Assembly: GCA_030824515.1 (NCBI GenBank) | Contig: JAVBXN010000016.1 | Coordinates: 1 to 64,000 of the forward strand | DNA from: Pelobacter sp. | Lineage (GTDB): Bacteria > Desulfobacterota > Desulfuromonadia > Geobacterales > Pseudopelobacteraceae | Reading direction: 5' to 3' | DNA: 64,000 bases | Shown here: positions 1 to 64,000 of the stretch, one piece after another | How the letters are laid out: every line of letters starts with the position of its first letter | How positions within the stretch are numbered: position 1 is the stretch's first letter | Program-made: the position numbers and the translations under genes | The notes under the pieces: model-generated | What the model was told of the DNA's origin: nothing | Database searches by the model: none | What the model saw: the letters and a program-made list of their open reading frames with translations, nothing else

Positions 1-3000
1 GGTAGCTGATGCTGTTGGCGGTGGTGGAGTGTTGGGCGGCGGTTACGTTGCTGACGCCGATGGTCAGACCCAGGGTGGATTCCGTGCCGGTGATGGTGAC
101 GTTCTCGGAGAAGTTGACCACAAAGTCAAGATGCTGGCCGGTGGCGTAGGTGGCGTTACCGGGAACTGTTACCGAGGTTACGGTGGGGATGATGTTGTCG
201 GTAATGGTAATGGTGAAACTTGCCGGCCCCAGAGGAGCGACGATACCGTCGCTATAGGTGAAAGCGAAGGAGTCAGCGCCGTTCTGGCTGCCGTCGGGAG
301 TGAAGGAGAGCAGGCTTCCGCTCACATCGGCCTGGCTGAAGCTGTCACCAATCCCGAGCGCCACGCCGCTTTTTTTGAGAGTCCCCTTGGCCGGAACAGC
401 CGTCAGGGAATAGACCAGTGTGCTTGCCGCCGGCACATCTACATCGGATATCATCAGCCTTGAACTGCTGATCACGGTCTGCGCTGCATCCTGATTGAGT
501 GTCAGACCGCCGTTAATAACCAACGCAGGCGCTTCGTTGACATTGGTGACGGTGATTTCCAGATTGGCGCTGTCGCTGTCGCTGCCGTCACTAACCTGGA
601 TGGTCAGCTTGTAGACGTTGTTAAAATCGCTGTCGCCGGGGAATTCATAATTGGGGGCGCTTTTGAAAGTAATCGCTCCGCTGCCGGCACCAATCGAGAA
701 TTTAGACTGGTCCAGACCACCGGTGATGCTGTAAGTCAGGCTGTCGGATTCCACATCAGTGGAAGTTATCACGCCGGCCGCGGTCTGGTTCTCGGCAGCG
801 TTCCAGACGATCGGACCGGCGGTAAGAGCCTTTACCGAGGCTTTGTTGGCGCTGACGCCATCCTGATACGCCACATGGGGAGTGCCCCTGCCGTTGATCG
901 CCAGACTGGTATAGGAGGCCTGTCCGGGCGAGAAACCAGCGCTACCCACAGTCACCCAGTTGCTCCCGTCATACTTCATCACCGTGGCCTTGCCGGCGAT
1001 ACCGGCATCTCGATAAGCCACGTACTGTTCGCCGCTGCCATTTACAGCCAGGCTGGTATAAAGGGCCTGACCGGACGAGAAACCGGCGTTACCGACAGTT
1101 ACCCAGCCGGCTCCGTTAAATTTCATCACCGTGGCTTTGTTGCTGCTGACGCCATCCATGAACGCCACGTAAGGAGCGCCGCTTTCGTCGATCGCCAGAC
1201 TGGTATACCCGGCCGGCCCGGCCGAGAAACCGGCACTTCCCACAGCAACCCAGCTGGCTCCGTCAAACTTCATCACCGTGGCCTTATTGCTGTTGGCGCC
1301 ATCCATGAATGCCACATAGGGGGTGCCGCTGCCGTCAATTGCCAGGCTGGTGTAGTCGGACTGACCGGACGAGAAACCGGCGCTCCCCAATGTCACCCAA
1401 TTGATGCCGTCATGTTTCATCACCGTGGCCCTGTAGCTGTTGGCGCCATCCATGAACGCCAGGTACGGGGCGTTGCCGCCGCCGACTGCCAGGCTGGTAT
1501 ATAAGACCGAGCCGGCCGAGAAGCCGGCATTGCCCACCGGCACCCAGTTACTGCCGTCATATTTCATCAGCGTGGCCTTGTTGGCGTTAGCGCCATCCCT
1601 GTAAGCCACGTAAGGTGTTCCGCTGCCATCGATGGCCAAAGTGGTGTACTCGGCCGGCCCGGAGGAAAAACCGGCGTTGCCCACCGGTAACCAGCTGCTG
1701 CCGTTATAGCTCATCAGCGTGGCTCTGTTGCCGTTGCCTCCATCCATGTAAGCCAGATAGGGAGTTCCGCTGCCGTTGATTGCCAGACTGGTGTAGGAAG
1801 CCTGCCCGGCCGAAAAACCGGCGCTCCCCACCTGGGTGAAGCTGCTGGCGCTGCGGACATTGGTGATCTGTGGCGCATCATTAACCGCGGTAACCAGGAG
1901 CGTCGTGGTGGCGCTGGCGGTTTTGGCGCCGCCGCTGCCGCTGTTGCCGCCATCGTTGACCATGATGTTCAGTAGCACATCCGCGATGGCATTGGCTGCG
2001 GTGGTAAAATGCACATTGCCCGCCGCGATGAAAGCGTTGATGTCGCTTATCGCGCCAACCAGAACCAGGGAGAGCGACCCGCTGCCGCCGACGGTGACAC
2101 CGCCGCCGCTTACAGCCGACAGCGTGCCCGAGTCCACGCCCAATGTGGCGGAAACGCCGCCGGTAGCGGCATCCACGTCACTGAAACCGATGCCGGTGAT
2201 CGCTGCGGCCACATCTTCGCTGACAGTGATACTGACCGGCGCACTGACCGCCGGCGGGTCGTTGACGGCTGCCACCGCCAGGGTCACCGTCGTACCGGCC
2301 GATTTGGCGCCACCGCTGCCGGTATTGCCGCCGTCTTCAATATCCAGGGTCAGCGTGACATTACCGTCGGCGTTGCCGGCGGTGGTGAAGCTCACATAAC
2401 CGGCGGCGATAAAGGTGTTGATATCGGCAATGCTGCCGCTGAGAGTCATAAAGCCGGAACCGGAACCGGTGACCGACACCCCGCCACCGGTTGCCACCAG
2501 CACGCCGCTGCCCACCGACAGCGTGGCGGTCACCAGACTGTTCCCCGCATCCACATCGGCAAAACTGATACCGGTCAGCGCACCGGCCACATCTTCGGTC
2601 ACGCCGATAGAAGCCGGCGCCGTGATGGTCGGGGCGTCGTTGACCGCCATGACGGTTACCGTGGCAACAACGGACAACGAAGTGCTGTCCAAGCCGCCAT
2701 TTCCGGTGCCGCCGTTGTCAGTGATGCTCGTCAACGTAATGACCCGGCTGGTGGTATTCGGATTCTCACTGCTGTTGAGATAACTGATGCCATCTATGAA
2801 AGTCTGGGCATTAGCCGCGCTCAGTCCTCCGGCCTTGGACAGCGTGACTGTGGCGCTGCTGCCGCTGACGCTTATGCTGTAGTTAACAGCGTTGCCGCCG
2901 ATGGTGGTACCGCTGGCGCCGTTGACAAGCGCAATGTCGGTGCCGTCGATACGCAGAATTTCATTGATGCCATCGGCCAGGTTGCCGACCGTCAGCGTCA

Positions 3001-4729
3001 GCCCGGCAATGGTCTGGCCGGCTTCAATGGTACTGATGCTCACCAGGCTGAACAGGTCCACCGCCAGGCCATCCTCGGTGTAGGTCGGCGTACCGCCGGT
3101 TGCAGAGAGTGTGGGTGGGTCGTTAACTCCGACCACCGCCACACTCACGCTGGCAACGCTGCTGCTGCCGCCATCGCCATCATTGACTGTCACAGCCATG
3201 GTCCGTGTCGCTGTGTTCGGGGCTGTACTGTTGCTGTTGCCATATGTGAGCGTATTCAGCAGCGAGGTGACCCGGGCAGGAGTGGCATTGCTGTTGAAAT
3301 CGACGACAAGACTACTGCCGCTGCTGCCGTTAGCGCTGATAGCGCCGATGTCCACACCGCCGACCGAGACATGGCTACCTACGGTGATTCCGGCGCTCAG
3401 AGACACCACACCGCTGCTATCGATACCCAGCACGTCTTCACCAGCCACACCGTTGGCTGTTATCGCAACGATGATATTGCCCCCATTGAAATCGGCCGAA
3501 TCGCCATCACTGACCGCTGACGCGCTGCCGCTATCCAGGTTAACGGCTGAAGCTCCTTCGACGTAACTGGCAATGTCACCGTTGAGGTTGCTGATGACAG
3601 GGGCTGCGTTGGGGAGTACGGGGTTGTCGATCACGATATCGTTGATACCGAACCACGACCCGCTGCCGTCGGTTTTGTATATCCGAACTTCATCGATGTT
3701 GTAGAAATTTTGGTCCAGAACGCCGCCTTGCGCCAAGGGAACGTTGGCGCCGACAAGGCTTCCGTTAAAGGTGCGCGTGCCTTTAGAATCGCCATTTTCC
3801 AAAGCTTCTATCGTCCATTCGTCCCCAAACCATTCTCCCCAATCATTGAAATTGAGCGATGTCAGCTTGAAATCAACCCCGCCGGACGATTTTATCGCCA
3901 TTCCATAAGTAGCGCCACTGCCACCACTCCAGGTTACTATTGGCGGGACGGACCAGTCGGTGCTATGGAATTCCAGAGCCCCGTCAGTCGTTATTTTTAC
4001 GATGCTGCTGTCAATTGCGTACACCTCGATGGTTATATCCGCTATGTCCGTGGAACCACCCTGCCCATCGGCAGCCGTATTCGGCGGCGCACCGGTAAAC
4101 CCCGCACCGCTTGTGAAGGAGATGGTGCCGGCCGCCAGGACGCCCTTGTACGTGTCTCTGGCATTGTTACTAAGGATCGTCTTTGCCTCTGATTTTCCGT
4201 CAGACGCCTCCAGAATCCAGTTGCCTCCTAACTGGACCGAACCGGTGGCATCAACGGATGCGGATATGTTAGCTCTCGTGAATGATGCTATTTTTTGTAC
4301 AAAACTACTCCCGGCAGCGCCTTTCGCAATATCACAACCGTAAAACAGGATCTCCCCATCCCTGCCGAGCGAATTGGCGATCACCTTCATTTGTCGCTCA
4401 TATTTCTCCAGGCTCTCCGCCGATAACACACCGCTGCCCAGATAAACCTTGCCAGGCTCACCATGGGAAATCAGATGAATGGCCTGCAAACCTCGCTTGT
4501 CCGCCAGTATTTCACTGATCTGCTCCACTCCGTCGCGACCTGCATCGAGCCGCACAACATCCACCCCCGGTCTGACGCCATCCGCAAGCATCTGCGCGTC
4601 CCGCACCGCGGAATCGATGAAAACGATCTCGGGCCGGCTCGAAGATGCCACGGCGGGCAGTATGAAGATAAACATACAAATCGCGGCATGAATCAAAATC
4701 ACGATCAAGTTTTTTTGCTGAGCAATCAT
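1..4729 (-). CDS. Giant exported DUF4347 adhesin-like protein, C-terminus beyond the left edge
   Basis: The minus frame is open from an ATG at 4729 (purine-rich RBS just upstream) to the edge of the window, so at least 1,576 residues are present. Order seen: hydrophobic N-terminal segment (about 8-30); DUF4347 domain (about 33-173) with the family's Ser-His-Gly and Tyr-Gly-Cys motifs; a Gly/Ser-rich stretch; several cadherin/VCBS-like modules of about 100-110 residues, each ending in an Asn-Asp-Ala/Pro-Pro signature (about 350-950); seven tandem 49-residue repeats (about 960-1300); then further cadherin-like modules. This is the architecture of very large surface or secreted adhesins. Secretion route and ligand cannot be read from this part; type I signals would lie in the missing C-terminus. 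All long plus-strand frames here are shadows of this gene. Confidence 0.85.
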   Translation of the reverse strand, partial: MIAQQKNLIVILIHAAICMFIFILPAVASSSRPEIVFIDSAVRDAQMLADGVRPGVDVVRLDAGRDGVEQISEILADKRGLQAIHLISHGEPGKVYLGSGVLSAESLEKYERQMKVIANSLGRDGEILFYGCDIAKGAAGSSFVQKIASFTRANISASVDATGSVQLGGNWILEASDGKSEAKTILSNNARDTYKGVLAAGTISFTSGAGFTGAPPNTAADGQGGSTDIADITIEVYAIDSSIVKITTDGALEFHSTDWSVPPIVTWSGGSGATYGMAIKSSGGVDFKLTSLNFNDWGEWFGDEWTIEALENGDSKGTRTFNGSLVGANVPLAQGGVLDQNFYNIDEVRIYKTDGSGSWFGINDIVIDNPVLPNAAPVISNLNGDIASYVEGASAVNLDSGSASAVSDGDSADFNGGNIIVAITANGVAGEDVLGIDSSGVVSLSAGITVGSHVSVGGVDIGAISANGSSGSSLVVDFNSNATPARVTSLLNTLTYGNSNSTAPNTATRTMAVTVNDGDGGSSSVASVSVAVVGVNDPPTLSATGGTPTYTEDGLAVDLFSLVSISTIEAGQTIAGLTLTVGNLADGINEILRIDGTDIALVNGASGTTIGGNAVNYSISVSGSSATVTLSKAGGLSAANAQTFIDGISYLNSSENPNTTSRVITLTSITDNGGTGNGGLDSTSLSVVATVTVMAVNDAPTITAPASIGVTEDVAGALTGISFADVDAGNSLVTATLSVGSGVLVATGGGVSVTGSGSGFMTLSGSIADINTFIAAGYVSFTTAGNADGNVTLTLDIEDGGNTGSGGAKSAGTTVTLAVAAVNDPPAVSAPVSITVSEDVAAAITGIGFSDVDAATGGVSATLGVDSGTLSAVSGGGVTVGGSGSLSLVLVGAISDINAFIAAGNVHFTTAANAIADVLLNIMVNDGGNSGSGGAKTASATTTLLVTAVNDAPQITNVRSASSFTQVGSAGFSAGQASYTSLAINGSGTPYLAYMDGGNGNRATLMSYNGSSWLPVGNAGFSSGPAEYTTLAIDGSGTPYVAYRDGANANKATLMKYDGSNWVPVGNAGFSAGSVLYTSLAVGGGNAPYLAFMDGANSYRATVMKHDGINWVTLGSAGFSSGQSDYTSLAIDGSGTPYVAFMDGANSNKATVMKFDGASWVAVGSAGFSAGPAGYTSLAIDESGAPYVAFMDGVSSNKATVMKFNGAGWVTVGNAGFSSGQALYTSLAVNGSGEQYVAYRDAGIAGKATVMKYDGSNWVTVGSAGFSPGQASYTSLAINGRGTPHVAYQDGVSANKASVKALTAGPIVWNAAENQTAAGVITSTDVESDSLTYSITGGLDQSKFSIGAGSGAITFKSAPNYEFPGDSDFNNVYKLTIQVSDGSDSDSANLEITVTNVNEAPALVINGGLTLNQDAAQTVISSSRLMISDVDVPAASTLVYSLTAVPAKGTLKKSGVALGIGDSFSQADVSGSLLSFTPDGSQNGADSFAFTYSDGIVAPLGPASFTITITDNIIPTVTSVTVPGNATYATGQHLDFVVNFSENVTITGTESTLGLTIGVSNVTAAQHSTTANSISY
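830..1853 (-). repeat. Seven tandem 147-bp repeats (49-residue propeller-like unit)
   Basis: Within the DUF4347 gene, a 147-bp unit recurs seven times; the same landmark falls at about 900, 1047, 1194, 1341, 1488, 1635 and 1782. Each unit encodes a variant of Gly-x-Ala-Gly-Phe-Ser, Tyr-Thr-Ser-Leu-Ala-Ile, Pro-Tyr-Val-Ala and Lys-Ala-Thr-Val-Met-Lys, closing with a Trp-Val. Seven units of this size fit one seven-bladed beta-propeller; that fold is an inference from copy number and strand-like spacing. Confidence 0.85.
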
Positions 4730-4850
4730 GAATATACCCCCTGAGTTTTCCAACAGTTGTTTAATATCATCAAAATCAAAAAGATCAATGATTACAAAGT
4801 AATTATTTTTCAAAATGTTACACCAACATAGACCGGAATTACCCGCAAAA

Positions 4851-4877
4851 AAAAGCCCCTGTCCAACAGGGGCTTTT
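4851..4877 (-). terminator. Bidirectional intrinsic terminator
   Basis: An 11-bp perfect stem (4851-4861 with 4867-4877) around a 5-nt loop is flanked by A-run and T-run, so it can end transcription both ways. It lies just past the stop of the ferritin-like gene and upstream of the giant DUF4347 gene, insulating the two. Confidence 0.85.
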
Positions 4878-4906
4878 TAATAGCTTGGTATTATTGAATC
4901 AATGAA

Positions 4907-5398
4907 CTACTCGCGGACATAGGTATCGATGTCCGTCTCGTGCACCATGCCCATCAGGCGGGCGTATTCGGATTCGATCATCGCGTAGTGGTTACGGGTT
5001 TCCCTGGCATTCAATTCGTAGACCGCCCTGATTTGGGCATCTTCAACCGCCGCAGCCATCTCCAGCAGGGCCGCCTCAAGCTTCTGCTCACGTTCCATCG
5101 CTGCTTCCATCGCCTTCTGTTCGTTGAAGTCCTCGGAAATCAGGCGCGAAATCGAGGAAATCCAGCTCGATTCGTTATCTGGAGGCAGATCCATAAACGC
5201 ATCGAGTGAAGGGATGTCGGTTCCGGTATAAATTTTGTAAAAATGTCCGGCATGCTCGCGTTCCTCTTTGGCCAGGACTTCGAAAACGCGGCGTGCATCG
5301 GGATCGCTCATCTTTTCTGCACCCATCTGGTAAAAATTCATTGCATTTTTTTCGGTTTGAATGGAGCGTTTGACAGCTTCTTGAATGTTAATACCCAT
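4907..5398 (-). CDS. Ferritin-like (rubrerythrin-type) diiron protein
   Basis: 163 residues, all helical in character, with Glu-x-x-Arg-x-His and Glu-x-x-x-His patterns (EEREHAGHFY near 57-66; NARETRNHYAMIE near 132-144) typical of a four-helix ferritin-like diiron site. The rubredoxin domain of full rubrerythrin is absent. Start chosen at ATG 5398 because a strong GGAGG lies about 8 nt upstream; a longer frame from a TTG at 5431 would run through this RBS and the promoter. Known members act in peroxide detoxification or iron handling in anaerobes; the substrate here is not shown. It is a single gene with its own promoter and terminator, divergent from ettA. Confidence 0.85.
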   Translation of the reverse strand: MGINIQEAVKRSIQTEKNAMNFYQMGAEKMSDPDARRVFEVLAKEEREHAGHFYKIYTGTDIPSLDAFMDLPPDNESSWISSISRLISEDFNEQKAMEAAMEREQKLEAALLEMAAAVEDAQIRAVYELNARETRNHYAMIESEYARLMGMVHETDIDTYVRE

Positions 5399-5431
5399 CG
5401 TATGCCTCCTCCCAGAAATAATGTTATTCAA

Positions 5432-5459
5432 AGAATACCTTTTTAGTCCTCTTTGTCAA
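5432..5459 (-). promoter_or_regulatory. Sigma70-type promoter of the ferritin-like gene
   Basis: On the minus strand, a perfect TTGACA (-35, 5454-5459) and TATTCT (-10, 5432-5437) are separated by 16 bp. This places the start of transcription near 5425, about 27 nt before the ATG at 5398. Confidence 0.7.
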
Positions 5460-5494
5460 GTCATTACTGTCAAAAAAATCCGGCTCCAAAGCGG

Positions 5495-5522
5495 TTGACA
5501 GCGTTGCATGGCGGCGTGTAAA
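5495..5522 (+). promoter_or_regulatory. Probable sigma70-type promoter of ettA
   Basis: TTGACA at 5495-5500 and TGTAAA at 5517-5522 are spaced by 16 bp, about 40 bp upstream of the ettA start. The -10 matches consensus at four of six positions, so it is weaker than the divergent promoter beside it. Confidence 0.5.
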
Positions 5523-5562
5523 AGAACCGGTATGTTTTTATGAATCAACGGGAGGATGAAAA

Positions 5563-7242
<1,680 letters not shown>

Positions 7243-7266
7243 CGGAACAGAGACAAACATCAAACA

Positions 7267-7314
7267 ATAACAGCTCCGGGTTGCAGATATAAATCATGCA
7301 GCCGGAGCTGTTAT
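7267..7314 (+). terminator. Intrinsic terminator after ettA
   Basis: A perfect 13-bp stem (7267-7279 with 7302-7314) encloses a 22-nt loop that can pair further internally. It sits between the convergent ends of ettA and the next minus-strand gene, so it may serve both. Confidence 0.75.
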
Positions 7315-7361
7315 CTTATGAGAAGTACAACTTACGGACGTAATCCAGGCCGGAGGCCACC

Positions 7362-9365
7362 CTACCGGATCTCAATCTTCTCCACCACCACTGTCCCCTG
7401 CCCTATCGTCAGCGGCGCAGTCAGAGTTGTTGCGCCGTTGTTGGCATTGTAGGCGCTGTCATACCCCCCCTTCAGAGTCACGTAGACATTGCGGCCGGCA
7501 TTCAGGACTCCGGCCTGGCTGCCATCCAGCAACTGAATCACCGCGCCTGCTGACGCCGCGTCGTAGGCAGCCTGCAGGCTTCCGTATTCGGTTCCGCCGA
7601 TATGCAGCAGTGTGGCCTGGTTGAAGGTGGCGGTAACGCTCCTGTTGCCGGTCATGCTGACGCTGCAGGGACCGGCCGCCGGGCAATCGCCCCCCCACCC
7701 TCCGAAGGTTGCCAGTGCCGAGGGGGTGGCATAGAGATTGACAGTGCCGGAGAAGTCATAGCCGCAATCCGCTACTGTCCCCTTGACGCTGTTGGAGCAG
7801 GAGATGCCGGCCGGAACGCTGGTGACTGTGCCCCCCAGTCCGTTGGCCAGCGTGCCGTTGACCGCCACATGCACCGCAAGGGTCGGAATGGAAACCGTTA
7901 CGGCGACCGGTCCGAAGGCGGGCGAGATGTTGCCGGCCGCATCCCTCGCAAAGGCGTACAGCTGCTTGCTCCCTTCGCTGCCGAAGGTGAAACTGCCGCT
8001 GGCGGAAGCGCTCCAACTGCAGCCGCTGCCGCCGGCCGATTCGCTGACGCAGTAGCCGCTGACCGCCAGGTTGTCTGTGGCAGTAATGACGGTATCAACT
8101 GTCAGGGAGTTGGCGCGCGGTTGGGCCGTAAAGGCATTGACCTCCGGATTGCCCTGGTCGCTGATGGTAAGGGTGGCGCTGGCACTACCCTGATAGTTGG
8201 GATCGCTGATAGTGGCCGCCACAGCATAGCTGCCGATGGCTGATGGCGCGCCGGCGCTGCCGTTGTAGGTGATCAGCACCGATTTGCCGGCCGGACTGGT
8301 GGTGGCGGTTGCCGCTTTCGGTGTGCCGTCCCAGGCCTGGAGCAGGCTGCCTAAGGTGACTGTGGCGGTTGCTTTGTTGATAACCAACGTGCCGGCCGAG
8401 AGCCCGGTCAGAATGTTGTAATTAGCACTGTCGGCCGGCACAAAGTCGGCGGTGACTGCATAGCTGCCGGCGGCTGTCTTATCGGCTGATCCGCCGGTAA
8501 TGATGTTGGCGACCGCACCGGGAACTGAACTGGCGGAGATTGTGACGGTTGCTGCCTGTGGCGATCCGCTGTAAACCAGCGGCGAGTTGCCGACTGCAAG
8601 GGTTGCGGTCGGCGTAGCCTTGTTCACGGTAAGCGTGAAACTCTGATCTACCGTACCGGCGCTGTTGGTGGCGGTGATGGTGAGCGGGAACGAACCGGAT
8701 TGTGCAGGTGTGCCGCTCAGGGTGCCGTTGCTGTTCAGCGTGACTCCGCCCGGCAGCGTACTGGCTGTCGTAAAGGCCGGAGCGGGAATGCCGCTGGCGG
8801 TGACGACAAAGCTGCCAGGACTGTTATAGGTAAATGAGGTTGCCGATGCGCTGCCGAACGCGGGAGCAAGCCAGGTGGTAAAGGTCTGATCCGTACCGTT
8901 GTTCGTCCCGCCGCTGTTAACGGCGTTTATCCGGTAATGATAGATCGTCCCCGGCAAGAGTCCGCTGAGCGGTGCGCTGACGGAAGTATCGGAAGTGCCG
9001 GTAACCGTGGCCTGGGTTGAGGCGACAGTGGCGCCGTAAGCGACGGTCAGGCCGTACTCGAAGCCGACCGTCGCATCGGCGTTGTTGGCGTTGACCGTGC
9101 CGTTCAGGGTTGCGCCGGTGGCAGATAAGCCGCTTGCCGCGCCGGTGGTCACGGTCGGCGGGGTGTAGGCATAGCTGAAGACCGTACCGCTGCCGCTACC
9201 GGCATACACGGTTTTACCATCGCTGCTCACCGCCAGGGCGGTGATGACACGGTTCCCCAGCCCGGTGGCAAAGGGGCCGCTGCCGCTCCACTGGTTGTCG
9301 GCGGCGAGCATGGTTGTCGGCAGTAGCAACAACGCCAATAGCATCATGCAAAACAATCTGTTCAT
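7362..9365 (-). CDS. Exported multidomain Ig/Fn3-like surface protein
   Basis: 667 residues. Signal peptide (about 1-21, ending Met-Leu-Ala-Ala); a short propeller-like stretch; a fibronectin-like module; a putative-Ig (He_PIG-like) module; two MBG-like modules; a divergent InlB/Big-type Cys-containing repeat (about 530-590); and a C-terminal module of about 85 residues with a Gly-Gly-Tyr-Asp motif. Start ATG 9365 has GGAGG upstream; the longer frame to 9467 would run through the palindromic element at 9413-9524. It lacks the BNR cassette that ends its upstream neighbours, but its C-terminal module resembles that of the protein at 46751-48886. Extracellular or surface location is inferred; ligand unknown. 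Confidence 0.8.
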   Translation of the reverse strand: MNRLFCMMLLALLLLPTTMLAADNQWSGSGPFATGLGNRVITALAVSSDGKTVYAGSGSGTVFSYAYTPPTVTTGAASGLSATGATLNGTVNANNADATVGFEYGLTVAYGATVASTQATVTGTSDTSVSAPLSGLLPGTIYHYRINAVNSGGTNNGTDQTFTTWLAPAFGSASATSFTYNSPGSFVVTASGIPAPAFTTASTLPGGVTLNSNGTLSGTPAQSGSFPLTITATNSAGTVDQSFTLTVNKATPTATLAVGNSPLVYSGSPQAATVTISASSVPGAVANIITGGSADKTAAGSYAVTADFVPADSANYNILTGLSAGTLVINKATATVTLGSLLQAWDGTPKAATATTSPAGKSVLITYNGSAGAPSAIGSYAVAATISDPNYQGSASATLTISDQGNPEVNAFTAQPRANSLTVDTVITATDNLAVSGYCVSESAGGSGCSWSASASGSFTFGSEGSKQLYAFARDAAGNISPAFGPVAVTVSIPTLAVHVAVNGTLANGLGGTVTSVPAGISCSNSVKGTVADCGYDFSGTVNLYATPSALATFGGWGGDCPAAGPCSVSMTGNRSVTATFNQATLLHIGGTEYGSLQAAYDAASAGAVIQLLDGSQAGVLNAGRNVYVTLKGGYDSAYNANNGATTLTAPLTIGQGTVVVEKIEIR

Positions 9366-9412
9366 TTCGGTATCCTCCGTATTGTTACAACTGGCTAAAA
9401 ATGACGTCATTC

Positions 9413-9524
9413 CGTAGGGGCGCATTGCATGCGCCCGCCGTTGCCGTTTGCCCTGCATTCGGTGCAATATCCACCTTCATTGCCATTTGCCACGGTGTCG
9501 GGCGCACGTCGGTGCGCCACTACG
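9413..9524. repeat. REPIN-like palindromic element
   Basis: Two hairpin arms in inverted orientation bound 112 bp. The left arm (9413-9436) and right arm (9500-9524, read as reverse complement) share CGTAG-x-GGCGCA followed by TGCGCCC, and each arm is itself a stem-loop. It lies in the spacer between two surface-protein genes and codes for nothing recognisable. Confidence 0.6.
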
Positions 9525-9531
9525 ATGGTCA

Positions 9532-10806
9532 TCAATTTGGCAACCCGCCATTCATCGCCGTCCACAACCCGCAGCCATCCGCACTCGCAAACACCCCGTC
9601 CTCTGTCCCGGCGTAGAGCTTGCCGCTGGCATCAATGGCCAGCGAGACCACGTTCAGGTTGGTCAGGCCGCTGTTGGTGCAAACTTCCCAGGTTGTGCCG
9701 CTGTCACCGCTTTTGTACACACCACTGCCAGATGTCGCGACATACAGCGTGGCAGAGTTCTTCAGAGTCACTGCGGTAATCTGCGTGTTGTCCGGCTGAG
9801 TGGTGGCGGCTGTCCAGGTTGCGCCGCTGTCAATCGTTTTGTAGATGCCGCTGCCGCTGATGCCGGCATACAGTGTGGTCGATGTGACAGGGTCAACAAC
9901 CAGTTCACTCTGGCGGTAAACTCCTCCGCTGACGGGGAGACCACTGTTTTTAGCTGTCCAGGTCGCGCAGTCGGGGCTGCTGAAGATGCCGCCTTTGGTT
10001 CCGGCATAGAGCATACCGCTATCGATAACCAGCGAATAGACGTTGGCGTTGAGCCTGCTGTTGGCACAGGCGCTCCAGTCCGTGCCACCGTTGATGCTTG
10101 TGAAGACCCCGCTGCCGTGGGTGGCGGCAAAGAGGGTGGTTGCTGTAGCCGGGTGGGCAACGATTGCTTTCAGACGCAGATCGGTTGGCTGTGTCGTGGC
10201 GGCACTCCAGTTTGCGCCGCCGTTGCTGCTCAGATGGATGCCGGAGCCGTTGACTGCGGCCCGGACGCTCATCGGACTGCCGGAGTCAACCGACAGAGCG
10301 CCGACCCATTGGTCTGGCACAAAGGTGACCGTATAGGCGGGGGAGACCCCCTTGAAGTGAATCCATCCCAGGTTCTCTCCCCAGGCCCAGCCGTCAAAGC
10401 CCCCCGTAGCCGGATTGATGCTGACGCCGCCACCGGTTGGGGAAAAGTTGACCCAACCGGCCGCTTCAGACCAGCCGTAACCGGAGAGCGCCGCGCCGTT
10501 CAGGTTGACACCCCAATCGCTGCTGGTGCTGTTGGCGTAGGTGAAATAGCCGCCACCGCTGTGGCTGCCGAGCTTTATCCAGCCGATATTTTCGTTCCAG
10601 GCAAAACCCTCCAGGTGGTCGTCATAAACGCTGACGCCGGCACTGACGGCGGCGAGGTTGCTCCAGCCGACCGTTTCTGACCAGGCATATTTGTCGGTGG
10701 CGGAGATGTTGCCGCTGCTGACGAGCGGCGCCTGCGCTGCTGCGGCAACCGGCAGTGCCAGGATGCAGAGGAGGGTCAGGGGTTTGAGAAATATTTTAAT
10801 GTTCAT
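9532..10806 (-). CDS. Exported protein: Trp-rich repeats plus C-terminal BNR propeller cassette
   Basis: 424 residues. Signal peptide (about 1-25, Ala-rich end); four repeats of about 35-45 residues with the core Gly-x-x-Trp-x-Glu-x-x-Gly-Trp (YAWSETVGW, FAWNENIGW, YGWSEAAGW, WAWGENLGW); then BNR/Asp-box-type blades (repeated Ser-x-Asp-Ser-Gly-x-x-Trp and Thr-Leu-Tyr-Ala) from about 175 to the end, closing with WTAMNGGLPN. Start ATG 10806 is chosen because AGGTGG lies 8 nt upstream; the GTG at 10818 overlaps this RBS. It shares the C-terminal cassette with three other genes of the cluster. Sialidase-like catalytic residues are not evident, so the propeller is probably structural or binding. 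Confidence 0.8.
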   Translation of the reverse strand: MNIKIFLKPLTLLCILALPVAAAAQAPLVSSGNISATDKYAWSETVGWSNLAAVSAGVSVYDDHLEGFAWNENIGWIKLGSHSGGGYFTYANSTSSDWGVNLNGAALSGYGWSEAAGWVNFSPTGGGVSINPATGGFDGWAWGENLGWIHFKGVSPAYTVTFVPDQWVGALSVDSGSPMSVRAAVNGSGIHLSSNGGANWSAATTQPTDLRLKAIVAHPATATTLFAATHGSGVFTSINGGTDWSACANSRLNANVYSLVIDSGMLYAGTKGGIFSSPDCATWTAKNSGLPVSGGVYRQSELVVDPVTSTTLYAGISGSGIYKTIDSGATWTAATTQPDNTQITAVTLKNSATLYVATSGSGVYKSGDSGTTWEVCTNSGLTNLNVVSLAIDASGKLYAGTEDGVFASADGCGLWTAMNGGLPN

Positions 10807-10901
10807 GAATGTGTCCACCTTTCAGCACAAAAATCCCTACGATGAGTCACTGGAATTATTGCTAACGAAAGAGCTTAAGGTCGCTTCCGATTAAGGCCCG
10901 A

Positions 10902-11804
10902 TCAGGGCAACAAGGCGCTTCGAACCGGCCAGAGAAGACCCCTAAATGCGGTAGGGCCAGTAGCTGCCTTTTTTCTGGGATTCAAAACTCCGTTCACGAT
11001 ATTGATGGTTAAAGCCATGTCAGGATCTACCGTATCTTGACTGACCGTCCAGTAGTTATCTGTGGTTGAACCCGAAAAACCCTGCAAATTGCCGCCACCT
11101 ATCGCTTCCGGGCCGGTCATGAGAGACTGCATTTCTCTGACAGACGGAACCCGCCAGTCATTGAGCCTTGAACCATCAGTCAGCCCGTTGCTGCCATTTT
11201 GTAATTCGCCACAATATCTGAAGATATCTATCTGTGACGGAACACCAATGATCATGATCGTTGTGCAATCAAACTGAGACACACAATTGTTCAAACCGAT
11301 CGTTACAAAGACTCGGTTGTCAGTTGGCAAGGTTTTTTTCCATACCAGCCCGGTAGTCGTATCGGTGATCGTGCCGTCTGCGTTGTCATACCAGCGTCCT
11401 CCCGGGCTGAAAGAGCCGCCGGCCTTGAGAATAACGCCGCCGAGACGGGTGCCGATTTGCAGGCCCCACTTTCCTGATTGAAGGCCCCAGTAGGTTTTTC
11501 CAGACAGTACATGCTCGGGGCCGGCACCGGCAGTGTCGTCTATAACCGGCGCTTTATTCATGATCTCGTTGAGGTTATGCATGGTGCTGCCGGGTGATGC
11601 CGCAGGTTCTGTAAACGGCCCGCTGCGTTTCAAGACGGTAGCGCCGGTGTCGAGCCGATTGTAAAGATCTCCAAGCGTGAACATGGCGCTGCCGGACTCG
11701 GTCGGGCCGGCGGGAGCATTGAGGTCGCCCGCCCGGGTCAACGAAGCGGCTGACAAAATGATGACCGACAGAAACAGACTGACTCTGATGGCTATTTTCT
11801 TCAT
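10902..11804 (-). CDS. Exported DUF1566 (Lcl-type) domain protein
   Basis: 300 residues. Signal peptide (1 to about 25); a low-complexity stretch; then a C-terminal DUF1566-type domain with hallmark strings RWYDNADGTITDTTTGLVW (near 135-153), LNDWRVPSVREMQSL and a terminal GLLWPVR. This C-type-lectin-related fold recurs in exported proteins of Geobacter and other environmental bacteria; function unknown. ATG 11804 follows AAGGGGAAG. It sits between two BNR-cassette genes on the same strand but does not carry the cassette itself. Confidence 0.8.
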   Translation of the reverse strand: MKKIAIRVSLFLSVIILSAASLTRAGDLNAPAGPTESGSAMFTLGDLYNRLDTGATVLKRSGPFTEPAASPGSTMHNLNEIMNKAPVIDDTAGAGPEHVLSGKTYWGLQSGKWGLQIGTRLGGVILKAGGSFSPGGRWYDNADGTITDTTTGLVWKKTLPTDNRVFVTIGLNNCVSQFDCTTIMIIGVPSQIDIFRYCGELQNGSNGLTDGSRLNDWRVPSVREMQSLMTGPEAIGGGNLQGFSGSTTDNYWTVSQDTVDPDMALTINIVNGVLNPRKKAATGPTAFRGLLWPVRSALLP

Positions 11805-11847
11805 GGTTTCTTCCCCTTAGCTATTTTTCATCAGTACGGCATTTGCT

Positions 11848-14800
11848 TTAATTCGGCAGCCCGTTATTCATCGCCGTCCACGACCCGCAGCCATCCTCAC
11901 TGACAAACACCCCGTCCTCTGTCCCGGCGTAGAGATAGCCGCTGCCATCAATCTGCAATGACAGGATGTTCAGGTTCGCCGGCTGGCCGCTGCAACTGAT
12001 CCAGCTTGCGCCGCTGTCACTGCTCCTGTAGACGCCGCTGCCATAGATGGCGGCGTAGAGATTTGTCGCACCCTTCACAATCCCCTTTACCCGGCTGTTG
12101 GCCGGAAGACCGCTACTTTTGTCTTCCCAGTTGCCCGTATCTACCTTTTTCCAGACCCCAAGGCCGTCCAGCCCGGCATAAAGGCTGCTGCCATCAACAG
12201 TAATCACCACTGGCGGTTTTGCAGCATCCACTGTCAGCCCGCTGTTGACGGCGCTCCAGGATGTGCAGCCGTTTGTGCTTGTAAAGATTCCACCCTCGGT
12301 TCCTGCATAGAGAATTCCTGCCGGATCAATTGCCAGCGAGAATGCATAGAAGCTCGCGGCAGCTCCGTTTGTGCAGGCGCTCCAGCTTGCGCCGCTGTCG
12401 CTGCTCTTCCAGATACCGCTGCCGTAGGTGACTGTATAGAGGGATCCCGGAGTCGTCGGATTGAATAGAAGTGCCTTGACACGGAGGTTGCCCGGCTGTA
12501 CTGCCAGTTTTGTCCAGCTTGCGCCGCTGTCTGTGCTTTTATGGATGCCTTCACCGTCGATGGCCGCATATAGGGTTGCAGGGGCTGCCGTATCGAAAAC
12601 AATGGAAGTGACATTGCTGCTCTGATCCTTGTTGATACTGAAACTCTGCGTCACCTGTGGCGCAGCGCCGTAGGAGCTGTTGCCAGCCTGATTGGCGGCG
12701 ATGGTGCAGGTTCCGGCGGCAATGGCGGTGACTGTGGAGCCGCTGATGGTGCAGATTGAGGGGGTAAGGGAGCTGAAGATGACCGGATTGCCGGACGGGC
12801 CGCCAGTGGCGCTGACCGTGCCGGTTGTGCCGGTGATGATATCCGGCGCCGGGCCGAAGCTGATGCTCTGGCATGGCAGGGTGCTGAAGTTCTGATCCCC
12901 GCTGACGCTTGTACCGACAGCATTTGTGGCCTTAAGCCGGTAGTGGTAGGTGGTGGCGCAGGCCTGTAGTCCGGTGAGAGTTGCCGTGACCGGAGTCATG
13001 CCGCTTCCCGCGGTTATGGTTGCCGGTGTGGCCGTAGTGCTCATGCCGTATCCGCTGGTCAGGCCGTATTCGACGCTGACAGTAGTATCAGCCATGTTGT
13101 CGTTGACCGAGCCGGAGATGACTGCCCCTGTGGCGCCGGGTACAGCACTGGCTGCCAGGGTGAAGCCGGTTGCACTGTTAGTGAAGATGCTGCTGACTTC
13201 GCTGGCGCTCAAAACCCTGTTAAAGAGCCCCACCTCGTCAATCCCCCCTTTGAAGTAGTAGCTGGCATCGCTGCGCCCGCCAAAGACAAGGGGTGCTGTG
13301 GCAGTGGTCAGATCGGCTGCTCCGCTGATACTGCTGCGGCTGGCCACAAGGGCGCCGTTCATGTAGATCTTTGCCTCGCCGCTGCCGTAGGTGACAGCGA
13401 TATGGTTCCACCCCGTCTGGATGGCATTGGCAGGCGAGTCAACATAGCTGGACGGATATCCGGCCGGGATGAAGCGGATGGAATTATTGCTGCCGGTATG
13501 TATCTCGAAGCGCTCAACCCCTTTTCCCATCAGAAACTGGATATTGCCTGTGCCGATATCTCCCCAGTTGAACCAGGCGCTGGCGCTATACTGCGCCGGA
13601 TGGAGGGAGGATGAGTCGGGGATGCTGACATAGCCGCCAGCAGTGCCATCGAAACTGAACCCCTGCCCGGCGTAACCGGCGGCATAGGTTGCGCTTCCCT
13701 GCAGAGCGCCGTTGTTGCCGCTAATGCTGTCAACTGCGTTGCCACCTCCCGCCCACATGGAGATCAGTCCGGGGAAGTTGGTATAGGCAAAAGCCGGCTT
13801 GCCGCTGACCGGAAAGCTTTGGCTCACCTGTAAAGCCGGGGCATAGCTGCCGTTCCCCGTCTGGTCGGCGGCGATGGTGCAGGTTCCGGCAGTAACAGCA
13901 GTAACTGTCGCGCCGCTGACAGTGCAGACTGACGGGGTCAGGGAGCTGAAGGTGACCGCCAGGCCGGAAGTGGCCGTGGCGCTCACCGTGCCGTTCGCGC
14001 CACCCACTGCCATAGCTGGCGCCGCGCCAAAGCTGATGGTCTGCGGGATCAGCCCCGGATTCAGCGACGCCACCTTGACATGATCTCCCACCATTGCCGG
14101 CCCCACCATGTCCGGCACGACCAGGTAAAGATCCCAGTTGCCGTACTCCACCGTAACCGTTTGGCTGCCGTAGGGAGGCAGGGTGTAGCGGTGCTCAGTG
14201 CCGGCCCCGTTCCTCAGCACCGCCGTGTGGGCCGCATCGTCGTTGTTTCGCAGCAGGAAATCGCTCGTGGCAACGGTGGAAGAGACAGGCGCGGCGGTGA
14301 CCAGATAACGGTCGGCCCAGAAGACGCCACCAAGGGGAGAAAGGATCATGAACGGCGCGCTGTTGTAGGAAAACTGCGCCTCGGCCAGGGCGGTGGCGAT
14401 CAACTTGCGGGATCTGGCCGGGATGGTAACGCTGAAAATGTCGCTCCCCGCCATAACGTCAAGAGTAATCGGCGCGGAGTTGTCGTTGTAGAGGGTATAA
14501 ATCTGGCCGACGCCACCGGGATTGCCAAGGGCGTAGCCTCGAACCAATGAGGACGGGGACTGGGGTTCGGAGCAGAGCCGGTCGTTGGTGAGAATCTGCT
14601 CGAACAACGTGTAGTTGTAATAGAAGGCAGCGATGCTCCCCTTGCCGACAAAGACCTGCTGAACCTGAAAGCTGCCGATGACGACGCTGCCGTGATCGGT
14701 TCCGGCAGTGTAGTCAAGGGTGACGTCGTAATTGTTCCAATTCTTCATGTCAAAAGTGGCCAGGGTCGCGCTGTCGGAACAGGTGGGCACGTTATGGATG

Positions 14801-15276
14801 TTGGCGGTGGGAAAGCTGGCATTATCGGGTTCGAGATTATAGTTGGATCTGACCGTGGAGGTGAACGGGACAAAGGTGACGTCATTGCCGTACCAGGTGG
14901 TGCCGCTACAGACCACCTTGGTGCGGTAATGGAGCGACTGGTCGCTGCCGTCGGTCACCCAGGTGAAGTACATCTGGCTGCTGACCGCCACGCTACTCGT
15001 GCCGGACACCGTGCCGTATGACGCGCTGCTGCCGTAGGCGGTGGTGGGGCCGTAGTCGAAGCTGACCGTGCAGCTGTCGCCGTTGGGGTTCACCAGGCCG
15101 TTCAGCATCCCCTTGGTGGGAAGGGTCAATACGCTGCTCGCTGAGGCGCGGTACGGCGCGCCGTTGGCCACCAGACCGCTCGGCTTGAGGGTGCCGACGG
15201 TTGGCGCAGCAGCATAGGCATGGAAGGGGGCAAGGAGTAGAAGCAGGAATAGCAAAAGTATTCGATTGGTTTTCAT
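11848..15276 (-). CDS. Large exported protein: LamG, Fn3-like modules and C-terminal BNR propeller cassette
   Basis: 1,142 residues. Signal peptide (about 1-23); an N-terminal region of about 380 residues of unrecognised beta-rich sequence; a short Ser/Thr-Val module (SFGAAPAMAVGGANGTVSAT) repeated later near 815; a LamG/concanavalin-like domain (about 500-710, with DEVGLFNRVLSASEV near its end); a fibronectin-like module; then BNR-type blades (about 880-1142) ending WTAMNNGLPN. LamG domains bind carbohydrate or protein; here with a propeller this suggests surface binding. Nucleotides 12382-12590 are almost identical to part of the decayed copy at 22262, showing recent exchange. No anchor or sorting signal was recognised. 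Confidence 0.8.
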   Translation of the reverse strand: MKTNRILLLFLLLLLAPFHAYAAAPTVGTLKPSGLVANGAPYRASASSVLTLPTKGMLNGLVNPNGDSCTVSFDYGPTTAYGSSASYGTVSGTSSVAVSSQMYFTWVTDGSDQSLHYRTKVVCSGTTWYGNDVTFVPFTSTVRSNYNLEPDNASFPTANIHNVPTCSDSATLATFDMKNWNNYDVTLDYTAGTDHGSVVIGSFQVQQVFVGKGSIAAFYYNYTLFEQILTNDRLCSEPQSPSSLVRGYALGNPGGVGQIYTLYNDNSAPITLDVMAGSDIFSVTIPARSRKLIATALAEAQFSYNSAPFMILSPLGGVFWADRYLVTAAPVSSTVATSDFLLRNNDDAAHTAVLRNGAGTEHRYTLPPYGSQTVTVEYGNWDLYLVVPDMVGPAMVGDHVKVASLNPGLIPQTISFGAAPAMAVGGANGTVSATATSGLAVTFSSLTPSVCTVSGATVTAVTAGTCTIAADQTGNGSYAPALQVSQSFPVSGKPAFAYTNFPGLISMWAGGGNAVDSISGNNGALQGSATYAAGYAGQGFSFDGTAGGYVSIPDSSSLHPAQYSASAWFNWGDIGTGNIQFLMGKGVERFEIHTGSNNSIRFIPAGYPSSYVDSPANAIQTGWNHIAVTYGSGEAKIYMNGALVASRSSISGAADLTTATAPLVFGGRSDASYYFKGGIDEVGLFNRVLSASEVSSIFTNSATGFTLAASAVPGATGAVISGSVNDNMADTTVSVEYGLTSGYGMSTTATPATITAGSGMTPVTATLTGLQACATTYHYRLKATNAVGTSVSGDQNFSTLPCQSISFGPAPDIITGTTGTVSATGGPSGNPVIFSSLTPSICTISGSTVTAIAAGTCTIAANQAGNSSYGAAPQVTQSFSINKDQSSNVTSIVFDTAAPATLYAAIDGEGIHKSTDSGASWTKLAVQPGNLRVKALLFNPTTPGSLYTVTYGSGIWKSSDSGASWSACTNGAAASFYAFSLAIDPAGILYAGTEGGIFTSTNGCTSWSAVNSGLTVDAAKPPVVITVDGSSLYAGLDGLGVWKKVDTGNWEDKSSGLPANSRVKGIVKGATNLYAAIYGSGVYRSSDSGASWISCSGQPANLNILSLQIDGSGYLYAGTEDGVFVSEDGCGSWTAMNNGLPN

Positions 15277-15541
15277 GGAGAGTATCCCCGCTCAGTAGCT
15301 GGATAAATTCATAGCGATTAATGGCGACTGTCAGTTTCTATAGGTCTTGCCGCGAACGGATAAACTAGCACATGGCTATATAGCTGCCATTCTTAATTAA
15401 ATTCAATGACAATTTCCACACGGATTTGCACCCTGTACCATTCAAACCTCAGAGGTTTCCAAACTTCTGAGGTTTCTGTTGAAATAAATGTTTAAACCTA
15501 GCTCGGCAGTTGGCAGCTTCCTTAATTCGCGTGACTGCTCT
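15277..15541. other. Spacer with terminator hairpin
   Basis: 265 bp, more AT-rich than its flanks. Apart from the hairpin at 15444-15475 it holds no recognisable gene. It contains the 3' flank of the GLUG protein gene and the upstream region of the LamG protein gene. Confidence 0.5.
15444..15475 (-). terminator. Probable intrinsic terminator downstream of the GLUG protein gene
   Basis: A perfect 10-bp stem (15444-15453 with 15466-15475) with a 12-nt loop. It lies 67 bp past the stop of 15542-18046. The following T-tract on the minus strand is short, so efficiency is uncertain. Confidence 0.55.
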
Positions 15542-18046
15542 CTACGGTAACCCGTCATTCATCCCTGTCCACGTACCGCAGCCATCCCCGCTGGCATAAA
15601 TCCCGTTCTCCGTCCCGGCATAAATCTTGCCAGCCCCATCAATCTCAAGCGACAGAACGTTCAGATTGCCGGGCTGGGTGGCACAGACGCTCCAGCTGAC
15701 GGCATTGTCACTGCTCTTGAAGACACCGTCGCCGTAGGTGGCGGCAAAGAGCACCCCTGCACTGCTGCGCGCCAGCACCTTTACCCGCAGGTTGGTGAGA
15801 TTGTTCGGGGCAGTGCCGTTGGCAACCGTCCATGAAGCGCCGTCATCCGGGCTTTTATAGACCCCTTCCGTGTCAATGGCCGCAAAAAGGGTGGCCGGGT
15901 TTGTTGACTGGTCGATAACCATGCTGGCGGCTGCCTTGGGTATGGCTACGCAGGCCGACTGGCCTGATGCTGACTGCACTGTTCCGGCCGGGCAGGCTGT
16001 GCAGCTGAATGCGCCGGTGTTGGACTGGTAGGTTCCGGAAGAGCAGGCTGTCAGAGTCGTTGCCCCCGTATCAGGAACAAAATATCCGACCGGAGCCGCG
16101 ATACACGATGCCTGGCCCGGCGTACTCTGGTATTGGCCGGGAAGGCATTGATTGCACTCTATCTGTGAGGGTAGACTCTGATATGTGCCTGCTGAGCAGA
16201 GGGTTGGCGTGGTGGCTCCCGTTATGTTGACATAGGTTCCGGCTGGTGCCTGGATGCAGGAGGATTGCCCGGTGGCATTTTGATAGGTGGCCAGATCGCA
16301 GCTTTTGCAGGTGCTCTGGCCGGTAAGATCCTGATAGCTGCCGGCAGCGCAGGCTGTCGGCGCGGCGGCACCTGCCGGGGCAAAAAAGCCAACCGGTGCC
16401 GGGATGCAGGACGTTTGCGACCCGCCAGGCTGGTAGCTACCGGCGGCGCAGGGGGCGCAGGCGGAGCCGTTGTCATAGTTCCCCGGGGTGCAGTTCCTGA
16501 TATAGACATCATTCCGGGAAAAGAGCCGCAGCAGCGGATAGGTGATGCCATCGACGATGCGCCAGTCCGAACTGGAGCCAGCGGCTTCAGAGATATCCCA
16601 GCCGCTGAAGGTGGCGAGGCTCTTCATCTGCGACGTCGTCTTGCCGGTGCCGCCCGAGCTTGTGGCAGCTCCAGAACTCTGGGTATCCCAGAAGCTGTCG
16701 GTTATGCTGCCGCTGTTTGCACAGATCAAACCGCAAGGGGTTGCCCCTGAAACCGGGCTGGTGCTGTAGCTGTAGCTGATGCTGCCGCCGGTATTTCTCC
16801 CCACCAGACCACCGGAATACGGGTAAAGTATCACCGAAGAGGTTGACATGGTTTTGGTCGTCACCGGGCCGCTGCTGTAGCTATTGGTGATGCCGCCATT
16901 GATAAAATCACCCACCAGTCCGCCGGAAGCCGCTGCAGCGTTGCCTGCTGAAGCAGAGAATGCCGTGGATGAACCGCTGCTGTAACAGTTGCTGATGCTG
17001 CCGTTCGAGGAAACACCAACCAGACCACCTGAATAGGCAAAGGGAGGGATCACACCGGTTGCGTATGAAAAAGCGGTGACCGCTGCACTGCTGTAGCTGC
17101 CGCTAATGCTGCCGCCGTCCAGATACCCCACCAGACCGCCGACGTAAACAGCATAGGTTGAAGTACCAGTAACTGTGCCGCTGCTGTAGCAGTTGTTGAT
17201 GCTGCCGCCGGACATGGCTCCCACCAGTCCGCCGATATTGTAACCATCGTACATGGAGGAAAAAATCGAGATATTCACCCCAACATTACGCAACAGAGCG
17301 CCAGAGGTATCGCCGAAAAGACCGCCAGCGCCATAGGCGCTGTGTCTGGTGACATGCAACCGGTTGATACTGTGCCCAAGGCCATCGAATACTCCACTGA
17401 AACCGGTCGGCGATTTCCCGAGCGGAGTGAAACCGGCACCAAAGTTCCACCCCCAGGTTGTTGCTGCATCGATATTGGCGCCCAGAGCGTATTTGCCCGA
17501 AAGTGCACCTTTGATCCCCTGGAGAGTGCCATCATTACTGCTTGTGGCACTGCCAAGGGAGGTGATGACGGTGTAGGGAGAGCCGTTGATGGTGAGTGCG
17601 CCGCTGGCGCTGTAGTCAACCCTGCCGCCAAAGCCGCCGCCAGGTGCGAAGCCGCAGAGCGGCGTGCCGGTCATGTTCAGGCTGGCGCTGCCGGTAGCGG
17701 TCATGACGCCATTAATCTGGATATTACGGCTGGCGGTAAAGGTCAGGGTGTTGCCGATCCAGCTGATCGGCGCGGCAATGGTGATGTCGCCGTTTTCCGT
17801 GCCGCTGCTGCCGACATCAACCGTTGCGCCGCCGCCCGACAGCCTGCTCTGCAGCTCTGCTACGCTGACGGTTGCACCGCTGGCGCTGGCTGTCCAGACA
17901 TCCGGGGTTGCACCGGACCAGGAACCGCCACTGCTTGCCCCGCTGGAGATGGTGACGTTGAAGCCTGCCACCACCGGCACCGCCGAAAACATCAGAAACA
18001 ATAAAGCTGTTACGGATACCGCTGTAAAGCTTTTCCACGGATTCAT
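15542..18046 (-). CDS. Exported GLUG-repeat / Cys-rich repeat protein with C-terminal BNR propeller cassette
   Basis: 834 residues. Signal peptide (about 1-28); a beta-rich N-terminus typical of right-handed-helix proteins; at least five GLUG motifs (GGLVG followed by I-x-N/S-x-Y-S, about 245-460); a Cys-rich section of about 200 residues with repeated GTYQ-x-x-x-C units resembling ephrin-receptor/TNFR-like modules (about 520-715); then BNR-type blades ending WTGMNDGLP. The many Cys suggest an oxidising extracellular location. ATG 18046 follows GCAGGAGG. GLUG proteins are often large adhesins or beta-helix surface proteins; that role is inferred here. Confidence 0.8.
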   Translation of the reverse strand: MNPWKSFTAVSVTALLFLMFSAVPVVAGFNVTISSGASSGGSWSGATPDVWTASASGATVSVAELQSRLSGGGATVDVGSSGTENGDITIAAPISWIGNTLTFTASRNIQINGVMTATGSASLNMTGTPLCGFAPGGGFGGRVDYSASGALTINGSPYTVITSLGSATSSNDGTLQGIKGALSGKYALGANIDAATTWGWNFGAGFTPLGKSPTGFSGVFDGLGHSINRLHVTRHSAYGAGGLFGDTSGALLRNVGVNISIFSSMYDGYNIGGLVGAMSGGSINNCYSSGTVTGTSTYAVYVGGLVGYLDGGSISGSYSSAAVTAFSYATGVIPPFAYSGGLVGVSSNGSISNCYSSGSSTAFSASAGNAAAASGGLVGDFINGGITNSYSSGPVTTKTMSTSSVILYPYSGGLVGRNTGGSISYSYSTSPVSGATPCGLICANSGSITDSFWDTQSSGAATSSGGTGKTTSQMKSLATFSGWDISEAAGSSSDWRIVDGITYPLLRLFSRNDVYIRNCTPGNYDNGSACAPCAAGSYQPGGSQTSCIPAPVGFFAPAGAAAPTACAAGSYQDLTGQSTCKSCDLATYQNATGQSSCIQAPAGTYVNITGATTPTLCSAGTYQSLPSQIECNQCLPGQYQSTPGQASCIAAPVGYFVPDTGATTLTACSSGTYQSNTGAFSCTACPAGTVQSASGQSACVAIPKAAASMVIDQSTNPATLFAAIDTEGVYKSPDDGASWTVANGTAPNNLTNLRVKVLARSSAGVLFAATYGDGVFKSSDNAVSWSVCATQPGNLNVLSLEIDGAGKIYAGTENGIYASGDGCGTWTGMNDGLP

Positions 18047-18103
18047 GTTAATCCTCCTGCATCTTTCTTTGACATTCCTTCAGCCTTAAGCCTTAAGCCT
18101 GCC

Positions 18104-21100
18104 TCACGGCAACCCGCCATTCATCGCCGTCCACGACCCGCAGCCATCCGCACTGACAAACACCCCGCCTTCCGTCCCCGCGTAGAGCTTGCCGGTTCCG
18201 TCGATCACCAGCGAAATCAGGTTCAGATTGGTCAGGCCGGTGACAGCGCACGCAGCCCAGCTATCACCGCTGTTCACGCTCTTGAAAACACCATTGCCGT
18301 AGCTGGCGGCATAGAGGGTTGTACTGTCCCCCGCCTTGAAGGCCAGCGCCTTGATGCGCAGGTTTGTCGGCTGAACGGTGGCGGCTGTCCAGTTGGCTCC
18401 GCTGTCAACGCTGCGAAACACCCCTGCCCCATCCAGTCCGGCAAAAAGGGTAGTGGCGCTGTTAGGATCAATGACAATGCTGTTGGCTGAAACCGTTCCG
18501 TTGCCGGACAAGGTGACGGTATGGGGGCTTCCTGAGGCGTTGGAGGTGACACTGATAGCGGCGCTTTTCGTACCTGCGGACGTGGGGTTGAAGGAAATCG
18601 CCATGGTGCAACTGGCACCGGCGCTGATTGTGGCGACGTTGGCGCAGGTTCCGGTCAGACTGAAGTTGTCCTGGTCGGTCCCGGTTTTGGTGATGGTGTC
18701 GATGGTCACCGCTCCGTTGCTGGTGTTGGTAAAGACCGCTTCGCGGGTATCACTGCCTGTCCCCGTGGTGATGCCGCCGAAGTTGATGGCTGTGGTGCTC
18801 AAGGCCGCTGTCGGTTGGACCATGGTGGCAAGGGGGGTGACGGTATTGCTGTTGCCGGTGCTGTCATTGACACCGGTCACGGAGATGACCACCGGCTGCC
18901 CCGGCCGGCCGGTGGGGGTAATCAGCACGGTCCAGACGAGGTTCGGCGTGACATTTGCCAAGCTGGAAGCGGTACCATTGCTGACTGTAATGTTAGCCAG
19001 GCTCAGCCCGGTCACCGCCTTGTCGAAGCTGATGGTAACGGTGAAGGGGGCGTTGACCGTTGTCCCTCCGCCGGTGATGGTGGCGTTGGGGCTGGTGTTG
19101 TCGTAGCTTATGACAAGGGGCGTGGCAGCGGTGTTGTCGTTCCCTGCCGCATCCTTACCGGCGCCGGCTGCCACTTTGACCGTTACCGACGCTCCGGTCG
19201 GGGTGACGCTGAAACTGTAGTCGGTGTCGCTACCGGAGAAGCTGCCGATTGTGCCGTTTGTGACGGAAACCTTGCTGCTGTCAAATCCGGTCACCGGTTC
19301 GCTGAAAGTGGCGGTGACAGTAAACGGCTGATTGGTTGGACTTATTGCCGTCGTGGCAAGCGTTACCGTGGGGGAGGTACTGTCCTGTCCCACCAGAAAC
19401 CAGTAGGCGGTCATGTTGCCGATCAGCGGGCTGCTGCCAAAGCCGGTATTGATCGAGGTGGCGGCCTGGCCGTCGGCGGCAAAGGCGTAGAGGATATGCT
19501 CGCCGGGGGTAAGCGCCGGAGTGCGGTTAATTCCGGCAGAATTAAATGACTGCCACTGCCCCTGCCAGGTGTCGGCCTGGTAGTAGGTCGCTACGGTATA
19601 ACCGTAAAAGGTTGACAACATGGTGAAGGTTGGCGTCAAGTCGCTGCTCTGATTACCCGCAAGCGGGGTTATCGCTGTGATAAGGCTGTTGCCCATGACT
19701 TGCTGTTCGGTTGCCACCGTGACGCTGCTGCTGCCGCTATTAGCTACGTAGATCTTGCCGGTCACAGGGTTCACGACAACGGCCTGTGGTCCGACTCCCG
19801 ATGTCGTTACAGTGGAGATCGTATTGGTGGCGCCGTCGATCATACTGACGCGGTCGTCGCTGAAAGAGGCAACATAGATCTTGTTGGTCGCAGGGTTCAC
19901 GGCGAGTGACAGCGCTCCGGATGCCGTAGTTGTTACTATGGCGGCTACATTGGTGGCGCCGTCGATCACCCTGACAGAGTTGTCGGTGAAACAGGCCACA
20001 TAGATCCTGTTAGTCACCGGGTTCACGGCTATTGCCTGGGGGCCGCTCCCCACTGTCACGGTTGTGGTGGCATTGCTGGTACCGTCGATGACCGTTACGG
20101 TGTTGTCGCCGGAATTGGCCACATAGACCTTGTTGGTCACCGGGTTCACCGCCACGGCATAGGGGTTTGTCCCGGCGGTAACAAAGGCGGTCGAGTTGGT
20201 GGCGCCGTCGATCACCGTAACGTTGTTGCCGTTATAATTCGCCACATAGATCCTGTTGGTGACCGGGTTCACGGCGATTGCCCTGGCACCGGACCCACTG
20301 GTTGTCACTGTGGTGGTCGCATTGGTGACTCCGTCGATTACCATGACGAGATTACCAGCGGGAAAAGCTGCATAGATCTTGTTGGTGACCGGGTTCACGA
20401 CGACTGCCTGGGGGCCGGTTCCCGACATGGTAACTATGGCAGCCGCATTGGTGGCGCCGTCGATTGTCCAGACAGAGTTGTCATTGAGACAGGTCACATA
20501 AACCTTGTTGGTCACCGGGTTCACGACGATTGACTGGGGACCGTTCCCAACTGTCACAGTGGTGGTGGCGTTGCCGGTGCCGTCGATCACCGTCACGTTG
20601 TTGCTACTGGAATTTGCCACATAGACTTTGTTGGTGACCTGGTTCACCGCCACGGCATAGGGAGTTGTCCCGGCTGTCACGGTGGCGGTCGTGTTGCCGG
20701 CGCCATCGATCACCGTGACGTTGTTGCTGTTCCTATTCACCACATAGACCTTGTTGGTCACCGGGTTCACAGCCACGGCATAGGGAATGTTCCCCACTGT
20801 TATAGTCGTGGTGGCGTTGCTGTCGCCGTCGATCGCCGTTACGTTGTTGCTGATGACATTCGCCACATAGACCCTGTTGGTGACCGTGTTCACCGCCACG
20901 ACAGAGGGATTCGTCCCGGCGTCGACAGTTGTGGTGGCGTTGGTGGCGCCGTCGATCACTGTCACGTTATTACTACCGGTATTCGCCACGTAGACCTTGT
21001 TGGTAACCGGGTTCACCGCCACGGCCCTGGGATTCGTCCCGGCGGCGACAGTTGTGGTGGCGTTGGTGGCGCCGTTGATCACTGTCACGTCATTGCTGCC

Positions 21101-21745
21101 GTTATTCGCCACATAGACCTTGTTGGTCACCGGGTTCACCGCTACGACATCGGGAGACGATCCCGTCGTCACGGACGTGGTGGTGTTGGTGGCGCCGTCG
21201 ATCAGCGTGACGTTGTTGCTGTTCCTATTCACCACGTAGACCTTGTTGGTAGCCGGGTTCACCGCCACGGCCCTGGGATTCGTCCCAGCCGTCACGGTTG
21301 TGGTGACGTTGGTAGCGCCGTCAATCACTGTCACGTTATTACTGTTGTAATTGGCCACATAGACCTTGTTGGTCAACGGGTTCACCGCCACGGCATAGGG
21401 AGACGATCCCGTCGTCACGGTCGTGGTGGTGTTGGTGATGCCGTCGATCACCGTCACGGTGTTGCTGCCCATATTCGCCACGTAGGCCTTGTTGGTCAAC
21501 GGGTTCACCGCCACGGCATACGGATTCGTCCCAGTCGTCACGGTTGTGGTGACGTTGGTAGCGCCGTCGATCACTGTCACGTTATTGCTGTTGTAATTGG
21601 CCACATAGACCTTGTTGGTCACCGGATTCATCGCCATACCCCAGGGACCTGTTCCCGCCGCCAGGCTGGCGGTAACGATCTCAGCGCGTACAGGCAGGAT
21701 GCCAACATTCAGGGCAAGCAGAATAACAATTCCGATAATACGCAT
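18104..21745 (-). CDS. Exported YVTN-propeller protein with Ig-like modules and C-terminal BNR cassette
   Basis: 1,213 residues. Signal peptide (about 1-22); sixteen YVTN-type repeats of about 41 residues (core NKVYVAN, NNVTVIDG, AVAVNPVT) to about residue 690, enough for two seven- or eight-bladed propellers; two Ig-like modules (about 800-980); a choice-of-anchor/ASPM-like module with INFGGI and a Cys pair (about 990-1090); then BNR blades ending WTAMNGGLP. ATG 21745 follows AAGAGGAGAG. YVTN proteins are surface-layer or secreted proteins in archaea and bacteria. The repeats are close to identical over long stretches of DNA, so copy number may change by slippage or unequal exchange. Confidence 0.85.
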   Translation of the reverse strand: MRIIGIVILLALNVGILPVRAEIVTASLAAGTGPWGMAMNPVTNKVYVANYNSNNVTVIDGATNVTTTVTTGTNPYAVAVNPLTNKAYVANMGSNTVTVIDGITNTTTTVTTGSSPYAVAVNPLTNKVYVANYNSNNVTVIDGATNVTTTVTAGTNPRAVAVNPATNKVYVVNRNSNNVTLIDGATNTTTSVTTGSSPDVVAVNPVTNKVYVANNGSNDVTVINGATNATTTVAAGTNPRAVAVNPVTNKVYVANTGSNNVTVIDGATNATTTVDAGTNPSVVAVNTVTNRVYVANVISNNVTAIDGDSNATTTITVGNIPYAVAVNPVTNKVYVVNRNSNNVTVIDGAGNTTATVTAGTTPYAVAVNQVTNKVYVANSSSNNVTVIDGTGNATTTVTVGNGPQSIVVNPVTNKVYVTCLNDNSVWTIDGATNAAAIVTMSGTGPQAVVVNPVTNKIYAAFPAGNLVMVIDGVTNATTTVTTSGSGARAIAVNPVTNRIYVANYNGNNVTVIDGATNSTAFVTAGTNPYAVAVNPVTNKVYVANSGDNTVTVIDGTSNATTTVTVGSGPQAIAVNPVTNRIYVACFTDNSVRVIDGATNVAAIVTTTASGALSLAVNPATNKIYVASFSDDRVSMIDGATNTISTVTTSGVGPQAVVVNPVTGKIYVANSGSSSVTVATEQQVMGNSLITAITPLAGNQSSDLTPTFTMLSTFYGYTVATYYQADTWQGQWQSFNSAGINRTPALTPGEHILYAFAADGQAATSINTGFGSSPLIGNMTAYWFLVGQDSTSPTVTLATTAISPTNQPFTVTATFSEPVTGFDSSKVSVTNGTIGSFSGSDTDYSFSVTPTGASVTVKVAAGAGKDAAGNDNTAATPLVISYDNTSPNATITGGGTTVNAPFTVTISFDKAVTGLSLANITVSNGTASSLANVTPNLVWTVLITPTGRPGQPVVISVTGVNDSTGNSNTVTPLATMVQPTAALSTTAINFGGITTGTGSDTREAVFTNTSNGAVTIDTITKTGTDQDNFSLTGTCANVATISAGASCTMAISFNPTSAGTKSAAISVTSNASGSPHTVTLSGNGTVSANSIVIDPNSATTLFAGLDGAGVFRSVDSGANWTAATVQPTNLRIKALAFKAGDSTTLYAASYGNGVFKSVNSGDSWAACAVTGLTNLNLISLVIDGTGKLYAGTEGGVFVSADGCGSWTAMNGGLP
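19717..21690 (-). repeat. Sixteen tandem YVTN-encoding repeats of about 123 bp
   Basis: The unit is about 123 bp with high nucleotide conservation (for example the segment encoding Ala-Val-Ala-Val-Asn-Pro recurs nearly unchanged). Copies 10, 11, 14 and 15 are one codon longer and more divergent, which suggests an older core and a more recently amplified N-terminal half. Confidence 0.8.
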
Positions 21746-21761
21746 TAGATCTCTCCTCTTA

Positions 21762-21880
21762 TTACGGCAACCCGCTATTCATCGTCGCCCATGTCCCACA
21801 GCCATCCAGACTGACAAACACCCCTGCCTCGCTTCCGGCGTAGGAGTAGCTTGCGAGGGTAGAGCTTGCAAGGGTCGCGT
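21762..21880 (-). pseudogene. Orphan 3' fragment of the BNR propeller cassette
   Basis: In the minus frame ending at TAA 21762-21764, about 38 codons read as the end of the shared cassette: YAGSEAGVFVSLDGCGTW then ATMNSGLP. Upstream, the frame passes through a small duplicated stretch (TLASSTLAS) and meets a stop near 21882. There is no start or RBS. It sits directly upstream of the YVTN gene and appears to be the remains of another family member. Confidence 0.75.
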
Positions 21881-22143
21881 CTCAACTACCTACAGGATCA
21901 TCTCTTTCTTTCCCTGCCTTCCAGATATCTCTTGAGCGCTTCGTGACAAAAGTCAAAACCATGTATTTAACAGGATAAAAGCGGATAAGATCAAAACCGG
22001 CCCCCTGTTTTAAGCCTTTATCTCATCTTTCGCAGTTGTAAAAACATTGTAACATATTGATATTATTGACAGTACAGCGTCTAGATACATAGTAAGACAG
22101 GTTTGTTCCCCAACAAATCAACTTACATATACAAGGAGACGCT
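21881..22143. other. AT-rich spacer carrying the left flank of an IS stub
   Basis: No gene is recognisable. A TTGACA at 22066-22071 with weak -10-like bases 17-18 bp downstream lies before the small transposase-like start at 22144, and AAGGAGA lies just before that ATG. This looks like the 5' flank of a former insertion sequence. Confidence 0.4.
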
Positions 22144-22230
22144 ATGCAACAGAATGTAACAGAGATTTCCTCTGTTGAAAACCAGATCAACCTGTTCTTT
22201 CATAATCATTCTCTTGGTAAGTTGCTTTGA
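22144..22230 (+). pseudogene. Truncated 5' end of a transposase-like gene
   Basis: A good RBS (AAGGAGA, 22133-22139) precedes an ATG and 28 codons beginning MQQNVTEISSVENQINLFF and ending HSLGKLL, then a stop created at the junction with unrelated DNA. The string resembles the N-terminus of IS4/IS1380-like transposases with a Gly-Lys-Leu-Leu motif, recalled rather than searched. From 22225 on, the DNA matches the region starting at 18067, so the gene was cut by a rearrangement. Confidence 0.45.
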
Positions 22231-22261
22231 CATTCCTTCAGCCTTCAGCCTTAAGCCTGCC

Positions 22262-22985
22262 TCACGGTAACCCGCTGTTCATAGGGGTCCACAACCCGCA
22301 GCCATCCGCACTCGCAAATACCCCGTCCTCCGTCCCGGCGTAGAGCTTGCCGCTGCCGTCAATCTGCAATGACAGAATGTTCAGGTTCGCCGGCTGGCCG
22401 CTGCAACTGATCCAGCTTGCGCCGCTGTCGCTGCTCTTCCAGATACCGCTGCCGTAGGTGACTGTATATAGGGATCCCGGAGTCGTCGGATAGAATAGAA
22501 GTGCCTTGACACGGAGGTTGCCCGGCTGTACCGACAGTTTTGTCCAGCTTGCGCCGCTGTCTGTGCTTTTATGGATGCCTTCACCGTCGATGGCCGCATA
22601 TAGGATTGCAGGGGTTGCAGGGTCAGGAACAATAGCAGTGACCTTTATCTGTTGCCAGATGGCATAGAGGGTGACATCAGACTCACCCATGGTGAAACTG
22701 TCTCCACCCTGATACGTCGTGCCGCTGCCGTTAGCTGCTGTGTTCCAGCCGGCAAAGGTATAGCCGGTTCTGGTCAGACCGCCGCTGTTGGCAAGAATGG
22801 TGACACTGTTTTCGTTTGTGTAGTTACCACTGTCCAGCAGAGCGCTGCCGGAGGTAGCGCCGTTGCCGTTGTAGGTGACGGTGTAGCCATTGACAGTGAA
22901 GCTGAGTACCGTTCCAAAGCTGGTGCCTTCCGAGTTCTGGGCAATGGCGCATACAGTAGTACGTCGAACCCGTGGTGAGGCCGGT
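22262..22985 (-). pseudogene. 5'-truncated surface protein: Fn3 scrap, InlB-type repeat, BNR cassette
   Basis: The frame ending at 22262 encodes an Fn3-like tail (CAIAQNSEGTSFGTVLSFTV), an InlB/Flg_new-type repeat (TYNGNGATSG to LYAIW), then a BNR cassette ending WTPMNSGLP. It lacks a signal peptide and a credible start. The upstream 60 or so codons of the same open frame (to 23161) are out-of-frame sequence over a broken BTAD domain and are not counted. An extra base near the Tyr-Tyr preceding Cys shifts the frame at the join. The cassette has only the outer blades of the copy at 11848: the middle 381 bp are missing in frame. Confidence 0.75.
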
Positions 22986-23190
22986 GTAGAATTCTTCCTG
23001 GAGTTCGTCGGTCTCGATCCCTTTTTCATAGAGTTCGATCGATTTGTGCCACTTTTTCCGTTCGCCATAAAGCCGCCCCGCCAGCTCGACAAGACGCGCG
23101 AACCGGCTCCGCAGCCGCTACCGCATGGCGGCTCCGGCGGAGAATCCCGCATCGTCAGCAAGGAAGTTGCCGTTGTACATGGCGAGCGCC
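22986..23190 (-). pseudogene. Remnant of a BTAD (transcriptional activator) domain
   Basis: In a minus frame different from the open one, the translation reads ALAMYNGNFLADDAGF, an in-frame TAG at 23118-23120, then RLRSRFARLVELAGRLYGE and SIELYEKGIETDELQEEFY. This matches the pattern of the bacterial transcriptional activator domain (TPR-like, SARP/MalT-type regulators). Start, DNA-binding part and ATPase are absent. It is fused at about 22985 to the Fn3 scrap of the neighbouring pseudogene. Confidence 0.7.
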
Positions 23191-23220
23191 TTAATTATAT
23201 GCCGCAAAAAAGAATTACAA

Positions 23221-23700
23221 TCATTTGCAGGTGCCGTTTTCCAGACTTACCTTCATCAGTTCGGCAAACATCCGGCGTGCCTCCGGATCGGAAATTGCCG
23301 ACGACTGTTCTTCTATTAGGGCCAACTGGGCAACGGTAAGAGGCTTTGGTGGGGGCATTTCAGGTTCTTCATCGACAACCGCCTTCTGGACTTTTCCGGC
23401 CTTGAGCACTATTTCACGCACGACCTCTCCACCCAGACGACTGTTGAGCTTTTCCTTCATCATGCCGGTCATGAAACGCAGTTCCTGGATCCAGGGAGCG
23501 CTGGAGACCGCCACGGTCAGGGTTCCGTTGATGATCCTCAGCGGTTGGGCTCGAGCGGCAACCGTTGCTCCGACCACATCGGGCCAGACCCGCCAGATTT
23601 CGGCCTCGCGCAGTCGTTCCGCCAGTCCCAGGCCCTGAAGACACTCCTGGACCAGACCCGGCAATGGCCGGGGAAAAGGCATTCTAGGACGCTTTGCCAT
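23221..23700 (-). CDS. DUF721 / DciA-like protein
   Basis: 159 residues. The N-terminal part (about 15-95) fits DUF721: EIWRVWPDVVGATVAARAQP, then VSSAPWIQELRFM. The C-terminal third is charged and probably flexible. DUF721 proteins related to DciA help load replicative helicase in bacteria lacking DnaC/DnaI; membership in that role is inferred. The ATG at 23700 overlaps the end of the upstream membrane-protein gene by 17 bp, which suggests translational coupling. Confidence 0.8.
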   Translation of the reverse strand: MAKRPRMPFPRPLPGLVQECLQGLGLAERLREAEIWRVWPDVVGATVAARAQPLRIINGTLTVAVSSAPWIQELRFMTGMMKEKLNSRLGGEVVREIVLKAGKVQKAVVDEEPEMPPPKPLTVAQLALIEEQSSAISDPEARRMFAELMKVSLENGTCK

Positions 23701-23950
23701 CTTGCTGTTTCCGGCGGCTTATGATTCCGCCGACGATCTGTCCCGCAATCGAACCGCCCAGCGTCAAGGGGATGAAATGCCAGCTGATGCCCGCTTTCAA
23801 TCGTAAAAGCACGATGAATGGAATTGGAAGATGGATCAGCAGAAACCACATGAAAGAATATTTTGCGTAGTTTTGACGGAGATAACCGCACGGTATGCTG
23901 ATGATGAATGACAGGATAATGAGCCCGACAACCAGGATTGTGCCTTGCAT
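23684..23950 (-). CDS. Small membrane protein of unknown function
   Basis: 88 residues with two to three hydrophobic segments (about 2-20, 30-50, 58-78) and a Lys/Arg-rich tail (SRRKQQDGKAS). Start ATG 23950 is preceded by AAAGGAG at a normal distance; a longer frame to 24004 would add a stretch without an RBS. It is followed with overlap by the DUF721 gene. No family recognised. Confidence 0.65.
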   Translation of the reverse strand: MQGTILVVGLIILSFIISIPCGYLRQNYAKYSFMWFLLIHLPIPFIVLLRLKAGISWHFIPLTLGGSIAGQIVGGIISRRKQQDGKAS

Positions 23951-24050
23951 GAACAACTCCTTTTGGGCATAGTAGAAAGCCGCAATAGTTTTGTCAACCA
24001 GCATTCCATTTATTACTTGGGGTCAGGACATACATATGGAGAAACGTACA

Positions 24051-24338
24051 ATGGTTCAGGATGGACAGTTATTGGCGGTGTTCAACTCCGCACATCGGGT
24101 GATGAAGGCTGAAAGCGTGCTCAAGGCCAGATCGCTGCCGGTTCTGCTGATCCCGGCACCGAGAGCACTTTCGGCAGATTGCGGCCTGGCTCTCCGCTAT
24201 GACGAAAATGCGGGCGACGGAGTGATGCAAGTTCTTGCCGAGGAGCAGCTATTGCCGGCCTTTGTCTGCCGCAGGATTGCCGGCGGAAAATATGAGACTG
24301 TCTGGCAAGGCAACGAAGGCGAACCTTCAAAATTGTGA
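24051..24338 (+). CDS. DUF3343 putative Se/S carrier protein
   Basis: 95 residues from ATG 24051, preceded by GGAG 9 nt upstream; an in-frame ATG at 24036 is possible. Pattern LAVFNSAHRVMKAESVLK then PVLLIPAPRALSADCGLALR fits DUF3343, small proteins usually encoded beside YedF or selenium/sulfur trafficking genes. The Cys in the Ser-Ala-Asp-Cys-Gly motif is the likely functional residue. yedF follows 9 bp later, so the pair is almost certainly one operon. Confidence 0.85.
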   Translation: MVQDGQLLAVFNSAHRVMKAESVLKARSLPVLLIPAPRALSADCGLALRYDENAGDGVMQVLAEEQLLPAFVCRRIAGGKYETVWQGNEGEPSKL

Positions 24339-24347
24339 GGTAACAAA

Positions 24348-24923
24348 ATGGATACGATAGACTGTCGTGACATGGCCTGCCCGGCGCCGGTATTAACGGT
24401 AAAGAAGGCGCTCGAACAACAGGGCGGGATCCGGGTGCGCCTTGATGATGGCGCCCCACGCGAAAACGTGGCCCGCTTTGCCAGGAACAGGGGCTTTGAA
24501 GTTCTGGAGGAACGGCAGGACAACGGCTGGCTGCTGACAATCAATGCCGGCAGCATCGACCCTGCCGCACAGACCGTAACGGAACCGGGCGATACGGTGT
24601 TGCTGTTTACATCGGACCGGCTTGGCGACGGTCCCGAGGAGCTGGGCCGGCTCCTGATGAAAAACCTCATTTTCACACTGCTTGAGAGTGCGGCGATGCC
24701 ATCCAGGATGATGTTTCTGAACAGCGGGGTACGGCTGACTACGGAAGGTTCGGATGTTCTCGAAGCGCTGGACAAACTGGCCGGGATGGGCGTCGAAATC
24801 CTGTCGTGCGGCCTCTGCCTGGACTTCCTCGGACTCAAGGAGAAACTGCGCTCCGGCGCTACGAGCAACATGCTGACGACCGTTGAGTCAATTCTTTCGA
24901 CCGCAAGGGTAATACGGCTTTAA
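24348..24923 (+). CDS. yedF: YedF, TusA-DsrE fusion (selenium metabolism-associated sulfurtransferase-like)
   Basis: 191 residues. N-terminal TusA-like domain with the Cys-Pro-x-Pro motif (C11-P-A-P); C-terminal DsrE/F-like domain (about 85-191) with a Cys pair in LSCGLCLDF near 145-153. Proteins of this layout accompany selenium-utilisation genes and are thought to move sulfur or selenium as persulfide/perselenide. It lies immediately downstream of the DUF3343 gene; no selD or selA is in the window, so the selenium link rests on family knowledge. Confidence 0.88.
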   Translation: MDTIDCRDMACPAPVLTVKKALEQQGGIRVRLDDGAPRENVARFARNRGFEVLEERQDNGWLLTINAGSIDPAAQTVTEPGDTVLLFTSDRLGDGPEELGRLLMKNLIFTLLESAAMPSRMMFLNSGVRLTTEGSDVLEALDKLAGMGVEILSCGLCLDFLGLKEKLRSGATSNMLTTVESILSTARVIRL

Positions 24924-24936
24924 AAACAAATAGTTC

Positions 24937-24966
24937 TTGACAGTCGTCGCTACAAGCCTTTATAGT
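24937..24966 (+). promoter_or_regulatory. Sigma70-type promoter upstream of ffh
   Basis: TTGACA (24937-24942) and TATAGT (24961-24966) are spaced by 18 bp, about 45 bp before the ffh ATG. It probably drives the ffh-rpsP-rimM-trmD-rplS block. Confidence 0.65.
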
Positions 24967-25012
24967 GATCCCCTTTTGGGATATCTCTTTAGCAGGGACA
25001 GTATTATCCACG

Positions 25013-26374
25013 ATGTTTGACAGCCTATCCGACAAGCTGGAGTCAGCCTTTAAAAAACTTCGCGGTCTTGGAGTAATGACCGAGGACAACATCAAGGACG
25101 CGTTGCGCGAAGTTCGCCTGGCGCTGCTTGAGGCTGACGTAAACTTCAAGGTTGTCAAGGACTTCGTAGAGAATGTCCGCCTGAAGGCGGTCGGCACAGA
25201 GGTTATCAACAGCCTTTCACCCGGGCAGCAGGTTGTCAGGATCGTACACGACGAACTGGTGGCTATCATGGGTGGCGGCGAGGACAACTCCCTCGACCTG
25301 GCTGCAAAGCCTCCGGTTGCGATCATGATGGTCGGACTCCAGGGAGCTGGCAAGACGACCACCTGCGGCAAGCTGGGCAACCTGCTTAAAAAGCAGAAAC
25401 GCCGCCCGCTGCTGGTTCCGGCTGACGTTTACCGTCCGGCCGCCATCGAACAGCTCAGAACCGTCGGTCGCCAGCTCGGCCTTGAAGTATTCAACTCATC
25501 CGCCGACCAGAAGCCGGTCGATATCTGCAGCGCAGCCATGCGCTTCGCCGAGCTGAACGGCTACGACACGGTCATACTCGATACCGCCGGACGTCATCAG
25601 ATCGACGATTACCTGATGAACGAGCTGGCCGAGATCAAGGCTGCCGTACAGCCGCGCGAGATTCTGTTCGTGGCCGATGCCATGACCGGCCAGGAAGCCG
25701 TAAATGTTGCCGGCGGCTTCAATGATCGACTGGAAATCAGCGGCGTTGTGCTCTCCAAGCTGGATGGCGACGCTAAGGGCGGAGCCGCCCTTTCAATCAA
25801 GGCGGTTACCGGCAAGCCGGTAAAGTTCGTCGGGTTGGGAGAGAAGCTGGACGCCCTTGAGGTGTTCCATGCCGATCGTCTGGTTTCGCGCATACTCGGC
25901 ATGGGTGACGTACTGACCCTGGTGGAGAAAGCCCAGTCAGTCTTTGATGAGAAGGAAACCGCGCTTCTTCAGAAGAAGATGAAGAAGAACCAGTTCGACC
26001 TGGAAGATTTTCTGACACAAATGCAGCAGATCAAGAAAATGGGATCGATGGAATCGATCATGGGCATGATCCCGGGCATGGGCAAGATGATGAAGCAGAT
26101 GAAGGGCGCCCAGCCCAGTGAGAACGAAATCAAGCGTATTGAAGCGATCATCCGGTCGATGACTCCCGGAGAGCGCTCCAATCACGGCATCATAAACGGC
26201 AGCCGCCGACTTCGCATAGCCAAGGGAAGCGGGACTACGGTCCAGGAAGTCAACCAGCTGCTGAAAAGATTCACGGAAGCGCAGAAGATGATCAAGCAGC
26301 TGCAAAAGCTTGGACCAAAGGGACTCATGAAAGGCCTGGGAGGATTGGGCAAGGGAATGATGCCGTTCGGATAA
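25013..26374 (+). CDS. ffh: Signal recognition particle GTPase Ffh
   Basis: 453 residues, standard Ffh length. N domain (1 to about 95), G domain with G1 [16 protein letters not shown] and the [10 protein letters not shown] motif, then a Met-rich M domain ([16 protein letters not shown] and further) that holds signal peptides and 4.5S RNA. It directs nascent membrane proteins to the FtsY receptor. Start ATG 25013 is chosen as it yields the canonical [10 protein letters not shown] beginning; an upstream GTG in frame (24965) overlaps the promoter. First gene of a ribosome-linked operon. Confidence 0.97.
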
Positions 26375-26438
26375 CAACCAGAACCGCACTACGGTTTATA
26401 CTAAAACATCGCAGAAGGAAAAATCAGGAGGAAACACA

Positions 26439-26705
26439 ATGGCAACAAAAATCAGGCTTGCTCGCGCAGGTGCTAAAAAAAGACCTTTCTACCAGATAGT
26501 AGTAGCTGACGAGCGCTGCCGCAGAGATGGCCGTTTTATTGAGAACGTCGGCACCTACGACCCGACCAAGAATCCGGCTGTAGTCAAACTGAACAACGAA
26601 AAGGCTCTGGCCTGGCTTGACAAGGGCGCACAGCCGACCGATACAGTTCGCCAGATTTTGAAGAATGCGGGCCTGCTTGACAAGGTGACAGCAGCGGCCG
26701 CTTAG
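26439..26705 (+). CDS. rpsP: 30S ribosomal protein S16
   Basis: 88 residues, starting [20 protein letters not shown], diagnostic for bacterial S16, with [13 protein letters not shown]-like text in the middle ([12 protein letters not shown]). AGGAGG precedes the ATG. S16 assists 30S assembly. It lies 64 bp after ffh and 53 bp before the KH gene, in the order common to many bacteria. Confidence 0.97.
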
Positions 26706-26758
26706 AGTATCCAGATACCCGGTCCGCCGGTCATTCAATATGAGCAGAGGATACCGCC

Positions 26759-26989
26759 ATGAAGACACTTGTTGAAACCATCGCAAAGGCACTGGTAGAT
26801 GATCCGACTCAAGTAAATGCCACCGAGGAGACGGAAGAGGAAACTCTGGTCATCAAACTGACCGTCGCCAAGGAAGACATGGGGCGAATTATCGGCAAGG
26901 AAGGACGAACCGCCAAGGCGATACGAACTATCCTTAATGCAGTGTCTACCAAGGACAACAGGAAGGCGATTCTCAAGATTGTCGAATAA
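26759..26989 (+). CDS. khpA: KH-domain RNA-binding protein (KhpA/YlqC type)
   Basis: 76 residues, a single KH domain with the GxxG-type loop in IGKEGRTAKAIRTIL. Family members bind RNA, often with KhpB, and affect cell division and ribosome-related processes. Position between rpsP and rimM is the usual one. Its TAA is followed directly by the rimM ATG. Confidence 0.93.
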   Translation: MKTLVETIAKALVDDPTQVNATEETEEETLVIKLTVAKEDMGRIIGKEGRTAKAIRTILNAVSTKDNRKAILKIVE

Positions 26990-27511
26990 ATGAGTGATCA
27001 GGATGAAATGATTACCGTGGGCAAGATCATTGGCACCCACGGAATCAAAGGACAATTGAAAGTATTCTCGTATTCCGGGAATATTGAAAGCCTGCAGAAC
27101 TCGGGCACCGCATTTCTGAAAGGAAAGAGCGGCCTGCTGCAGGAATACGTTATCAAGGGGGTTTCCGCCCATTCCGGCGGATTCCTGCTTTCGCTTGACG
27201 ATTTCAACGATATCAACCAGGTATTGCCGCTTGTGGGCAATGAACTCTGCCTGAAACGGAGCCAGCTTCCCGAACCGGCCGAAGACGAATATTACTGGCG
27301 CGACCTGATCGGACTGATGGTTTTTACCGATGATGGTCAGGAGCTTGGAAAACTGGTTGATATCTTTGAAACCGGCAGCAGCGATATCTACGTAGTACGC
27401 GGCGATGAGCGGGAGTATCTGATTCCAGCCATTGCCGATGTGATTTCACTGGTCGATATCAGCGGAAACAGAATGGTGATCACGCCTTTGGACGGCTTGC
27501 TGGATCTATGA
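26990..27511 (+). CDS. rimM: Ribosome maturation factor RimM
   Basis: 173 residues. N-terminal beta-barrel begins [17 protein letters not shown] (RimM hallmark); the C-terminal PRC-barrel contains [16 protein letters not shown] and ends [12 protein letters not shown]. RimM binds S19 and supports 30S head maturation. Start abuts the preceding stop and the end overlaps trmD by 4 bp (ATGA), indicating coupled translation. Confidence 0.96.
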
Positions 27512-28251
27512 GATTCGACATATTGACCCTCTTTACAGGGATGTTCAGTGGACCGTTCGATGAGAGCATCATAAAAAGGGCCAAAGACAAACAGCTCATT
27601 GACATCACGTTGCACAATATCCGCGACTACGCTACCGACAGGCATCAAACCGCCGACGATGCTCCCTATGGCGGCGGAGCCGGCATGGTCATGAAAGCGG
27701 AGCCGCTGGCAGCCTGCATTACTGCGGTCAAGGAACTCAGGCCCGATTCCATGGTCGTGCTCACCTCTCCCCAGGGAAGGCCCCTGACCCATCGGGTGGC
27801 ATCGGATCTGGCGAAAAAAGCGGGACTGATCATAGTCTGCGGGCGCTACGAAGGAATCGACGAGCGAATTCGCACTCTGTACGCCGAGGACGACATATCG
27901 CTTGGCGACTTCGTACTGTCGGGCGGTGAAATTGCGGCGATGGCGATTGTGGACGCCACGACCAGACTGATCCCGGGCGTGCTCGGCAGTTGCGAGTCGG
28001 CCGGCACCGATTCATTTGGCGATGGACTGCTGGAGTATCCCCAATATACCCGTCCGCCACTCTTCATGGGAATCGAAGTACCGCCGACACTGCTCTCGGG
28101 CAATCATGAGCTGATCAGAAAGTGGCGGCGCAAGGAGTCGTTGCGCAAGTCCCGACATTTGCGTCCTGACCTGCTTTCGGAAATCACGTTGTCCAAAGAA
28201 GATTTGAAGATGCTGCACGAGATCGCGCGGGAGGATGACTGTGGCATGTAA
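27508..28251 (+). CDS. trmD: tRNA (guanine-N1-)-methyltransferase TrmD
   Basis: 247 residues, beginning [18 protein letters not shown] trefoil-knot motifs are visible: [30 protein letters not shown] and [13 protein letters not shown]. It methylates G37 of tRNAs with a G at 36, preventing +1 frameshifts. Start overlaps rimM (ATGA) and its end overlaps the next methyltransferase gene. Confidence 0.97.
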
Positions 28252-28807
28252 CAATCTGGCCATAGCCCTTTTGCACCATCCGGTCTACAACAAGCACCGC
28301 GAAGTTGTGACAACGGCATTGACCAATCTTGACCAACACGACATTGCACGCTCATCGAAGACATTCGGTCTGGACAGGTTCTATATCGTGACCCCCTCCG
28401 AAGAGCAGCGCCGGCTGGCGGAACGGATCAGCGGGCACTGGCAGGAAGGATGGGGCGCCGGTTACAACCCTGACCGCCGCACTGCCCTGGAAATTGTGCG
28501 GGTACTGCCAACACTGCAATCCGCGGTTGAAGATTTTCAATCCGCTTTTGCAAAACCGGTCAAGGTTGCCATAACCGGTGCATCCCGGCGACCAGGCTCG
28601 ATTTCACTGGCGAATTTCAGGCAGCTTTTGGAAGATGCCGACCAGCCCTACCTGCTGCTGCTCGGCACCGGCTGGGGACTCACGGATGAATGTTTTGAAG
28701 AAGCCGACTACATTCTTCAACCAATTGCAGGCAACGGTCCATATAACCATCTTTCGGTCCGCTCCGCGGCAGCAATCATGCTCGACAGACTGAAGGGCAC
28801 ACTTTAA
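28241..28807 (+). CDS. SPOUT-superfamily RNA methyltransferase
   Basis: 188 residues from GTG 28241, which has GGGAGG 6 nt upstream; an ATG at 28235 adds two codons but sits on the RBS. Text such as [32 protein letters not shown] and [18 protein letters not shown] fits an RNA methyltransferase family found between trmD and rplS in Geobacter-type genomes. The knot-like C-terminus suggests SAM binding. The target RNA is not known. It overlaps trmD by 11 bp. Confidence 0.8.
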
Positions 28808-28859
28808 ACGAAGCAAACAAACTAAAACCAAGTAGCATCATACAGGAGGAAGCTAAACA

Positions 28860-29219
28860 ATGAACACCATCGACTTTTTGGAATTAGAACAAATGAAAAA
28901 GAACATCATCCCTTTCAAGGTCGGAGATACTGTTAAGGTTCACGTCAAGATTGTTGAGGGCGACAAGCAGCGTATCCAGGCATACCAGGGAGTTGTAATC
29001 GCCCGCCAGAACGGCGGCATTCGCGAGACTTTCACGGTCCGCAAGATTTCCAACGGCATCGGCGTGGAGAGGATGTTTCCCATCCACTCGCCCAGCATCG
29101 AAAATATCGAAGTCATGGTTCGCGGTCATGTCCGTCGCGCCAAGCTCTACTACCTGCGCAAACTGCGCGGCAAGGCAGCCAGGATTCGCGAGAAGAAATA
29201 CGTGCCGGTTGCAAAGTAA
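28860..29219 (+). CDS. rplS: 50S ribosomal protein L19
   Basis: 119 residues with the L19 core [29 protein letters not shown] and [22 protein letters not shown]19 lies at the subunit interface. AGGAGG precedes the ATG. An intrinsic terminator follows, closing the ffh-to-rplS block. Confidence 0.97.
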
Positions 29220-29225
29220 ATTCCG

Positions 29226-29251
29226 AGCCCCGCAAACGCGGGGCTTTTTTT
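29226..29251 (+). terminator. Intrinsic terminator after rplS
   Basis: A GC-rich 8-bp stem (29226-29233 with 29238-29245), 4-nt loop and a run of seven T. Textbook rho-independent terminator. Confidence 0.93.
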
Positions 29252-29272
29252 GTTATGCCGACAGGGTGAATC

Positions 29273-29926
29273 ATGACTCGACAGGACAACCTTTTCGATC
29301 AACTCCCGACAGACACGCTTGCCTATGAAAAGATCGCCCAAGCCCAGGGTTTTCAGAGAATTGCCGGCGTGGACGAAGTCGGGCGGGGACCGCTGGCCGG
29401 GCCGGTAATGGCGACGGCGGTGATACTTCCGCCGGGATTGCGCATCCCCGGGATTGACGACTCGAAGAAGCTATCTCCACTCAAGCGGGAAATCCTGTTT
29501 GATGTGATTACGGCCAAAGCTCTCGCAATCGGAACCGGAATCGTCGAGCCGGAGATTATCGACAGCATCAACATCCTGCAGGCCACCCGCCTGGCCATGC
29601 TGAATGCCGTCCGGCAACTGTCACCGTTGCCAGACTTTCTGCTGATCGACGGCATCACACCGATCAACACCCCCATCCCCCAGAAAACCGTCAAGAAAGG
29701 CGATTCCTTGAGCCTTTCGATTGCGGCGGCTTCCATCATCGCCAAGGTGACCCGCGACAGGTTAATGGTCGAAATGGACCAGCGATATCCCGGTTACGGA
29801 TTTGCCGGTCACAAGGGCTACGGCAGCGCCCTGCACCTGGAAGCCATCAGGCAACTGGGCCCTTGCCCGATCCACCGCCTGACGTTCGGCGGCGTCAAAG
29901 AACACGTTCAATGTCCATCTTCCTGA
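29273..29926 (+). CDS. rnhB: Ribonuclease HII
   Basis: 217 residues. Catalytic Asp/Glu are in AGVDEVGRGPLAGPV; further motifs DDSKKLSP, SLSIAAASIIAKVTRDR and YGFAGHKGYGS are typical for RNase HII, which removes ribonucleotides and RNA primers from DNA. It starts 22 bp after the rplS terminator and overlaps the next gene by 16 bp. Confidence 0.96.
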   Translation: MTRQDNLFDQLPTDTLAYEKIAQAQGFQRIAGVDEVGRGPLAGPVMATAVILPPGLRIPGIDDSKKLSPLKREILFDVITAKALAIGTGIVEPEIIDSINILQATRLAMLNAVRQLSPLPDFLLIDGITPINTPIPQKTVKKGDSLSLSIAAASIIAKVTRDRLMVEMDQRYPGYGFAGHKGYGSALHLEAIRQLGPCPIHRLTFGGVKEHVQCPSS

Positions 29927-31071
29927 TTACATTTATTTCCATCTATGGCGGCATGCACGCCTATGCATTCTTCCGGATGCGCTCCTTGTATACTCCCGGC
30001 AACGCAACTACCGCGGTACTGGCATCGTGGATGATCCTGATGACGACAGCCCCGCTGCTGGTGCGCTTTTTCGAGCGATCAGGAATGGATCGGATCGCGT
30101 TGTTGATAGCCTGGCCAGCCTACATCTGGATGGGATTCCTGTTTCTGCTGGTCACTGCGCTGCTGCCGATGGAGACGATTTGTGCAATAAACCTTTTATC
30201 AAAACGGACTTACTCGTTTGCGGCAGAAGGTTTTTTATCCGCAGCGTCCACCTTCAGACTGGCTCTGCTGATCGCGCTGGTTGCAAGCATCTATGCCATC
30301 TTCGAAGCCAACTGGATTCGCAGTGAGCACATGACGATCAGTACCGGCAAACTTCCCGCCGGAGTCCCAAGGATCAGGATCGTGCAGGTATCCGACATAC
30401 ACCTCGGCCTGTTACTCCGCGAAAAGCGTCTGGAACGCATCATCAGAACCATTCGCGAAGCGCAGCCGGATATACTGGTCTCTACCGGAGATATGGTTGA
30501 CGGGCGGCTTTCACGTGAAGAGATATTGCCACACCAAAGAACACTGGCGGCGATGCTGTCAACAGTACCGGCGCCAGCGGGAAAGTTCGCTGTAGTCGGC
30601 AACCACGAAGTTTTTGCCGGCCTGCGACAGGCGATCGAGTTTACGCGCAGCGCCGGATTTACCGTGTTGCGGGGACAATCCGTAGCACTGCCCAACGGCA
30701 TCACGATCACCGGCATCGACGACCCGGTCGTGAGTAAGAGTGACCGCGGTGGGCAACGGCCTGAAAAAGCGCTGCTGGAATCACTTCCCGCCGGTTCCTT
30801 CCATCTGCTGCTCAAGCACCGACCGCTCATACCGCCTGACAGCGATGGCCGCTTCGATCTTCAGCTTTCGGGTCACGTTCACAAGGGGCAGCTGTTCCCG
30901 TTCAACTTCCTGGTAAAGCTGACACATCCCTTCCCCTGTGGCACCTCCACAACAGCCGCCGGTTCACAGATCCACGTGTCGCGCGGAACCGGTACCTGGG
31001 GACCGCCGATGCGGTTGTTTGCACCGCCGGAAGTAACCGTGATCGATGTAATCCCATCCAATGTCCATTAG
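29911..31071 (+). CDS. Membrane-anchored metallophosphoesterase (YkuE/YaeI-like)
   Basis: 386 residues from ATG 29911. The N-terminal part (1 to about 145) has four hydrophobic segments; the rest is a calcineurin-like phosphoesterase with metal motifs VSDIHLG, STGDMVDG, VGNHE, LLKHRP and LSGHVHKGQ, all intact. YkuE/YaeI relatives act on envelope substrates such as UDP-diacylglucosamine-like lipids; the substrate here is open. The start overlaps rnhB, and no strong RBS is visible. Confidence 0.88.
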   Translation: MSIFLITFISIYGGMHAYAFFRMRSLYTPGNATTAVLASWMILMTTAPLLVRFFERSGMDRIALLIAWPAYIWMGFLFLLVTALLPMETICAINLLSKRTYSFAAEGFLSAASTFRLALLIALVASIYAIFEANWIRSEHMTISTGKLPAGVPRIRIVQVSDIHLGLLLREKRLERIIRTIREAQPDILVSTGDMVDGRLSREEILPHQRTLAAMLSTVPAPAGKFAVVGNHEVFAGLRQAIEFTRSAGFTVLRGQSVALPNGITITGIDDPVVSKSDRGGQRPEKALLESLPAGSFHLLLKHRPLIPPDSDGRFDLQLSGHVHKGQLFPFNFLVKLTHPFPCGTSTTAAGSQIHVSRGTGTWGPPMRLFAPPEVTVIDVIPSNVH

Positions 31072-31239
31072 TTCAAAGCCCACCTGTACTCAACTAATTG
31101 ATTTGTCTTTCACAAACAAATAGTTTATTAATTACTAACTTTCCGATCGCCATTTCCACACAGATTTAACCTCAGCCAAATTAGCTATCTGACTGTTTCC
31201 GCAGTCATGGATACATCACAAACACCAACGGGATCCTAA

Positions 31240-32472
31240 ATGGAACAGACCAACTACCTGATAGGCAGGCAACCGATTCTGAACCGGCTGGAAGAAATTG
31301 TCGCCTTTGAACTGCTCTTCCGTTCATCAGTATCGCTGTCATCGGCAACCCTCAGAACCCCTGTTCATGCAACTTCCAGGGTCATAATCAACACGATATC
31401 CTGCTTCGGCATCAAGGACATTCTTGGCAAGAACCGCGGATACATAAATGTGGATGCCGACATGCTGATGAGTGACTCACTGGAACTCCTGCCACCCGAA
31501 TCAATCGGACTGGAACTGCTGGAATCGGTAGTGATCACACCGGAGATCATTAATCGCTGCAAGCATCTGAAGTCATGCGGTTTCCTGCTGGCGCTGGATG
31601 ATCATGAGTACAGGAGCGAATACGTGGAGCTGTACGACGGTATTGTTGATGTCGTTAAAATCGACTTCATAAAGACGCCGCTGGAACAGGTTTACGATAT
31701 GATCGACCATTTCCATCATTTTCCGGTCAAACTGTTGGCCGAAAAGGTTGACTCACGGCATAGCTACCTGAGGAGCCGTAAACTCGGCTTCGAGCTGTTT
31801 CAGGGATACTTCTTTTCCAGACCGTCCCTGATTCAGAAACGGCGCATGGAAGACTCGGCTAATACGTTCTTCAGGCTCATGCAGCAACTATCCAATGATG
31901 CCGATGTAATCGAGATTGAAACGACATTCAAGCAGAGCCCGGCACTGACCTATAAACTGCTGTTGCTGGTAAATTCTGTATCAGTCGGACGGCGCGAAAA
32001 GATCAGGACCGTTCGCCATGCAATCACTCTGATCGGATTGCTGCAACTGAAACGGTGGGTGCAACTGGCCATTTTCGCCGACGACGGCAATCAATCCATG
32101 AGCAACCCTCTTCTGGACATGGTCGCCGTCAGAGCTGCATTCATGGAGGAGCTGTCACGCCTGTACCCTCAGTTCATCAACCGCAACTACTCACCGGAAG
32201 AGGCCTTCATGGTCGGCACCCTCTCCCTGCTGCAGGACGTCTATGAAATATCCATGGATGAAATCGTGTCCGAACTGAATCTATCGGAAGACGTGAGACT
32301 GGCGCTGACGGACAGGGACGGCATCCTGGGAGAACTACTACAGATCGCGGAAATGATTGAACGGATTGAACTTGATGAAGCGGTGGAATGCCTGTCAAAG
32401 CGTGGCATACCACTGATATCGGTACTTGAATGCCAGAAAAAGGCATATAACTGGCGCGAAGGTCTCGATTAA
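31240..32472 (+). CDS. EAL-HDOD signalling protein with degenerate EAL motifs
   Basis: 410 residues. N-terminal EAL-like domain (about 5-205): the signature is Glu-Leu-Leu, N-V-D-A-D and E-L-L-E are kept, but the DDFG motif reads DDHE, so c-di-GMP hydrolysis is doubtful while binding remains possible. C-terminal HDOD domain (about 205-400). YuxH-type EAL-HDOD proteins are regulatory rather than enzymatic in several species. The gene stands 168 bp from the phosphoesterase and 92 bp before the secretion ATPase. Confidence 0.88.
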   Translation: MEQTNYLIGRQPILNRLEEIVAFELLFRSSVSLSSATLRTPVHATSRVIINTISCFGIKDILGKNRGYINVDADMLMSDSLELLPPESIGLELLESVVITPEIINRCKHLKSCGFLLALDDHEYRSEYVELYDGIVDVVKIDFIKTPLEQVYDMIDHFHHFPVKLLAEKVDSRHSYLRSRKLGFELFQGYFFSRPSLIQKRRMEDSANTFFRLMQQLSNDADVIEIETTFKQSPALTYKLLLLVNSVSVGRREKIRTVRHAITLIGLLQLKRWVQLAIFADDGNQSMSNPLLDMVAVRAAFMEELSRLYPQFINRNYSPEEAFMVGTLSLLQDVYEISMDEIVSELNLSEDVRLALTDRDGILGELLQIAEMIERIELDEAVECLSKRGIPLISVLECQKKAYNWREGLD

Positions 32473-32564
32473 TCGCAATTTGCCATAACTAATGGTAATC
32501 CGTTAGATTCGGATAGCGGTAAGAGAATAAAAATAATTGCATTTTAAGTATCTTAAACCTATAA

Positions 32565-34502
32565 ATGCACATCATGCAAAACCTGCCCCCTTCCAAACAA
32601 CCACAGTCCACCAAACCCGCGACCGCTGCCGTTGGCATCCGTAACGACGCGGGCGTTCTCGCGTCTCTGCTGCTGGAAAAAGCAGAAATCACCCAGGAAC
32701 AGCTTTCGTACGCAATCCGGGTCAACAAGAAGATGGCAACCCCCCAGACCCTGCTGCAGACACTGATCGAGCTGGGTTATACCTCCGCCGACAAGGTCAA
32801 GCAGTCCCTCTGCTCCAGCTCACTGAACATCCGCCTGGGCGACCTGCTGGTGGAACTGGGATACCTGAAAGAATCGGATCTGCGCCAGGCGCTCGGAATC
32901 CAGAAAGAAATTGACGGCAAGAAGCGTCTCGGCGAGATCCTGATCGAAAGCGGTTTCATCGAAGAACGAAGACTGCTGGAAACACTTTCATATCAGGTCG
33001 GATACCCGGTAATTTCGACAAATTTCAGCAAGCTGGACAAATCCCTGTTCAACGTGATGCCGGCAACGGTATGCGAAGAGTACAACATTCTGCCGATCAG
33101 CAGGGAAAACAACATCGTCACGGTCGCCTTTGCCGACCCGCTTGACAGGAACGCCTTTCTGGCCGCCGAACGTTTTTTCGGGAACAACTTCTCTCCGGCG
33201 ATCATATCCAGAGCTTCAATCAAGGAGGCACTGGCCGCCCGGCAGCAGAGCCTCGAACCGGCCATGGCCGTATCCGATGAAAACACCATCATCGGCATCA
33301 TCAACACACTCTTGGATGATGCCATCCTGGAAAACGCCAGCGACATCCATATGGAACCGATGAATGACCGCTTGCGAATCCGTTTCAGACGTGACGGCGT
33401 GATGCAGCACCACAAGGATTTCCTGAAAGCCCTGGCCCCGCAGCTCTCTTCGCGCATCAAGATCATGGGACAGGCCGACATCGCCGAAAAACGCCGGCAC
33501 CAGGATGCGCGAGTCCTCTATGCCAGCCGCAAACATGGGGTGAACGTTGATTTGCGGGTTTCCTTCTTTATCACCATTTATGGTGAAAATATCGTTATCC
33601 GTCTGTTGAGCAGCAAGACTTCGCTGCTGAACCTGAAGGAAATCGGCATGGCGCCGCGCATGCTGGAAAGCTTCATCTATAATGCGGTTGACACCCCCAC
33701 CGGAGTAATGATCATCACCGGCCCCACCGGAAGCGGCAAGACCAATACGCTCTACAGCTGTGTGGATTACATCAACGATATCCACACCAGCATCATCACA
33801 GCTGAAGACCCGGTTGAAATCGTTATCGACGGCATCTGCCAATGTTCAATAAACCCCAAGATCGGGGTCACGTTCGAGGAGACGCTGCGACATATCGTAC
33901 GTCAGGACCCGGATGTGATCGTACTGGGCGAAGTCCGCGACAAGTTCTCGGCGGAGATTGCATTCGAAGCGGCACTTACCGGCCACAAGGTGCTGACCAC
34001 CTTCCACACCGAGGACAGTATCGGCGCATTGACACGGTTGCTGACGATGCAGATCGAGTCATTCCTGATCGCTTCCACGATAACCTGTGTGGTTGCCCAA
34101 CGACTGTTGCGCAGGGTCTGCACCTCCTGCGCCGAACCGTACCAACCGACGCCACTGGACCTGAGCAGGCTGTATGTCACCTCAAATGATATAGCCGGGG
34201 CCACCTTCATGCGGGGGCGAGGGTGCAAGGCTTGCGGGCACAGCGGCTACAAGGGGCGGATTGGAGTCTTTGAACTGCTGATGATGAATGAGATCTTGAG
34301 AAACGCTATTCTGGAAAACAAGAACTCGTTGGAGATCCGCAGATTGAGCATCGAATCGGCCGGCCTGGTGTCACTCTTTGAAGATGGACTGGTCAAGGCG
34401 GCGCAAGGCCTGGTTTCAGTGCAGGAGATCATCACCGACCTGCCCAAACGTGGCAAACCCAGACCAATCAGCGAATTACGCAGAATCCTCGGAGCAGCAT
34501 GA
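32565..34502 (+). CDS. GspE/PilB-type secretion ATPase with N-terminal MshEN-like c-di-GMP-binding motifs
   Basis: 645 residues. N-terminal: two 24-residue motifs of the form RLG-x-x-L/I-L/V-x-x-G-x-x-x-x-x-x-L-x-x-x-L-x-x-Q at R90-Q113 and R121-Q144, the MshEN signature known to bind c-di-GMP; then the T2SSE domain. Catalytic part: Walker A GPTGSGKTNT, Asp box, Walker B VIVLGEVRD, His-containing TFHTEDS, and a zinc-type Cys set (CTSC and CKAC, about 520-565). It powers type IV pilus or type II secretion assembly. No pilC, pilT, pilin or gsp genes are next to it. The stop overlaps the HDOD gene (ATGA). Confidence 0.92.
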   Translation: MHIMQNLPPSKQPQSTKPATAAVGIRNDAGVLASLLLEKAEITQEQLSYAIRVNKKMATPQTLLQTLIELGYTSADKVKQSLCSSSLNIRLGDLLVELGYLKESDLRQALGIQKEIDGKKRLGEILIESGFIEERRLLETLSYQVGYPVISTNFSKLDKSLFNVMPATVCEEYNILPISRENNIVTVAFADPLDRNAFLAAERFFGNNFSPAIISRASIKEALAARQQSLEPAMAVSDENTIIGIINTLLDDAILENASDIHMEPMNDRLRIRFRRDGVMQHHKDFLKALAPQLSSRIKIMGQADIAEKRRHQDARVLYASRKHGVNVDLRVSFFITIYGENIVIRLLSSKTSLLNLKEIGMAPRMLESFIYNAVDTPTGVMIITGPTGSGKTNTLYSCVDYINDIHTSIITAEDPVEIVIDGICQCSINPKIGVTFEETLRHIVRQDPDVIVLGEVRDKFSAEIAFEAALTGHKVLTTFHTEDSIGALTRLLTMQIESFLIASTITCVVAQRLLRRVCTSCAEPYQPTPLDLSRLYVTSNDIAGATFMRGRGCKACGHSGYKGRIGVFELLMMNEILRNAILENKNSLEIRRLSIESAGLVSLFEDGLVKAAQGLVSVQEIITDLPKRGKPRPISELRRILGAA

Positions 34503-35350
34503 TGACAACGGACAAACCGATAATCACCCTGATTCAGGAGCACCTGATGGGAGACCTCACCAACCTGCCGGTTTTCAGCTCGGTTGCGGTGAGACTGCAA
34601 CAAGCGCTCTCAAGGCGTGACTTCACGATTGAAAGCGTGCTCGAACTTATCAGCGAAGATCAATCCCTGGCCGGCAATATACTGAAGGTTGCCAATTCAT
34701 CCTACTATGCCGGATTATCCAAGGTGGCGGTCATTAAGGATGCCATAGTCAGGCTCGGCGCCCAGGAAATTGCAAACATGGCCATGATGGCGTCCCAGTT
34801 CGAAACTTACCGTTCGTCGAATGAGATACTGAACCAGAAGATGTTGGCTCTTTGGGGGCATGCGCTTTCCTGTGCCGTTGGCGCAAAGTGGGTTGCCCGC
34901 AAGGCCGGATACCCGGAAATCGCTTCGGAGGCGTTCATGGGCGGCCTGTTGCACGACATCGGCAAACTGGCGCTGCTCAAGATCATGGATGACATCTGCC
35001 GCTCGGGGGAGTGTAAGGTAAATCTGACGGAACCGTTGGTGAACGAAATCCTTGGCACGATGCATGAAGAGGTCGGCTACAACCTGATGCGTTCCTGGAA
35101 CCTGCCGGAATCCTATGCCGCAATCTCGATCTATCACCACACCTCGGATTACGACAGCGGCAACATCCTGCTGGTAACGGTGCGACTGTCGAATGCCGCC
35201 TGCCGGAAAGCCGGCAAGGATATTAACCCCGACCCCGAACTCTCGCTGGCACTGCTGCCGGAAGTTCATACTCTCGGCATCAAGGAAATTACGCTGGCGG
35301 AACTGGAAATAGTTGTGGAAGATGCCGGGGGGCTTGAACAGGGCAGCTGA
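34499..35350 (+). CDS. HDOD-domain signalling protein
   Basis: 283 residues. The HDOD domain spans about 15-215 with FMGGLLHDIGKLALL (His-Asp kept) and preceding NILKVANSSYYAG. HDOD domains often sit in c-di-GMP and stress signalling proteins. The gene overlaps the secretion ATPase by 4 bp, so the two are co-translated, and the upstream EAL-HDOD protein makes this a three-gene signalling/secretion unit. It is convergent with mltG. Confidence 0.87.
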   Translation: MMTTDKPIITLIQEHLMGDLTNLPVFSSVAVRLQQALSRRDFTIESVLELISEDQSLAGNILKVANSSYYAGLSKVAVIKDAIVRLGAQEIANMAMMASQFETYRSSNEILNQKMLALWGHALSCAVGAKWVARKAGYPEIASEAFMGGLLHDIGKLALLKIMDDICRSGECKVNLTEPLVNEILGTMHEEVGYNLMRSWNLPESYAAISIYHHTSDYDSGNILLVTVRLSNAACRKAGKDINPDPELSLALLPEVHTLGIKEITLAELEIVVEDAGGLEQGS

Positions 35351-35388
35351 CAAGCATAATGGCGGCAAGCAGGCTCAAATCCTGCGGG

Positions 35389-36393
35389 CTAGCGTCCCAG
35401 ATAGCGGTCCACGGCCCGATTGTGCTCCTCCAGTGTGCGGGAAAACTGGTGGGTGCCGTCCTGGCGGGCAACAAAGTACAGGTAATCGGTGCGGGACGGC
35501 TTCAGCGCCGCCAGGATTGCGCCGCTGCCGGGATTGCCGATCGGTCCGGGCGGCAAGCCCCGCATAAGATAGGTATTATAGGGTGTGGGGCGTTGGATGT
35601 CGGCCTTTGTCACCTTGCCCTGAAAAGCGCGGACACCGTAGACCGCAGTCGGATCGCTCTGCAACGGCATGCCGATACGCAAACGGTTGTGGAATACCGA
35701 TGAAATCAACGGCTTTTCCTCCTCCGAAACCGCCTCCTTCTCAATCATCGACGCCAACGTGACAACCTCATGACGCGACATGCCGGCATCCGACCCGCCA
35801 ACTCCAGGCAACGCGGCATACTTTTTTTCAAACTGCTCAATCATCATTGCTATCAACTGTGCCGCGCTTCCACCGCGCGACAGGTTATAGGTGGCCGGAT
35901 ACAGATACCCTTCCACGGTCTGCCGACCTGCCCCAAGACGTGACAACAGCGCCGCATTGCGGCATTCGGCAAGAAATTCATCTCTCTTGAAATACCCCTT
36001 CTGCTCCAGCAGTTCCGCCGCCTGATAGATCGAATAACCTTCCGGCAGGGCAAATTTGCGGTAATCGACATCGCCGGACGCCAGTTTTTCCAGAATTTGT
36101 CTGGGAGTCATGCCGTCATTGAAACGGTATTCACCGGCTTTGAGTCGATGCGCCTGACCCCGCAGGCGGGTCAAAAGAACAAAGTGCCACGAGCTGCGGA
36201 TAACCCCGCCCGATTTGAGTTCTTCAGCCAGTCGGCGTATGCCGCTGCCGGGCGGAAACGAAACATCGCGTACCACCGTCCCGTTTCCGGGCGGGGAAAA
36301 AAGGCAGACCAGGTACCACAGCAACAGGAGTGCCAGACAGATTCGAACCGCTGTCACGATCAGGGTTTTGGGGAAAGGATGGGCAGGAAACAT
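35389..36393 (-). CDS. mltG: Endolytic transglycosylase MltG
   Basis: 334 residues. One N-terminal membrane anchor (about 9-28), then a LysM-like/YceG domain. Motifs: FALPEGYSIYQ, EGYLYPATYN, catalytic Glu in LASMIEKEA, FHNRL, LQSDPTAVYG and the C-terminal NPGSGAI-like string. MltG cuts nascent peptidoglycan and helps set glycan length. The RBS before ATG 36393 is weak. Confidence 0.95.
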   Translation of the reverse strand: MFPAHPFPKTLIVTAVRICLALLLLWYLVCLFSPPGNGTVVRDVSFPPGSGIRRLAEELKSGGVIRSSWHFVLLTRLRGQAHRLKAGEYRFNDGMTPRQILEKLASGDVDYRKFALPEGYSIYQAAELLEQKGYFKRDEFLAECRNAALLSRLGAGRQTVEGYLYPATYNLSRGGSAAQLIAMMIEQFEKKYAALPGVGGSDAGMSRHEVVTLASMIEKEAVSEEEKPLISSVFHNRLRIGMPLQSDPTAVYGVRAFQGKVTKADIQRPTPYNTYLMRGLPPGPIGNPGSGAILAALKPSRTDYLYFVARQDGTHQFSRTLEEHNRAVDRYLGR

Positions 36394-36505
36394 GGGCGCA
36401 TTATGTTGAATAATCGACTGCTAGTCAAGTCCGGGCTGTACATTGACCGGACGAAACGATACGATTGCAGCAGTTGAAAAACGATCAAAACCTACGGAGT
36501 TCAAG

Positions 36506-37453
36506 ATGACAAAGGATCTATGGCCGAAATGCAAGGGGCTGGCCGTACAGGGCGCTGTCAGGCAACAGATCGCCGAGGACGTAAACCGGCAGAAAAACAG
36601 GTCGCCGTACCCGGATGCGATAAACTTGCCCTTCAACCATGCCTGCATTTCAAGCGACTTCGAATTTCTCAAGAGCGACGACCGCCAACCGGCGGATGAC
36701 AGCATCTGGGCCATCATCCAGGGCAACAACGTGGTGATCGTCGAAAGTGGCTCGGGCGCCGCTCTGCCGGCCGGACCGCTTCCGGAGTGGCTGGTCCACC
36801 ATCAGCCTCCGTTCCTGATCGGCGCCTGGCAGGGCAAAGCGCTGTTTGCGATATCCGTCAGCGGCAGCCTGCAGTTGCAGCCGCCGTTCATCTCGGAACC
36901 GTTCAACTCCAATGCCGAGCGACTTGACATCCGCAGCCTGACCCTGGCGGGACTTGCCCGGCAGATCCTGCACTGGGAACTGCAGAGCCGGCACTGCCCA
37001 CGCTGCGGCGCACAGACGGAACGTCTCAGCGGCAGTTGGGGCAAGCGTTGCGGATCATGCCGAAACGTTCATTTCCCCCATATCCACCCCTGCGCGATCA
37101 TTCTGGTCAAGCATGGCGACAGACTCCTGCTGACCCGCAAGGCGGAGTGGGTACCGGGCCGATACAGCCTGGTGGCCGGCTTCCTCGACTTCGGCGAATC
37201 GCTGGAGGAGTGCGCCATTCGTGAAGTGCGCGAAGAGACCGGCATAGAGATCTGCAATGTCCGTTATGTGGGGAGCCAGAACTGGCCCTTTCCGTCCCAG
37301 TTGATGGCCGGTTTTGTCGCCGACTATGCCGGGGGGGAAATCGCGGTTGACACCTCTGAACTGGAAGACGCACGCTGGTTCGGGATCGACGCCCTGCCCG
37401 CCCTGCCCCCGCTGAGGAGTATCGCCCGCTGGATCATAGACAACTTCAAATAA
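36506..37453 (+). CDS. nudC: NADH pyrophosphatase-type Nudix hydrolase (NudC-like)
   Basis: 315 residues from ATG 36506 (CGGAG 6-7 nt upstream), longer than E. coli NudC (257) by an N-terminal stretch. It has a four-Cys zinc ribbon (CPRCG and CGSC, about 182-200) and an intact Nudix box: GFLDFG-E-SLEECAI-REVREETGIE (about 245-268). The SQNWPFPSQLM string after the box is the NudC NADH-specificity motif. It hydrolyses NAD(H) and can decap NAD-capped RNA. Confidence 0.93.
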   Translation: MTKDLWPKCKGLAVQGAVRQQIAEDVNRQKNRSPYPDAINLPFNHACISSDFEFLKSDDRQPADDSIWAIIQGNNVVIVESGSGAALPAGPLPEWLVHHQPPFLIGAWQGKALFAISVSGSLQLQPPFISEPFNSNAERLDIRSLTLAGLARQILHWELQSRHCPRCGAQTERLSGSWGKRCGSCRNVHFPHIHPCAIILVKHGDRLLLTRKAEWVPGRYSLVAGFLDFGESLEECAIREVREETGIEICNVRYVGSQNWPFPSQLMAGFVADYAGGEIAVDTSELEDARWFGIDALPALPPLRSIARWIIDNFK

Positions 37454-37598
37454 ACCCTGTCGCACCCTAAATGAGGCATGCCTACCGGCCGTAACACCCC
37501 GGCAACCCCTGATTCCGGCAGTATAGGCAACGGCACGCTCCTTGCGGTGCACAGTTACCATGAAGCATGCATCGCAACTCCGCCCAAGGAGGCTGAAA

Positions 37599-39401
37599 GT
37601 GAAACGTATAATATGGATATGCCTGTTGCTGTTGATCGTCCCGGCATTGTCACCGGCCTCGGTCATCGGACCGGCCAGGATCAGAATGGTGGATGGGGAT
37701 GTGATGTTCCGCTCGCCCGACTCCGGGGAATGGCTGCCGGCAGCCGTCAACACTCCGCTTGACGAGGGAGACGCGCTCTGGTGCCCCGAAAATGCCCGGG
37801 TCGAGATCCAGCTGGCCGACGGCAGCTTGGTCAGGCTGGACGAAGGTTCCCAACTGGACCTGCTGGCCAACGAGGATCAGTTCACCCACCTGCACCTGGC
37901 CAGCGGCAGGGCCTATGTCAGGACAGACAAGGCCGCCACCGCCAACTCACTCCAGATCGATGCCGACGACACCACCGTCCTGCCGGACGCTCGCACCAGG
38001 TTGCGCATCGATATCCTGCCAGATAACCAGGAGGATGTTTCAATATTCAAGGGATCGGCCTATGTGGAAGGCAACGGCAGCCGCTCCAGGGTCCGCGCCG
38101 GGGAGCACATCGCGCTGGAAGAGGGACATAACGAGCTGCTCTCGCTCAATCCCCCCGACAGCTGGGAATACTGGAACATGGAGCGGGACCGGGAACGGTC
38201 GCGGGCGGCCAGGGCAGAGTCGCCTCTTCCCGAAGAGCTGCGTGGCTATTCCGGCGAGCTGGACTCCAACGGCAGCTGGGTGCGCGTCCCCGAATACGGC
38301 ATGGTCTGGCGTCCGACCGTGATCATCTCCAACGACTGGGCGCCCTATCGCAGCGGACGCTGGATCTGGAAAGGCAGTGACTATGTCTGGATTTCCTCCG
38401 AAAACTGGGGCTGGATTCCCTACCATTACGGACGCTGGGCAGTAGTCAGCGGCTTCGGCTGGTGCTGGGTGCCCCCTGCCCGCGGTGATGTGTACTGGGG
38501 TCCCGGCTATGTGGGCTGGTACCGCACCGGCAATCACGTCGGCTGGACTCCGCTGGCGCCCGGCGAACAATTCTACGGCCGCAGACACTACGGCCGTCAC
38601 AGCGTCAACGTAACCACAACCACCGTCAACACCGGGAACATTGCATACAGGAACCGTAATGTGCGTGGCGGAATGACTGTCGTGCCACAGAACGATTTTC
38701 TCAGGGGAATAATGGTTTCACAGTCCGCTTCCGGCAACGCTTCGCTTTCGATCTCGGTCTCGGCCGGCAGTCCCCGCATCCAGCCGCTGAGGGAGACTCG
38801 CATGCCGATAGTCAAGCAGACCCCGCCAAGGGTTGCTCCTCCCCGAACCGACTATCGTGACAATCGTGAATTACGCCAGAGATTCCCGCGCCTGACTCCG
38901 GAGGCGGATGCACGCCACAGGCCGCAGCAAACGTTACCCGCTGCAACAGAAAACAACACCAGGGGAATAAAGGTCCGTCAACCGGCCACGACTCCGACTG
39001 ACCAACGTCCGCCCGCCACGGTCCAACCCCAGGCAGCTCCACAACAGCGTCCTGACCGCCGACGGTTGCCTCCGCAGAATGACGTTCAACCCGCGCCGCC
39101 GGTTTCAGGAGTTGCTCCCCGGCAAATTGAACAACCCAGACCGGCTCCGACAGCAACAAGCGGAGGTTCCCCGCAAGTGGCCACTCCGCCACGCACGGAA
39201 CGGCGTCAGGGTGTCAAGGCGCCGCCACCGGCAACAACGCAACCGGCCCCCGCGGCGCAGCGGGTCGAACAACCGCGACCGGAATCGCAACGCGGCGGAC
39301 TGAAAGAGAAAAAAGTCTGGAGAGTAGTTGCTCCGGATGACAGCAGGGAGCAGAACCAGAAGGAAAAGGGGCTCAAAGAGAGGGAACGCCGGGAAAGATA
39401 G
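37599..39401 (+). CDS. Exported FecR-domain protein with DUF6600-like Trp/Tyr-rich region
   Basis: 600 residues from GTG 37599, chosen because AAGGAGG lies 6 nt upstream. Signal peptide (1 to about 22). FecR domain (about 30-160: VDGDVMFR, LDEGDALW, GSLVRLDEGSQ). Then YSGELDSNGSWVRV and a Trp/Tyr-rich section (about 215-325) with repeated W-x-P-Y and G-R-W units, and a long Pro/Gln/Arg-rich disordered tail ending in Lys/Glu. Role unknown; probably periplasmic or envelope. Not linked to a sigma factor or receptor, so not a classic iron regulator. Confidence 0.85.
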   Translation: MKRIIWICLLLLIVPALSPASVIGPARIRMVDGDVMFRSPDSGEWLPAAVNTPLDEGDALWCPENARVEIQLADGSLVRLDEGSQLDLLANEDQFTHLHLASGRAYVRTDKAATANSLQIDADDTTVLPDARTRLRIDILPDNQEDVSIFKGSAYVEGNGSRSRVRAGEHIALEEGHNELLSLNPPDSWEYWNMERDRERSRAARAESPLPEELRGYSGELDSNGSWVRVPEYGMVWRPTVIISNDWAPYRSGRWIWKGSDYVWISSENWGWIPYHYGRWAVVSGFGWCWVPPARGDVYWGPGYVGWYRTGNHVGWTPLAPGEQFYGRRHYGRHSVNVTTTTVNTGNIAYRNRNVRGGMTVVPQNDFLRGIMVSQSASGNASLSISVSAGSPRIQPLRETRMPIVKQTPPRVAPPRTDYRDNRELRQRFPRLTPEADARHRPQQTLPAATENNTRGIKVRQPATTPTDQRPPATVQPQAAPQQRPDRRRLPPQNDVQPAPPVSGVAPRQIEQPRPAPTATSGGSPQVATPPRTERRQGVKAPPPATTQPAPAAQRVEQPRPESQRGGLKEKKVWRVVAPDDSREQNQKEKGLKERERRER

Positions 39402-39410
39402 GATAAAGTA

Positions 39411-39438
39411 AGGGCGGCAGCGGGAATGCCGCCCTTTT
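39411..39438 (+). terminator. Intrinsic terminator after the FecR-domain gene
   Basis: A perfect 9-bp GC-rich stem (39411-39419 with 39427-39435), 7-nt loop and a short T-run. Confidence 0.85.
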
Positions 39439-39471
39439 CATGTAAACACGATCATGACCGGGTTGAACGGA

Positions 39472-39642
39472 TCAAAGTTCATTGCGATACCTGATCAGCA
39501 GGTAAAAACATCCGACCCCGCCGACTCCCATCAGCAGGTCCCTGACCCATGGAATCGGCAACTCCAGCATCGAATATACAACCGGGTCGAGAATGGCCGT
39601 GGTCAACAGGCCGACCGCTCCCCAGTTAAGCAGTTTTTTCAT
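39472..39642 (-). CDS. Small membrane protein, 56 residues
   Basis: Reads MKKLLNWGAVGLLTTAILDP, a middle LELPIPWVRD and a second hydrophobic stretch GVGGVGCFYLLI, ending RYRNEL. Two membrane helices separated by a short Pro-containing loop; positively charged N-terminus. GGAG lies about 10 nt before the ATG at 39642. It follows the kinase-like gene on the same strand by 56 bp. No family recognised; too short for most gene callers. Confidence 0.6.
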   Translation of the reverse strand: MKKLLNWGAVGLLTTAILDPVVYSMLELPIPWVRDLLMGVGGVGCFYLLIRYRNEL

Positions 39643-39698
39643 TCGGCCGGTCTCCGGACTAATGGATTTTGTCGCATGTTCACTGAAGGTAGCGCTGA

Positions 39699-40328
39699 TC
39701 AGAGGAGCCGGTTGACAAACTTGAGCGCCTCAGCCGTAATCACCTCGTCCGGATTGGCGACAGTGATGATTCCGACCTTGTCCGCCGGCAGCTTTGCCAG
39801 CTCCTTTTTATAGCAGGCGGCCTGCAGATGGAGGTCATCAGGAGAGAACAGTCCTTCGAATCGCGCACCCAGCTGATCCAGAACAATCTCCGGAGCCTGA
39901 TCCAGGTAAATGGTCAGGTCAGGGGCGATCTCACCCCCGAAGTTCAAGCCGCGGGCGCGGGCCTCGAGGCCGTCGAACCCCTCACCGTACCAGTCGTGCC
40001 CCTTGATCGCGGTGTAGGCGATCGAAGCCAGCGTGAAGTTCTTGCACAGCACTATTTTCCCGCAACGTATCTCATCGCGGATCACGCTGCAGGCCCTGGC
40101 CCGGGATGCCAGTTCGTAAAAGAAATCGGGCTTGAAAAGACCGTAGCGCCAGCCGCAGTCCATATCCTGCGCACCCATCAAAATTGCGCGGCCGGTATCG
40201 GGACTGTCGATCTCGTATACCTCCCGCCCCTGGCGCATCAGCGCCTCGCGCAGATTTTCGGCCAGCTTGACCGCATACCTGCCGGTACCGTAGATACCTT
40301 CGATAACCACCAGTTTTCCTGTTTTCAT
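39699..40328 (-). CDS. Thymidylate-kinase-like P-loop protein with altered active site
   Basis: 209 residues resembling dTMP kinases in length and layout. The Walker A begins IEGIYGTG but continues Arg-Tyr (R17-Y18) where Lys-Ser/Thr is needed, and the DRY/DRH motif region reads CKNF. LTIYLDQAPEIVLDQL matches the usual LTIYLDV-type segment. These substitutions suggest loss of kinase activity or a new role. RBS AAGGG precedes the ATG. Confidence 0.7.
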   Translation of the reverse strand: MKTGKLVVIEGIYGTGRYAVKLAENLREALMRQGREVYEIDSPDTGRAILMGAQDMDCGWRYGLFKPDFFYELASRARACSVIRDEIRCGKIVLCKNFTLASIAYTAIKGHDWYGEGFDGLEARARGLNFGGEIAPDLTIYLDQAPEIVLDQLGARFEGLFSPDDLHLQAACYKKELAKLPADKVGIITVANPDEVITAEALKFVNRLL

Positions 40329-40548
40329 GGCATTCCCTTTCTGTCGGTCTCATGACGGCGGTACAGACCACGTCATGAATATCTGTTTACATTCAGGAGT
40401 ATACCACACAATAACCGCATCTGTTGTGACAGGGGTAAGATATGAGCCGGCTATGCTATTCAGACACCTGTGCGCACAAAAAACAGTTGAAATTATTACC
40501 GATAAGGTAGAAGTTAATTAAACAGTCAAATATCTTTTGGGAGTGATT

Positions 40549-40869
40549 ATGCGCGTTTATTTTGAGATCATGATAATTCTTCCCCTGCTGGTCATGTGCT
40601 ATCAGCTGTACTGCTTCTCGGTCAACAGTGTTGGAAGGGAAAAACAGGAGAGGTGCCAGAGCCTGGGGATCACATTCATGACGTTCGGCATCGTTGCCAT
40701 GGCCTTGAAATCGGCTCCATTGGCATTTTTCGGACTGATTCTGATGATGTTCGGTTTCCGTTTGCTTGCCAAAGGCCTCGACCGCATGGACAAGACCACG
40801 TTCATTGACCAGTACCAGGATGACAACCCGATTGAGCAAGGTAGTATCGGTAAAAAAATCGATGAGTAA
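40549..40869 (+). CDS. Small membrane protein of unknown function
   Basis: 106 residues from ATG 40549 with GGGAG upstream. Three hydrophobic segments (about 3-22, 42-60, 63-80) and an acidic, polar C-terminus (DQYQDDNPIEQ). No family recognised. Monocistronic in appearance, between minus-strand genes. Confidence 0.65.
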   Translation: MRVYFEIMIILPLLVMCYQLYCFSVNSVGREKQERCQSLGITFMTFGIVAMALKSAPLAFFGLILMMFGFRLLAKGLDRMDKTTFIDQYQDDNPIEQGSIGKKIDE

Positions 40870-40923
40870 TACGTTTGCAGTGACTGTCCGCCATTTCACT
40901 ACATTCCTGTCGGATAGTGCCGG

Positions 40924-41268
40924 TCAATAGGGCCGCAACTGAGCACCGCAGCCGATATGCCAGTGAAGGTGTTTGGAGGACTGGTATTCCCCCAGGTTGG
41001 TGTAGACCCGGCAGGCTCCGAAACGGTTCATGAAGTCCGCCGCGATCATCCTGGCTGTCCGCATCAGCTCCAGCAGCAATTCGTCGTCGGCCTCGGTCAT
41101 GGTAAGCAACGACTCGATATGCCGTTTGGGAAGCAGCACTACATGGTTTTCCCAGAGCGGGTTGGTGTGGTGAAAGGCAAAGACCTGTTCGTTTTCGAAG
41201 TACACCGGCACGTCAAGCTGGCGCTTCAGGATCTTCTCGCAATAATAATCACAGGTGGATATGGTCAT
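40924..41268 (-). CDS. HIT-family nucleotide-binding protein
   Basis: 114 residues from ATG 41268 (GAGGAG about 11 nt upstream; a longer frame to 41310 has no RBS). The HIT triad reads HLHWHIG (about 104-110), preceded by the typical NPLWENHVVLLPKRHI. N-terminal Cys residues (CDYYC) resemble the metal site of some HIT proteins. HIT proteins hydrolyse dinucleotides or aminoacyl-AMP. A second HIT gene, more canonical, lies at 46004-46402. Confidence 0.88.
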   Translation of the reverse strand: MTISTCDYYCEKILKRQLDVPVYFENEQVFAFHHTNPLWENHVVLLPKRHIESLLTMTEADDELLLELMRTARMIAADFMNRFGACRVYTNLGEYQSSKHLHWHIGCGAQLRPY

Positions 41269-41339
41269 AAGTAACTGGTATCTCCTCTGCTGATCTGTGT
41301 TCCTGTTCAAATTCCGGCGGATGACATTGAATTGCGGCT

Positions 41340-42578
41340 CTAGAGACTGTCCGGCCTGCCCTGGAGCAGCTTGAGGAAATCGATGCTGACCCGTTGCCGC
41401 TCCTCCTGCAGTTTGAAGCCCCGTTTCACGACCTCCGTTTCGATCTCCTTCATATGCAGCGCCCCCCAGGGAATCACTACGGTATCGTAACGTTCGAGCG
41501 CCTGGTCGAGATGGCGGATCACGGCCAGGTTGCGACGGTGCAGGATGTCCTCCATGATAACGGCATGCATTTCCTGGGTGATGTTCTTCTCTCCCCAGGA
41601 GTTGAGCGCCACCACCCCCTTGATGAAGGATGGGCTCGTGCTGAGATGCTTGCCGACCGCATCGAGAAAGAGGAGTGTCGGCGGACGGAAGGCACTCACA
41701 TCCACATCCGCCCTGAGGATATCGGGCTGATTTGCGGTTTTGCGAGCCTCTTCACCCAGTAAATTGGGACGGGGCGACTCGAACTCTTCTTCCTCGATCA
41801 GCCGGCCTCGGAAACGCATCTCCTGCTGGGAAACCAGCCCCAGAAAACCGGCCACCTTGCCGTAATCGATCCTGTTACGCAACAGGTTACCGGCATCGCT
41901 GACCCCTTCGGCCAGTACCACGATCCTGCCAGCAGCGATCGAACCGCTCAGTTCGTCGTAATATTCCCGGTTGCCCACATGGATCATCGCCGCCAGCCGG
42001 ATCGTGCGGTTGTCGCGCCGATAGACCCGCTCGGTCATCCGCAGCCCGCCCGGCTCAAGACGCATGAAGCCCGCGGTATGCCCGGCCATGTAAGCATCCG
42101 CGCTGGAAAGCAGGTACATCGCCAGGACCAGCGGTACAACCGCCAGGCTTGCCGCGCAGTAGAGCAGTGTGTTCCTGAGGCTGAAAAACGGGGCGGCGAA
42201 CAGCTCCGGGGGCATCGTCAGTGAGCGCTGCCCGCAGTTGCGGAAGTAGCGCAGCGGGAGCATGCCGAGCAGGACCTGAACGGCGGCCGCAAGCAGCCCG
42301 AATGCCCGCACATCAGCGAGCGCAGGAAAAAGCCAGGTGAACAACGGCCAGAAGAGGGTAAAGGCAATCAGCGGCAGAAAAACCCGCTTCGGCAGGCGCC
42401 GATCGATGCCGAGGCTGAAATAGAGCGGAACAGCCATGATGATCACTGCGCCGGCCAGGAAAAGCCTCAACCCGGTAAAGGGAGCCAGCGGTGAAAGCAG
42501 CGGTATAAGCTCGTCCACCAGGGAAAAACCGCCATCGGCAATAAACAGGATCAGGAACAGGTTGGCAAAAGATCGCAT
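41340..42578 (-). CDS. Membrane protein with TraB/ChaN-like C-terminal domain
   Basis: 412 residues. N-terminal half (1 to about 170) has five to six hydrophobic segments; the C-terminal half starts AAMIHVGNREYYDEL and ends near VIPWGALHMKEIETEVVKRGF, resembling the His-containing core of TraB/PrgY/GumN-type proteins in the EreA/ChaN superfamily. These may be metal-dependent peptidases or heme/pheromone-related; function here unknown. ATG 42578 is followed by a hydrophobic start. Confidence 0.65.
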   Translation of the reverse strand: MRSFANLFLILFIADGGFSLVDELIPLLSPLAPFTGLRLFLAGAVIIMAVPLYFSLGIDRRLPKRVFLPLIAFTLFWPLFTWLFPALADVRAFGLLAAAVQVLLGMLPLRYFRNCGQRSLTMPPELFAAPFFSLRNTLLYCAASLAVVPLVLAMYLLSSADAYMAGHTAGFMRLEPGGLRMTERVYRRDNRTIRLAAMIHVGNREYYDELSGSIAAGRIVVLAEGVSDAGNLLRNRIDYGKVAGFLGLVSQQEMRFRGRLIEEEEFESPRPNLLGEEARKTANQPDILRADVDVSAFRPPTLLFLDAVGKHLSTSPSFIKGVVALNSWGEKNITQEMHAVIMEDILHRRNLAVIRHLDQALERYDTVVIPWGALHMKEIETEVVKRGFKLQEERQRVSIDFLKLLQGRPDSL

Positions 42579-42667
42579 CGGTTATTTTCCAGGTTCAATA
42601 TAATAGTGACTAACAAAATATCCGGTTATGTACAACTTCACCGGACATTGCGTCCGGCAGGGCGTCA

Positions 42668-43096
42668 TCATCCACGCATCTTCCCATCCGGCGCCGTCGG
42701 CAGAGAGTGGAGATAAAGCGTGATGCCGATAGCAATGGCCGCCAGTAGCGCCTTCAACCAGAACTGCTGCGCGAACAGGAATATGGAAAGCGGAAACGAT
42801 ACCCATACCATACCGATCGCGGCTCTTTTCGCTCTGACGGGAATACCCGCCCCGCTCAGGTAATCCCGCACCAACGGTCCCAGGCGGTTGTGCTCAACCA
42901 GCCAGCGATGGAAGCGTTCCGAACTTCTGGCAAAGCAGGCTGCCGCCAGCAGCAACAAGGGCACCGTCGGCACCAGTGGCAGAAAAATCCCGACAACGCC
43001 CACCGCCACGGCAATCCAGCCGCAGGCTATCAGCAGCCAGCGCAGGAAAGCATTCGATACATGTTTATTGTCCGGTGCCTGATTTTTCAGCGGCAT
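42668..43096 (-). CDS. YbaN-family (DUF454) inner-membrane protein
   Basis: 142 residues. Contains the DUF454 pattern GVVGIFLPLVPTVPLLLLAAACFARSSERFHRWL, with three to four membrane helices. Function unknown in all members. RBS AGGGAA precedes the ATG at 43096. It lies 89 bp upstream of the TraB-like gene on the same strand. Confidence 0.9.
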   Translation of the reverse strand: MPLKNQAPDNKHVSNAFLRWLLIACGWIAVAVGVVGIFLPLVPTVPLLLLAAACFARSSERFHRWLVEHNRLGPLVRDYLSGAGIPVRAKRAAIGMVWVSFPLSIFLFAQQFWLKALLAAIAIGITLYLHSLPTAPDGKMRG

Positions 43097-43301
43097 GATT
43101 CCAATTCCCTGTGATGATAACAGTTCCGGCCGGATGGAAATGAAAACATCTTTTCGGTATTATTCAAAGTGGTTTTTATCTCGCAAATTGATTATAAACA
43201 TACTCGTTCGAATTCCATCATCCGGGTCTGTCCGGCTCATGCCGGCCTGAAGCGCAGAAAACCGGCGCTTTAACAACATACCACTATTCACAAGGCAGGT
43301 T

Positions 43302-43661
43302 ATGCATAAATTCCTTTTCAGTCTCAGATTGATCTTGATGCTCCTCACGTTGGCTATTGCCGCCGGATGCACCAACCAGGCCATGAACTCGGTGATTGCA
43401 TCATGGCAGAACCAGCCGGTTTCCGAAGTCATCGCCGATTGGGGACAGCCCTCCGAAGAACTCCGGGTCTCGGGGAAACACCTGTTCATCTGGAGCACAT
43501 ACGACGGCATACTTTCCCCGCCTCACTCCCCCTCTCCCTCTTCACTACGCGACACCAACAACTGCATAAGACTGCTGGGGGTGGACAGGAGCGGCAAGGT
43601 CATCTCGGGAGCTTGGGAAGGGAGCAACTGCCCGGGGCTGTTCTCCGACTGGAGCAGATAG
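43302..43661 (+). CDS. Putative lipoprotein
   Basis: 119 residues. Lipoprotein signal peptide with lipobox Ile-Ala-Ala-Gly-Cys (Cys 23). Mature part has VSEVIADWGQPSEELRV and a FIWSTYDG motif, then a conserved-looking NNCIRLLGVDRSGKV and GSNCPGLF with two Cys. Such small lipoproteins with W-G-x-P patterns are common; no function known. Its 3' flank is immediately followed by the direct-repeat copy at 43667. Confidence 0.75.
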   Translation: MHKFLFSLRLILMLLTLAIAAGCTNQAMNSVIASWQNQPVSEVIADWGQPSEELRVSGKHLFIWSTYDGILSPPHSPSPSSLRDTNNCIRLLGVDRSGKVISGAWEGSNCPGLFSDWSR

Positions 43662-43666
43662 CAGGA

Positions 43667-43730
43667 CGCCTGATCAACTCATTTCCTTTTCCAGTAGGGA
43701 GCCTTATCGGGCATGATCCAGCGCACGCCG
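43667..43730. repeat. 64-bp direct repeat, copy 1 (fragment of HIT gene 3' end)
   Basis: Identical over 64 bp to 45992-46055, where it forms the last 52 bp of a HIT gene plus 12 bp downstream. Here it stands alone, without the rest of the gene. It marks the left border of the 2.3-kb response-regulator/pseudogene island. Confidence 0.9.
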
Positions 43731-43779
43731 GAACGGCATACTCTTTCACAGTCTCACCGTCAAACTTATTAATAATGGT

Positions 43780-43825
43780 ACAATTGGCACTCTACATCGT
43801 ACGTTAAGTACGCAGTGCCAATTGT
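43780..43825 (+). promoter_or_regulatory. Strong nested stem-loop in the leader of response regulator 1
   Basis: A 12-bp perfect inverted repeat (43780-43791 with 43814-43825) encloses a second 5-bp stem (43798-43802 with 43808-43812, loop of 5). It ends just before the RBS GGAGAG (about 43830) of the gene at 43842. It could be an operator, an RNA switch or an end of a mobile unit; there is no T-run, so it is not a simple terminator. Confidence 0.7.
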
Positions 43826-43841
43826 TGAAAGGAGAGTAAAT

Positions 43842-44255
43842 ATGAAACGTTACCTGATCGTAGAAGATGATGAGATGACTCGTCTTATGCTCCAAGATGT
43901 TCTGTCTGAATTTGCTCCTTGTGATATTGCTGACAATGGCATGGAAGCTTTAATTCTTTTTGAGAATGCCTTGATTGGAGGAAATCCCTATAGCTTGTTG
44001 TGCGTTGACTTAATCATGCCTGCGATGAATGGGCTTGCGTTTATCAGGAGAGTAAAAGAAATTGAGAAGACACATATTTCAGATGGTAAGCTTTGTTCCA
44101 AGATATTTGTAATTACTTCGAGTGACTCAGCATGGGATAAAGCGGATCTCTTGCTGGAAAATTTATGTGATGACTATATTGTTAAACCTTTCGACAGAAG
44201 TTCACTAATAGCCAACCTATATAAGAATGATTTGGTTAATAACTATCTAGTATAA
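43842..44255 (+). CDS. Single-domain response regulator (copy 1)
   Basis: 137 residues, one CheY-like receiver domain: acidic pocket E8-D9-D10, phosphoacceptor D56 in LLCVDLIMP, Ser/Thr in VITSSD and Lys in YIVKPFD. No output domain. Start ATG 43842 has AAAGGAGAG upstream. Codon use is AT-rich, unlike the flanking genes. Its partner is probably the related regulator 170 bp downstream; no histidine kinase is nearby. Confidence 0.9.
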   Translation: MKRYLIVEDDEMTRLMLQDVLSEFAPCDIADNGMEALILFENALIGGNPYSLLCVDLIMPAMNGLAFIRRVKEIEKTHISDGKLCSKIFVITSSDSAWDKADLLLENLCDDYIVKPFDRSSLIANLYKNDLVNNYLV

Positions 44256-44321
44256 CTATACTTTACTGTGTTACTCTCTCAGCATGCCTCAGATGCCCAA
44301 GCAATAATTAAATTGTTCATT

Positions 44322-44345
44322 AAAATACAAAGCTGTATTTTTACC
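44322..44345 (+). terminator. Possible weak terminator between the two response regulators
   Basis: An 8-bp AT-rich stem (44322-44329 with 44334-44341) with a 4-nt loop merges into a T-run. Its low stability makes termination uncertain. Confidence 0.4.
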
Positions 44346-44423
44346 TTCATTGCAGGTAATAAATGGCTACGTTCTCAGTCGACATGGTTTAATCAATAAA
44401 ACTTACAGGAGGGAGTGTCCGTT

Positions 44424-44822
44424 GTGAGAAGCCTCGTAGTTGACGATGATGAACTTTCCCGCACGATGTGCCAAGAAATACTTTCTTCTAAATTTGACTG
44501 TGATGTAGCTTCAAACGGAGAAGAGGCGGTTTACTTGTTTTCAAAAGCACTGTCTGAGATGAATCCTTATCATTTGATTTTTATGGATTTGACCATGCCT
44601 ATCTGCAATGGTCATTATGCCATTGCAGAGATCAGGTCTATTGAAAACGAGTTCGATATATCTAATACCGATAAAGTCAAAATTTTCATGTTAACTGCAT
44701 CGGATGACTCCCAAACAGTCATGAAGTCTTATTATAATGGTTGTACATCTTACATCGTAAAACCAATAGACAAAAACAAGATCATTCAAATACTTAAGAA
44801 CTTCAAGTCAATAAAGGACTGA
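44424..44822 (+). CDS. Single-domain response regulator (copy 2)
   Basis: 132 residues, one receiver domain: acidic pocket in VVDDDE, phosphoacceptor D55 in LIFMDLTMP, Thr in MLTASDD and Lys in YIVKPID. It resembles copy 1 in the text around D55 (Asn-Pro-Tyr and the L-x-M-P region), so the two are paralogues. Start GTG 44424 is chosen from the RBS AGGAGG 11 nt upstream and the family-like MRSLVVDDDE; GTG 44415 is the alternative. AT-rich like copy 1. Confidence 0.88.
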   Translation: MRSLVVDDDELSRTMCQEILSSKFDCDVASNGEEAVYLFSKALSEMNPYHLIFMDLTMPICNGHYAIAEIRSIENEFDISNTDKVKIFMLTASDDSQTVMKSYYNGCTSYIVKPIDKNKIIQILKNFKSIKD

Positions 44823-44837
44823 GTTGTCGGTTGCTTA

Positions 44838-45749
44838 TCACCAAAATAATTTAATCACTAAACGACCAAATGGAGCACCATCCAGACGCATATTACTTAC
44901 TATTCCCTTCATAAAAAACAAACTCTCTTGCAAATGCATACCCACCGGAAATTCCCAGTCGGATAAACGGAAACAATTGAATTTCAGCGCCAGTCAACAC
45001 CCGGTAGTCCCTGTAGCTTATGATGTCGGCTCCAATGGAGGAATCGTGAAGTCGATATTCGCCTCTGGAAAACTGGCCTGCCACAAAAAACTCTGTTTTT
45101 CTGTTCGGTTTATAAATAACACCCGTGCGAGGGAATCCAAGGGCGAAAGCCCAGTGTTCATCAGGCAAATAAAGAACCCAATCACAGGTAATACCGGAAT
45201 GGAATGGTTCTGGCCGGTATAGGCAACCCCACCAAGGATGGATAACTTTTTGGACATTTGATACGTTGCATGTTATGCAACCGGCAACCTGATATCGTTC
45301 GTATCGAAAGACTTAAAGTCGCTGCTAATTACTGGTGAGACCCTGAAACCCAACGTAAGACTATCGCTTGCATGGAATTCACCGCCCATATTTACCGAGA
45401 GTGTCTGCAATGACTCAGGCATACGTGCTGTTTCAGGAGCGTCAATTTCCCTGAGCGAATAGTGTACTCCTGTGGAAAGCTCAATCTGCGGGTTTAACCT
45501 GAACCTTTTGGTAAAACCGGCTTTCACTTCAACCATGGTGAGGTCCCCACCACTACCACGGATGGTACTGCCAGTGAACGTAGTCGTCTCGACTGAAGTT
45601 TCCCATAACGATTTCTGCGGCTGTTTAGCTATGGAAAGGACATCACCATTTTGTTCTTCAACTTCGTCAATTTTCTGAGCCAGAGCGTACGATGAGACAA
45701 GAACAGTAAAAACGCAGCAGAGTGCAGAAACCGAAAGCTTGAAATTCAT
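44838..45749 (-). pseudogene. Decayed copy of the outer-membrane beta-barrel protein at 58644
   Basis: The ATG at 45749 starts a protein closely matching the intact paralogue to DIRLPVA, where a Phe codon has become TAA (stop near 45273). The same frame then continues the match through LGGVAYTGQNHSIPVLPVIG, loses one G near 45170, and resumes in another frame (DEHWAFALGFPRTGVIYKP to FVFYEGN) before a further one-base change near 44895. The last codons (APFGRL to KLFW) are also recognisable. One stop and two frameshifts make it a pseudogene. Confidence 0.9.
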
Positions 45750-45991
45750 TGAAGTTACCCTTCCTAATCAGTTTTTTCCTTCATGGCCAGGATGACCTTG
45801 CTGAGCATCATATAGTTAATATCCAGATTCTCGGCAATTTCCTTCAAACTAATAACCATGCTTCACATGCCAATTCAAATCAGAATCCGCTCCATAATCA
45901 GATATGATTCCAGCTTCGCAATTCTTCCCTTGGCGCGATAGCCGCTCCAGAGCCATTTTGCCACCATACCAGTCCAGACCGGATTGTAGGG
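45750..45991. other. Spacer between the pseudogene and the HIT gene
   Basis: AT-rich near 45760-45900. A 31-codon minus ORF ending near 45764 (KEIAENLDINYMML) looks like a scrap of a helix-turn-helix protein, but it is too short to call. No other gene seen. Confidence 0.4.
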
Positions 45992-46055
45992 CGCCTGATC
46001 AACTCATTTCCTTTTCCAGTAGGGAGCCTTATCGGGCATGATCCAGCGCACGCCG
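45992..46055. repeat. 64-bp direct repeat, copy 2 (in situ 3' end of HIT gene)
   Basis: Identical to 43667-43730. This copy covers the last 52 bp of the HIT coding region and 12 bp past its stop, so it is the original; the other copy is the duplicate. Confidence 0.9.
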
Positions 46056-46402
46056 CCGCGCGGGTCGGTGGTGTCGCCGGCATAGCGGGGAATCAGGTGA
46101 ATATGCATGTGCATCACCGTCTGACCGGCGGCTATGCCATCGTTTATACCTATGTTGAACCCGTCCGGCCGGTAGTCTCCCAGCAGCAGTTGACGCATTT
46201 CCGCCAGCAACTCCAGTAGAGCCGCCTGCTCCTCCCCGGTTGCCTCGAAGAGAGAGGCGATATGTCGCCGGGGAATGATCAGAGCGTGGCCGGGGGTGAC
46301 CGGATAGCCGTCGTACAGCGCTATCGCGTGGTCATTGGCCATGACGACGCCGGGGTTGTCCGGATTGCAGAAGGGGCAGGTCGCTTGATATGCAAATTTC
46401 AT
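46004..46402 (-). CDS. HIT-family hydrolase (canonical)
   Basis: 132 residues. N-terminal Cys pair CPFCNP (zinc-type), GYPVTPGHALIIPRRHI, GINDGIAAGQTVMH and the His triad HMHIHLIP (about 97-104), followed by GDTTDPRGGVRWIMP. This is the Hint/Fhit-like branch acting on purine nucleotide phosphoramidates or dinucleotides. Its last 52 bp are repeated at 43667, implying a rearrangement that used this gene end. Confidence 0.93.
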   Translation of the reverse strand: MKFAYQATCPFCNPDNPGVVMANDHAIALYDGYPVTPGHALIIPRRHIASLFEATGEEQAALLELLAEMRQLLLGDYRPDGFNIGINDGIAAGQTVMHMHIHLIPRYAGDTTDPRGGVRWIMPDKAPYWKRK

Positions 46403-46750
46403 CGTTATTGTCTCGTATCCACGGTTAATCTGCCGTTATTCCAATAACAGGATCATTCAAGGTTTGGAAGTTATTTCTGCCCCATTGCAGTCCTGCCTTA
46501 AATCTCCAGAAGAGGACAACTTTACAACACTCAATAGCAGCCATTTTTATCAACTCACCTCGCAAGCCCTGCCGCCATTACATTAAACAGCTAATATTAT
46601 AGCAGACAAATAATACTTGACTTGTCTCAAGCCAAGTCATATTTTTCGGCGTAACAGACCGGCTATTTCTTCGAAGAGTCGCTGGGTTAGAATATTGCCT
46701 GACTATTCCGGGGTTTTGTTCTTTGCATTCAACAGAACAGGGGAGGTAAA
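46403..46750. other. Intergenic region with a small inverted repeat
   Basis: 348 bp. A 7-bp inverted repeat (46618-46624 with 46633-46639) is followed by a T-run on the plus strand, which looks like a weak terminator or an operator in front of the surface-protein gene. Nothing else recognised. Confidence 0.4.
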
Positions 46751-48886
46751 GTGATCATGCGAGCCATATTCTTCATATTGGGACTGACACTGTTTCTGGT
46801 TAACTCCACCGCCTGGGCCGGATACACAACCTATCCGACCGAAATTCTATATCGCCTCTGGAACAAGCAGAGCATGTATGAATACATCAAGGGAAGCGGA
46901 GAGGAGACCTGGGGCGATCTGGCCTTCAACGGCGACGCCTTCTACGGCGCCTACACCAAAGACAACGGCTACCTGCAGAGCAGCATGCTCTTCTGCAAAT
47001 TCGACGACAGCGCCCTGTTGGCCAATGCTCCGGTGGAGATCAGCGATCCGGACCAGATGATGTGGGGGCCCCGCCTTGCCTGGAACGGGACGGCCTTCGG
47101 ACTGGCCTACTCAAGCATGTACAAGGGCAAATTCCGGCTCATCTCCCCCAGCGGGGTCGCCACCAACCCGATCGAACTCCCCAAGATGATCTATACCCCT
47201 GTCAACCCGCTCGCCTCACCCAACCTGGTCCAGGTGGCGGCCCTGAAGCCGGTCTGGACCGGGGCCGGTTTCCTGGTCTTCGGGCTGGTGCTGGAACCGG
47301 ATCAGAACAACGCCTCCCAGTTCTACAACCACCTCTGCCTGTGGCGGCTTGATGCCCAGGGGAACCTGATCAGCTCGCGCGAGGTAAAAAACACCCTCTA
47401 CGGCATGATCTACGAGAAGTACCGAGGCATGGAGCATGGCTGGTACAACATCTCCTGGTCGGGAGGCAGGCTCTTTCTGGCGTACCTGGCGTGGGACGGG
47501 ATACTGCCGACCACCCTGTACCAGATGCTCGATCTGAACGGCAACACGGTGGTCGCGGAGCAGCGGGCCTGGACCGCCGACAAGACGATCATGTCCCCGG
47601 TGATTGCCTGGAGCGGAACCAGCTTCGCGCTGACCGGCTACTCCACCGATATCCAGTCTGGCATAAGCGATTATTACATCCGCCTCTTCAACGGCAACGG
47701 CGCCCCACTGGCCACGGAGCAGCAGTACAACGCCGGAGATCCAACCCTGGTGGTCCATAACGCGGTCTCCTGGCTGGGGGACAAGTTCGTGGCCGCCTAT
47801 CCCACGGTCAGCATATCCAACTACACCGCCATCGTCAGGCTGGCCGCCTTCAACGCCGCCGGCCAGCGCCTGGCGTCCAACTACAACTTGATCGAGATCG
47901 GAGACTCGACACTCGACTACAACTGGCTAACCCTGGGAACCCAGCTCAAACTGGTGGGCGACGGCGACCGGACCATGGTCCAGGGGCGCTTCTATCACCT
48001 TTTCGAACAACGCTTTACCCCCTTGATCTACCGCGCTGTCGGCGATGTGGTAACACCTTCTCCACCGATTATGATCTACCCGGCTTTCAACACCACCCTG
48101 CCCTGGAATTCCGTGGTGCCCTTCCAGTGGGAGCCGGTGGCAAAGAACAACCAGTATCGTTTCCAACTGGCGAACGACAGCGCTTTCACCGATCTGCTTG
48201 CCGACCGGCTTCTCACCGACGCACTCTCAACCAGCATCAACATGGCCACGCTTCCCATGTTGCCGACAAGCACGGCAGCGGAACCCACGGCAGCAGCCAG
48301 AACCCTCTACTGGCGAGTGAAGGGAAGCAATACCGGCTATTCCCCGACCGCCTCGTTCAACCTGACGGCAGCCCCCACCTACAGACTGGACCTGACAATC
48401 AGCGGTACGGGCGGTGGCACCATCATCAGCAATCCGGCCGGAATCAACTGTCTGACCGGGACCTGCAACGCCACCTTCAACCAGGGGACATCGGTAACTC
48501 TCACCCCCTACCCTAACAAGGATTCACTCCTTGGATCATGGTCCACGTGCGCCGGCACCGACACCTGCACAGTTCTGATGAATGCCGACAAGCAGGTCAC
48601 AGCCACATTCAATTTTGTAAAACCGGTAAAACTGAAGTCCAACGGGGCCTTATATTCACATATCAAGGACGCCTATACGCTTGTGATTGATAACGGAACC
48701 ATACTTACAAGGGAGTATTCATTTACGGAAAGCCCGGATAACCTGACTCTTAACAGGGATATCTCGGTACGGCTCGAAGGCGGGTATGATGCGGAGTATG
48801 CTACCAAGAACGGATTTTCAACCCTGGACGGGGCCTTGACCATTGGCCAGGGGACATTGACCCTGGAGAACCTGATCATCAAATAG
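46751..48886 (+). CDS. Large exported protein with Trp/Gly-rich blades and shared Gly-Gly-Tyr-Asp C-terminus
   Basis: 711 residues. Signal peptide (1 to about 24, Ala-Trp-Ala). Residues 50-430 consist of blade-like units (W-N/S-G-x-x-F-x-L/A-Y, for example WSGGRLFLAYLAW, WLGDKFVAAYP) suggestive of a propeller. Then an Fn3-like segment (PSPPIMIYPAFNTTLPWNS, about 435-540), an InlB-type repeat with Cys pairs (about 545-625) and a final module with LEGGYDAEYATKNGFSTLDG and TIGQGTLTLENLIIK that matches the end of 7362-9365. Start is GTG 46751 or ATG 46757; GGAGG is upstream of both. Confidence 0.8.
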   Translation: MIMRAIFFILGLTLFLVNSTAWAGYTTYPTEILYRLWNKQSMYEYIKGSGEETWGDLAFNGDAFYGAYTKDNGYLQSSMLFCKFDDSALLANAPVEISDPDQMMWGPRLAWNGTAFGLAYSSMYKGKFRLISPSGVATNPIELPKMIYTPVNPLASPNLVQVAALKPVWTGAGFLVFGLVLEPDQNNASQFYNHLCLWRLDAQGNLISSREVKNTLYGMIYEKYRGMEHGWYNISWSGGRLFLAYLAWDGILPTTLYQMLDLNGNTVVAEQRAWTADKTIMSPVIAWSGTSFALTGYSTDIQSGISDYYIRLFNGNGAPLATEQQYNAGDPTLVVHNAVSWLGDKFVAAYPTVSISNYTAIVRLAAFNAAGQRLASNYNLIEIGDSTLDYNWLTLGTQLKLVGDGDRTMVQGRFYHLFEQRFTPLIYRAVGDVVTPSPPIMIYPAFNTTLPWNSVVPFQWEPVAKNNQYRFQLANDSAFTDLLADRLLTDALSTSINMATLPMLPTSTAAEPTAAARTLYWRVKGSNTGYSPTASFNLTAAPTYRLDLTISGTGGGTIISNPAGINCLTGTCNATFNQGTSVTLTPYPNKDSLLGSWSTCAGTDTCTVLMNADKQVTATFNFVKPVKLKSNGALYSHIKDAYTLVIDNGTILTREYSFTESPDNLTLNRDISVRLEGGYDAEYATKNGFSTLDGALTIGQGTLTLENLIIK

Positions 48887-48924
48887 CCGCATACAGGCCA
48901 ATGATTATATATTTCAGCAGCCTC

Positions 48925-49530
48925 CTAAGGTTTCCCTCCGCCAGATTTATCCGTCGGATTCAGCGGTAGATGAACTTGGGCGGGCTGATCCGGCTTTGTG
49001 CCGATTTTAAGGCATTCCCCGATGGAACCTTTTGCGCAGACGCTTTGGTCAATCCAGATGGCACCGTCAAGGACAGCATTATCCAGTTTCGCGGCGGTCA
49101 GCGCCGACTGGTAGAAGCTTGCCATTTTCAGGTTTGCACCGGTCATGTCAACCCGTTCAAGATTTGAACCCATCATGTCGGCGCGCTCGAGATTGGAGCC
49201 TCTCATGTCTGCTCCTTTCAGGCTGCAATTGCTCAGGTCCAATCCGACGAGGTTAAGTCCGCTCAGATTTCTGCCGGAGAGGTTTCGGGTGGTCCTCAAA
49301 ATTTCAGTGATCTGTTTGAAGGACAGCTTTTCGCCTGGTTTCGGTTCAGTCATGGCTGCACTTTTTGTGTCGGGTATGGTTATTATCGAAACATCGGGTG
49401 TAGTGATTGAAGTGCCCAGATAAGAGTTGGCGTAGCCCTCCTGAGCCAGGACTGGTGAAGGTATAGAAAATGCGCCAATAATTGCCGGAAGCAGACATGT
49501 CTTAATGATTACTCTCATTTTCAGTGTCAT
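48925..49530 (-). CDS. Exported pentapeptide-repeat protein
   Basis: 201 residues. Signal peptide (1 to about 29, ending Val-Leu-Ala). Middle: roughly a dozen pentapeptide repeats A/S-D/N-L/M-x-x (NLSGRNLSGLNLVGLDLSNC through to AKLDNAVLDGAIW, about 83-155), forming a right-handed quadrilateral beta-helix. C-terminus has a Cys pair and a Pro/Gly-rich tail. Exported pentapeptide-repeat proteins are common and mostly uncharacterised. RBS AAGGGG precedes ATG 49530. The STAS gene lies 80 bp upstream on the same strand. Confidence 0.85.
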   Translation of the reverse strand: MTLKMRVIIKTCLLPAIIGAFSIPSPVLAQEGYANSYLGTSITTPDVSIITIPDTKSAAMTEPKPGEKLSFKQITEILRTTRNLSGRNLSGLNLVGLDLSNCSLKGADMRGSNLERADMMGSNLERVDMTGANLKMASFYQSALTAAKLDNAVLDGAIWIDQSVCAKGSIGECLKIGTKPDQPAQVHLPLNPTDKSGGGKP

Positions 49531-49610
49531 GTTATACCCCTTTCGAATTGATCCTATTGATACTGGCAGCTTCCATACGAGAACAGGACGCGGTGGAAAG
49601 GTGGAGTTTA

Positions 49611-49985
49611 TCAGCCTGTCTCCTGTTTCTGCGAAAAATCCGGAGGCGCCTGCGAGAGGGACTGCAAGGCGGCGGCACGGGTGTCGTGGATTTGTATGAT
49701 CGAGGCGAAACCGGACATCTTGAAGATCTCCATTGCCTGCTGCTGCAAGCCGCAGTAAACCTCTCTCCCACCGATCCTGGTCAGATCCTTGGAAACAAGA
49801 AGAATAGCACGGAGGCCGGCGCTGCTAACATACTCCAGGCCGCTGCAGTCCATCACCAGCCTTCGTGCACCTCCCGCCAGTTCTTCGCGAAGCCTCTCCA
49901 CGTATGCAGGGGCGGTGACGGCGTCCAGCCTCCCGGTTACAACAACCACCAATGCGCCTCGTTCCGTAAGCGTCTCGATTTTCAT
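49611..49985 (-). CDS. STAS-domain protein (anti-sigma factor antagonist type)
   Basis: 124 residues, single STAS domain. The phosphorylatable Ser region reads DCSGLEYVSSAGLRAILLV (about 45-64). RBS GGAGG before ATG 49985. Proteins of this type switch partner by dephosphorylation and control sigma factors or other outputs. No anti-sigma kinase or phosphatase is next to it. Confidence 0.9.
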   Translation of the reverse strand: MKIETLTERGALVVVVTGRLDAVTAPAYVERLREELAGGARRLVMDCSGLEYVSSAGLRAILLVSKDLTRIGGREVYCGLQQQAMEIFKMSGFASIIQIHDTRAAALQSLSQAPPDFSQKQETG

Positions 49986-50027
49986 ATTACCTCCGCGTTA
50001 TATCACCAAGGAGTGAGTATCATGTAA

Positions 50028-50242
50028 AGGATAGTATATACAACGTCTACGCTTTTGATCCCGTTATGGGGCCATTTTTTTCTGATGCTGTTGCCATGCC
50101 ATCTCCGCTCAAGCAGGCTGCGGGCTCCACCGCAGCACCACGTGAGCTCTGCCAGGGTAGTTTCGCCAATCCGTCATATACTCGCTTTCTTTCAGCATTC
50201 AACGATTATACTCGAATTTATATTTGACTAAATGTAGCCAGG
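50028..50242. other. Intergenic region
   Basis: About 215 bp without a recognisable gene. The right half leads into the helix-turn-helix remnant. Confidence 0.4.
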
Positions 50243-50332
50243 AGGATACGCGAACGGGTTCCAGGTTTTGATACAATTCTCAAAGTTGTTTCAGCCCTGG
50301 GGCTTAAACTTCACGCTGAGGCCGCCCATTAG
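50243..50332 (+). pseudogene. 3' remnant of an XRE/HTH-type antitoxin
   Basis: The plus frame ending at TAG 50330-50332 reads PGFDTILKVVSALGLKLHAE, a pattern seen at the C-terminus of HTH-type addiction-module antidotes (HigA/HipB-like). Upstream the frame loses similarity and has no start or RBS, and no toxin gene is beside it. Only this 3' fragment remains. Confidence 0.55.
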
Positions 50333-50359
50333 TTCTTCTCTTTTTTCTGACGTGCGGTT

Positions 50360-51109
50360 TTATCGACCGGTCTCGGACTGGGCGTTTAGTTGGGTGCTCC
50401 GATTGTTTTGCACACATTTCAATCCATGAGGGCAGACTGCCGCGCAGATGCCGCAATTGTGCCCATGGTGATACTGAAAGTAATGCTCCTTTTTCCATTT
50501 ATCGCAGACATGAACATCGAGAAGTTTTTCGCGGGGTATTCCCGGATACCAGAGAGCGCCCTTCAGCGCATCTGCCGGGCACGCAGCAACGCACCGGCCA
50601 CATTTGCCGCAATGGCTTTGCTCGATCGGTGTGGCGCAGGGAAGTTCCATATCGGTAAAAACCGTTCCCAGGCGGACCCATGGCCCGAACTCACGGGTGA
50701 TGAGCTGGCAATGACGCCCGATCCAGCCCAAGCCGGCCCGGGTTGCCGCAGTCTTTTGCGGGAAGTCGCCTTTGATATGTAGTGGATCGGTACGCTCCGA
50801 AGCCCCCAGCGGCTGAGAGCGGAACCCCCGGGATTTGATTTCTGCCGACAACCGTTGCGAAACGTCATTGATACGGTTGTTCACCCGTGCATATTCATCG
50901 GCGTATGCCTGGTTCGGGCCGTTTTGGATAGTGGCCATTATGTGAGGGTCCATGGGAATAGCCCATGAAAGGGCGCGCGGAAATGGCTGGCCCTTTTCAT
51001 CCGGTGGTGTGGCAAAATCGCGCAGATCCGCTGCGCCCCAGAGTCTGATTGACTCTGTTTTCAGCCAATTGATCAGCCAGGTTGGGAACTGAGATGAAGG
51101 AATCGACAA
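50360..51109 (-). CDS. QueG-like 4Fe-4S double-cluster protein
   Basis: 249 residues. C-terminal ferredoxin-type motifs CGKCGRCVAACP and CGICAAVCPHG, with Lys-Gly-Asp-Phe and GWIGRHCQLIT upstream, place it in the family of epoxyqueuosine-reductase-like proteins. It is shorter than QueG and lacks its HEAT-type tail, so it may be a relative with another substrate. The start is a TTG at 51109: AGGAGG lies 6 nt upstream and no nearer ATG fits. Confidence 0.8.
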   Translation of the reverse strand: MSIPSSQFPTWLINWLKTESIRLWGAADLRDFATPPDEKGQPFPRALSWAIPMDPHIMATIQNGPNQAYADEYARVNNRINDVSQRLSAEIKSRGFRSQPLGASERTDPLHIKGDFPQKTAATRAGLGWIGRHCQLITREFGPWVRLGTVFTDMELPCATPIEQSHCGKCGRCVAACPADALKGALWYPGIPREKLLDVHVCDKWKKEHYFQYHHGHNCGICAAVCPHGLKCVQNNRSTQLNAQSETGR

Positions 51110-51241
51110 ATCATACCTCCTGATTATGGTATGGCAGTGACAACCGCAGTCTCACGAAAGACCTTCCATTCGTCACCATCTCTTCCTTGGCGGGGCAATG
51201 CCTTGCGACAATGCCCCGCCAAGCAGGCATCTCTGCGCCGC

Positions 51242-51682
51242 TTATTGCGCGAAGCGCGCCGCCATACGCCGCTGCAACTCCTCCGCCGATACATCCTCAA
51301 TATGTGTCGCCAGGTTCCAGACGTTGCCGAAACGGTCTTTCACAGCGCCTAAACGGTCGCCCCAGAACTGATCTGCCGGCTCCATGGTGGAGGTTGCCCC
51401 GGCATCCAGGGCACGTTTGAAGACGGCATCCATGTCATCCACATACAGGTAGAACGCGCCCGGCATCGGCAAGCAATCTCCCCCCATCGGTTCGCCCAGC
51501 ATGATGATGGAATCGCCGATCCAGATCTCGGCATGGGCGAGAGCGCCATTGGGCATCAGGATCAGTTCCTTCTCGCGGGCATCAAAAGCTACCTTCAGGA
51601 ATTCGATCAACTCTAAGGCGCCAGCGACTGTCAGAAAAGGGGTGACGGTGTGGTATCCTGCGGGAATCGGTTTTACGCTCAT
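51242..51682 (-). CDS. VOC-family (PhnB-like glyoxalase) protein
   Basis: 146 residues from ATG 51682 (AAAGGAG 8 nt upstream; ATG 51688 overlaps the RBS). Contains TVTPFLTVAGALELIEFLK, ALAHAEIWIGDSIIMLGE, YLYVDDMDAVFKRALDAGA, FWGDRLGAVKDRFGNVWNLATH. These are the betaalphabetabetabeta units and the Asp-Arg-Phe-Gly-Asn-x-W signature of PhnB/VOC proteins, often in stress or resistance contexts. Substrate unknown. Confidence 0.88.
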   Translation of the reverse strand: MSVKPIPAGYHTVTPFLTVAGALELIEFLKVAFDAREKELILMPNGALAHAEIWIGDSIIMLGEPMGGDCLPMPGAFYLYVDDMDAVFKRALDAGATSTMEPADQFWGDRLGAVKDRFGNVWNLATHIEDVSAEELQRRMAARFAQ

Positions 51683-51785
51683 TGTCATTTCTCCTTTGCG
51701 AATGATTTATCGAGCATCGGCTCTCAAATACCACCTTACGGGAAGACAGTGTCAGAACCTGTCAGTAGTGTCGCGCTGCCTGCGC

Positions 51786-52481
51786 CTAACCCGGATCGCG
51801 CATGCCGACAACACTTTGCAGATAATGGGCAATACTGATGTCGCTGGTTGTCCGGAAATTCTCTTCCAGCAGGTCCAGTGCCTCAAAGCGGTCAAAGCGG
51901 AAGTTGCGGTAGGCATGGCGCAGTTCGCACCAGGCCAGCAAGGTCCATTTACCGGTCCAGCCGATCATTCCCAGGGGCCAGATGGTTCGCTCGCTTTTCT
52001 CCTGTTTCTCATCCAGGTAGATCGCACGTACCTTGCGCCGTTGTTCGCAGGCCCGGCGCAGTTTACCGTGAACCTCGCGCAGTCCATCGTCGCTCTCCAG
52101 TATCGGTATCCGGTACGGTTGCTGTTCCGCATGCTGCTTTAAATGATCAGTCAGAATGGAGCGGATCTTCAGTTCCGCACTTCGTGCTCCCTTTGCCAGA
52201 TCCTGATCAGTAAACGCCTGCACCATGCGGTTTCCCACCAGCAACGCCTGCAATTCATCGGGGGTGAAGATGAGTGGCGGCAGGTGATTGGCCGCCCGGA
52301 TCATGTACCCGACTCCGGGCTCTCCTTCGATCGGTATGCCGGAAAGGGAGAGAGCCTGCACATCCCGGTAGACGGTACGTACCGAGACACCCATGGTTTC
52401 GGCAATCGCCTCTGCCGTCATGGCGGTACGTCGGGAGCGGAGCAGCAGCACCAGTTGAAAGAGTCGTTCGGCCTTGTTCAT
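51786..52481 (-). CDS. YafY-type HTH/WYL-domain transcriptional regulator
   Basis: 231 residues. N-terminal winged HTH (RLFQLVLLLRSRRTAMTAE, TMGVSVRTVYRDVQALSLSG); WYL domain (about 140-215) with the variant WPLGMIGWTGKWTLLAWCEL and RNFRFDR, so Trp-Tyr-Leu is altered. WYL regulators sense nucleotides or DNA damage products and control stress or defence genes. It overlaps the DUF1905 gene upstream by 4 bp, so the two are coupled. Confidence 0.9.
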   Translation of the reverse strand: MNKAERLFQLVLLLRSRRTAMTAEAIAETMGVSVRTVYRDVQALSLSGIPIEGEPGVGYMIRAANHLPPLIFTPDELQALLVGNRMVQAFTDQDLAKGARSAELKIRSILTDHLKQHAEQQPYRIPILESDDGLREVHGKLRRACEQRRKVRAIYLDEKQEKSERTIWPLGMIGWTGKWTLLAWCELRHAYRNFRFDRFEALDLLEENFRTTSDISIAHYLQSVVGMRDPG

Positions 52482-52777
52482 GGAAATGATATCTCGATGC
52501 GGACCGCATCCCCTTCCTTGATCTGTTCCTTCTTGCGCACGTCGGCCTTGATAGCAATCAGATAGCCCCGCTCCTTGTCAGGAAACAGCGTGGTCTGCCA
52601 TTTGGTGTTACCGAGCCGCGCCGCAACCGGAACAAAACCCCACCCCTTGCGGGGCGTATCGCCGACCTGCCTGAGGAATGCGGTAACAGCGGCACCGGCG
52701 GCAACGAAATACCAGCCGGCCGGACCGGGATAGCGCCACACCTCTCCCTCGATAATGAAGCTGGTAGTCTCGCTCAT
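52478..52777 (-). CDS. DUF1905-domain protein
   Basis: 99 residues matching DUF1905: EVWRYPGPAGWYFV, WGFVPVAARLGNTKWQTTLFP and GYLIAIKADVRKKEQIKEGD. These small beta-rich proteins are common beside YdeI/OmdA-like proteins; function unknown. Overlaps the WYL regulator by 4 bp, suggesting one operon with 51786-52481. Confidence 0.9.
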   Translation of the reverse strand: MSETTSFIIEGEVWRYPGPAGWYFVAAGAAVTAFLRQVGDTPRKGWGFVPVAARLGNTKWQTTLFPDKERGYLIAIKADVRKKEQIKEGDAVRIEISFP

Positions 52778-52870
52778 TTTGCATACGCTCCTTTCTCCCT
52801 TTTATCTGCTACCACGTCAGCCGCCGTTCGTTGCTCTCCGGATACGGATATTCAACATTTTCGCCCGGCG

Positions 52871-53410
52871 TCACCCGCACATCTCCAACAACCGGCTCAT
52901 GGTGTTGAAGTTGCGCGTGGTGGCCTTTACCTTCAGTCTGCTCTCGAAGAAATTGTTGGTGAAGCGGGAGTCGCTGTGTTTGGTGGCGTAGAGGGTGTAG
53001 AGCGCCGCATCGGTCACCCGGATGAGGTCGGGGGCGCAATCCATGGCCAGCAAGTCACTCAGCCGCTGCGGGTCAGGTGGCGTCTGGAACAGGGTGTAGT
53101 AGAGCCTGGAGGTATCGGCATCGGGGAACGGATTTTGGGCCAGCACGCGCCCGAGCTGCTGCGGCGTCCGGACGATCACCGCGATGTCGGCGCTGATCGT
53201 TTCCCTGATGGTATCATGCACCAGCTGCTCGACTGCGGCGGCATCAAGGGGGGAAGCGGCAATGACGTTGCCGCTCTGGATGTAGGTTCGTACCTCGACC
53301 AGCCCCGCTTCGGTCAGCGCCGTACGCAACTGCGCCATCGGTACCCGGTTGCGCCCGGTCGGCATTACCCCGCGCAGCAGGATGACGTATCTGTTCACGG
53401 TCGCAGGCAT
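52871..53410 (-). CDS. DUF1697-domain protein
   Basis: 179 residues. DUF1697 signature YVILLRGVMPTGRNRVPMAQL, VRTYIQSGNVI and LLAMDCAPDLIRV; TRNFNTMSRLLEM at the C-terminus is also typical. Function is unknown across the family. It ends next to the GNAT gene (6 bp gap) on the same strand. Confidence 0.9.
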   Translation of the reverse strand: MPATVNRYVILLRGVMPTGRNRVPMAQLRTALTEAGLVEVRTYIQSGNVIAASPLDAAAVEQLVHDTIRETISADIAVIVRTPQQLGRVLAQNPFPDADTSRLYYTLFQTPPDPQRLSDLLAMDCAPDLIRVTDAALYTLYATKHSDSRFTNNFFESRLKVKATTRNFNTMSRLLEMCG

Positions 53411-53416
53411 GGAGCG

Positions 53417-53875
53417 TCAGTCCCGGAGCTTTTCCATATACACCAGTTCCACCAGATCGGACAATGGCTTCCGGTCAAAAATCGTGTAGCCGAGCCGTTC
53501 GTAGAGCCAAATATTGCGGACACTCTTGCTGCCGGTAAACAGTTCGAACCGCTTGACGGCGGGAAACTCGGCTTCCACCGCCAGCATCAACTGCGAGCCG
53601 ATGCCCCGTCCCTGAAAATCGGGATGCACGATCAACCGGCCGATTTCGCCGGTGCCGTTGTTGATCGACACCCGCACCGATCCGATGATTTTGCCGGCAT
53701 CGCTCACCGTGAGAAAGGTGATTTTCGCCAATTCCCGTTTAACGTCGTCAAGTGTCTCTGTCAATGGCGGGATGGACCAGTCGTTGTATATCGCGGCTTC
53801 GCTTTGATACGCCAGCTTCTGCAGCTCCAGAATCTCCGCGGCATCAGCTATGTCGGCATAGGTTATCGGGTTCAT
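53417..53875 (-). CDS. GNAT-family N-acetyltransferase
   Basis: 152 residues. Acetyl-CoA site Q-G-R-G-I-G-S (about 88-94), preceded by IGRLIVHPDF, and YERLGYTIF near the C-terminus, as in ordinary GNAT enzymes. Acceptor substrate unknown. It lies 6 bp upstream of the DUF1697 gene, in one operon. Confidence 0.92.
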   Translation of the reverse strand: MNPITYADIADAAEILELQKLAYQSEAAIYNDWSIPPLTETLDDVKRELAKITFLTVSDAGKIIGSVRVSINNGTGEIGRLIVHPDFQGRGIGSQLMLAVEAEFPAVKRFELFTGSKSVRNIWLYERLGYTIFDRKPLSDLVELVYMEKLRD

Positions 53876-53977
53876 GATTTTCTCGCTGTTTGGGTGACAA
53901 CGTCGTCGGCCTTGACCCGTCCGCCCAGCTTTTTCGGACGGTCGGCGTCCAAGGACGTGGTTGGGCGATTATCGTAA

Positions 53978-54415
53978 TTACATGCCATGAAGAGCAGCAT
54001 ATGCTATTGAAACCATTCCAGCGATCAGTAACACTGACAAAAAAATCGAAGTAGCCAACCCTTCAAATCCTGTAACTAATGTAGACATTTTACTGCTTTC
54101 GTCATAGTAGACGTCAAAATCACCGTTTTTTATTTTGTTTAATTGCTTATTTGTATTGATTTCGTTTTCTGAACCATACCCAGGATTGAAAAAACTGATT
54201 CTCTTTCCGGTGTACAATTTTCCTTCAACTTCATATTCATATTTTACCTTAACGGAGAAAACTCTTGATCTGACGATTCTAAAATATAGGAGTTTGCCGG
54301 GCACATGCTTCCAATTTACTGATTTATAACCGTAATATGCGTTACGTGATAACAGTATTAATAAACAAATAAATATGAGTTCGAATACAGCGGGAATTAG
54401 ATATTGTTCTGCCAT
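53978..54415 (-). CDS. DUF3592-like membrane protein
   Basis: 145 residues from ATG 54415 (GAGG 8 nt upstream; longer frame to 54439 has no RBS). Two membrane segments (about 7-24 and 118-140) with a soluble part between: KVKYEYEVEGKLYTGKRISF and FDVYYDESSKMSTLVTGF, as in DUF3592 proteins. AT-rich compared with its neighbours, so possibly acquired. Function unknown. Confidence 0.75.
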   Translation of the reverse strand: MAEQYLIPAVFELIFICLLILLSRNAYYGYKSVNWKHVPGKLLYFRIVRSRVFSVKVKYEYEVEGKLYTGKRISFFNPGYGSENEINTNKQLNKIKNGDFDVYYDESSKMSTLVTGFEGLATSIFLSVLLIAGMVSIAYAALHGM

Positions 54416-54504
54416 ATAAGTGTCCTCAATTCCGGGCAACTCCGCTGGCAGTGCCTCGGTCTATTTCAGTATCCTTTTCTTTTCCGCCGGCCAACTACCT
54501 GTTG

Positions 54505-54532
54505 ACCAGTTCACGCGCGCGCGTGAACTGGT
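54505..54532. repeat. Perfect 28-bp palindrome
   Basis: 14 + 14 bases with no spacer, centred at 54518/54519 in a run of alternating CG. It has dyad symmetry typical of a binding site for a dimeric regulator, or may be a cruciform. Confidence 0.75.
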
Positions 54533-54734
54533 GATCTACCCAAATGGAATATTTAGTTCGTGATCATGAGAAAGGTGACGGCAGTTAGGGCATGCTTATC
54601 TTCTCCCGTCACCTCTTGTACCACACCCTCAAATATTAGAATACACAATATTTCGGACGTCCGAAGTTTTGTTACTCTCTGATATCATTGAGTTCACAGG
54701 CGAAATTTTTATTTTCAACGCCAACATGAAAAAA

Positions 54735-54759
54735 GGGTGAGTAACAACATCACTCACCC
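54735..54759. terminator. Possible terminator hairpin
   Basis: 8-bp stem (54735-54742 with 54752-54759) around a 9-nt loop, with a run of A before it that acts as a T-run for the minus strand; it could end transcription of the DUF1801 gene. Confidence 0.5.
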
Positions 54760-54872
54760 CGCTACTGACTGTGCGCATCCGCCAGTCCAGCTATAAACTG
54801 CCGTCAGATCCGCCGTTCCAGATTTTCGGGATAGGGATACTGTCAATTTTGTACCTTCATTTTTCCGTGATC

Positions 54873-55247
54873 TTATTTTTTGCCGGTTTTCTTCAAATTT
54901 TCCATGACACGAAATTCGACAATCTTCCGGATCAGTTCGAGTGGCAAAGGCTTGTCAAGCGGGAACTGTACCGAGCCTTTCGCTTGCTTATAACCTTTGA
55001 GTTCATCTGCGAATGCCGCAATGCCACTGGGAGTTGGGTAGAAGCCGATATGATTCTTGAGAGCCGCGAAATGCACCAGATTGCCATTAAGGTAAAAGGT
55101 TGGAATCTGATAACTGATCTTCTCCATCGCCAGAGGTGCTGCCAGCTGGATTGTTGATCGCATTATCGACAGAATGGCCTGAATCTCCTTTGGGAATCCT
55201 TGTAAGTACTGATCAATCGATGAAATGCCGGAGTTCGGTTTATTCAT
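54873..55247 (-). CDS. DUF1801 (YdhG/iron-chaperone-like) protein
   Basis: 124 residues with the family pattern YQIPTFYLNGNLVHFAALKNHIGFYPTPSGI. DUF1801 proteins fold like frataxin relatives; some were proposed to assist iron handling. Function here unknown. RBS GGAGA before the ATG; 12 bp from the beta-lactamase gene upstream on the same strand. Confidence 0.9.
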   Translation of the reverse strand: MNKPNSGISSIDQYLQGFPKEIQAILSIMRSTIQLAAPLAMEKISYQIPTFYLNGNLVHFAALKNHIGFYPTPSGIAAFADELKGYKQAKGSVQFPLDKPLPLELIRKIVEFRVMENLKKTGKK

Positions 55248-55259
55248 GCTGATTCTCCT

Positions 55260-56051
55260 TTAGCGATACATTGACGCTTTCTGCTTCAACACGTCCATCA
55301 CTAGTTTTTGCCGTAACCCGGCATCTGCCGGTTTAGTCATCTCCATGTTCAGGGCAAAAAACCAGACGTTTCCGTTTGTCTCCAGATACCCCACGTACCA
55401 GCCGATCTGCGGCGCAGCCTGATTGCCGTAACCGGCCCAACCGGTTTTGGCGCGCAGTGTGTACACTGGCGTCTGCTCGACGATCATGATCCGCTGCAAC
55501 AGTTCGTAAGAAGAGGATTTGAAGGGGAGTTCCCGGCGATAGAGCCGCTTCAGGAACGCGACCTGTTCCAGGGCGCTGATCCGTAGTTCACCCTCCAGCC
55601 AGAAGCTGGTCGGCTCGGGTCCCGGTTTGGCATTGCCATAGCCGATCCGGGCGAGTTGGCTTTCATACCTGGCCGCGCCGATGCGCCGGGCCAGCTCCTG
55701 ATAAAACCAGACGCACGAGGATTTGAAGGCACTCTCCAGGGTCTGGTCCTTGTTCCAGGCCGCCACTGACCTGTTCGTGCCGTCCCATTTCAGGGTGTCG
55801 TTTTCTTTGATCACCGCTGCGTCGAGGGCAATCAGGGTGTTGGGGATCTTGAAGGTGGAGGCGGGGAGCAACGGCGTTGCGGCGCGGGCGTCGTTATGCG
55901 TGTAGCTGGTGACGCCGTCCAGCGAGGAGACAACCAGCGTCCCGTTGACATTGTTTCCCTTGAACAGGGCCGCCAATTGGGCGTCTTCGGCAAGGGCGGA
56001 GGAGGCTGACAGGGCAAACAGGAGTATGAAGATGGAGAGATGGCGCCACAT
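55260..56051 (-). CDS. Class D (OXA-type) beta-lactamase
   Basis: 263 residues. Signal peptide (1 to about 21, Ala-Leu-Ala). Class D motifs: S65-T-F-K68 (nucleophile and carboxylation Lys), S112-C-V114, Y138-G-N140, K202-T-G204 followed by Trp. All elements of an active enzyme are in place. It hydrolyses beta-lactams in the periplasm; spectrum cannot be judged. Found often on environmental chromosomes. Next to the DUF1801 gene. Confidence 0.93.
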   Translation of the reverse strand: MWRHLSIFILLFALSASSALAEDAQLAALFKGNNVNGTLVVSSLDGVTSYTHNDARAATPLLPASTFKIPNTLIALDAAVIKENDTLKWDGTNRSVAAWNKDQTLESAFKSSCVWFYQELARRIGAARYESQLARIGYGNAKPGPEPTSFWLEGELRISALEQVAFLKRLYRRELPFKSSSYELLQRIMIVEQTPVYTLRAKTGWAGYGNQAAPQIGWYVGYLETNGNVWFFALNMEMTKPADAGLRQKLVMDVLKQKASMYR

Positions 56052-56142
56052 TACAGCCCCCCTTTAATTCCGCTGGTAAACAGCACGCCGATATCCAGCC
56101 GGATCTCCGTCAACCCCGCCCGTTCGTAAAGCTCCCGGCAAC

Positions 56143-56559
56143 CTACGGCTTTGTAAATTGATCAAGAAAAGTGGTCGCGGTCACGGCAGGCACGGGCGAG
56201 TGCTGATAATCGGTGCAATTTGAGGTGATAATGAAATCACAGCCATGAGATTCAGCCATTGCCGCCTGAAGAGAATCTTCAATATCTGTGAAACTCAACG
56301 CTGTCGAACGGATTACAATGGGAGCATCCATGCGGCAAATCGTGAAGGTTTCAGCTATAGTGACAATATACTGACGGATCTGGTCAGGCTGATGGGATTT
56401 TCTTGCAATATAGGAGATGTTGTTAATGGTAATTGGGGCGACAAATCCTTCTGCCAGACCATTCTCAACAATTTTGAAGATCCGATGGGAATCCTGAAAG
56501 AAGGGCGGGCGCTGCAGCAGGATATCGAGAAATATATTGGTATCAACGAGGATTTTCAA
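56143..56559 (-). CDS. PIN-domain toxin (VapC-like)
   Basis: 138 residues. PIN acidic residues: D6 in VDTNIFLDIL, D in FTDIEDSLQAAMA, and D in GCDFIITSNCTDY. VapC-like enzymes cut RNA, usually tRNA or rRNA. It overlaps the antitoxin gene by 4 bp. The toxin has the NTDxxDxx-like layout and length of typical PIN toxins. Confidence 0.9.
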   Translation of the reverse strand: MKILVDTNIFLDILLQRPPFFQDSHRIFKIVENGLAEGFVAPITINNISYIARKSHQPDQIRQYIVTIAETFTICRMDAPIVIRSTALSFTDIEDSLQAAMAESHGCDFIITSNCTDYQHSPVPAVTATTFLDQFTKP

Positions 56560-56840
56560 GAGTATTTCGCCAATAAGTATTCACTGCGACTGCTGCGATA
56601 ATCAAGGTCAGCTTCTTTGACTATACCGATAAATTTATCGCTACGAGAAGGAAGCGCGTCCAGTGAGGCCAGAGAAGGTGCTGAAAAGAGCGAGGGATTA
56701 GCGCCGGGATCAGGAAATGGAATAATGAGCGCCACCGTGCGTCCTCGTTTTTCAATAACTATTTTTTCGTGTTGTAGCTCAACCATGGATATATATCTGG
56801 AAAAATGTGACCGTGCCTCTGCTGCTGTGATTTTTACCAT
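56556..56840 (-). CDS. Phd/YefM-type antitoxin
   Basis: 94 residues from ATG 56840 (GAGGAG about 9 nt upstream; a longer frame to 56897 lacks an RBS). N-terminal text MVKITAAEARSHFSRYI and VIEKRGRTVALIIPF fits Phd/YefM DNA-binding antitoxins; the C-terminus is variable and acidic. It neutralises the PIN toxin that follows with 4-bp overlap and probably represses its own promoter. Confidence 0.88.
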   Translation of the reverse strand: MVKITAAEARSHFSRYISMVELQHEKIVIEKRGRTVALIIPFPDPGANPSLFSAPSLASLDALPSRSDKFIGIVKEADLDYRSSRSEYLLAKYS

Positions 56841-56897
56841 TTGGTACTCCTCGGCCTTCTGCATCAATGGCTGTACGTTCTGAAGTATAAAATACAC

Positions 56898-57218
56898 GCC
56901 ATGCTACATCAAGGGATTATTCCGCAAGACATAGCCATACGTCAGTTCATTGCTGAATCAGATAGAAACAGGCTGACAAAAATCTTACACTGAAAGCGTC
57001 AGTGTTACACCCATAATTCTCATCTCGCTGCCGAAACCTTCAATAGTCTTTACCAGTCCGTCCCTCTTACCAGTCCCAAATGAGTCTTTCTTACAAATTA
57101 TAATTATGAGCTATTGATAACGATTGACTGGAGTACCCTTCTGAAATCATTCTGCCGGCCGTTTTTGTCCCCAATTTGTTTTACAATTACGAATGCCCCC
57201 TCCGTAATCCCATCATCT
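56898..57218. other. Intergenic region with one small hairpin
   Basis: 321 bp, AT-rich. A 7-bp stem (56987-56993 with 56999-57005) is the only structure seen; no T-run. No gene recognised. Confidence 0.4.
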
Positions 57219-57854
57219 TCAGTGGATAAAGCTCATATATGTTTTGACCTCTCTTGGCGGCGGGGTAACCGTTCCCTTGCCATGCTCGACCAGCTTCATC
57301 AGCCAGGCCATGTTCTTCCCCAGCACTCGCATGATCTGCACTCCTTCCGTGTCCTGCGTGACCTCTCCCGGGCTTCTGCCATGGATCACATTCCAGTAGT
57401 TGGAGGCAGGCATCAGCATCTCCGCATAGTTGATGAAATTGTTCAGCTGCTCGAAGGTCGGAACGCCGCCGGAACGCCGCACCGCCACAACCGAGGCGCC
57501 CACCTTGTGCCGCAGCATGCCGTCATTGACGCCCGTCACGTAGAAGGCACGATCCAGGAACGACTTCATCGTGCCAGCAATAGCGGAATAGTGCACCGGT
57601 GAACTGAGGATGATGCCGTCCGCCGTTTTCATCTTCTGGACCCACTCGTTGACCTCGTCACCTGGCAGGACACACTTTTCATTCTTGTTCTTGACGCACT
57701 GACCGCAGGCAACACAACCGCGGATCACCTTGTTGCCGACATGTACGATCTCGGTTTCGATCCCCGCCTGCTCCAGCTCCGCCGTCACCATCTTCAGCGC
57801 GTGCCAGGTATTGCCTTCCCTGTTGGGACTGCCGTTGAACGCCACTACTTTCAT
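57219..57854 (-). CDS. Iron-sulfur flavoprotein / NADPH-dependent FMN-reductase family
   Basis: 211 residues. N-terminal flavodoxin-like fold with FNGSPNREGNTWHAL (FMN phosphate loop) and SSPVHYSAIAGTMKSFLDR; a Cys-rich motif CVACGQCVKNKNEKC (about 47-61) resembles the 4Fe-4S site of iron-sulfur flavoproteins. Acts as quinone, nitro or other two-electron reductase in oxygen-sensitive bacteria. Divergent from an HxlR regulator that shares its upstream region. Confidence 0.88.
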   Translation of the reverse strand: MKVVAFNGSPNREGNTWHALKMVTAELEQAGIETEIVHVGNKVIRGCVACGQCVKNKNEKCVLPGDEVNEWVQKMKTADGIILSSPVHYSAIAGTMKSFLDRAFYVTGVNDGMLRHKVGASVVAVRRSGGVPTFEQLNNFINYAEMLMPASNYWNVIHGRSPGEVTQDTEGVQIMRVLGKNMAWLMKLVEHGKGTVTPPPREVKTYMSFIH

Positions 57855-57934
57855 ATCAATTCCCTCCCGTCAAATCCGGACTTTATTTTTTGCATCATGT
57901 GGGCTATCATCTTCCATAGGCTTTATTTAGTCAA

Positions 57935-57960
57935 CTACGTACTTACATGGTACGTAGTAC
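57935..57960. promoter_or_regulatory. Probable HxlR operator between the flavoprotein and its regulator
   Basis: Inverted repeat CTACGTA (57935-57941) and TACGTAG (57951-57957), with overlapping GTACT/AGTAC arms, inside the 140-bp divergent promoter region. The GTACxTAC-type sequence is the kind bound by HxlR/YodB regulators. Confidence 0.65.
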
Positions 57961-57994
57961 CCATTCAGGAACCTTTATAATTCGGAGAAGTCAC

Positions 57995-58342
57995 ATGCAA
58001 CCACAATCAGCAGCAGACCTCATGATCTATCGGGACAAAGAGTACAAATGCGGCATCGACGTAACCCTGGCAGTAGTCGGCGGGAAATGGAAGGCCTCGA
58101 TCCTCTGGCACCTGGCGCTGCAGACCATGCGCTTTTCCGACCTGCAGCGCCAGTTTTCCGGCACCACCCGCAAGATGCTGACCCAGCAGCTGCGCGAGTT
58201 GGAGGCCGATGGTCTGGTACATCGCGAGGTCTACCCCCAGGTGCCGCCCAAGGTGGAATACTCCCTCACCGAGAAAGGGAGAAGCATTTATCCGATTCTG
58301 GAAATGATGTGCAGCTGGGCGCGGGAGTATCTGCAGGATTGA
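57995..58342 (+). CDS. HxlR-family transcriptional regulator
   Basis: 115 residues from ATG 57995 (CGGAG upstream). Hallmark text: CGIDVTLAVVGGKWKASILWHL, RFSDLQRQFSG and KMLTQQLRELEADGLVHREVYPQVPPKVEYSLTEKG. It is a winged-HTH regulator, often redox-sensing through Cys. Divergent from the flavoprotein gene, so it likely controls it through the palindromic site between them. Confidence 0.93.
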   Translation: MQPQSAADLMIYRDKEYKCGIDVTLAVVGGKWKASILWHLALQTMRFSDLQRQFSGTTRKMLTQQLRELEADGLVHREVYPQVPPKVEYSLTEKGRSIYPILEMMCSWAREYLQD

Positions 58343-58643
58343 GAACGATTGCGCCCTGGGTAGTATGAACACAGCAAAGGCGGCCGCTTGGAGTTGCGCA
58401 GAGTAAAGCAAGTGGGTCAGCATTTTAAGGTGTCTCTTAAAAATGTGATGGATATCGTTTAAAAATACAGGACTGGAATGATGATGGGGGCAGGTAATGA
58501 AGCATTCTGAAGGTGATTCATATTGGGGTGGAATTGTAAAGTCTTAATCCATAATGTAATCTGACCGTTCGCCCATGATGAAAAGAGCCGGTTTATCCTG
58601 TTTATCAGGATCAGGTGATAAGGAATCTGCCGGCAGTGGCCGA
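58343..58643. other. Intergenic region with a small hairpin
   Basis: 301 bp. A 6-bp stem (58595-58600 with 58606-58611) near the stop of the outer-membrane gene may act as a weak terminator. No gene recognised. Confidence 0.4.
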
Positions 58644-59555
58644 TTACCAAAACAATTTAAGGACCAAACGACCAAAGGGAGCACAATCCAGGTACATTTT
58701 GTTTCTATTCCCCTCATAAAAAACAAACTCCCTGGCAAAGGCATACCCACCCGAAATCCCCAGCCTGATAAATGGAAACAGCTGGATTTCAGCGCCAGTC
58801 AACACCCGGTAGTCCCTGTAGCTTATGATGTCAGCCCCGATGGAAGTATCGTGAAGTCGATATTCGCCTCTGGAAAACTCGCCCGCCACAAAAACTTCTG
58901 TTTTCCTGTCCGGTTTGTAAATAACACCGGTGCGGGGGAATCCAAGGGCGAGAGCCCATTGTTCCGCGGGAAAATACAGAACCCCGATCACTGGCAATAC
59001 CGGAATAGAATGGTTCTGTCCGGTATAGGCAACCCCGCCAATAAAGGATAACTTCGGGGACATTTGATACGTTGCATGAAATGCAACCGGCAGCCTGATG
59101 TCGTTCGCATCCAAAGAGTTAAAGTCACTGCTGACCCCTGGTGAAGCCCTGAAACCCAGCGTGAGACTATCGCTTGAGTGATATTCACCGCCCAGATTTA
59201 ACGAGAGTGTCTGCAATGAACCGGGCAAGCGTGCAGTCTCAGGGGCGTCAATTTCCCTGAGCGAATAGTTCACTCCTGTGGAAAGCTCAACTTTCGGATT
59301 AATCCTGAACCGTTTGGTAAATCCGGCTTTCACCTCTACCATGCCGAGGTCGCTGCCAGTACCCCGGATTTCACTGCCAGGGAGCCAGGTAGTCTCGACG
59401 GAGGTTTCCCATAACGATTTCTGCGGCCGTTTAGCGATGGAAAGGACATCACCATTCTGTTCTTCAAGCTCGTCAATTTTTTGAGCCAGGGAGTACGATG
59501 AGACAAGAACAGTAAAAATGCAACAGAATGCAGAAATCGAAAGTTTCATATTCAT
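58644..59555 (-). CDS. Outer-membrane beta-barrel protein (DUF6268-like)
   Basis: 303 residues from ATG 59555 (AAGGG about 9 nt upstream; the frame to 59615 adds a non-homologous stretch). Signal peptide (1 to about 22, Ser-Leu-Ala). Alternating hydrophobic strands with charged turns (MVEVKAGFTKRFRINPKVEL, SLQTLSLNLGGEYHSSDS, LPVIGVLYFPAEQWALALGF) and a terminal aromatic Trp (KLFW), as in barrels assembled by BAM. Resembles DUF6268 proteins. A decayed copy lies at 44838-45749. Confidence 0.75.
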   Translation of the reverse strand: MNMKLSISAFCCIFTVLVSSYSLAQKIDELEEQNGDVLSIAKRPQKSLWETSVETTWLPGSEIRGTGSDLGMVEVKAGFTKRFRINPKVELSTGVNYSLREIDAPETARLPGSLQTLSLNLGGEYHSSDSLTLGFRASPGVSSDFNSLDANDIRLPVAFHATYQMSPKLSFIGGVAYTGQNHSIPVLPVIGVLYFPAEQWALALGFPRTGVIYKPDRKTEVFVAGEFSRGEYRLHDTSIGADIISYRDYRVLTGAEIQLFPFIRLGISGGYAFAREFVFYEGNRNKMYLDCAPFGRLVLKLFW

Positions 59556-60297
59556 TGAAGTTACCCTTCCTGATCCGTTATTTTTGCATGTGGGTATGGG
59601 TTCTAAAAATACCACTTTTCAATCTATTTACGCAAAAACTAACTTTTCAAGACCTGACTCCGCGGCCTTTCTTCTTTATTGCTCAAACAGGGGTTGTGTT
59701 CAACATTTCTACTATCAACCTAGCAATAGACCCTACGTCTCGACAAAAATATTCTGTTTAGTGAATCCAACGGCAGACAAGCCGTGCACGCTCTTGATAT
59801 GGGGATCAGCACCATCCGAAAAATTTATACTGCTATAAACTTCCATGTTTTTTTACCAATCAACAAGTTTCTATATTTACAAATTATCATCTTTCATAGT
59901 GCCCGGAGTGGTTTCTACAGCTATAAACTTTTCCAGCTTCGTTCCTGACACTTGATACTTGAGGACAAGAAGCATATTACCAACCGGAAGGGAGGACACT
60001 TATTCTTGGAAAGAGGGGGATCAAAGCGTTTCTCTCTGACGCTAAAATATAGACAGGAGTAGAAAAGACGCGAAAATGGCTAGTTTTTTGAGCTAACCCT
60101 GGATTAGTTTTGAAGCGGAAAACGGGATTTGAAGCCATAAATCGGATTGTAGTAACAAGGAGACTCAACCAGTGGACACGATTTACAGGTCGAACCAAAT
60201 TGGTCAAAAATTCAAGCCCGACAGAGCAGGAGGTATCTACTATCTTCACTTACTTAATATTGGATACCCTAAGGATGGTCCAATGCAACAGTCACAA
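59556..60297. other. 742-bp gene-poor, AT-rich stretch
   Basis: No convincing gene. A short plus-frame reading around 59770-59840 (GRQAVHALDMGISTIRK) resembles the end of a helix-turn-helix, and a 90-codon minus frame ending at 59977 shows no known pattern; neither has an RBS. The stretch looks like decayed DNA. Confidence 0.45.
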
Positions 60298-60501
60298 TTA
60301 ATGAAAATTACAGTTGTTGTCGAAAGGACAAGCCGAACATTCTTTCATCGCATCGATGCATTGGGAATTCACGATATTAAACCGCTGGAAAATTTTTGTA
60401 CTTGAACATGTTGGACAAACTTGTTCAGATGGATCACAACTGCTCGAAGGGACAGAAAATTCGCAGTCACAATCGCCGCATATCAGATAACAATTTGACA
60501 T
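60298..60501 (-). CDS. Small zinc-ribbon-like protein
   Basis: 67 residues from ATG 60501 (AAGGAG upstream). Cys pattern: CGDC, CDPSEQVCPTC and a C-terminal CSACPFDNNC. The first four resemble FmdB-type zinc ribbons. A nucleic-acid or metal role is likely but unknown. Stand-alone between gene-poor flanks. Confidence 0.65.
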   Translation of the reverse strand: MSNCYLICGDCDCEFSVPSSSCDPSEQVCPTCSSTKIFQRFNIVNSQCIDAMKECSACPFDNNCNFH

Positions 60502-60629
60502 AAAACAACTCCTTAACCGAATAATAGTTTTTCTAATGCGGGTATTACAACACCGCTTGTTCTTAGCCTTCAAATCTGATCATCATTTCATGTTGAAAGT
60601 GACAGAGCAGGTTACAATCACAGTGAGCT

Positions 60630-61193
60630 TCAGGTTGTGCAGATAGCAATGCCCTCAACAATAGCATCCGTAGACCTTATTCCGGCATAGACGTCGTTCA
60701 ATGACGACAAGAAAGATGTCTGCACCTGCCGGGCAGGTACGATTTCACCATCCAGCATCAGGTCTCTCGTGGCACATGCATCTTTGGCAATCGTGCAGGT
60801 GAATCCCATGTCAAAGGCGGCTCGGACGGTGGCATCGACACACATGCTGGTCATCATGCCGCAGACCAGCAACTGGTCAATCCCGGCTATTTTGAGTCGT
60901 TCCCGCAGATCGGTCTCGCGGAAACTGTTTGGATAGTGTTTGGTTATAATCGGCTCGCCGGCAAGCGGCAGTACGCTGGGGTGTATATCCACCCCGGATG
61001 TACCGGGCAGGAAGAAGGTTGCCATCGGCATACTGGAGATGTGTTGAATATGGTAAACCGGCCACGAAGCCTTCCTAAAACAGTCCAGCAGCCTGGCTGC
61101 TGCTCCAGCTGCCTCCGTGGCGCAAACCAGTTCCATGCGCCCACCGGGGAAATAATCGTTTTGTATGTCGATCAGAATAAGTGCAATGCTCAT
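60630..61193 (-). CDS. Isochorismatase-family cysteine hydrolase
   Basis: 187 residues with an intact catalytic triad: D9 (LIDIQNDYF), K85 (ITKHYPNSF) and C118 (MMTSMCVDATVRAAFDMG). The family includes nicotinamidases, ureide and N-carbamoyl hydrolases; the residues here do not fix the substrate. AGGCAGG precedes the ATG at 61193. Confidence 0.92.
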   Translation of the reverse strand: MSIALILIDIQNDYFPGGRMELVCATEAAGAAARLLDCFRKASWPVYHIQHISSMPMATFFLPGTSGVDIHPSVLPLAGEPIITKHYPNSFRETDLRERLKIAGIDQLLVCGMMTSMCVDATVRAAFDMGFTCTIAKDACATRDLMLDGEIVPARQVQTSFLSSLNDVYAGIRSTDAIVEGIAICTT

Positions 61194-61272
61194 GTTTTCC
61201 TGCCTTCTCTTCAGTGAGGATTTCCGCCCTCGACAACCGCATCGGCCTCACATAGCCGAGACAAACTTATTT

Positions 61273-61450
61273 AGTTTCCGTCCGGAAAGGGTTCTTTTCC
61301 GCCATGGCGGTGTCAATCGTCGGTCTTGCTTGTGCGGCGTACTGGTGTACGCCTCCGCGCAATTCCTTGATTTTCTTGCCATGACGAAAAACTCCACCTT
61401 TCCGAATCGTAAACCAACAGTTTCACATCCGGAGTTTCCGGATGGAAACT
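61273..61450. mobile_element. 178-bp MITE-like element with terminal inverted repeats and a 4-bp target duplication
   Basis: 17-bp terminal inverted repeats (61273-61289 and 61434-61450) match at 15 of 17 positions. ATTT occurs on both sides (61269-61272 and 61451-61454), consistent with a target-site duplication. It carries no transposase. In minus orientation a frame reads KKIKELRGGVHQYAAQARPT and ends FRTETK before a stop inside the terminal repeat. It lies exactly at the stop codon of the ketopantoate reductase gene. Confidence 0.7.
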
Positions 61451-61452
61451 AT

Positions 61453-62430
61453 TTATGGATATAAACCGCGTATTGAAGCGAAGAGCCGTGCAAAGCCAAG
61501 CAGGGTATCGATGTTAGGTGTTTCCATACCATTTTTTTGGCCTATTTCACGGACAGCACCAACCAGCGCATCAAGCTCAACGGGTCTGGCTGCCTCCACA
61601 TCCTGAAGCATAGACGTCTTAAAGGCACCCAGTTTACGGGTCACTGCATTTCTCTCTTCTCCGCTCTGAGACACTTGGCAGCCGATTATTTTTCCGATCC
61701 GAGCGGCTTCATCCATAACACTAAGACAGAATTTATTTACCAGGGGATCATCAAGTATTTTGTCACATGTCGCACCTGTGATTGCAGAGACAGGATTCAT
61801 GGTCATATTTCCCCAAAGCTTGAACCAGATGTCCTGTTGAATATTCCGGGAAACAACCACATCTATCCCTGCCTGTGACAAAACCTTCTCGATCGTGGTG
61901 ATACGCTCCGACACTGTGCCGTCAGGTTCGCCGATAATGAGCGTGTTACCAAAGGCATGCTTCACATTACCAGGTTCAATCAACGAAAAACTGCCGTGGA
62001 CAACAGACCCGACTATGTTATGCGCAGGTATCGCGGCAGCAATCTCTCCGTCAGGGTCTACCGAACGGAGACGCATTCCCGAACAATCACCACCAAAATC
62101 ATTAAAGAACCACCACGGCACGCCATTCATGGCCGTCACCACGATCGTATCGGGGCCTATTAGCGGGGCAATTTGTTTCGCAATCGCGCCCATCGCAGTG
62201 GCTTTTACGGCAATAACAACCAGATCCTGTATGCCGAGCGCCCCCGGGGACTCAACCGCATTGATCTTTACCGAGAACGTTTCATTATTGGACTGCAAGC
62301 GAAGTCCGTGCTGCTGCAGCGCCTTTAATGTCGCACCTTTGGCAATAGCGCTGATTTCATTACCTGCATGTGCCAATCGAGCGCCGATATATCCCCCTAC
62401 TGCACCGACCCCATAGATACATATTTTCAT
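61453..62430 (-). CDS. 2-dehydropantoate 2-reductase-like protein (PanE/ApbA family)
   Basis: 325 residues from ATG 62430 (AAAGGAAA upstream). NAD(P)-binding GVGAVGGYIGARL at the N-terminus, the TAMNGVPWW motif and a C-terminal helix domain with KLWGNMTMNPVSAITGAT. Family enzymes reduce ketopantoate or related 2-keto acids. Other panto-genes are absent, so it may be a secondary ApbA-type dehydrogenase. Its TAA at 61453-61455 lies within the target duplication of the MITE-like element. Confidence 0.88.
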   Translation of the reverse strand: MKICIYGVGAVGGYIGARLAHAGNEISAIAKGATLKALQQHGLRLQSNNETFSVKINAVESPGALGIQDLVVIAVKATAMGAIAKQIAPLIGPDTIVVTAMNGVPWWFFNDFGGDCSGMRLRSVDPDGEIAAAIPAHNIVGSVVHGSFSLIEPGNVKHAFGNTLIIGEPDGTVSERITTIEKVLSQAGIDVVVSRNIQQDIWFKLWGNMTMNPVSAITGATCDKILDDPLVNKFCLSVMDEAARIGKIIGCQVSQSGEERNAVTRKLGAFKTSMLQDVEAARPVELDALVGAVREIGQKNGMETPNIDTLLGFARLFASIRGLYP

Positions 62431-62532
62431 AAGATTTCCTTTTAGTCGTATTTTCATGATTCATTTTTTGCAGTGACTACCGGATTATGGACCAACACTG
62501 CCCTTGAAGAAAAAACACTCGTGATAAATCAG

Positions 62533-63720
62533 TCAGTCGCTGATCGATCGGTGCTGATACAGCCGCCTGAACAGTCCCAGCGCAATCACCCCCACGACCC
62601 CATTAATAACAAAAGCGACCCTGAAACCCTCCGCTCTGATGAACGGCCCCATTCCGGCAGAGCTCAACATCATGCCTGCATAAATACAGGTGTTATAGCA
62701 ACCGACGGCAAGCCCGCGCTTTTCCTGGGGCACGGCATCGGCAATCAAAGCACAGATAACAGTGAAGGCAACCCCCATGCCGCCACCCATCACAGCAGCT
62801 GTGGCAATAAACGAAAATGCCGAGTGACAGAGCCCGAAGGCGGCCATTGCCATGGCAAATACTGCCAGACCGCCAACCACAAGGATACTGCGATCTTTAA
62901 AACGATCACACAGATGGCCAGACGGTAAACGCGACAGGGCATTGACCAGTGCCCCGGTCGCAAACACCAACCCCACATGCACCGTGTTCATTCCCAGGTT
63001 CAGCATGTAGAGCGGCATAAAAGTAACAAACGTTCCATACCCCAAACAGCAACCGAAGACAGCAACCAGACAGGCGACGAGTGGACGGTTCAGCATGAGA
63101 CATTTTAATGATTGCAGTATTTCATGGTTCGAGACACCGGTACGCAGGGCTACGACAGGAGTCGGGAGAAAAAACAGTGCCACGAAAAACATGGCAAAAA
63201 TCAAGCCGCCAGCTAGCGGAAACACCTGCCTGAGCCCCAAAACACCGGCAACAAAGCCGCCGGCGGCCGGACCAAGGGTCATGCCGCAGTACATGGCCAT
63301 GGTATACCATCCGAAGGCTTGACCACGTAATGCAGGGGGTGTCACATCCCCCACATAGGCCATGAGAGCGGGTGAAAAGGTTGACAACCCCACGCCGAAG
63401 AGCAGGTAGATAAGCGCCAACTGAGGCAGGTTGCCGCTCCAGTACAACATAAATGATGATCCGGTGAGAATAAGAAGCCCGCCCAACAGTGGCAACCTGC
63501 GGCCAAACCGGTCGGAGATGAGGCCCGACGGAATGGAGAGGCAACACGCCGTAAGCATGAAGACGCCATTGATCATCCCAACCTGAACAGCATCGGCACC
63601 AAGCGAAGTAGCAAGCAACGGAACAATCGGCAACCTCATGTACGAGCCGAAAAAGCAGAAGAAACCGATGACGCACGAGGTCAGCAGTCGTCTATCAACC
63701 TTGTGTTCTGGAGATTTCAA
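62533..63720 (-). CDS. Major facilitator superfamily transporter
   Basis: 395 residues, 12 predicted membrane segments. MFS motif A-like GLISDRFGRRLPLL (about 62-75) and its second-half echo GHLCDRFKDRSILV (about 250-263). The substrate is unknown; sequence is of the drug/sugar efflux type. The start is TTG 63720, with AAGGG 7 nt upstream, overlapping the stop of the small gene before it, so the two are coupled. Confidence 0.9.
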   Translation of the reverse strand: MKSPEHKVDRRLLTSCVIGFFCFFGSYMRLPIVPLLATSLGADAVQVGMINGVFMLTACCLSIPSGLISDRFGRRLPLLGGLLILTGSSFMLYWSGNLPQLALIYLLFGVGLSTFSPALMAYVGDVTPPALRGQAFGWYTMAMYCGMTLGPAAGGFVAGVLGLRQVFPLAGGLIFAMFFVALFFLPTPVVALRTGVSNHEILQSLKCLMLNRPLVACLVAVFGCCLGYGTFVTFMPLYMLNLGMNTVHVGLVFATGALVNALSRLPSGHLCDRFKDRSILVVGGLAVFAMAMAAFGLCHSAFSFIATAAVMGGGMGVAFTVICALIADAVPQEKRGLAVGCYNTCIYAGMMLSSAGMGPFIRAEGFRVAFVINGVVGVIALGLFRRLYQHRSISD

Positions 63721-63959
63721 GGTTTATCCCTTTTTATACTATTCCCGGCCGACGCCTGGGACACAAGAAATTCTTCAAAGTGCCGGTCATGCACATGGAT
63801 ATGTTCCAGGAAGATCCGGCGGACCCTGGGCAGCCAGTTGGATATAATTTCTTCGCCCTTGCTGAAGCAGTAGTCATCATGAGCATTTGCAGCGAATGTG
63901 CCATTGAGCAGCAACACATAACTATCCGAAATAATTGTTTTCAATATTAGGCAGGCCAA
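63717..63959 (-). CDS. Small hypothetical protein preceding the MFS gene
   Basis: 80 residues from TTG 63959; an in-frame TAA lies about four codons upstream, so the gene is complete. The C-terminal part (ISNWLPRVRRIFLEHIHVHD) resembles ligand-binding pieces of regulators only loosely. The TGA stop overlaps the MFS start. Function unknown; it may be a decayed regulator. Confidence 0.45.
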   Translation of the reverse strand: MACLILKTIISDSYVLLLNGTFAANAHDDYCFSKGEEIISNWLPRVRRIFLEHIHVHDRHFEEFLVSQASAGNSIKRDKP

Positions 63960-64000
63960 TCCTTCTTATCGTTTTGACAAGACGTTGTGTCGTTTTGATA

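What the first reader, a model, noticed from the sequence alone, without database searches (positions are those of the whole stretch)
9532..22985. Family of exported proteins: unrelated N-termini, one common C-terminal propeller cassette
Seen: four intact genes (9532-10806, 11848-15276, 15542-18046, 18104-21745) carry signal peptides and quite different N-terminal domains (Trp repeats, LamG, GLUG/Cys-rich, YVTN), yet all end in the same BNR-type blades and a W-T-x-M-N-x-G-L-P tail. Two orphan cassettes sit at the right end. Known: BNR/Asp-box blades form propellers. Inference: a modular surface-protein locus in which the C-terminal cassette is a constant part (export, anchoring or a common binding partner) and the N-terminus is exchanged. 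The invariant tail may be a recognition signal for an unnamed export or surface system.
Basis: partly seen in the sequence, partly recalled or inferred. Interest (0 to 1): 0.8.

Follow-up and report, generated by a model that had tools for sequence, protein, structure and literature searches.

The report
C-terminal half-propeller cassette with blade partner
A few bacteria put the same three-blade half of a propeller-shaped protein domain at the very end of otherwise unrelated exported proteins, and each such gene set is followed by an exported protein that starts with one lone blade, which suggests a propeller assembled from separate chains as a plug for interchangeable surface proteins.

Summary
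Four intact exported proteins (9532-21745, minus strand) have different N-termini and one common C-terminal cassette; a fifth complete cassette and a one-blade scrap lie to the right. The cassette is exactly three Asp-box blades with two conserved Cys, single or doubled (3 or 6 blades in 13 of 13 genes), and it ends the protein, 0-1 residue after its last match, in 13 of 13 genes from six genomes. The WTxMNxGLP tail is an ordinary blade end (motif in 103 of 207 ordinary blades), so the tail itself is no signal. New: in 7 of 7 loci the cassette genes are followed directly by a gene for an exported protein that begins with one propeller blade (window 7362-9365); in three genomes that protein is little more than the blade. 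Two of these loci were fetched as a test and not used in the blade profile. AlphaFold2's model of the double cassette matches closed six-bladed rings; the single one matches part of larger rings. Best reading: a half-propeller docking module, with the single-blade protein as dedicated partner. Binding and stoichiometry are inferred, untested.

The parts
9532..10806 (-). g1: exported protein, Trp-rich N-terminal repeats, double cassette (six blades)
9535..9900 (-). g1 second (terminal) cassette
9934..10293 (-). g1 first cassette
11848..15276 (-). g2: exported protein with Ig-like and LamG domains, double cassette (six blades)
11851..12213 (-). g2 second (terminal) cassette
12235..12603 (-). g2 first cassette
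15542..18046 (-). g3: exported protein, GLUG and Ephrin_rec_like Cys-rich N-terminus, single cassette
15545..15925 (-). g3 cassette
18104..21745 (-). g4: exported protein, YVTN propeller repeats, Big_12, ASH; single cassette
18107..18484 (-). g4 cassette
   Evidence: folded
21762..21881 (-). o1: scrap of a cassette, last blade only
22262..23194 (-). o2: open frame without visible signal peptide, InlB-type repeat plus one complete cassette (22265-22633)
7362..9365 (-). SB gene: exported protein that starts with a single propeller blade, then fn3/MBG Ig-like domains; 166 bases after g1
9153..9308 (-). the single blade (strand order read as D'-A-B-C) at the N-terminus of the mature SB protein
   Evidence: alignment; profile hits; strand order by analogy with the cassette model
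10902..11804 (-). exported protein without cassette between g2 and g1; weakly similar (25% over 142 aa) to the Lcl_C-type N-terminus that carries a cassette in L053
22965..23246 (-). decayed BTAD-type regulator in two frames (43% over 46 aa and 50% over 24 aa to the BTAD frame beside the second G126 locus)
   Evidence: Pfam gave no family for the 51-aa piece

Best explanation
The cassette is a half beta-propeller used as a C-terminal docking and assembly module. Three Asp-box blades do not make a known ring; a ring is closed in cis by two tandem cassettes, or in trans by pairing with another chain. The exported protein encoded directly downstream, whose mature N-terminus is one lone blade, is the dedicated partner (scaffold or cap) of that half-propeller, so that unrelated exported domains are held on a common hub. 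Shown: module limits, exact C-terminal position, multiples of three, the two conserved Cys, and the constant downstream neighbour with its blade. Predicted only: the fold. Inferred: that blade and cassette bind each other, the stoichiometry (3+3, or 3+3+1 = 7), a disulfide between the two Cys, and surface location.
For: Cassette at the exact C-terminus: 10 of 10 ORFs with a match of 150 bits or more, the G525 gene and the G1061 and G1057 genes; all 13 again. Blade count 3 or 6 in 13 of 13 genes, 48 blades = 16 cassettes (11 genes, 2). Single-blade gene directly downstream in 7 of 7 loci (window, L053, two in G126, G525, G1061, G1057). The link was seen in four loci before the G525 locus was read, and held in the two loci then fetched as a test, which score 83.5 and 76.2 bits with a blade profile not built from them. 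Blade profile searches: 2 of 141 genomes of the order and 2 of 395 of a phylum sample, 4 distinct places, each at a cassette locus (profile built from these same places). In 32 stretches held, 7 strong hits (76-99 bits), all at these loci, next best an ordinary propeller at E 1.8e-6 in weak pieces. In G525, G1061 and G1057 the protein is 116, 109 and 107 aa, little more than leader and blade. Blade dN 0.03-0.07 against 0.15-0.34 in its leader and 0.16-0.64 in its tail. Cassette dN/dS 0.18-0.33 against 0.68-1.09 for the N-terminal part. AlphaFold2: double cassette pLDDT 87.4, pTM 0.86, best match a six-bladed Pizza6 design (Z 27.3, rmsd 2.3, 239 residues); single cassette pLDDT 92.5, matching parts of larger rings. 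Engineered part-propellers close by oligomerising, and a lone PkwA blade was an unfolded monomer (PMC6805158, passages).
Against: The model of the double cassette fits closed six-bladed rings without any extra blade. Every cassette blade has its own outer strand, so the single blade supplies no obviously missing strand. Engineered fragments formed homo-oligomers only, mixed rings could not be obtained, and three-blade WRAP pieces formed nine-bladed rings (PMC6805158, passages). The loci are few and not independent: dS is 0.14-0.20 between the genera of G525 and G1057/G1061, no more than within G1057/G1061 (0.13-0.29), which suggests transfer of the locus (no genome-wide dS was computed). In the blade, dN/dS is 1.22, 0.39 and 0.47 on 4 to 11 changes per pair and dS is low too (0.03, 0.14, 0.14), so purifying selection on the blade protein is not shown. 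A cassette scrap in L055 and the scraps o1 and o2 have no single-blade gene of their own (L055: no hit). No binding was tested.
Confidence: 0.47

Rival explanations
1. Half-propeller that homodimerises (3+3) or closes in cis (6); the single-blade protein is only a neighbour and not part of the ring.
For: Six-bladed fit of the double cassette. Three-blade PkwA fragments formed dimers, suggesting six blades (PMC6805158, passages). Pizza proteins assemble to six blades (PMC7337062, passages).
Against: Does not explain the single-blade gene in 7 of 7 loci, or a protein that is almost only a lone blade.
Confidence: 0.25
2. Evolutionary relic: the gene set spreads as one unit, cassettes are kept alike by recombination, and the single blade is the N-terminal stub of an old long propeller gene.
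For: Patchy distribution: 2 of 277 genomes of the class, 2 of 395 of a phylum sample. Low dS between genera. Blade dN/dS not clearly below 1. o2 reads as a mosaic of the first and second cassette of g2 (93.6% over 235 bases and 87.2% over 196 bases). Decay at the right end of the locus.
Against: Cassette dN/dS 0.18-0.33; both Cys kept in 14 of 14 cassettes; the blade is kept while the rest of its protein is shortened or differs.
Confidence: 0.18
3. C-terminal sorting or export signal for an unnamed secretion or surface system.
For: Strict C-terminal position in exported proteins with unrelated N-termini.
Against: The tail is an ordinary outer strand (like motif in 103 of 207 ordinary blades). 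No C-terminal sorting family is listed for the window proteins. In the stretches read, the only neighbour seen at all loci is the single-blade gene; secretion machinery elsewhere in the genomes was not searched.
Confidence: 0.08

Closest known systems
Asp-box (BNR) beta-propellers: Vps10/sortilin, Ycf48, GH74 xyloglucanases
   Same: Blade sequence, Asp-box, predicted fold; known rings have 6, 7 or 10 blades (PMC2716378, passages).
   Different: Three-blade unit on its own, always at the C-terminus, Cys in place of Gly in the third Asp-box plus a second Cys in blade 2.
Sec13/Seh1 with domain invasion motifs (Sec31, Nup145C, Nup85)
   Same: Works-like: an incomplete propeller completed by a blade from another protein (PMC8907234, passages).
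   Different: Eukaryotic WD40 proteins lacking one blade. Here bacterial, exported, Asp-box type; completion in trans not shown.
Engineered oligomeric propellers (Pizza2, PkwA and WRAP fragments)
   Same: Part-propellers of two or three blades that make a ring from several chains (PMC6805158, PMC7337062, passages).
   Different: Engineered. Here a natural unit fused to different exported proteins, with a separate single-blade gene.

Membership tests
Asp-box (BNR) beta-propeller | Repeated Asp-box S/T-x-D/N-x-G-x-T/S-W | tested here: met
   Boxes visible in the alignments; Sortilin-Vps10 over its cut-off in g1 and g2, below it in o2, not listed for g3 and g4; Pfam's own BNR model below its cut-off in g1 (11.8 of 27 bits) and not listed for the other window proteins. 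The third box has Cys for Gly in 14 of 14 cassettes
Asp-box (BNR) beta-propeller | Closed ring of 6, 7 or 10 blades in one chain | tested here: inconclusive
   Double cassette: model fits six-bladed rings. Single cassette: three blades only
Split propeller completed in trans (Sec13/Seh1-like) | Incomplete propeller in one chain | tested here: met
   10 of 13 cassette genes have three blades only
Split propeller completed in trans (Sec13/Seh1-like) | Missing blade supplied by a partner protein | tested here: inconclusive
   Single-blade gene next to every cassette locus, 7 of 7; binding not tested
Known C-terminal sorting families (PEP-CTERM/IPTL-CTERM, T9SS tail) | Match to a curated C-terminal sorting model | tested here: inconclusive
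   None listed for the six window proteins in Pfam or NCBIfam at E up to 1; whether each such model is in the libraries was not checked

The most novel reading that the evidence does not exclude
A natural split beta-propeller used as a plug-and-socket on exported bacterial proteins: two three-blade C-terminal halves (from one or two different proteins) and one blade secreted as a separate protein build a seven-bladed ring (3+3+1; seven is suggested by the 14-blade ordinary propellers of related bacteria), so any N-terminal domain can be mounted on a common hub.
Probability: 0.25. Interest if true: 0.85.

Novelty: new variant of a known kind. Interest (0 to 1): 0.6.

Why it matters
Propellers are almost always one chain (PMC6805158, abstract). 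A natural family in which a half-ring is a portable C-terminal tag, with a separately encoded blade beside it, would be a test bed for how propellers evolve through multi-chain intermediates, and a simple way for bacteria to mount interchangeable domains on a common hub. The prediction is directly testable with small soluble proteins.

Tried and rejected
Tail as a special signal: rejected, a like motif is in 103 of 207 ordinary blades. SprB family as a quick look: no match in the window's genome, but all 14 controls were silent too, so it shows nothing. Viral contigs: one distant locus, 36% identity, not read further. Plasmids: 12 records, all under 60% identity, best 36%, none read further. 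Mixed alignment A4 of single and double cassettes fell out of register and was not used. A seven-bladed ring for the double cassette: Foldseek superposes it on Ycf48 and 3b7f at rmsd 4.6-5.9 (Ycf48's seven blades are recalled), VIA-align on Pizza6 designs at 2.1-2.7; different programs, so only a hint towards six.

Limits. Thresholds differed: 1e-15 family, 1e-26 order, 1e-34 phylum, 1e-33 class, 1e-30 the others; in the order, phylum, class and class-of-G525 searches at most 31, 11, 15 and 12 candidates per genome were scored in the rows shown, so cassettes may be missed. The single-blade profile was run on the order and the phylum sample only. The ordinary propellers are those in 20 stretches that I chose from the hits, not all hits; one stretch, L108, gave no ORF over threshold. 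An earlier count said 10 of 15 ordinary genes have 14 blades; one search shows 9 of 15.
Full report
Observation. Four intact minus-strand ORFs at the stated places have N-terminal regions of different kinds and a common C-terminal unit. I call them g1 (9532), g2 (11848), g3 (15542), g4 (18104); o2 (22262) holds a fifth complete unit, o1 (21762) a last-blade scrap. In the window's genome the remaining matches are weaker and lie in long frames on contigs C51, C8 and C16.

What the unit is. It is three Asp-box blades. With a blade profile, 11 cassette genes hold 3 or 6 blades each, 42 blades = 14 cassettes; G1061 and G1057 hold 3 each, so 13 of 13 genes, 48 blades, 16 cassettes. Of 15 ordinary propeller genes in the stretches I fetched, 9 hold exactly 14 blades; the others 10, 12 (cut at its contig end), 13, 13, 15 and 18, with weak hits among them. 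One Cys sits in an Asp-box in 14 of 42 cassette blades against 1 of 207 ordinary blades, and W-x-x-C likewise in 14 of 42 against 1 of 207; in the alignment of ten cassettes both Cys are invariant, one in blade 2 and one in blade 3. The motif W-x-x(-x)-[NST]-x-G-L is in 15 of 42 cassette blades and 103 of 207 ordinary blades. The tail is therefore an ordinary blade end.

Position. In one search every ORF with a cassette match of 150 bits or more (10 of 10) ends 0-1 residue after the match. The ordinary ORFs there (best 110 bits or less) run on for 173 to 1023 residues in 16 cases; three frames with weak matches (L054 and two of L110) end 6, 22 and 23 residues after theirs. With G525, G1061 and G1057 it is 13 of 13 genes in six genomes; o2 is counted here although its frame looks decayed.

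Distribution. In the order 14 of 141 genomes have a match at 1e-26, but only G000 and G126 exceed 116 bits. Strong matches elsewhere: 2 of 277 genomes of the class, 2 of 395 of a phylum sample, 1 of 59 relatives of G525, 3 of 348 in the class of G525, 1 of 96 relatives of the L053 genome. These sets overlap. Six genomes in all: G000 (window), G126, G141 (L053), G525, G1057, G1061. From its contig length, 5,136,364 bases, G126 is recalled to be Geotalea uraniireducens Rf4; no call names it. L053 is titled a Proteobacteria MAG from a marine rock biofilm.

The neighbour. In L053, in both G126 loci and in the window, the gene after the last cassette gene encodes an exported protein whose mature N-terminus is about N-Q-W-x-G-x-G-P-F-A-T-G-L-G-N-R-x-I-T-A-L-A-V-S-x-D-G-x-x-V-Y-A-G-T-G-S-G-T-V-F: one blade, read as strands D'-A-B-C. 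The G525 locus was read after this had been seen and shows the same; G1061 and G1057 were then fetched as a test and both show it. 7 of 7 loci. Gaps run from about 10 to about 180 bases, by the start codon chosen. A profile of the blade finds G000 (1 place) and G126 (2) among 141 genomes, and G000 and G525 among 395; the profile was built from these same places, so the information is the lack of other hits at E up to 1e-7. G1061 and G1057 were not in the profile and score 83.5 and 76.2 bits; the 32 stretches held give 7 strong hits, all at cassette loci.

Evolution. g3's N-terminal region is 38% identical over 673 columns to a GLUG protein in the L053 genome that ends in another C-terminus. 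In the G525 clade the cassette has dN/dS 0.18, 0.33, 0.33 and the N-terminal part 0.88, 1.09, 0.68 (three pairs, Nei-Gojobori, starts set at a shared MRRE). The single blade has dN 0.03-0.07, but dN/dS of 1.22, 0.39 and 0.47 on few changes and dS of only 0.03-0.14. dS of 0.14-0.20 between genera suggests recent transfer; no genome-wide control was made. o2 looks like a mosaic of g2's two cassettes. Remains of a BTAD-type regulator lie at the right edge of the locus; a BTAD frame lies upstream of the second G126 locus.

Structure. The double cassette of g2 is predicted with pLDDT 87.4 and pTM 0.86 from three sequences. Its last strand is at residues 252-253 of 260, the two residues after the tail's W251, so the tail begins inside the last blade. 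VIA-align ranks a Pizza6 design first (Z 27.3, rmsd 2.3, 239 aligned). The single cassette of g4 is predicted with pLDDT 92.5 and matches stretches of larger rings, GH74 and Ycf48 among the best (Z about 14-15, rmsd 2.1-2.6); no Pizza design is among the 50 rows.

Reading. Three blades are fewer than in the known rings (four to twelve in PMC6805158, of which I read the introduction, and passages). There, three-blade PkwA pieces formed dimers, three-blade WRAP pieces nine-bladed rings, and a lone PkwA blade did not fold. A blade given in trans is known in Sec13/Seh1 complexes (PMC8907234, passages). I conclude that the cassette is a docking half-propeller and that the single-blade protein is its most likely partner. 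The binding itself is inference. Against it: the double cassette fits a closed ring alone, the cassette lacks no strand, and mixed engineered rings failed.

Print. The rows listed by paper searches (2 of 2; 5 of 5; 12 of 282; 5 of 5; 12 of 247; 12 of 13; 12 of 55) show no paper on this cassette or on a single-blade partner in bacteria; unlisted rows were not seen, and the library holds open-licence papers only. PMC10599522 was looked at in passages and not used.

Noticed in passing
window 7362-7480; L094, L095, L097, L098, L101, L103, L106, L109: A recurrent exact C-terminal module (about GGYDxxF...TTIxGxLTVxxGxLxVxxIxI) ends the window's single-blade protein and, by eye, 8 of the 15 ordinary propeller proteins: another possible constant C-terminus.
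   Followed up: no
L092 9117-13433; L096, L099, L100, L105, L107: By eye these proteins end in a dockerin-like pair of repeats.
   Followed up: no
L094 to L107, L109: Ordinary exported propellers: 9 of 15 hold exactly 14 blades, which suggests two seven-bladed rings.
   Followed up: partly
window 5563-7242; L116 12092-13930: An ABC-F type ATPase gene (named by eye) lies near the cassette locus in two distant genomes, in different orientation; may be chance.
   Followed up: no
L055 9400-10200: A lone last-blade scrap lies just after a stretch that reads like the end of a REP-type transposase (by eye), and before a short YVTN protein; no single-blade hit there.
   Followed up: partly
L116, L125, L126 single-blade genes: The blade-coding DNA has low dS (0.03, 0.14, 0.14) against its leader (0.64, 0.48, 0.29); the short tail gives 1.36, undefined and 0.11.
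   Followed up: no
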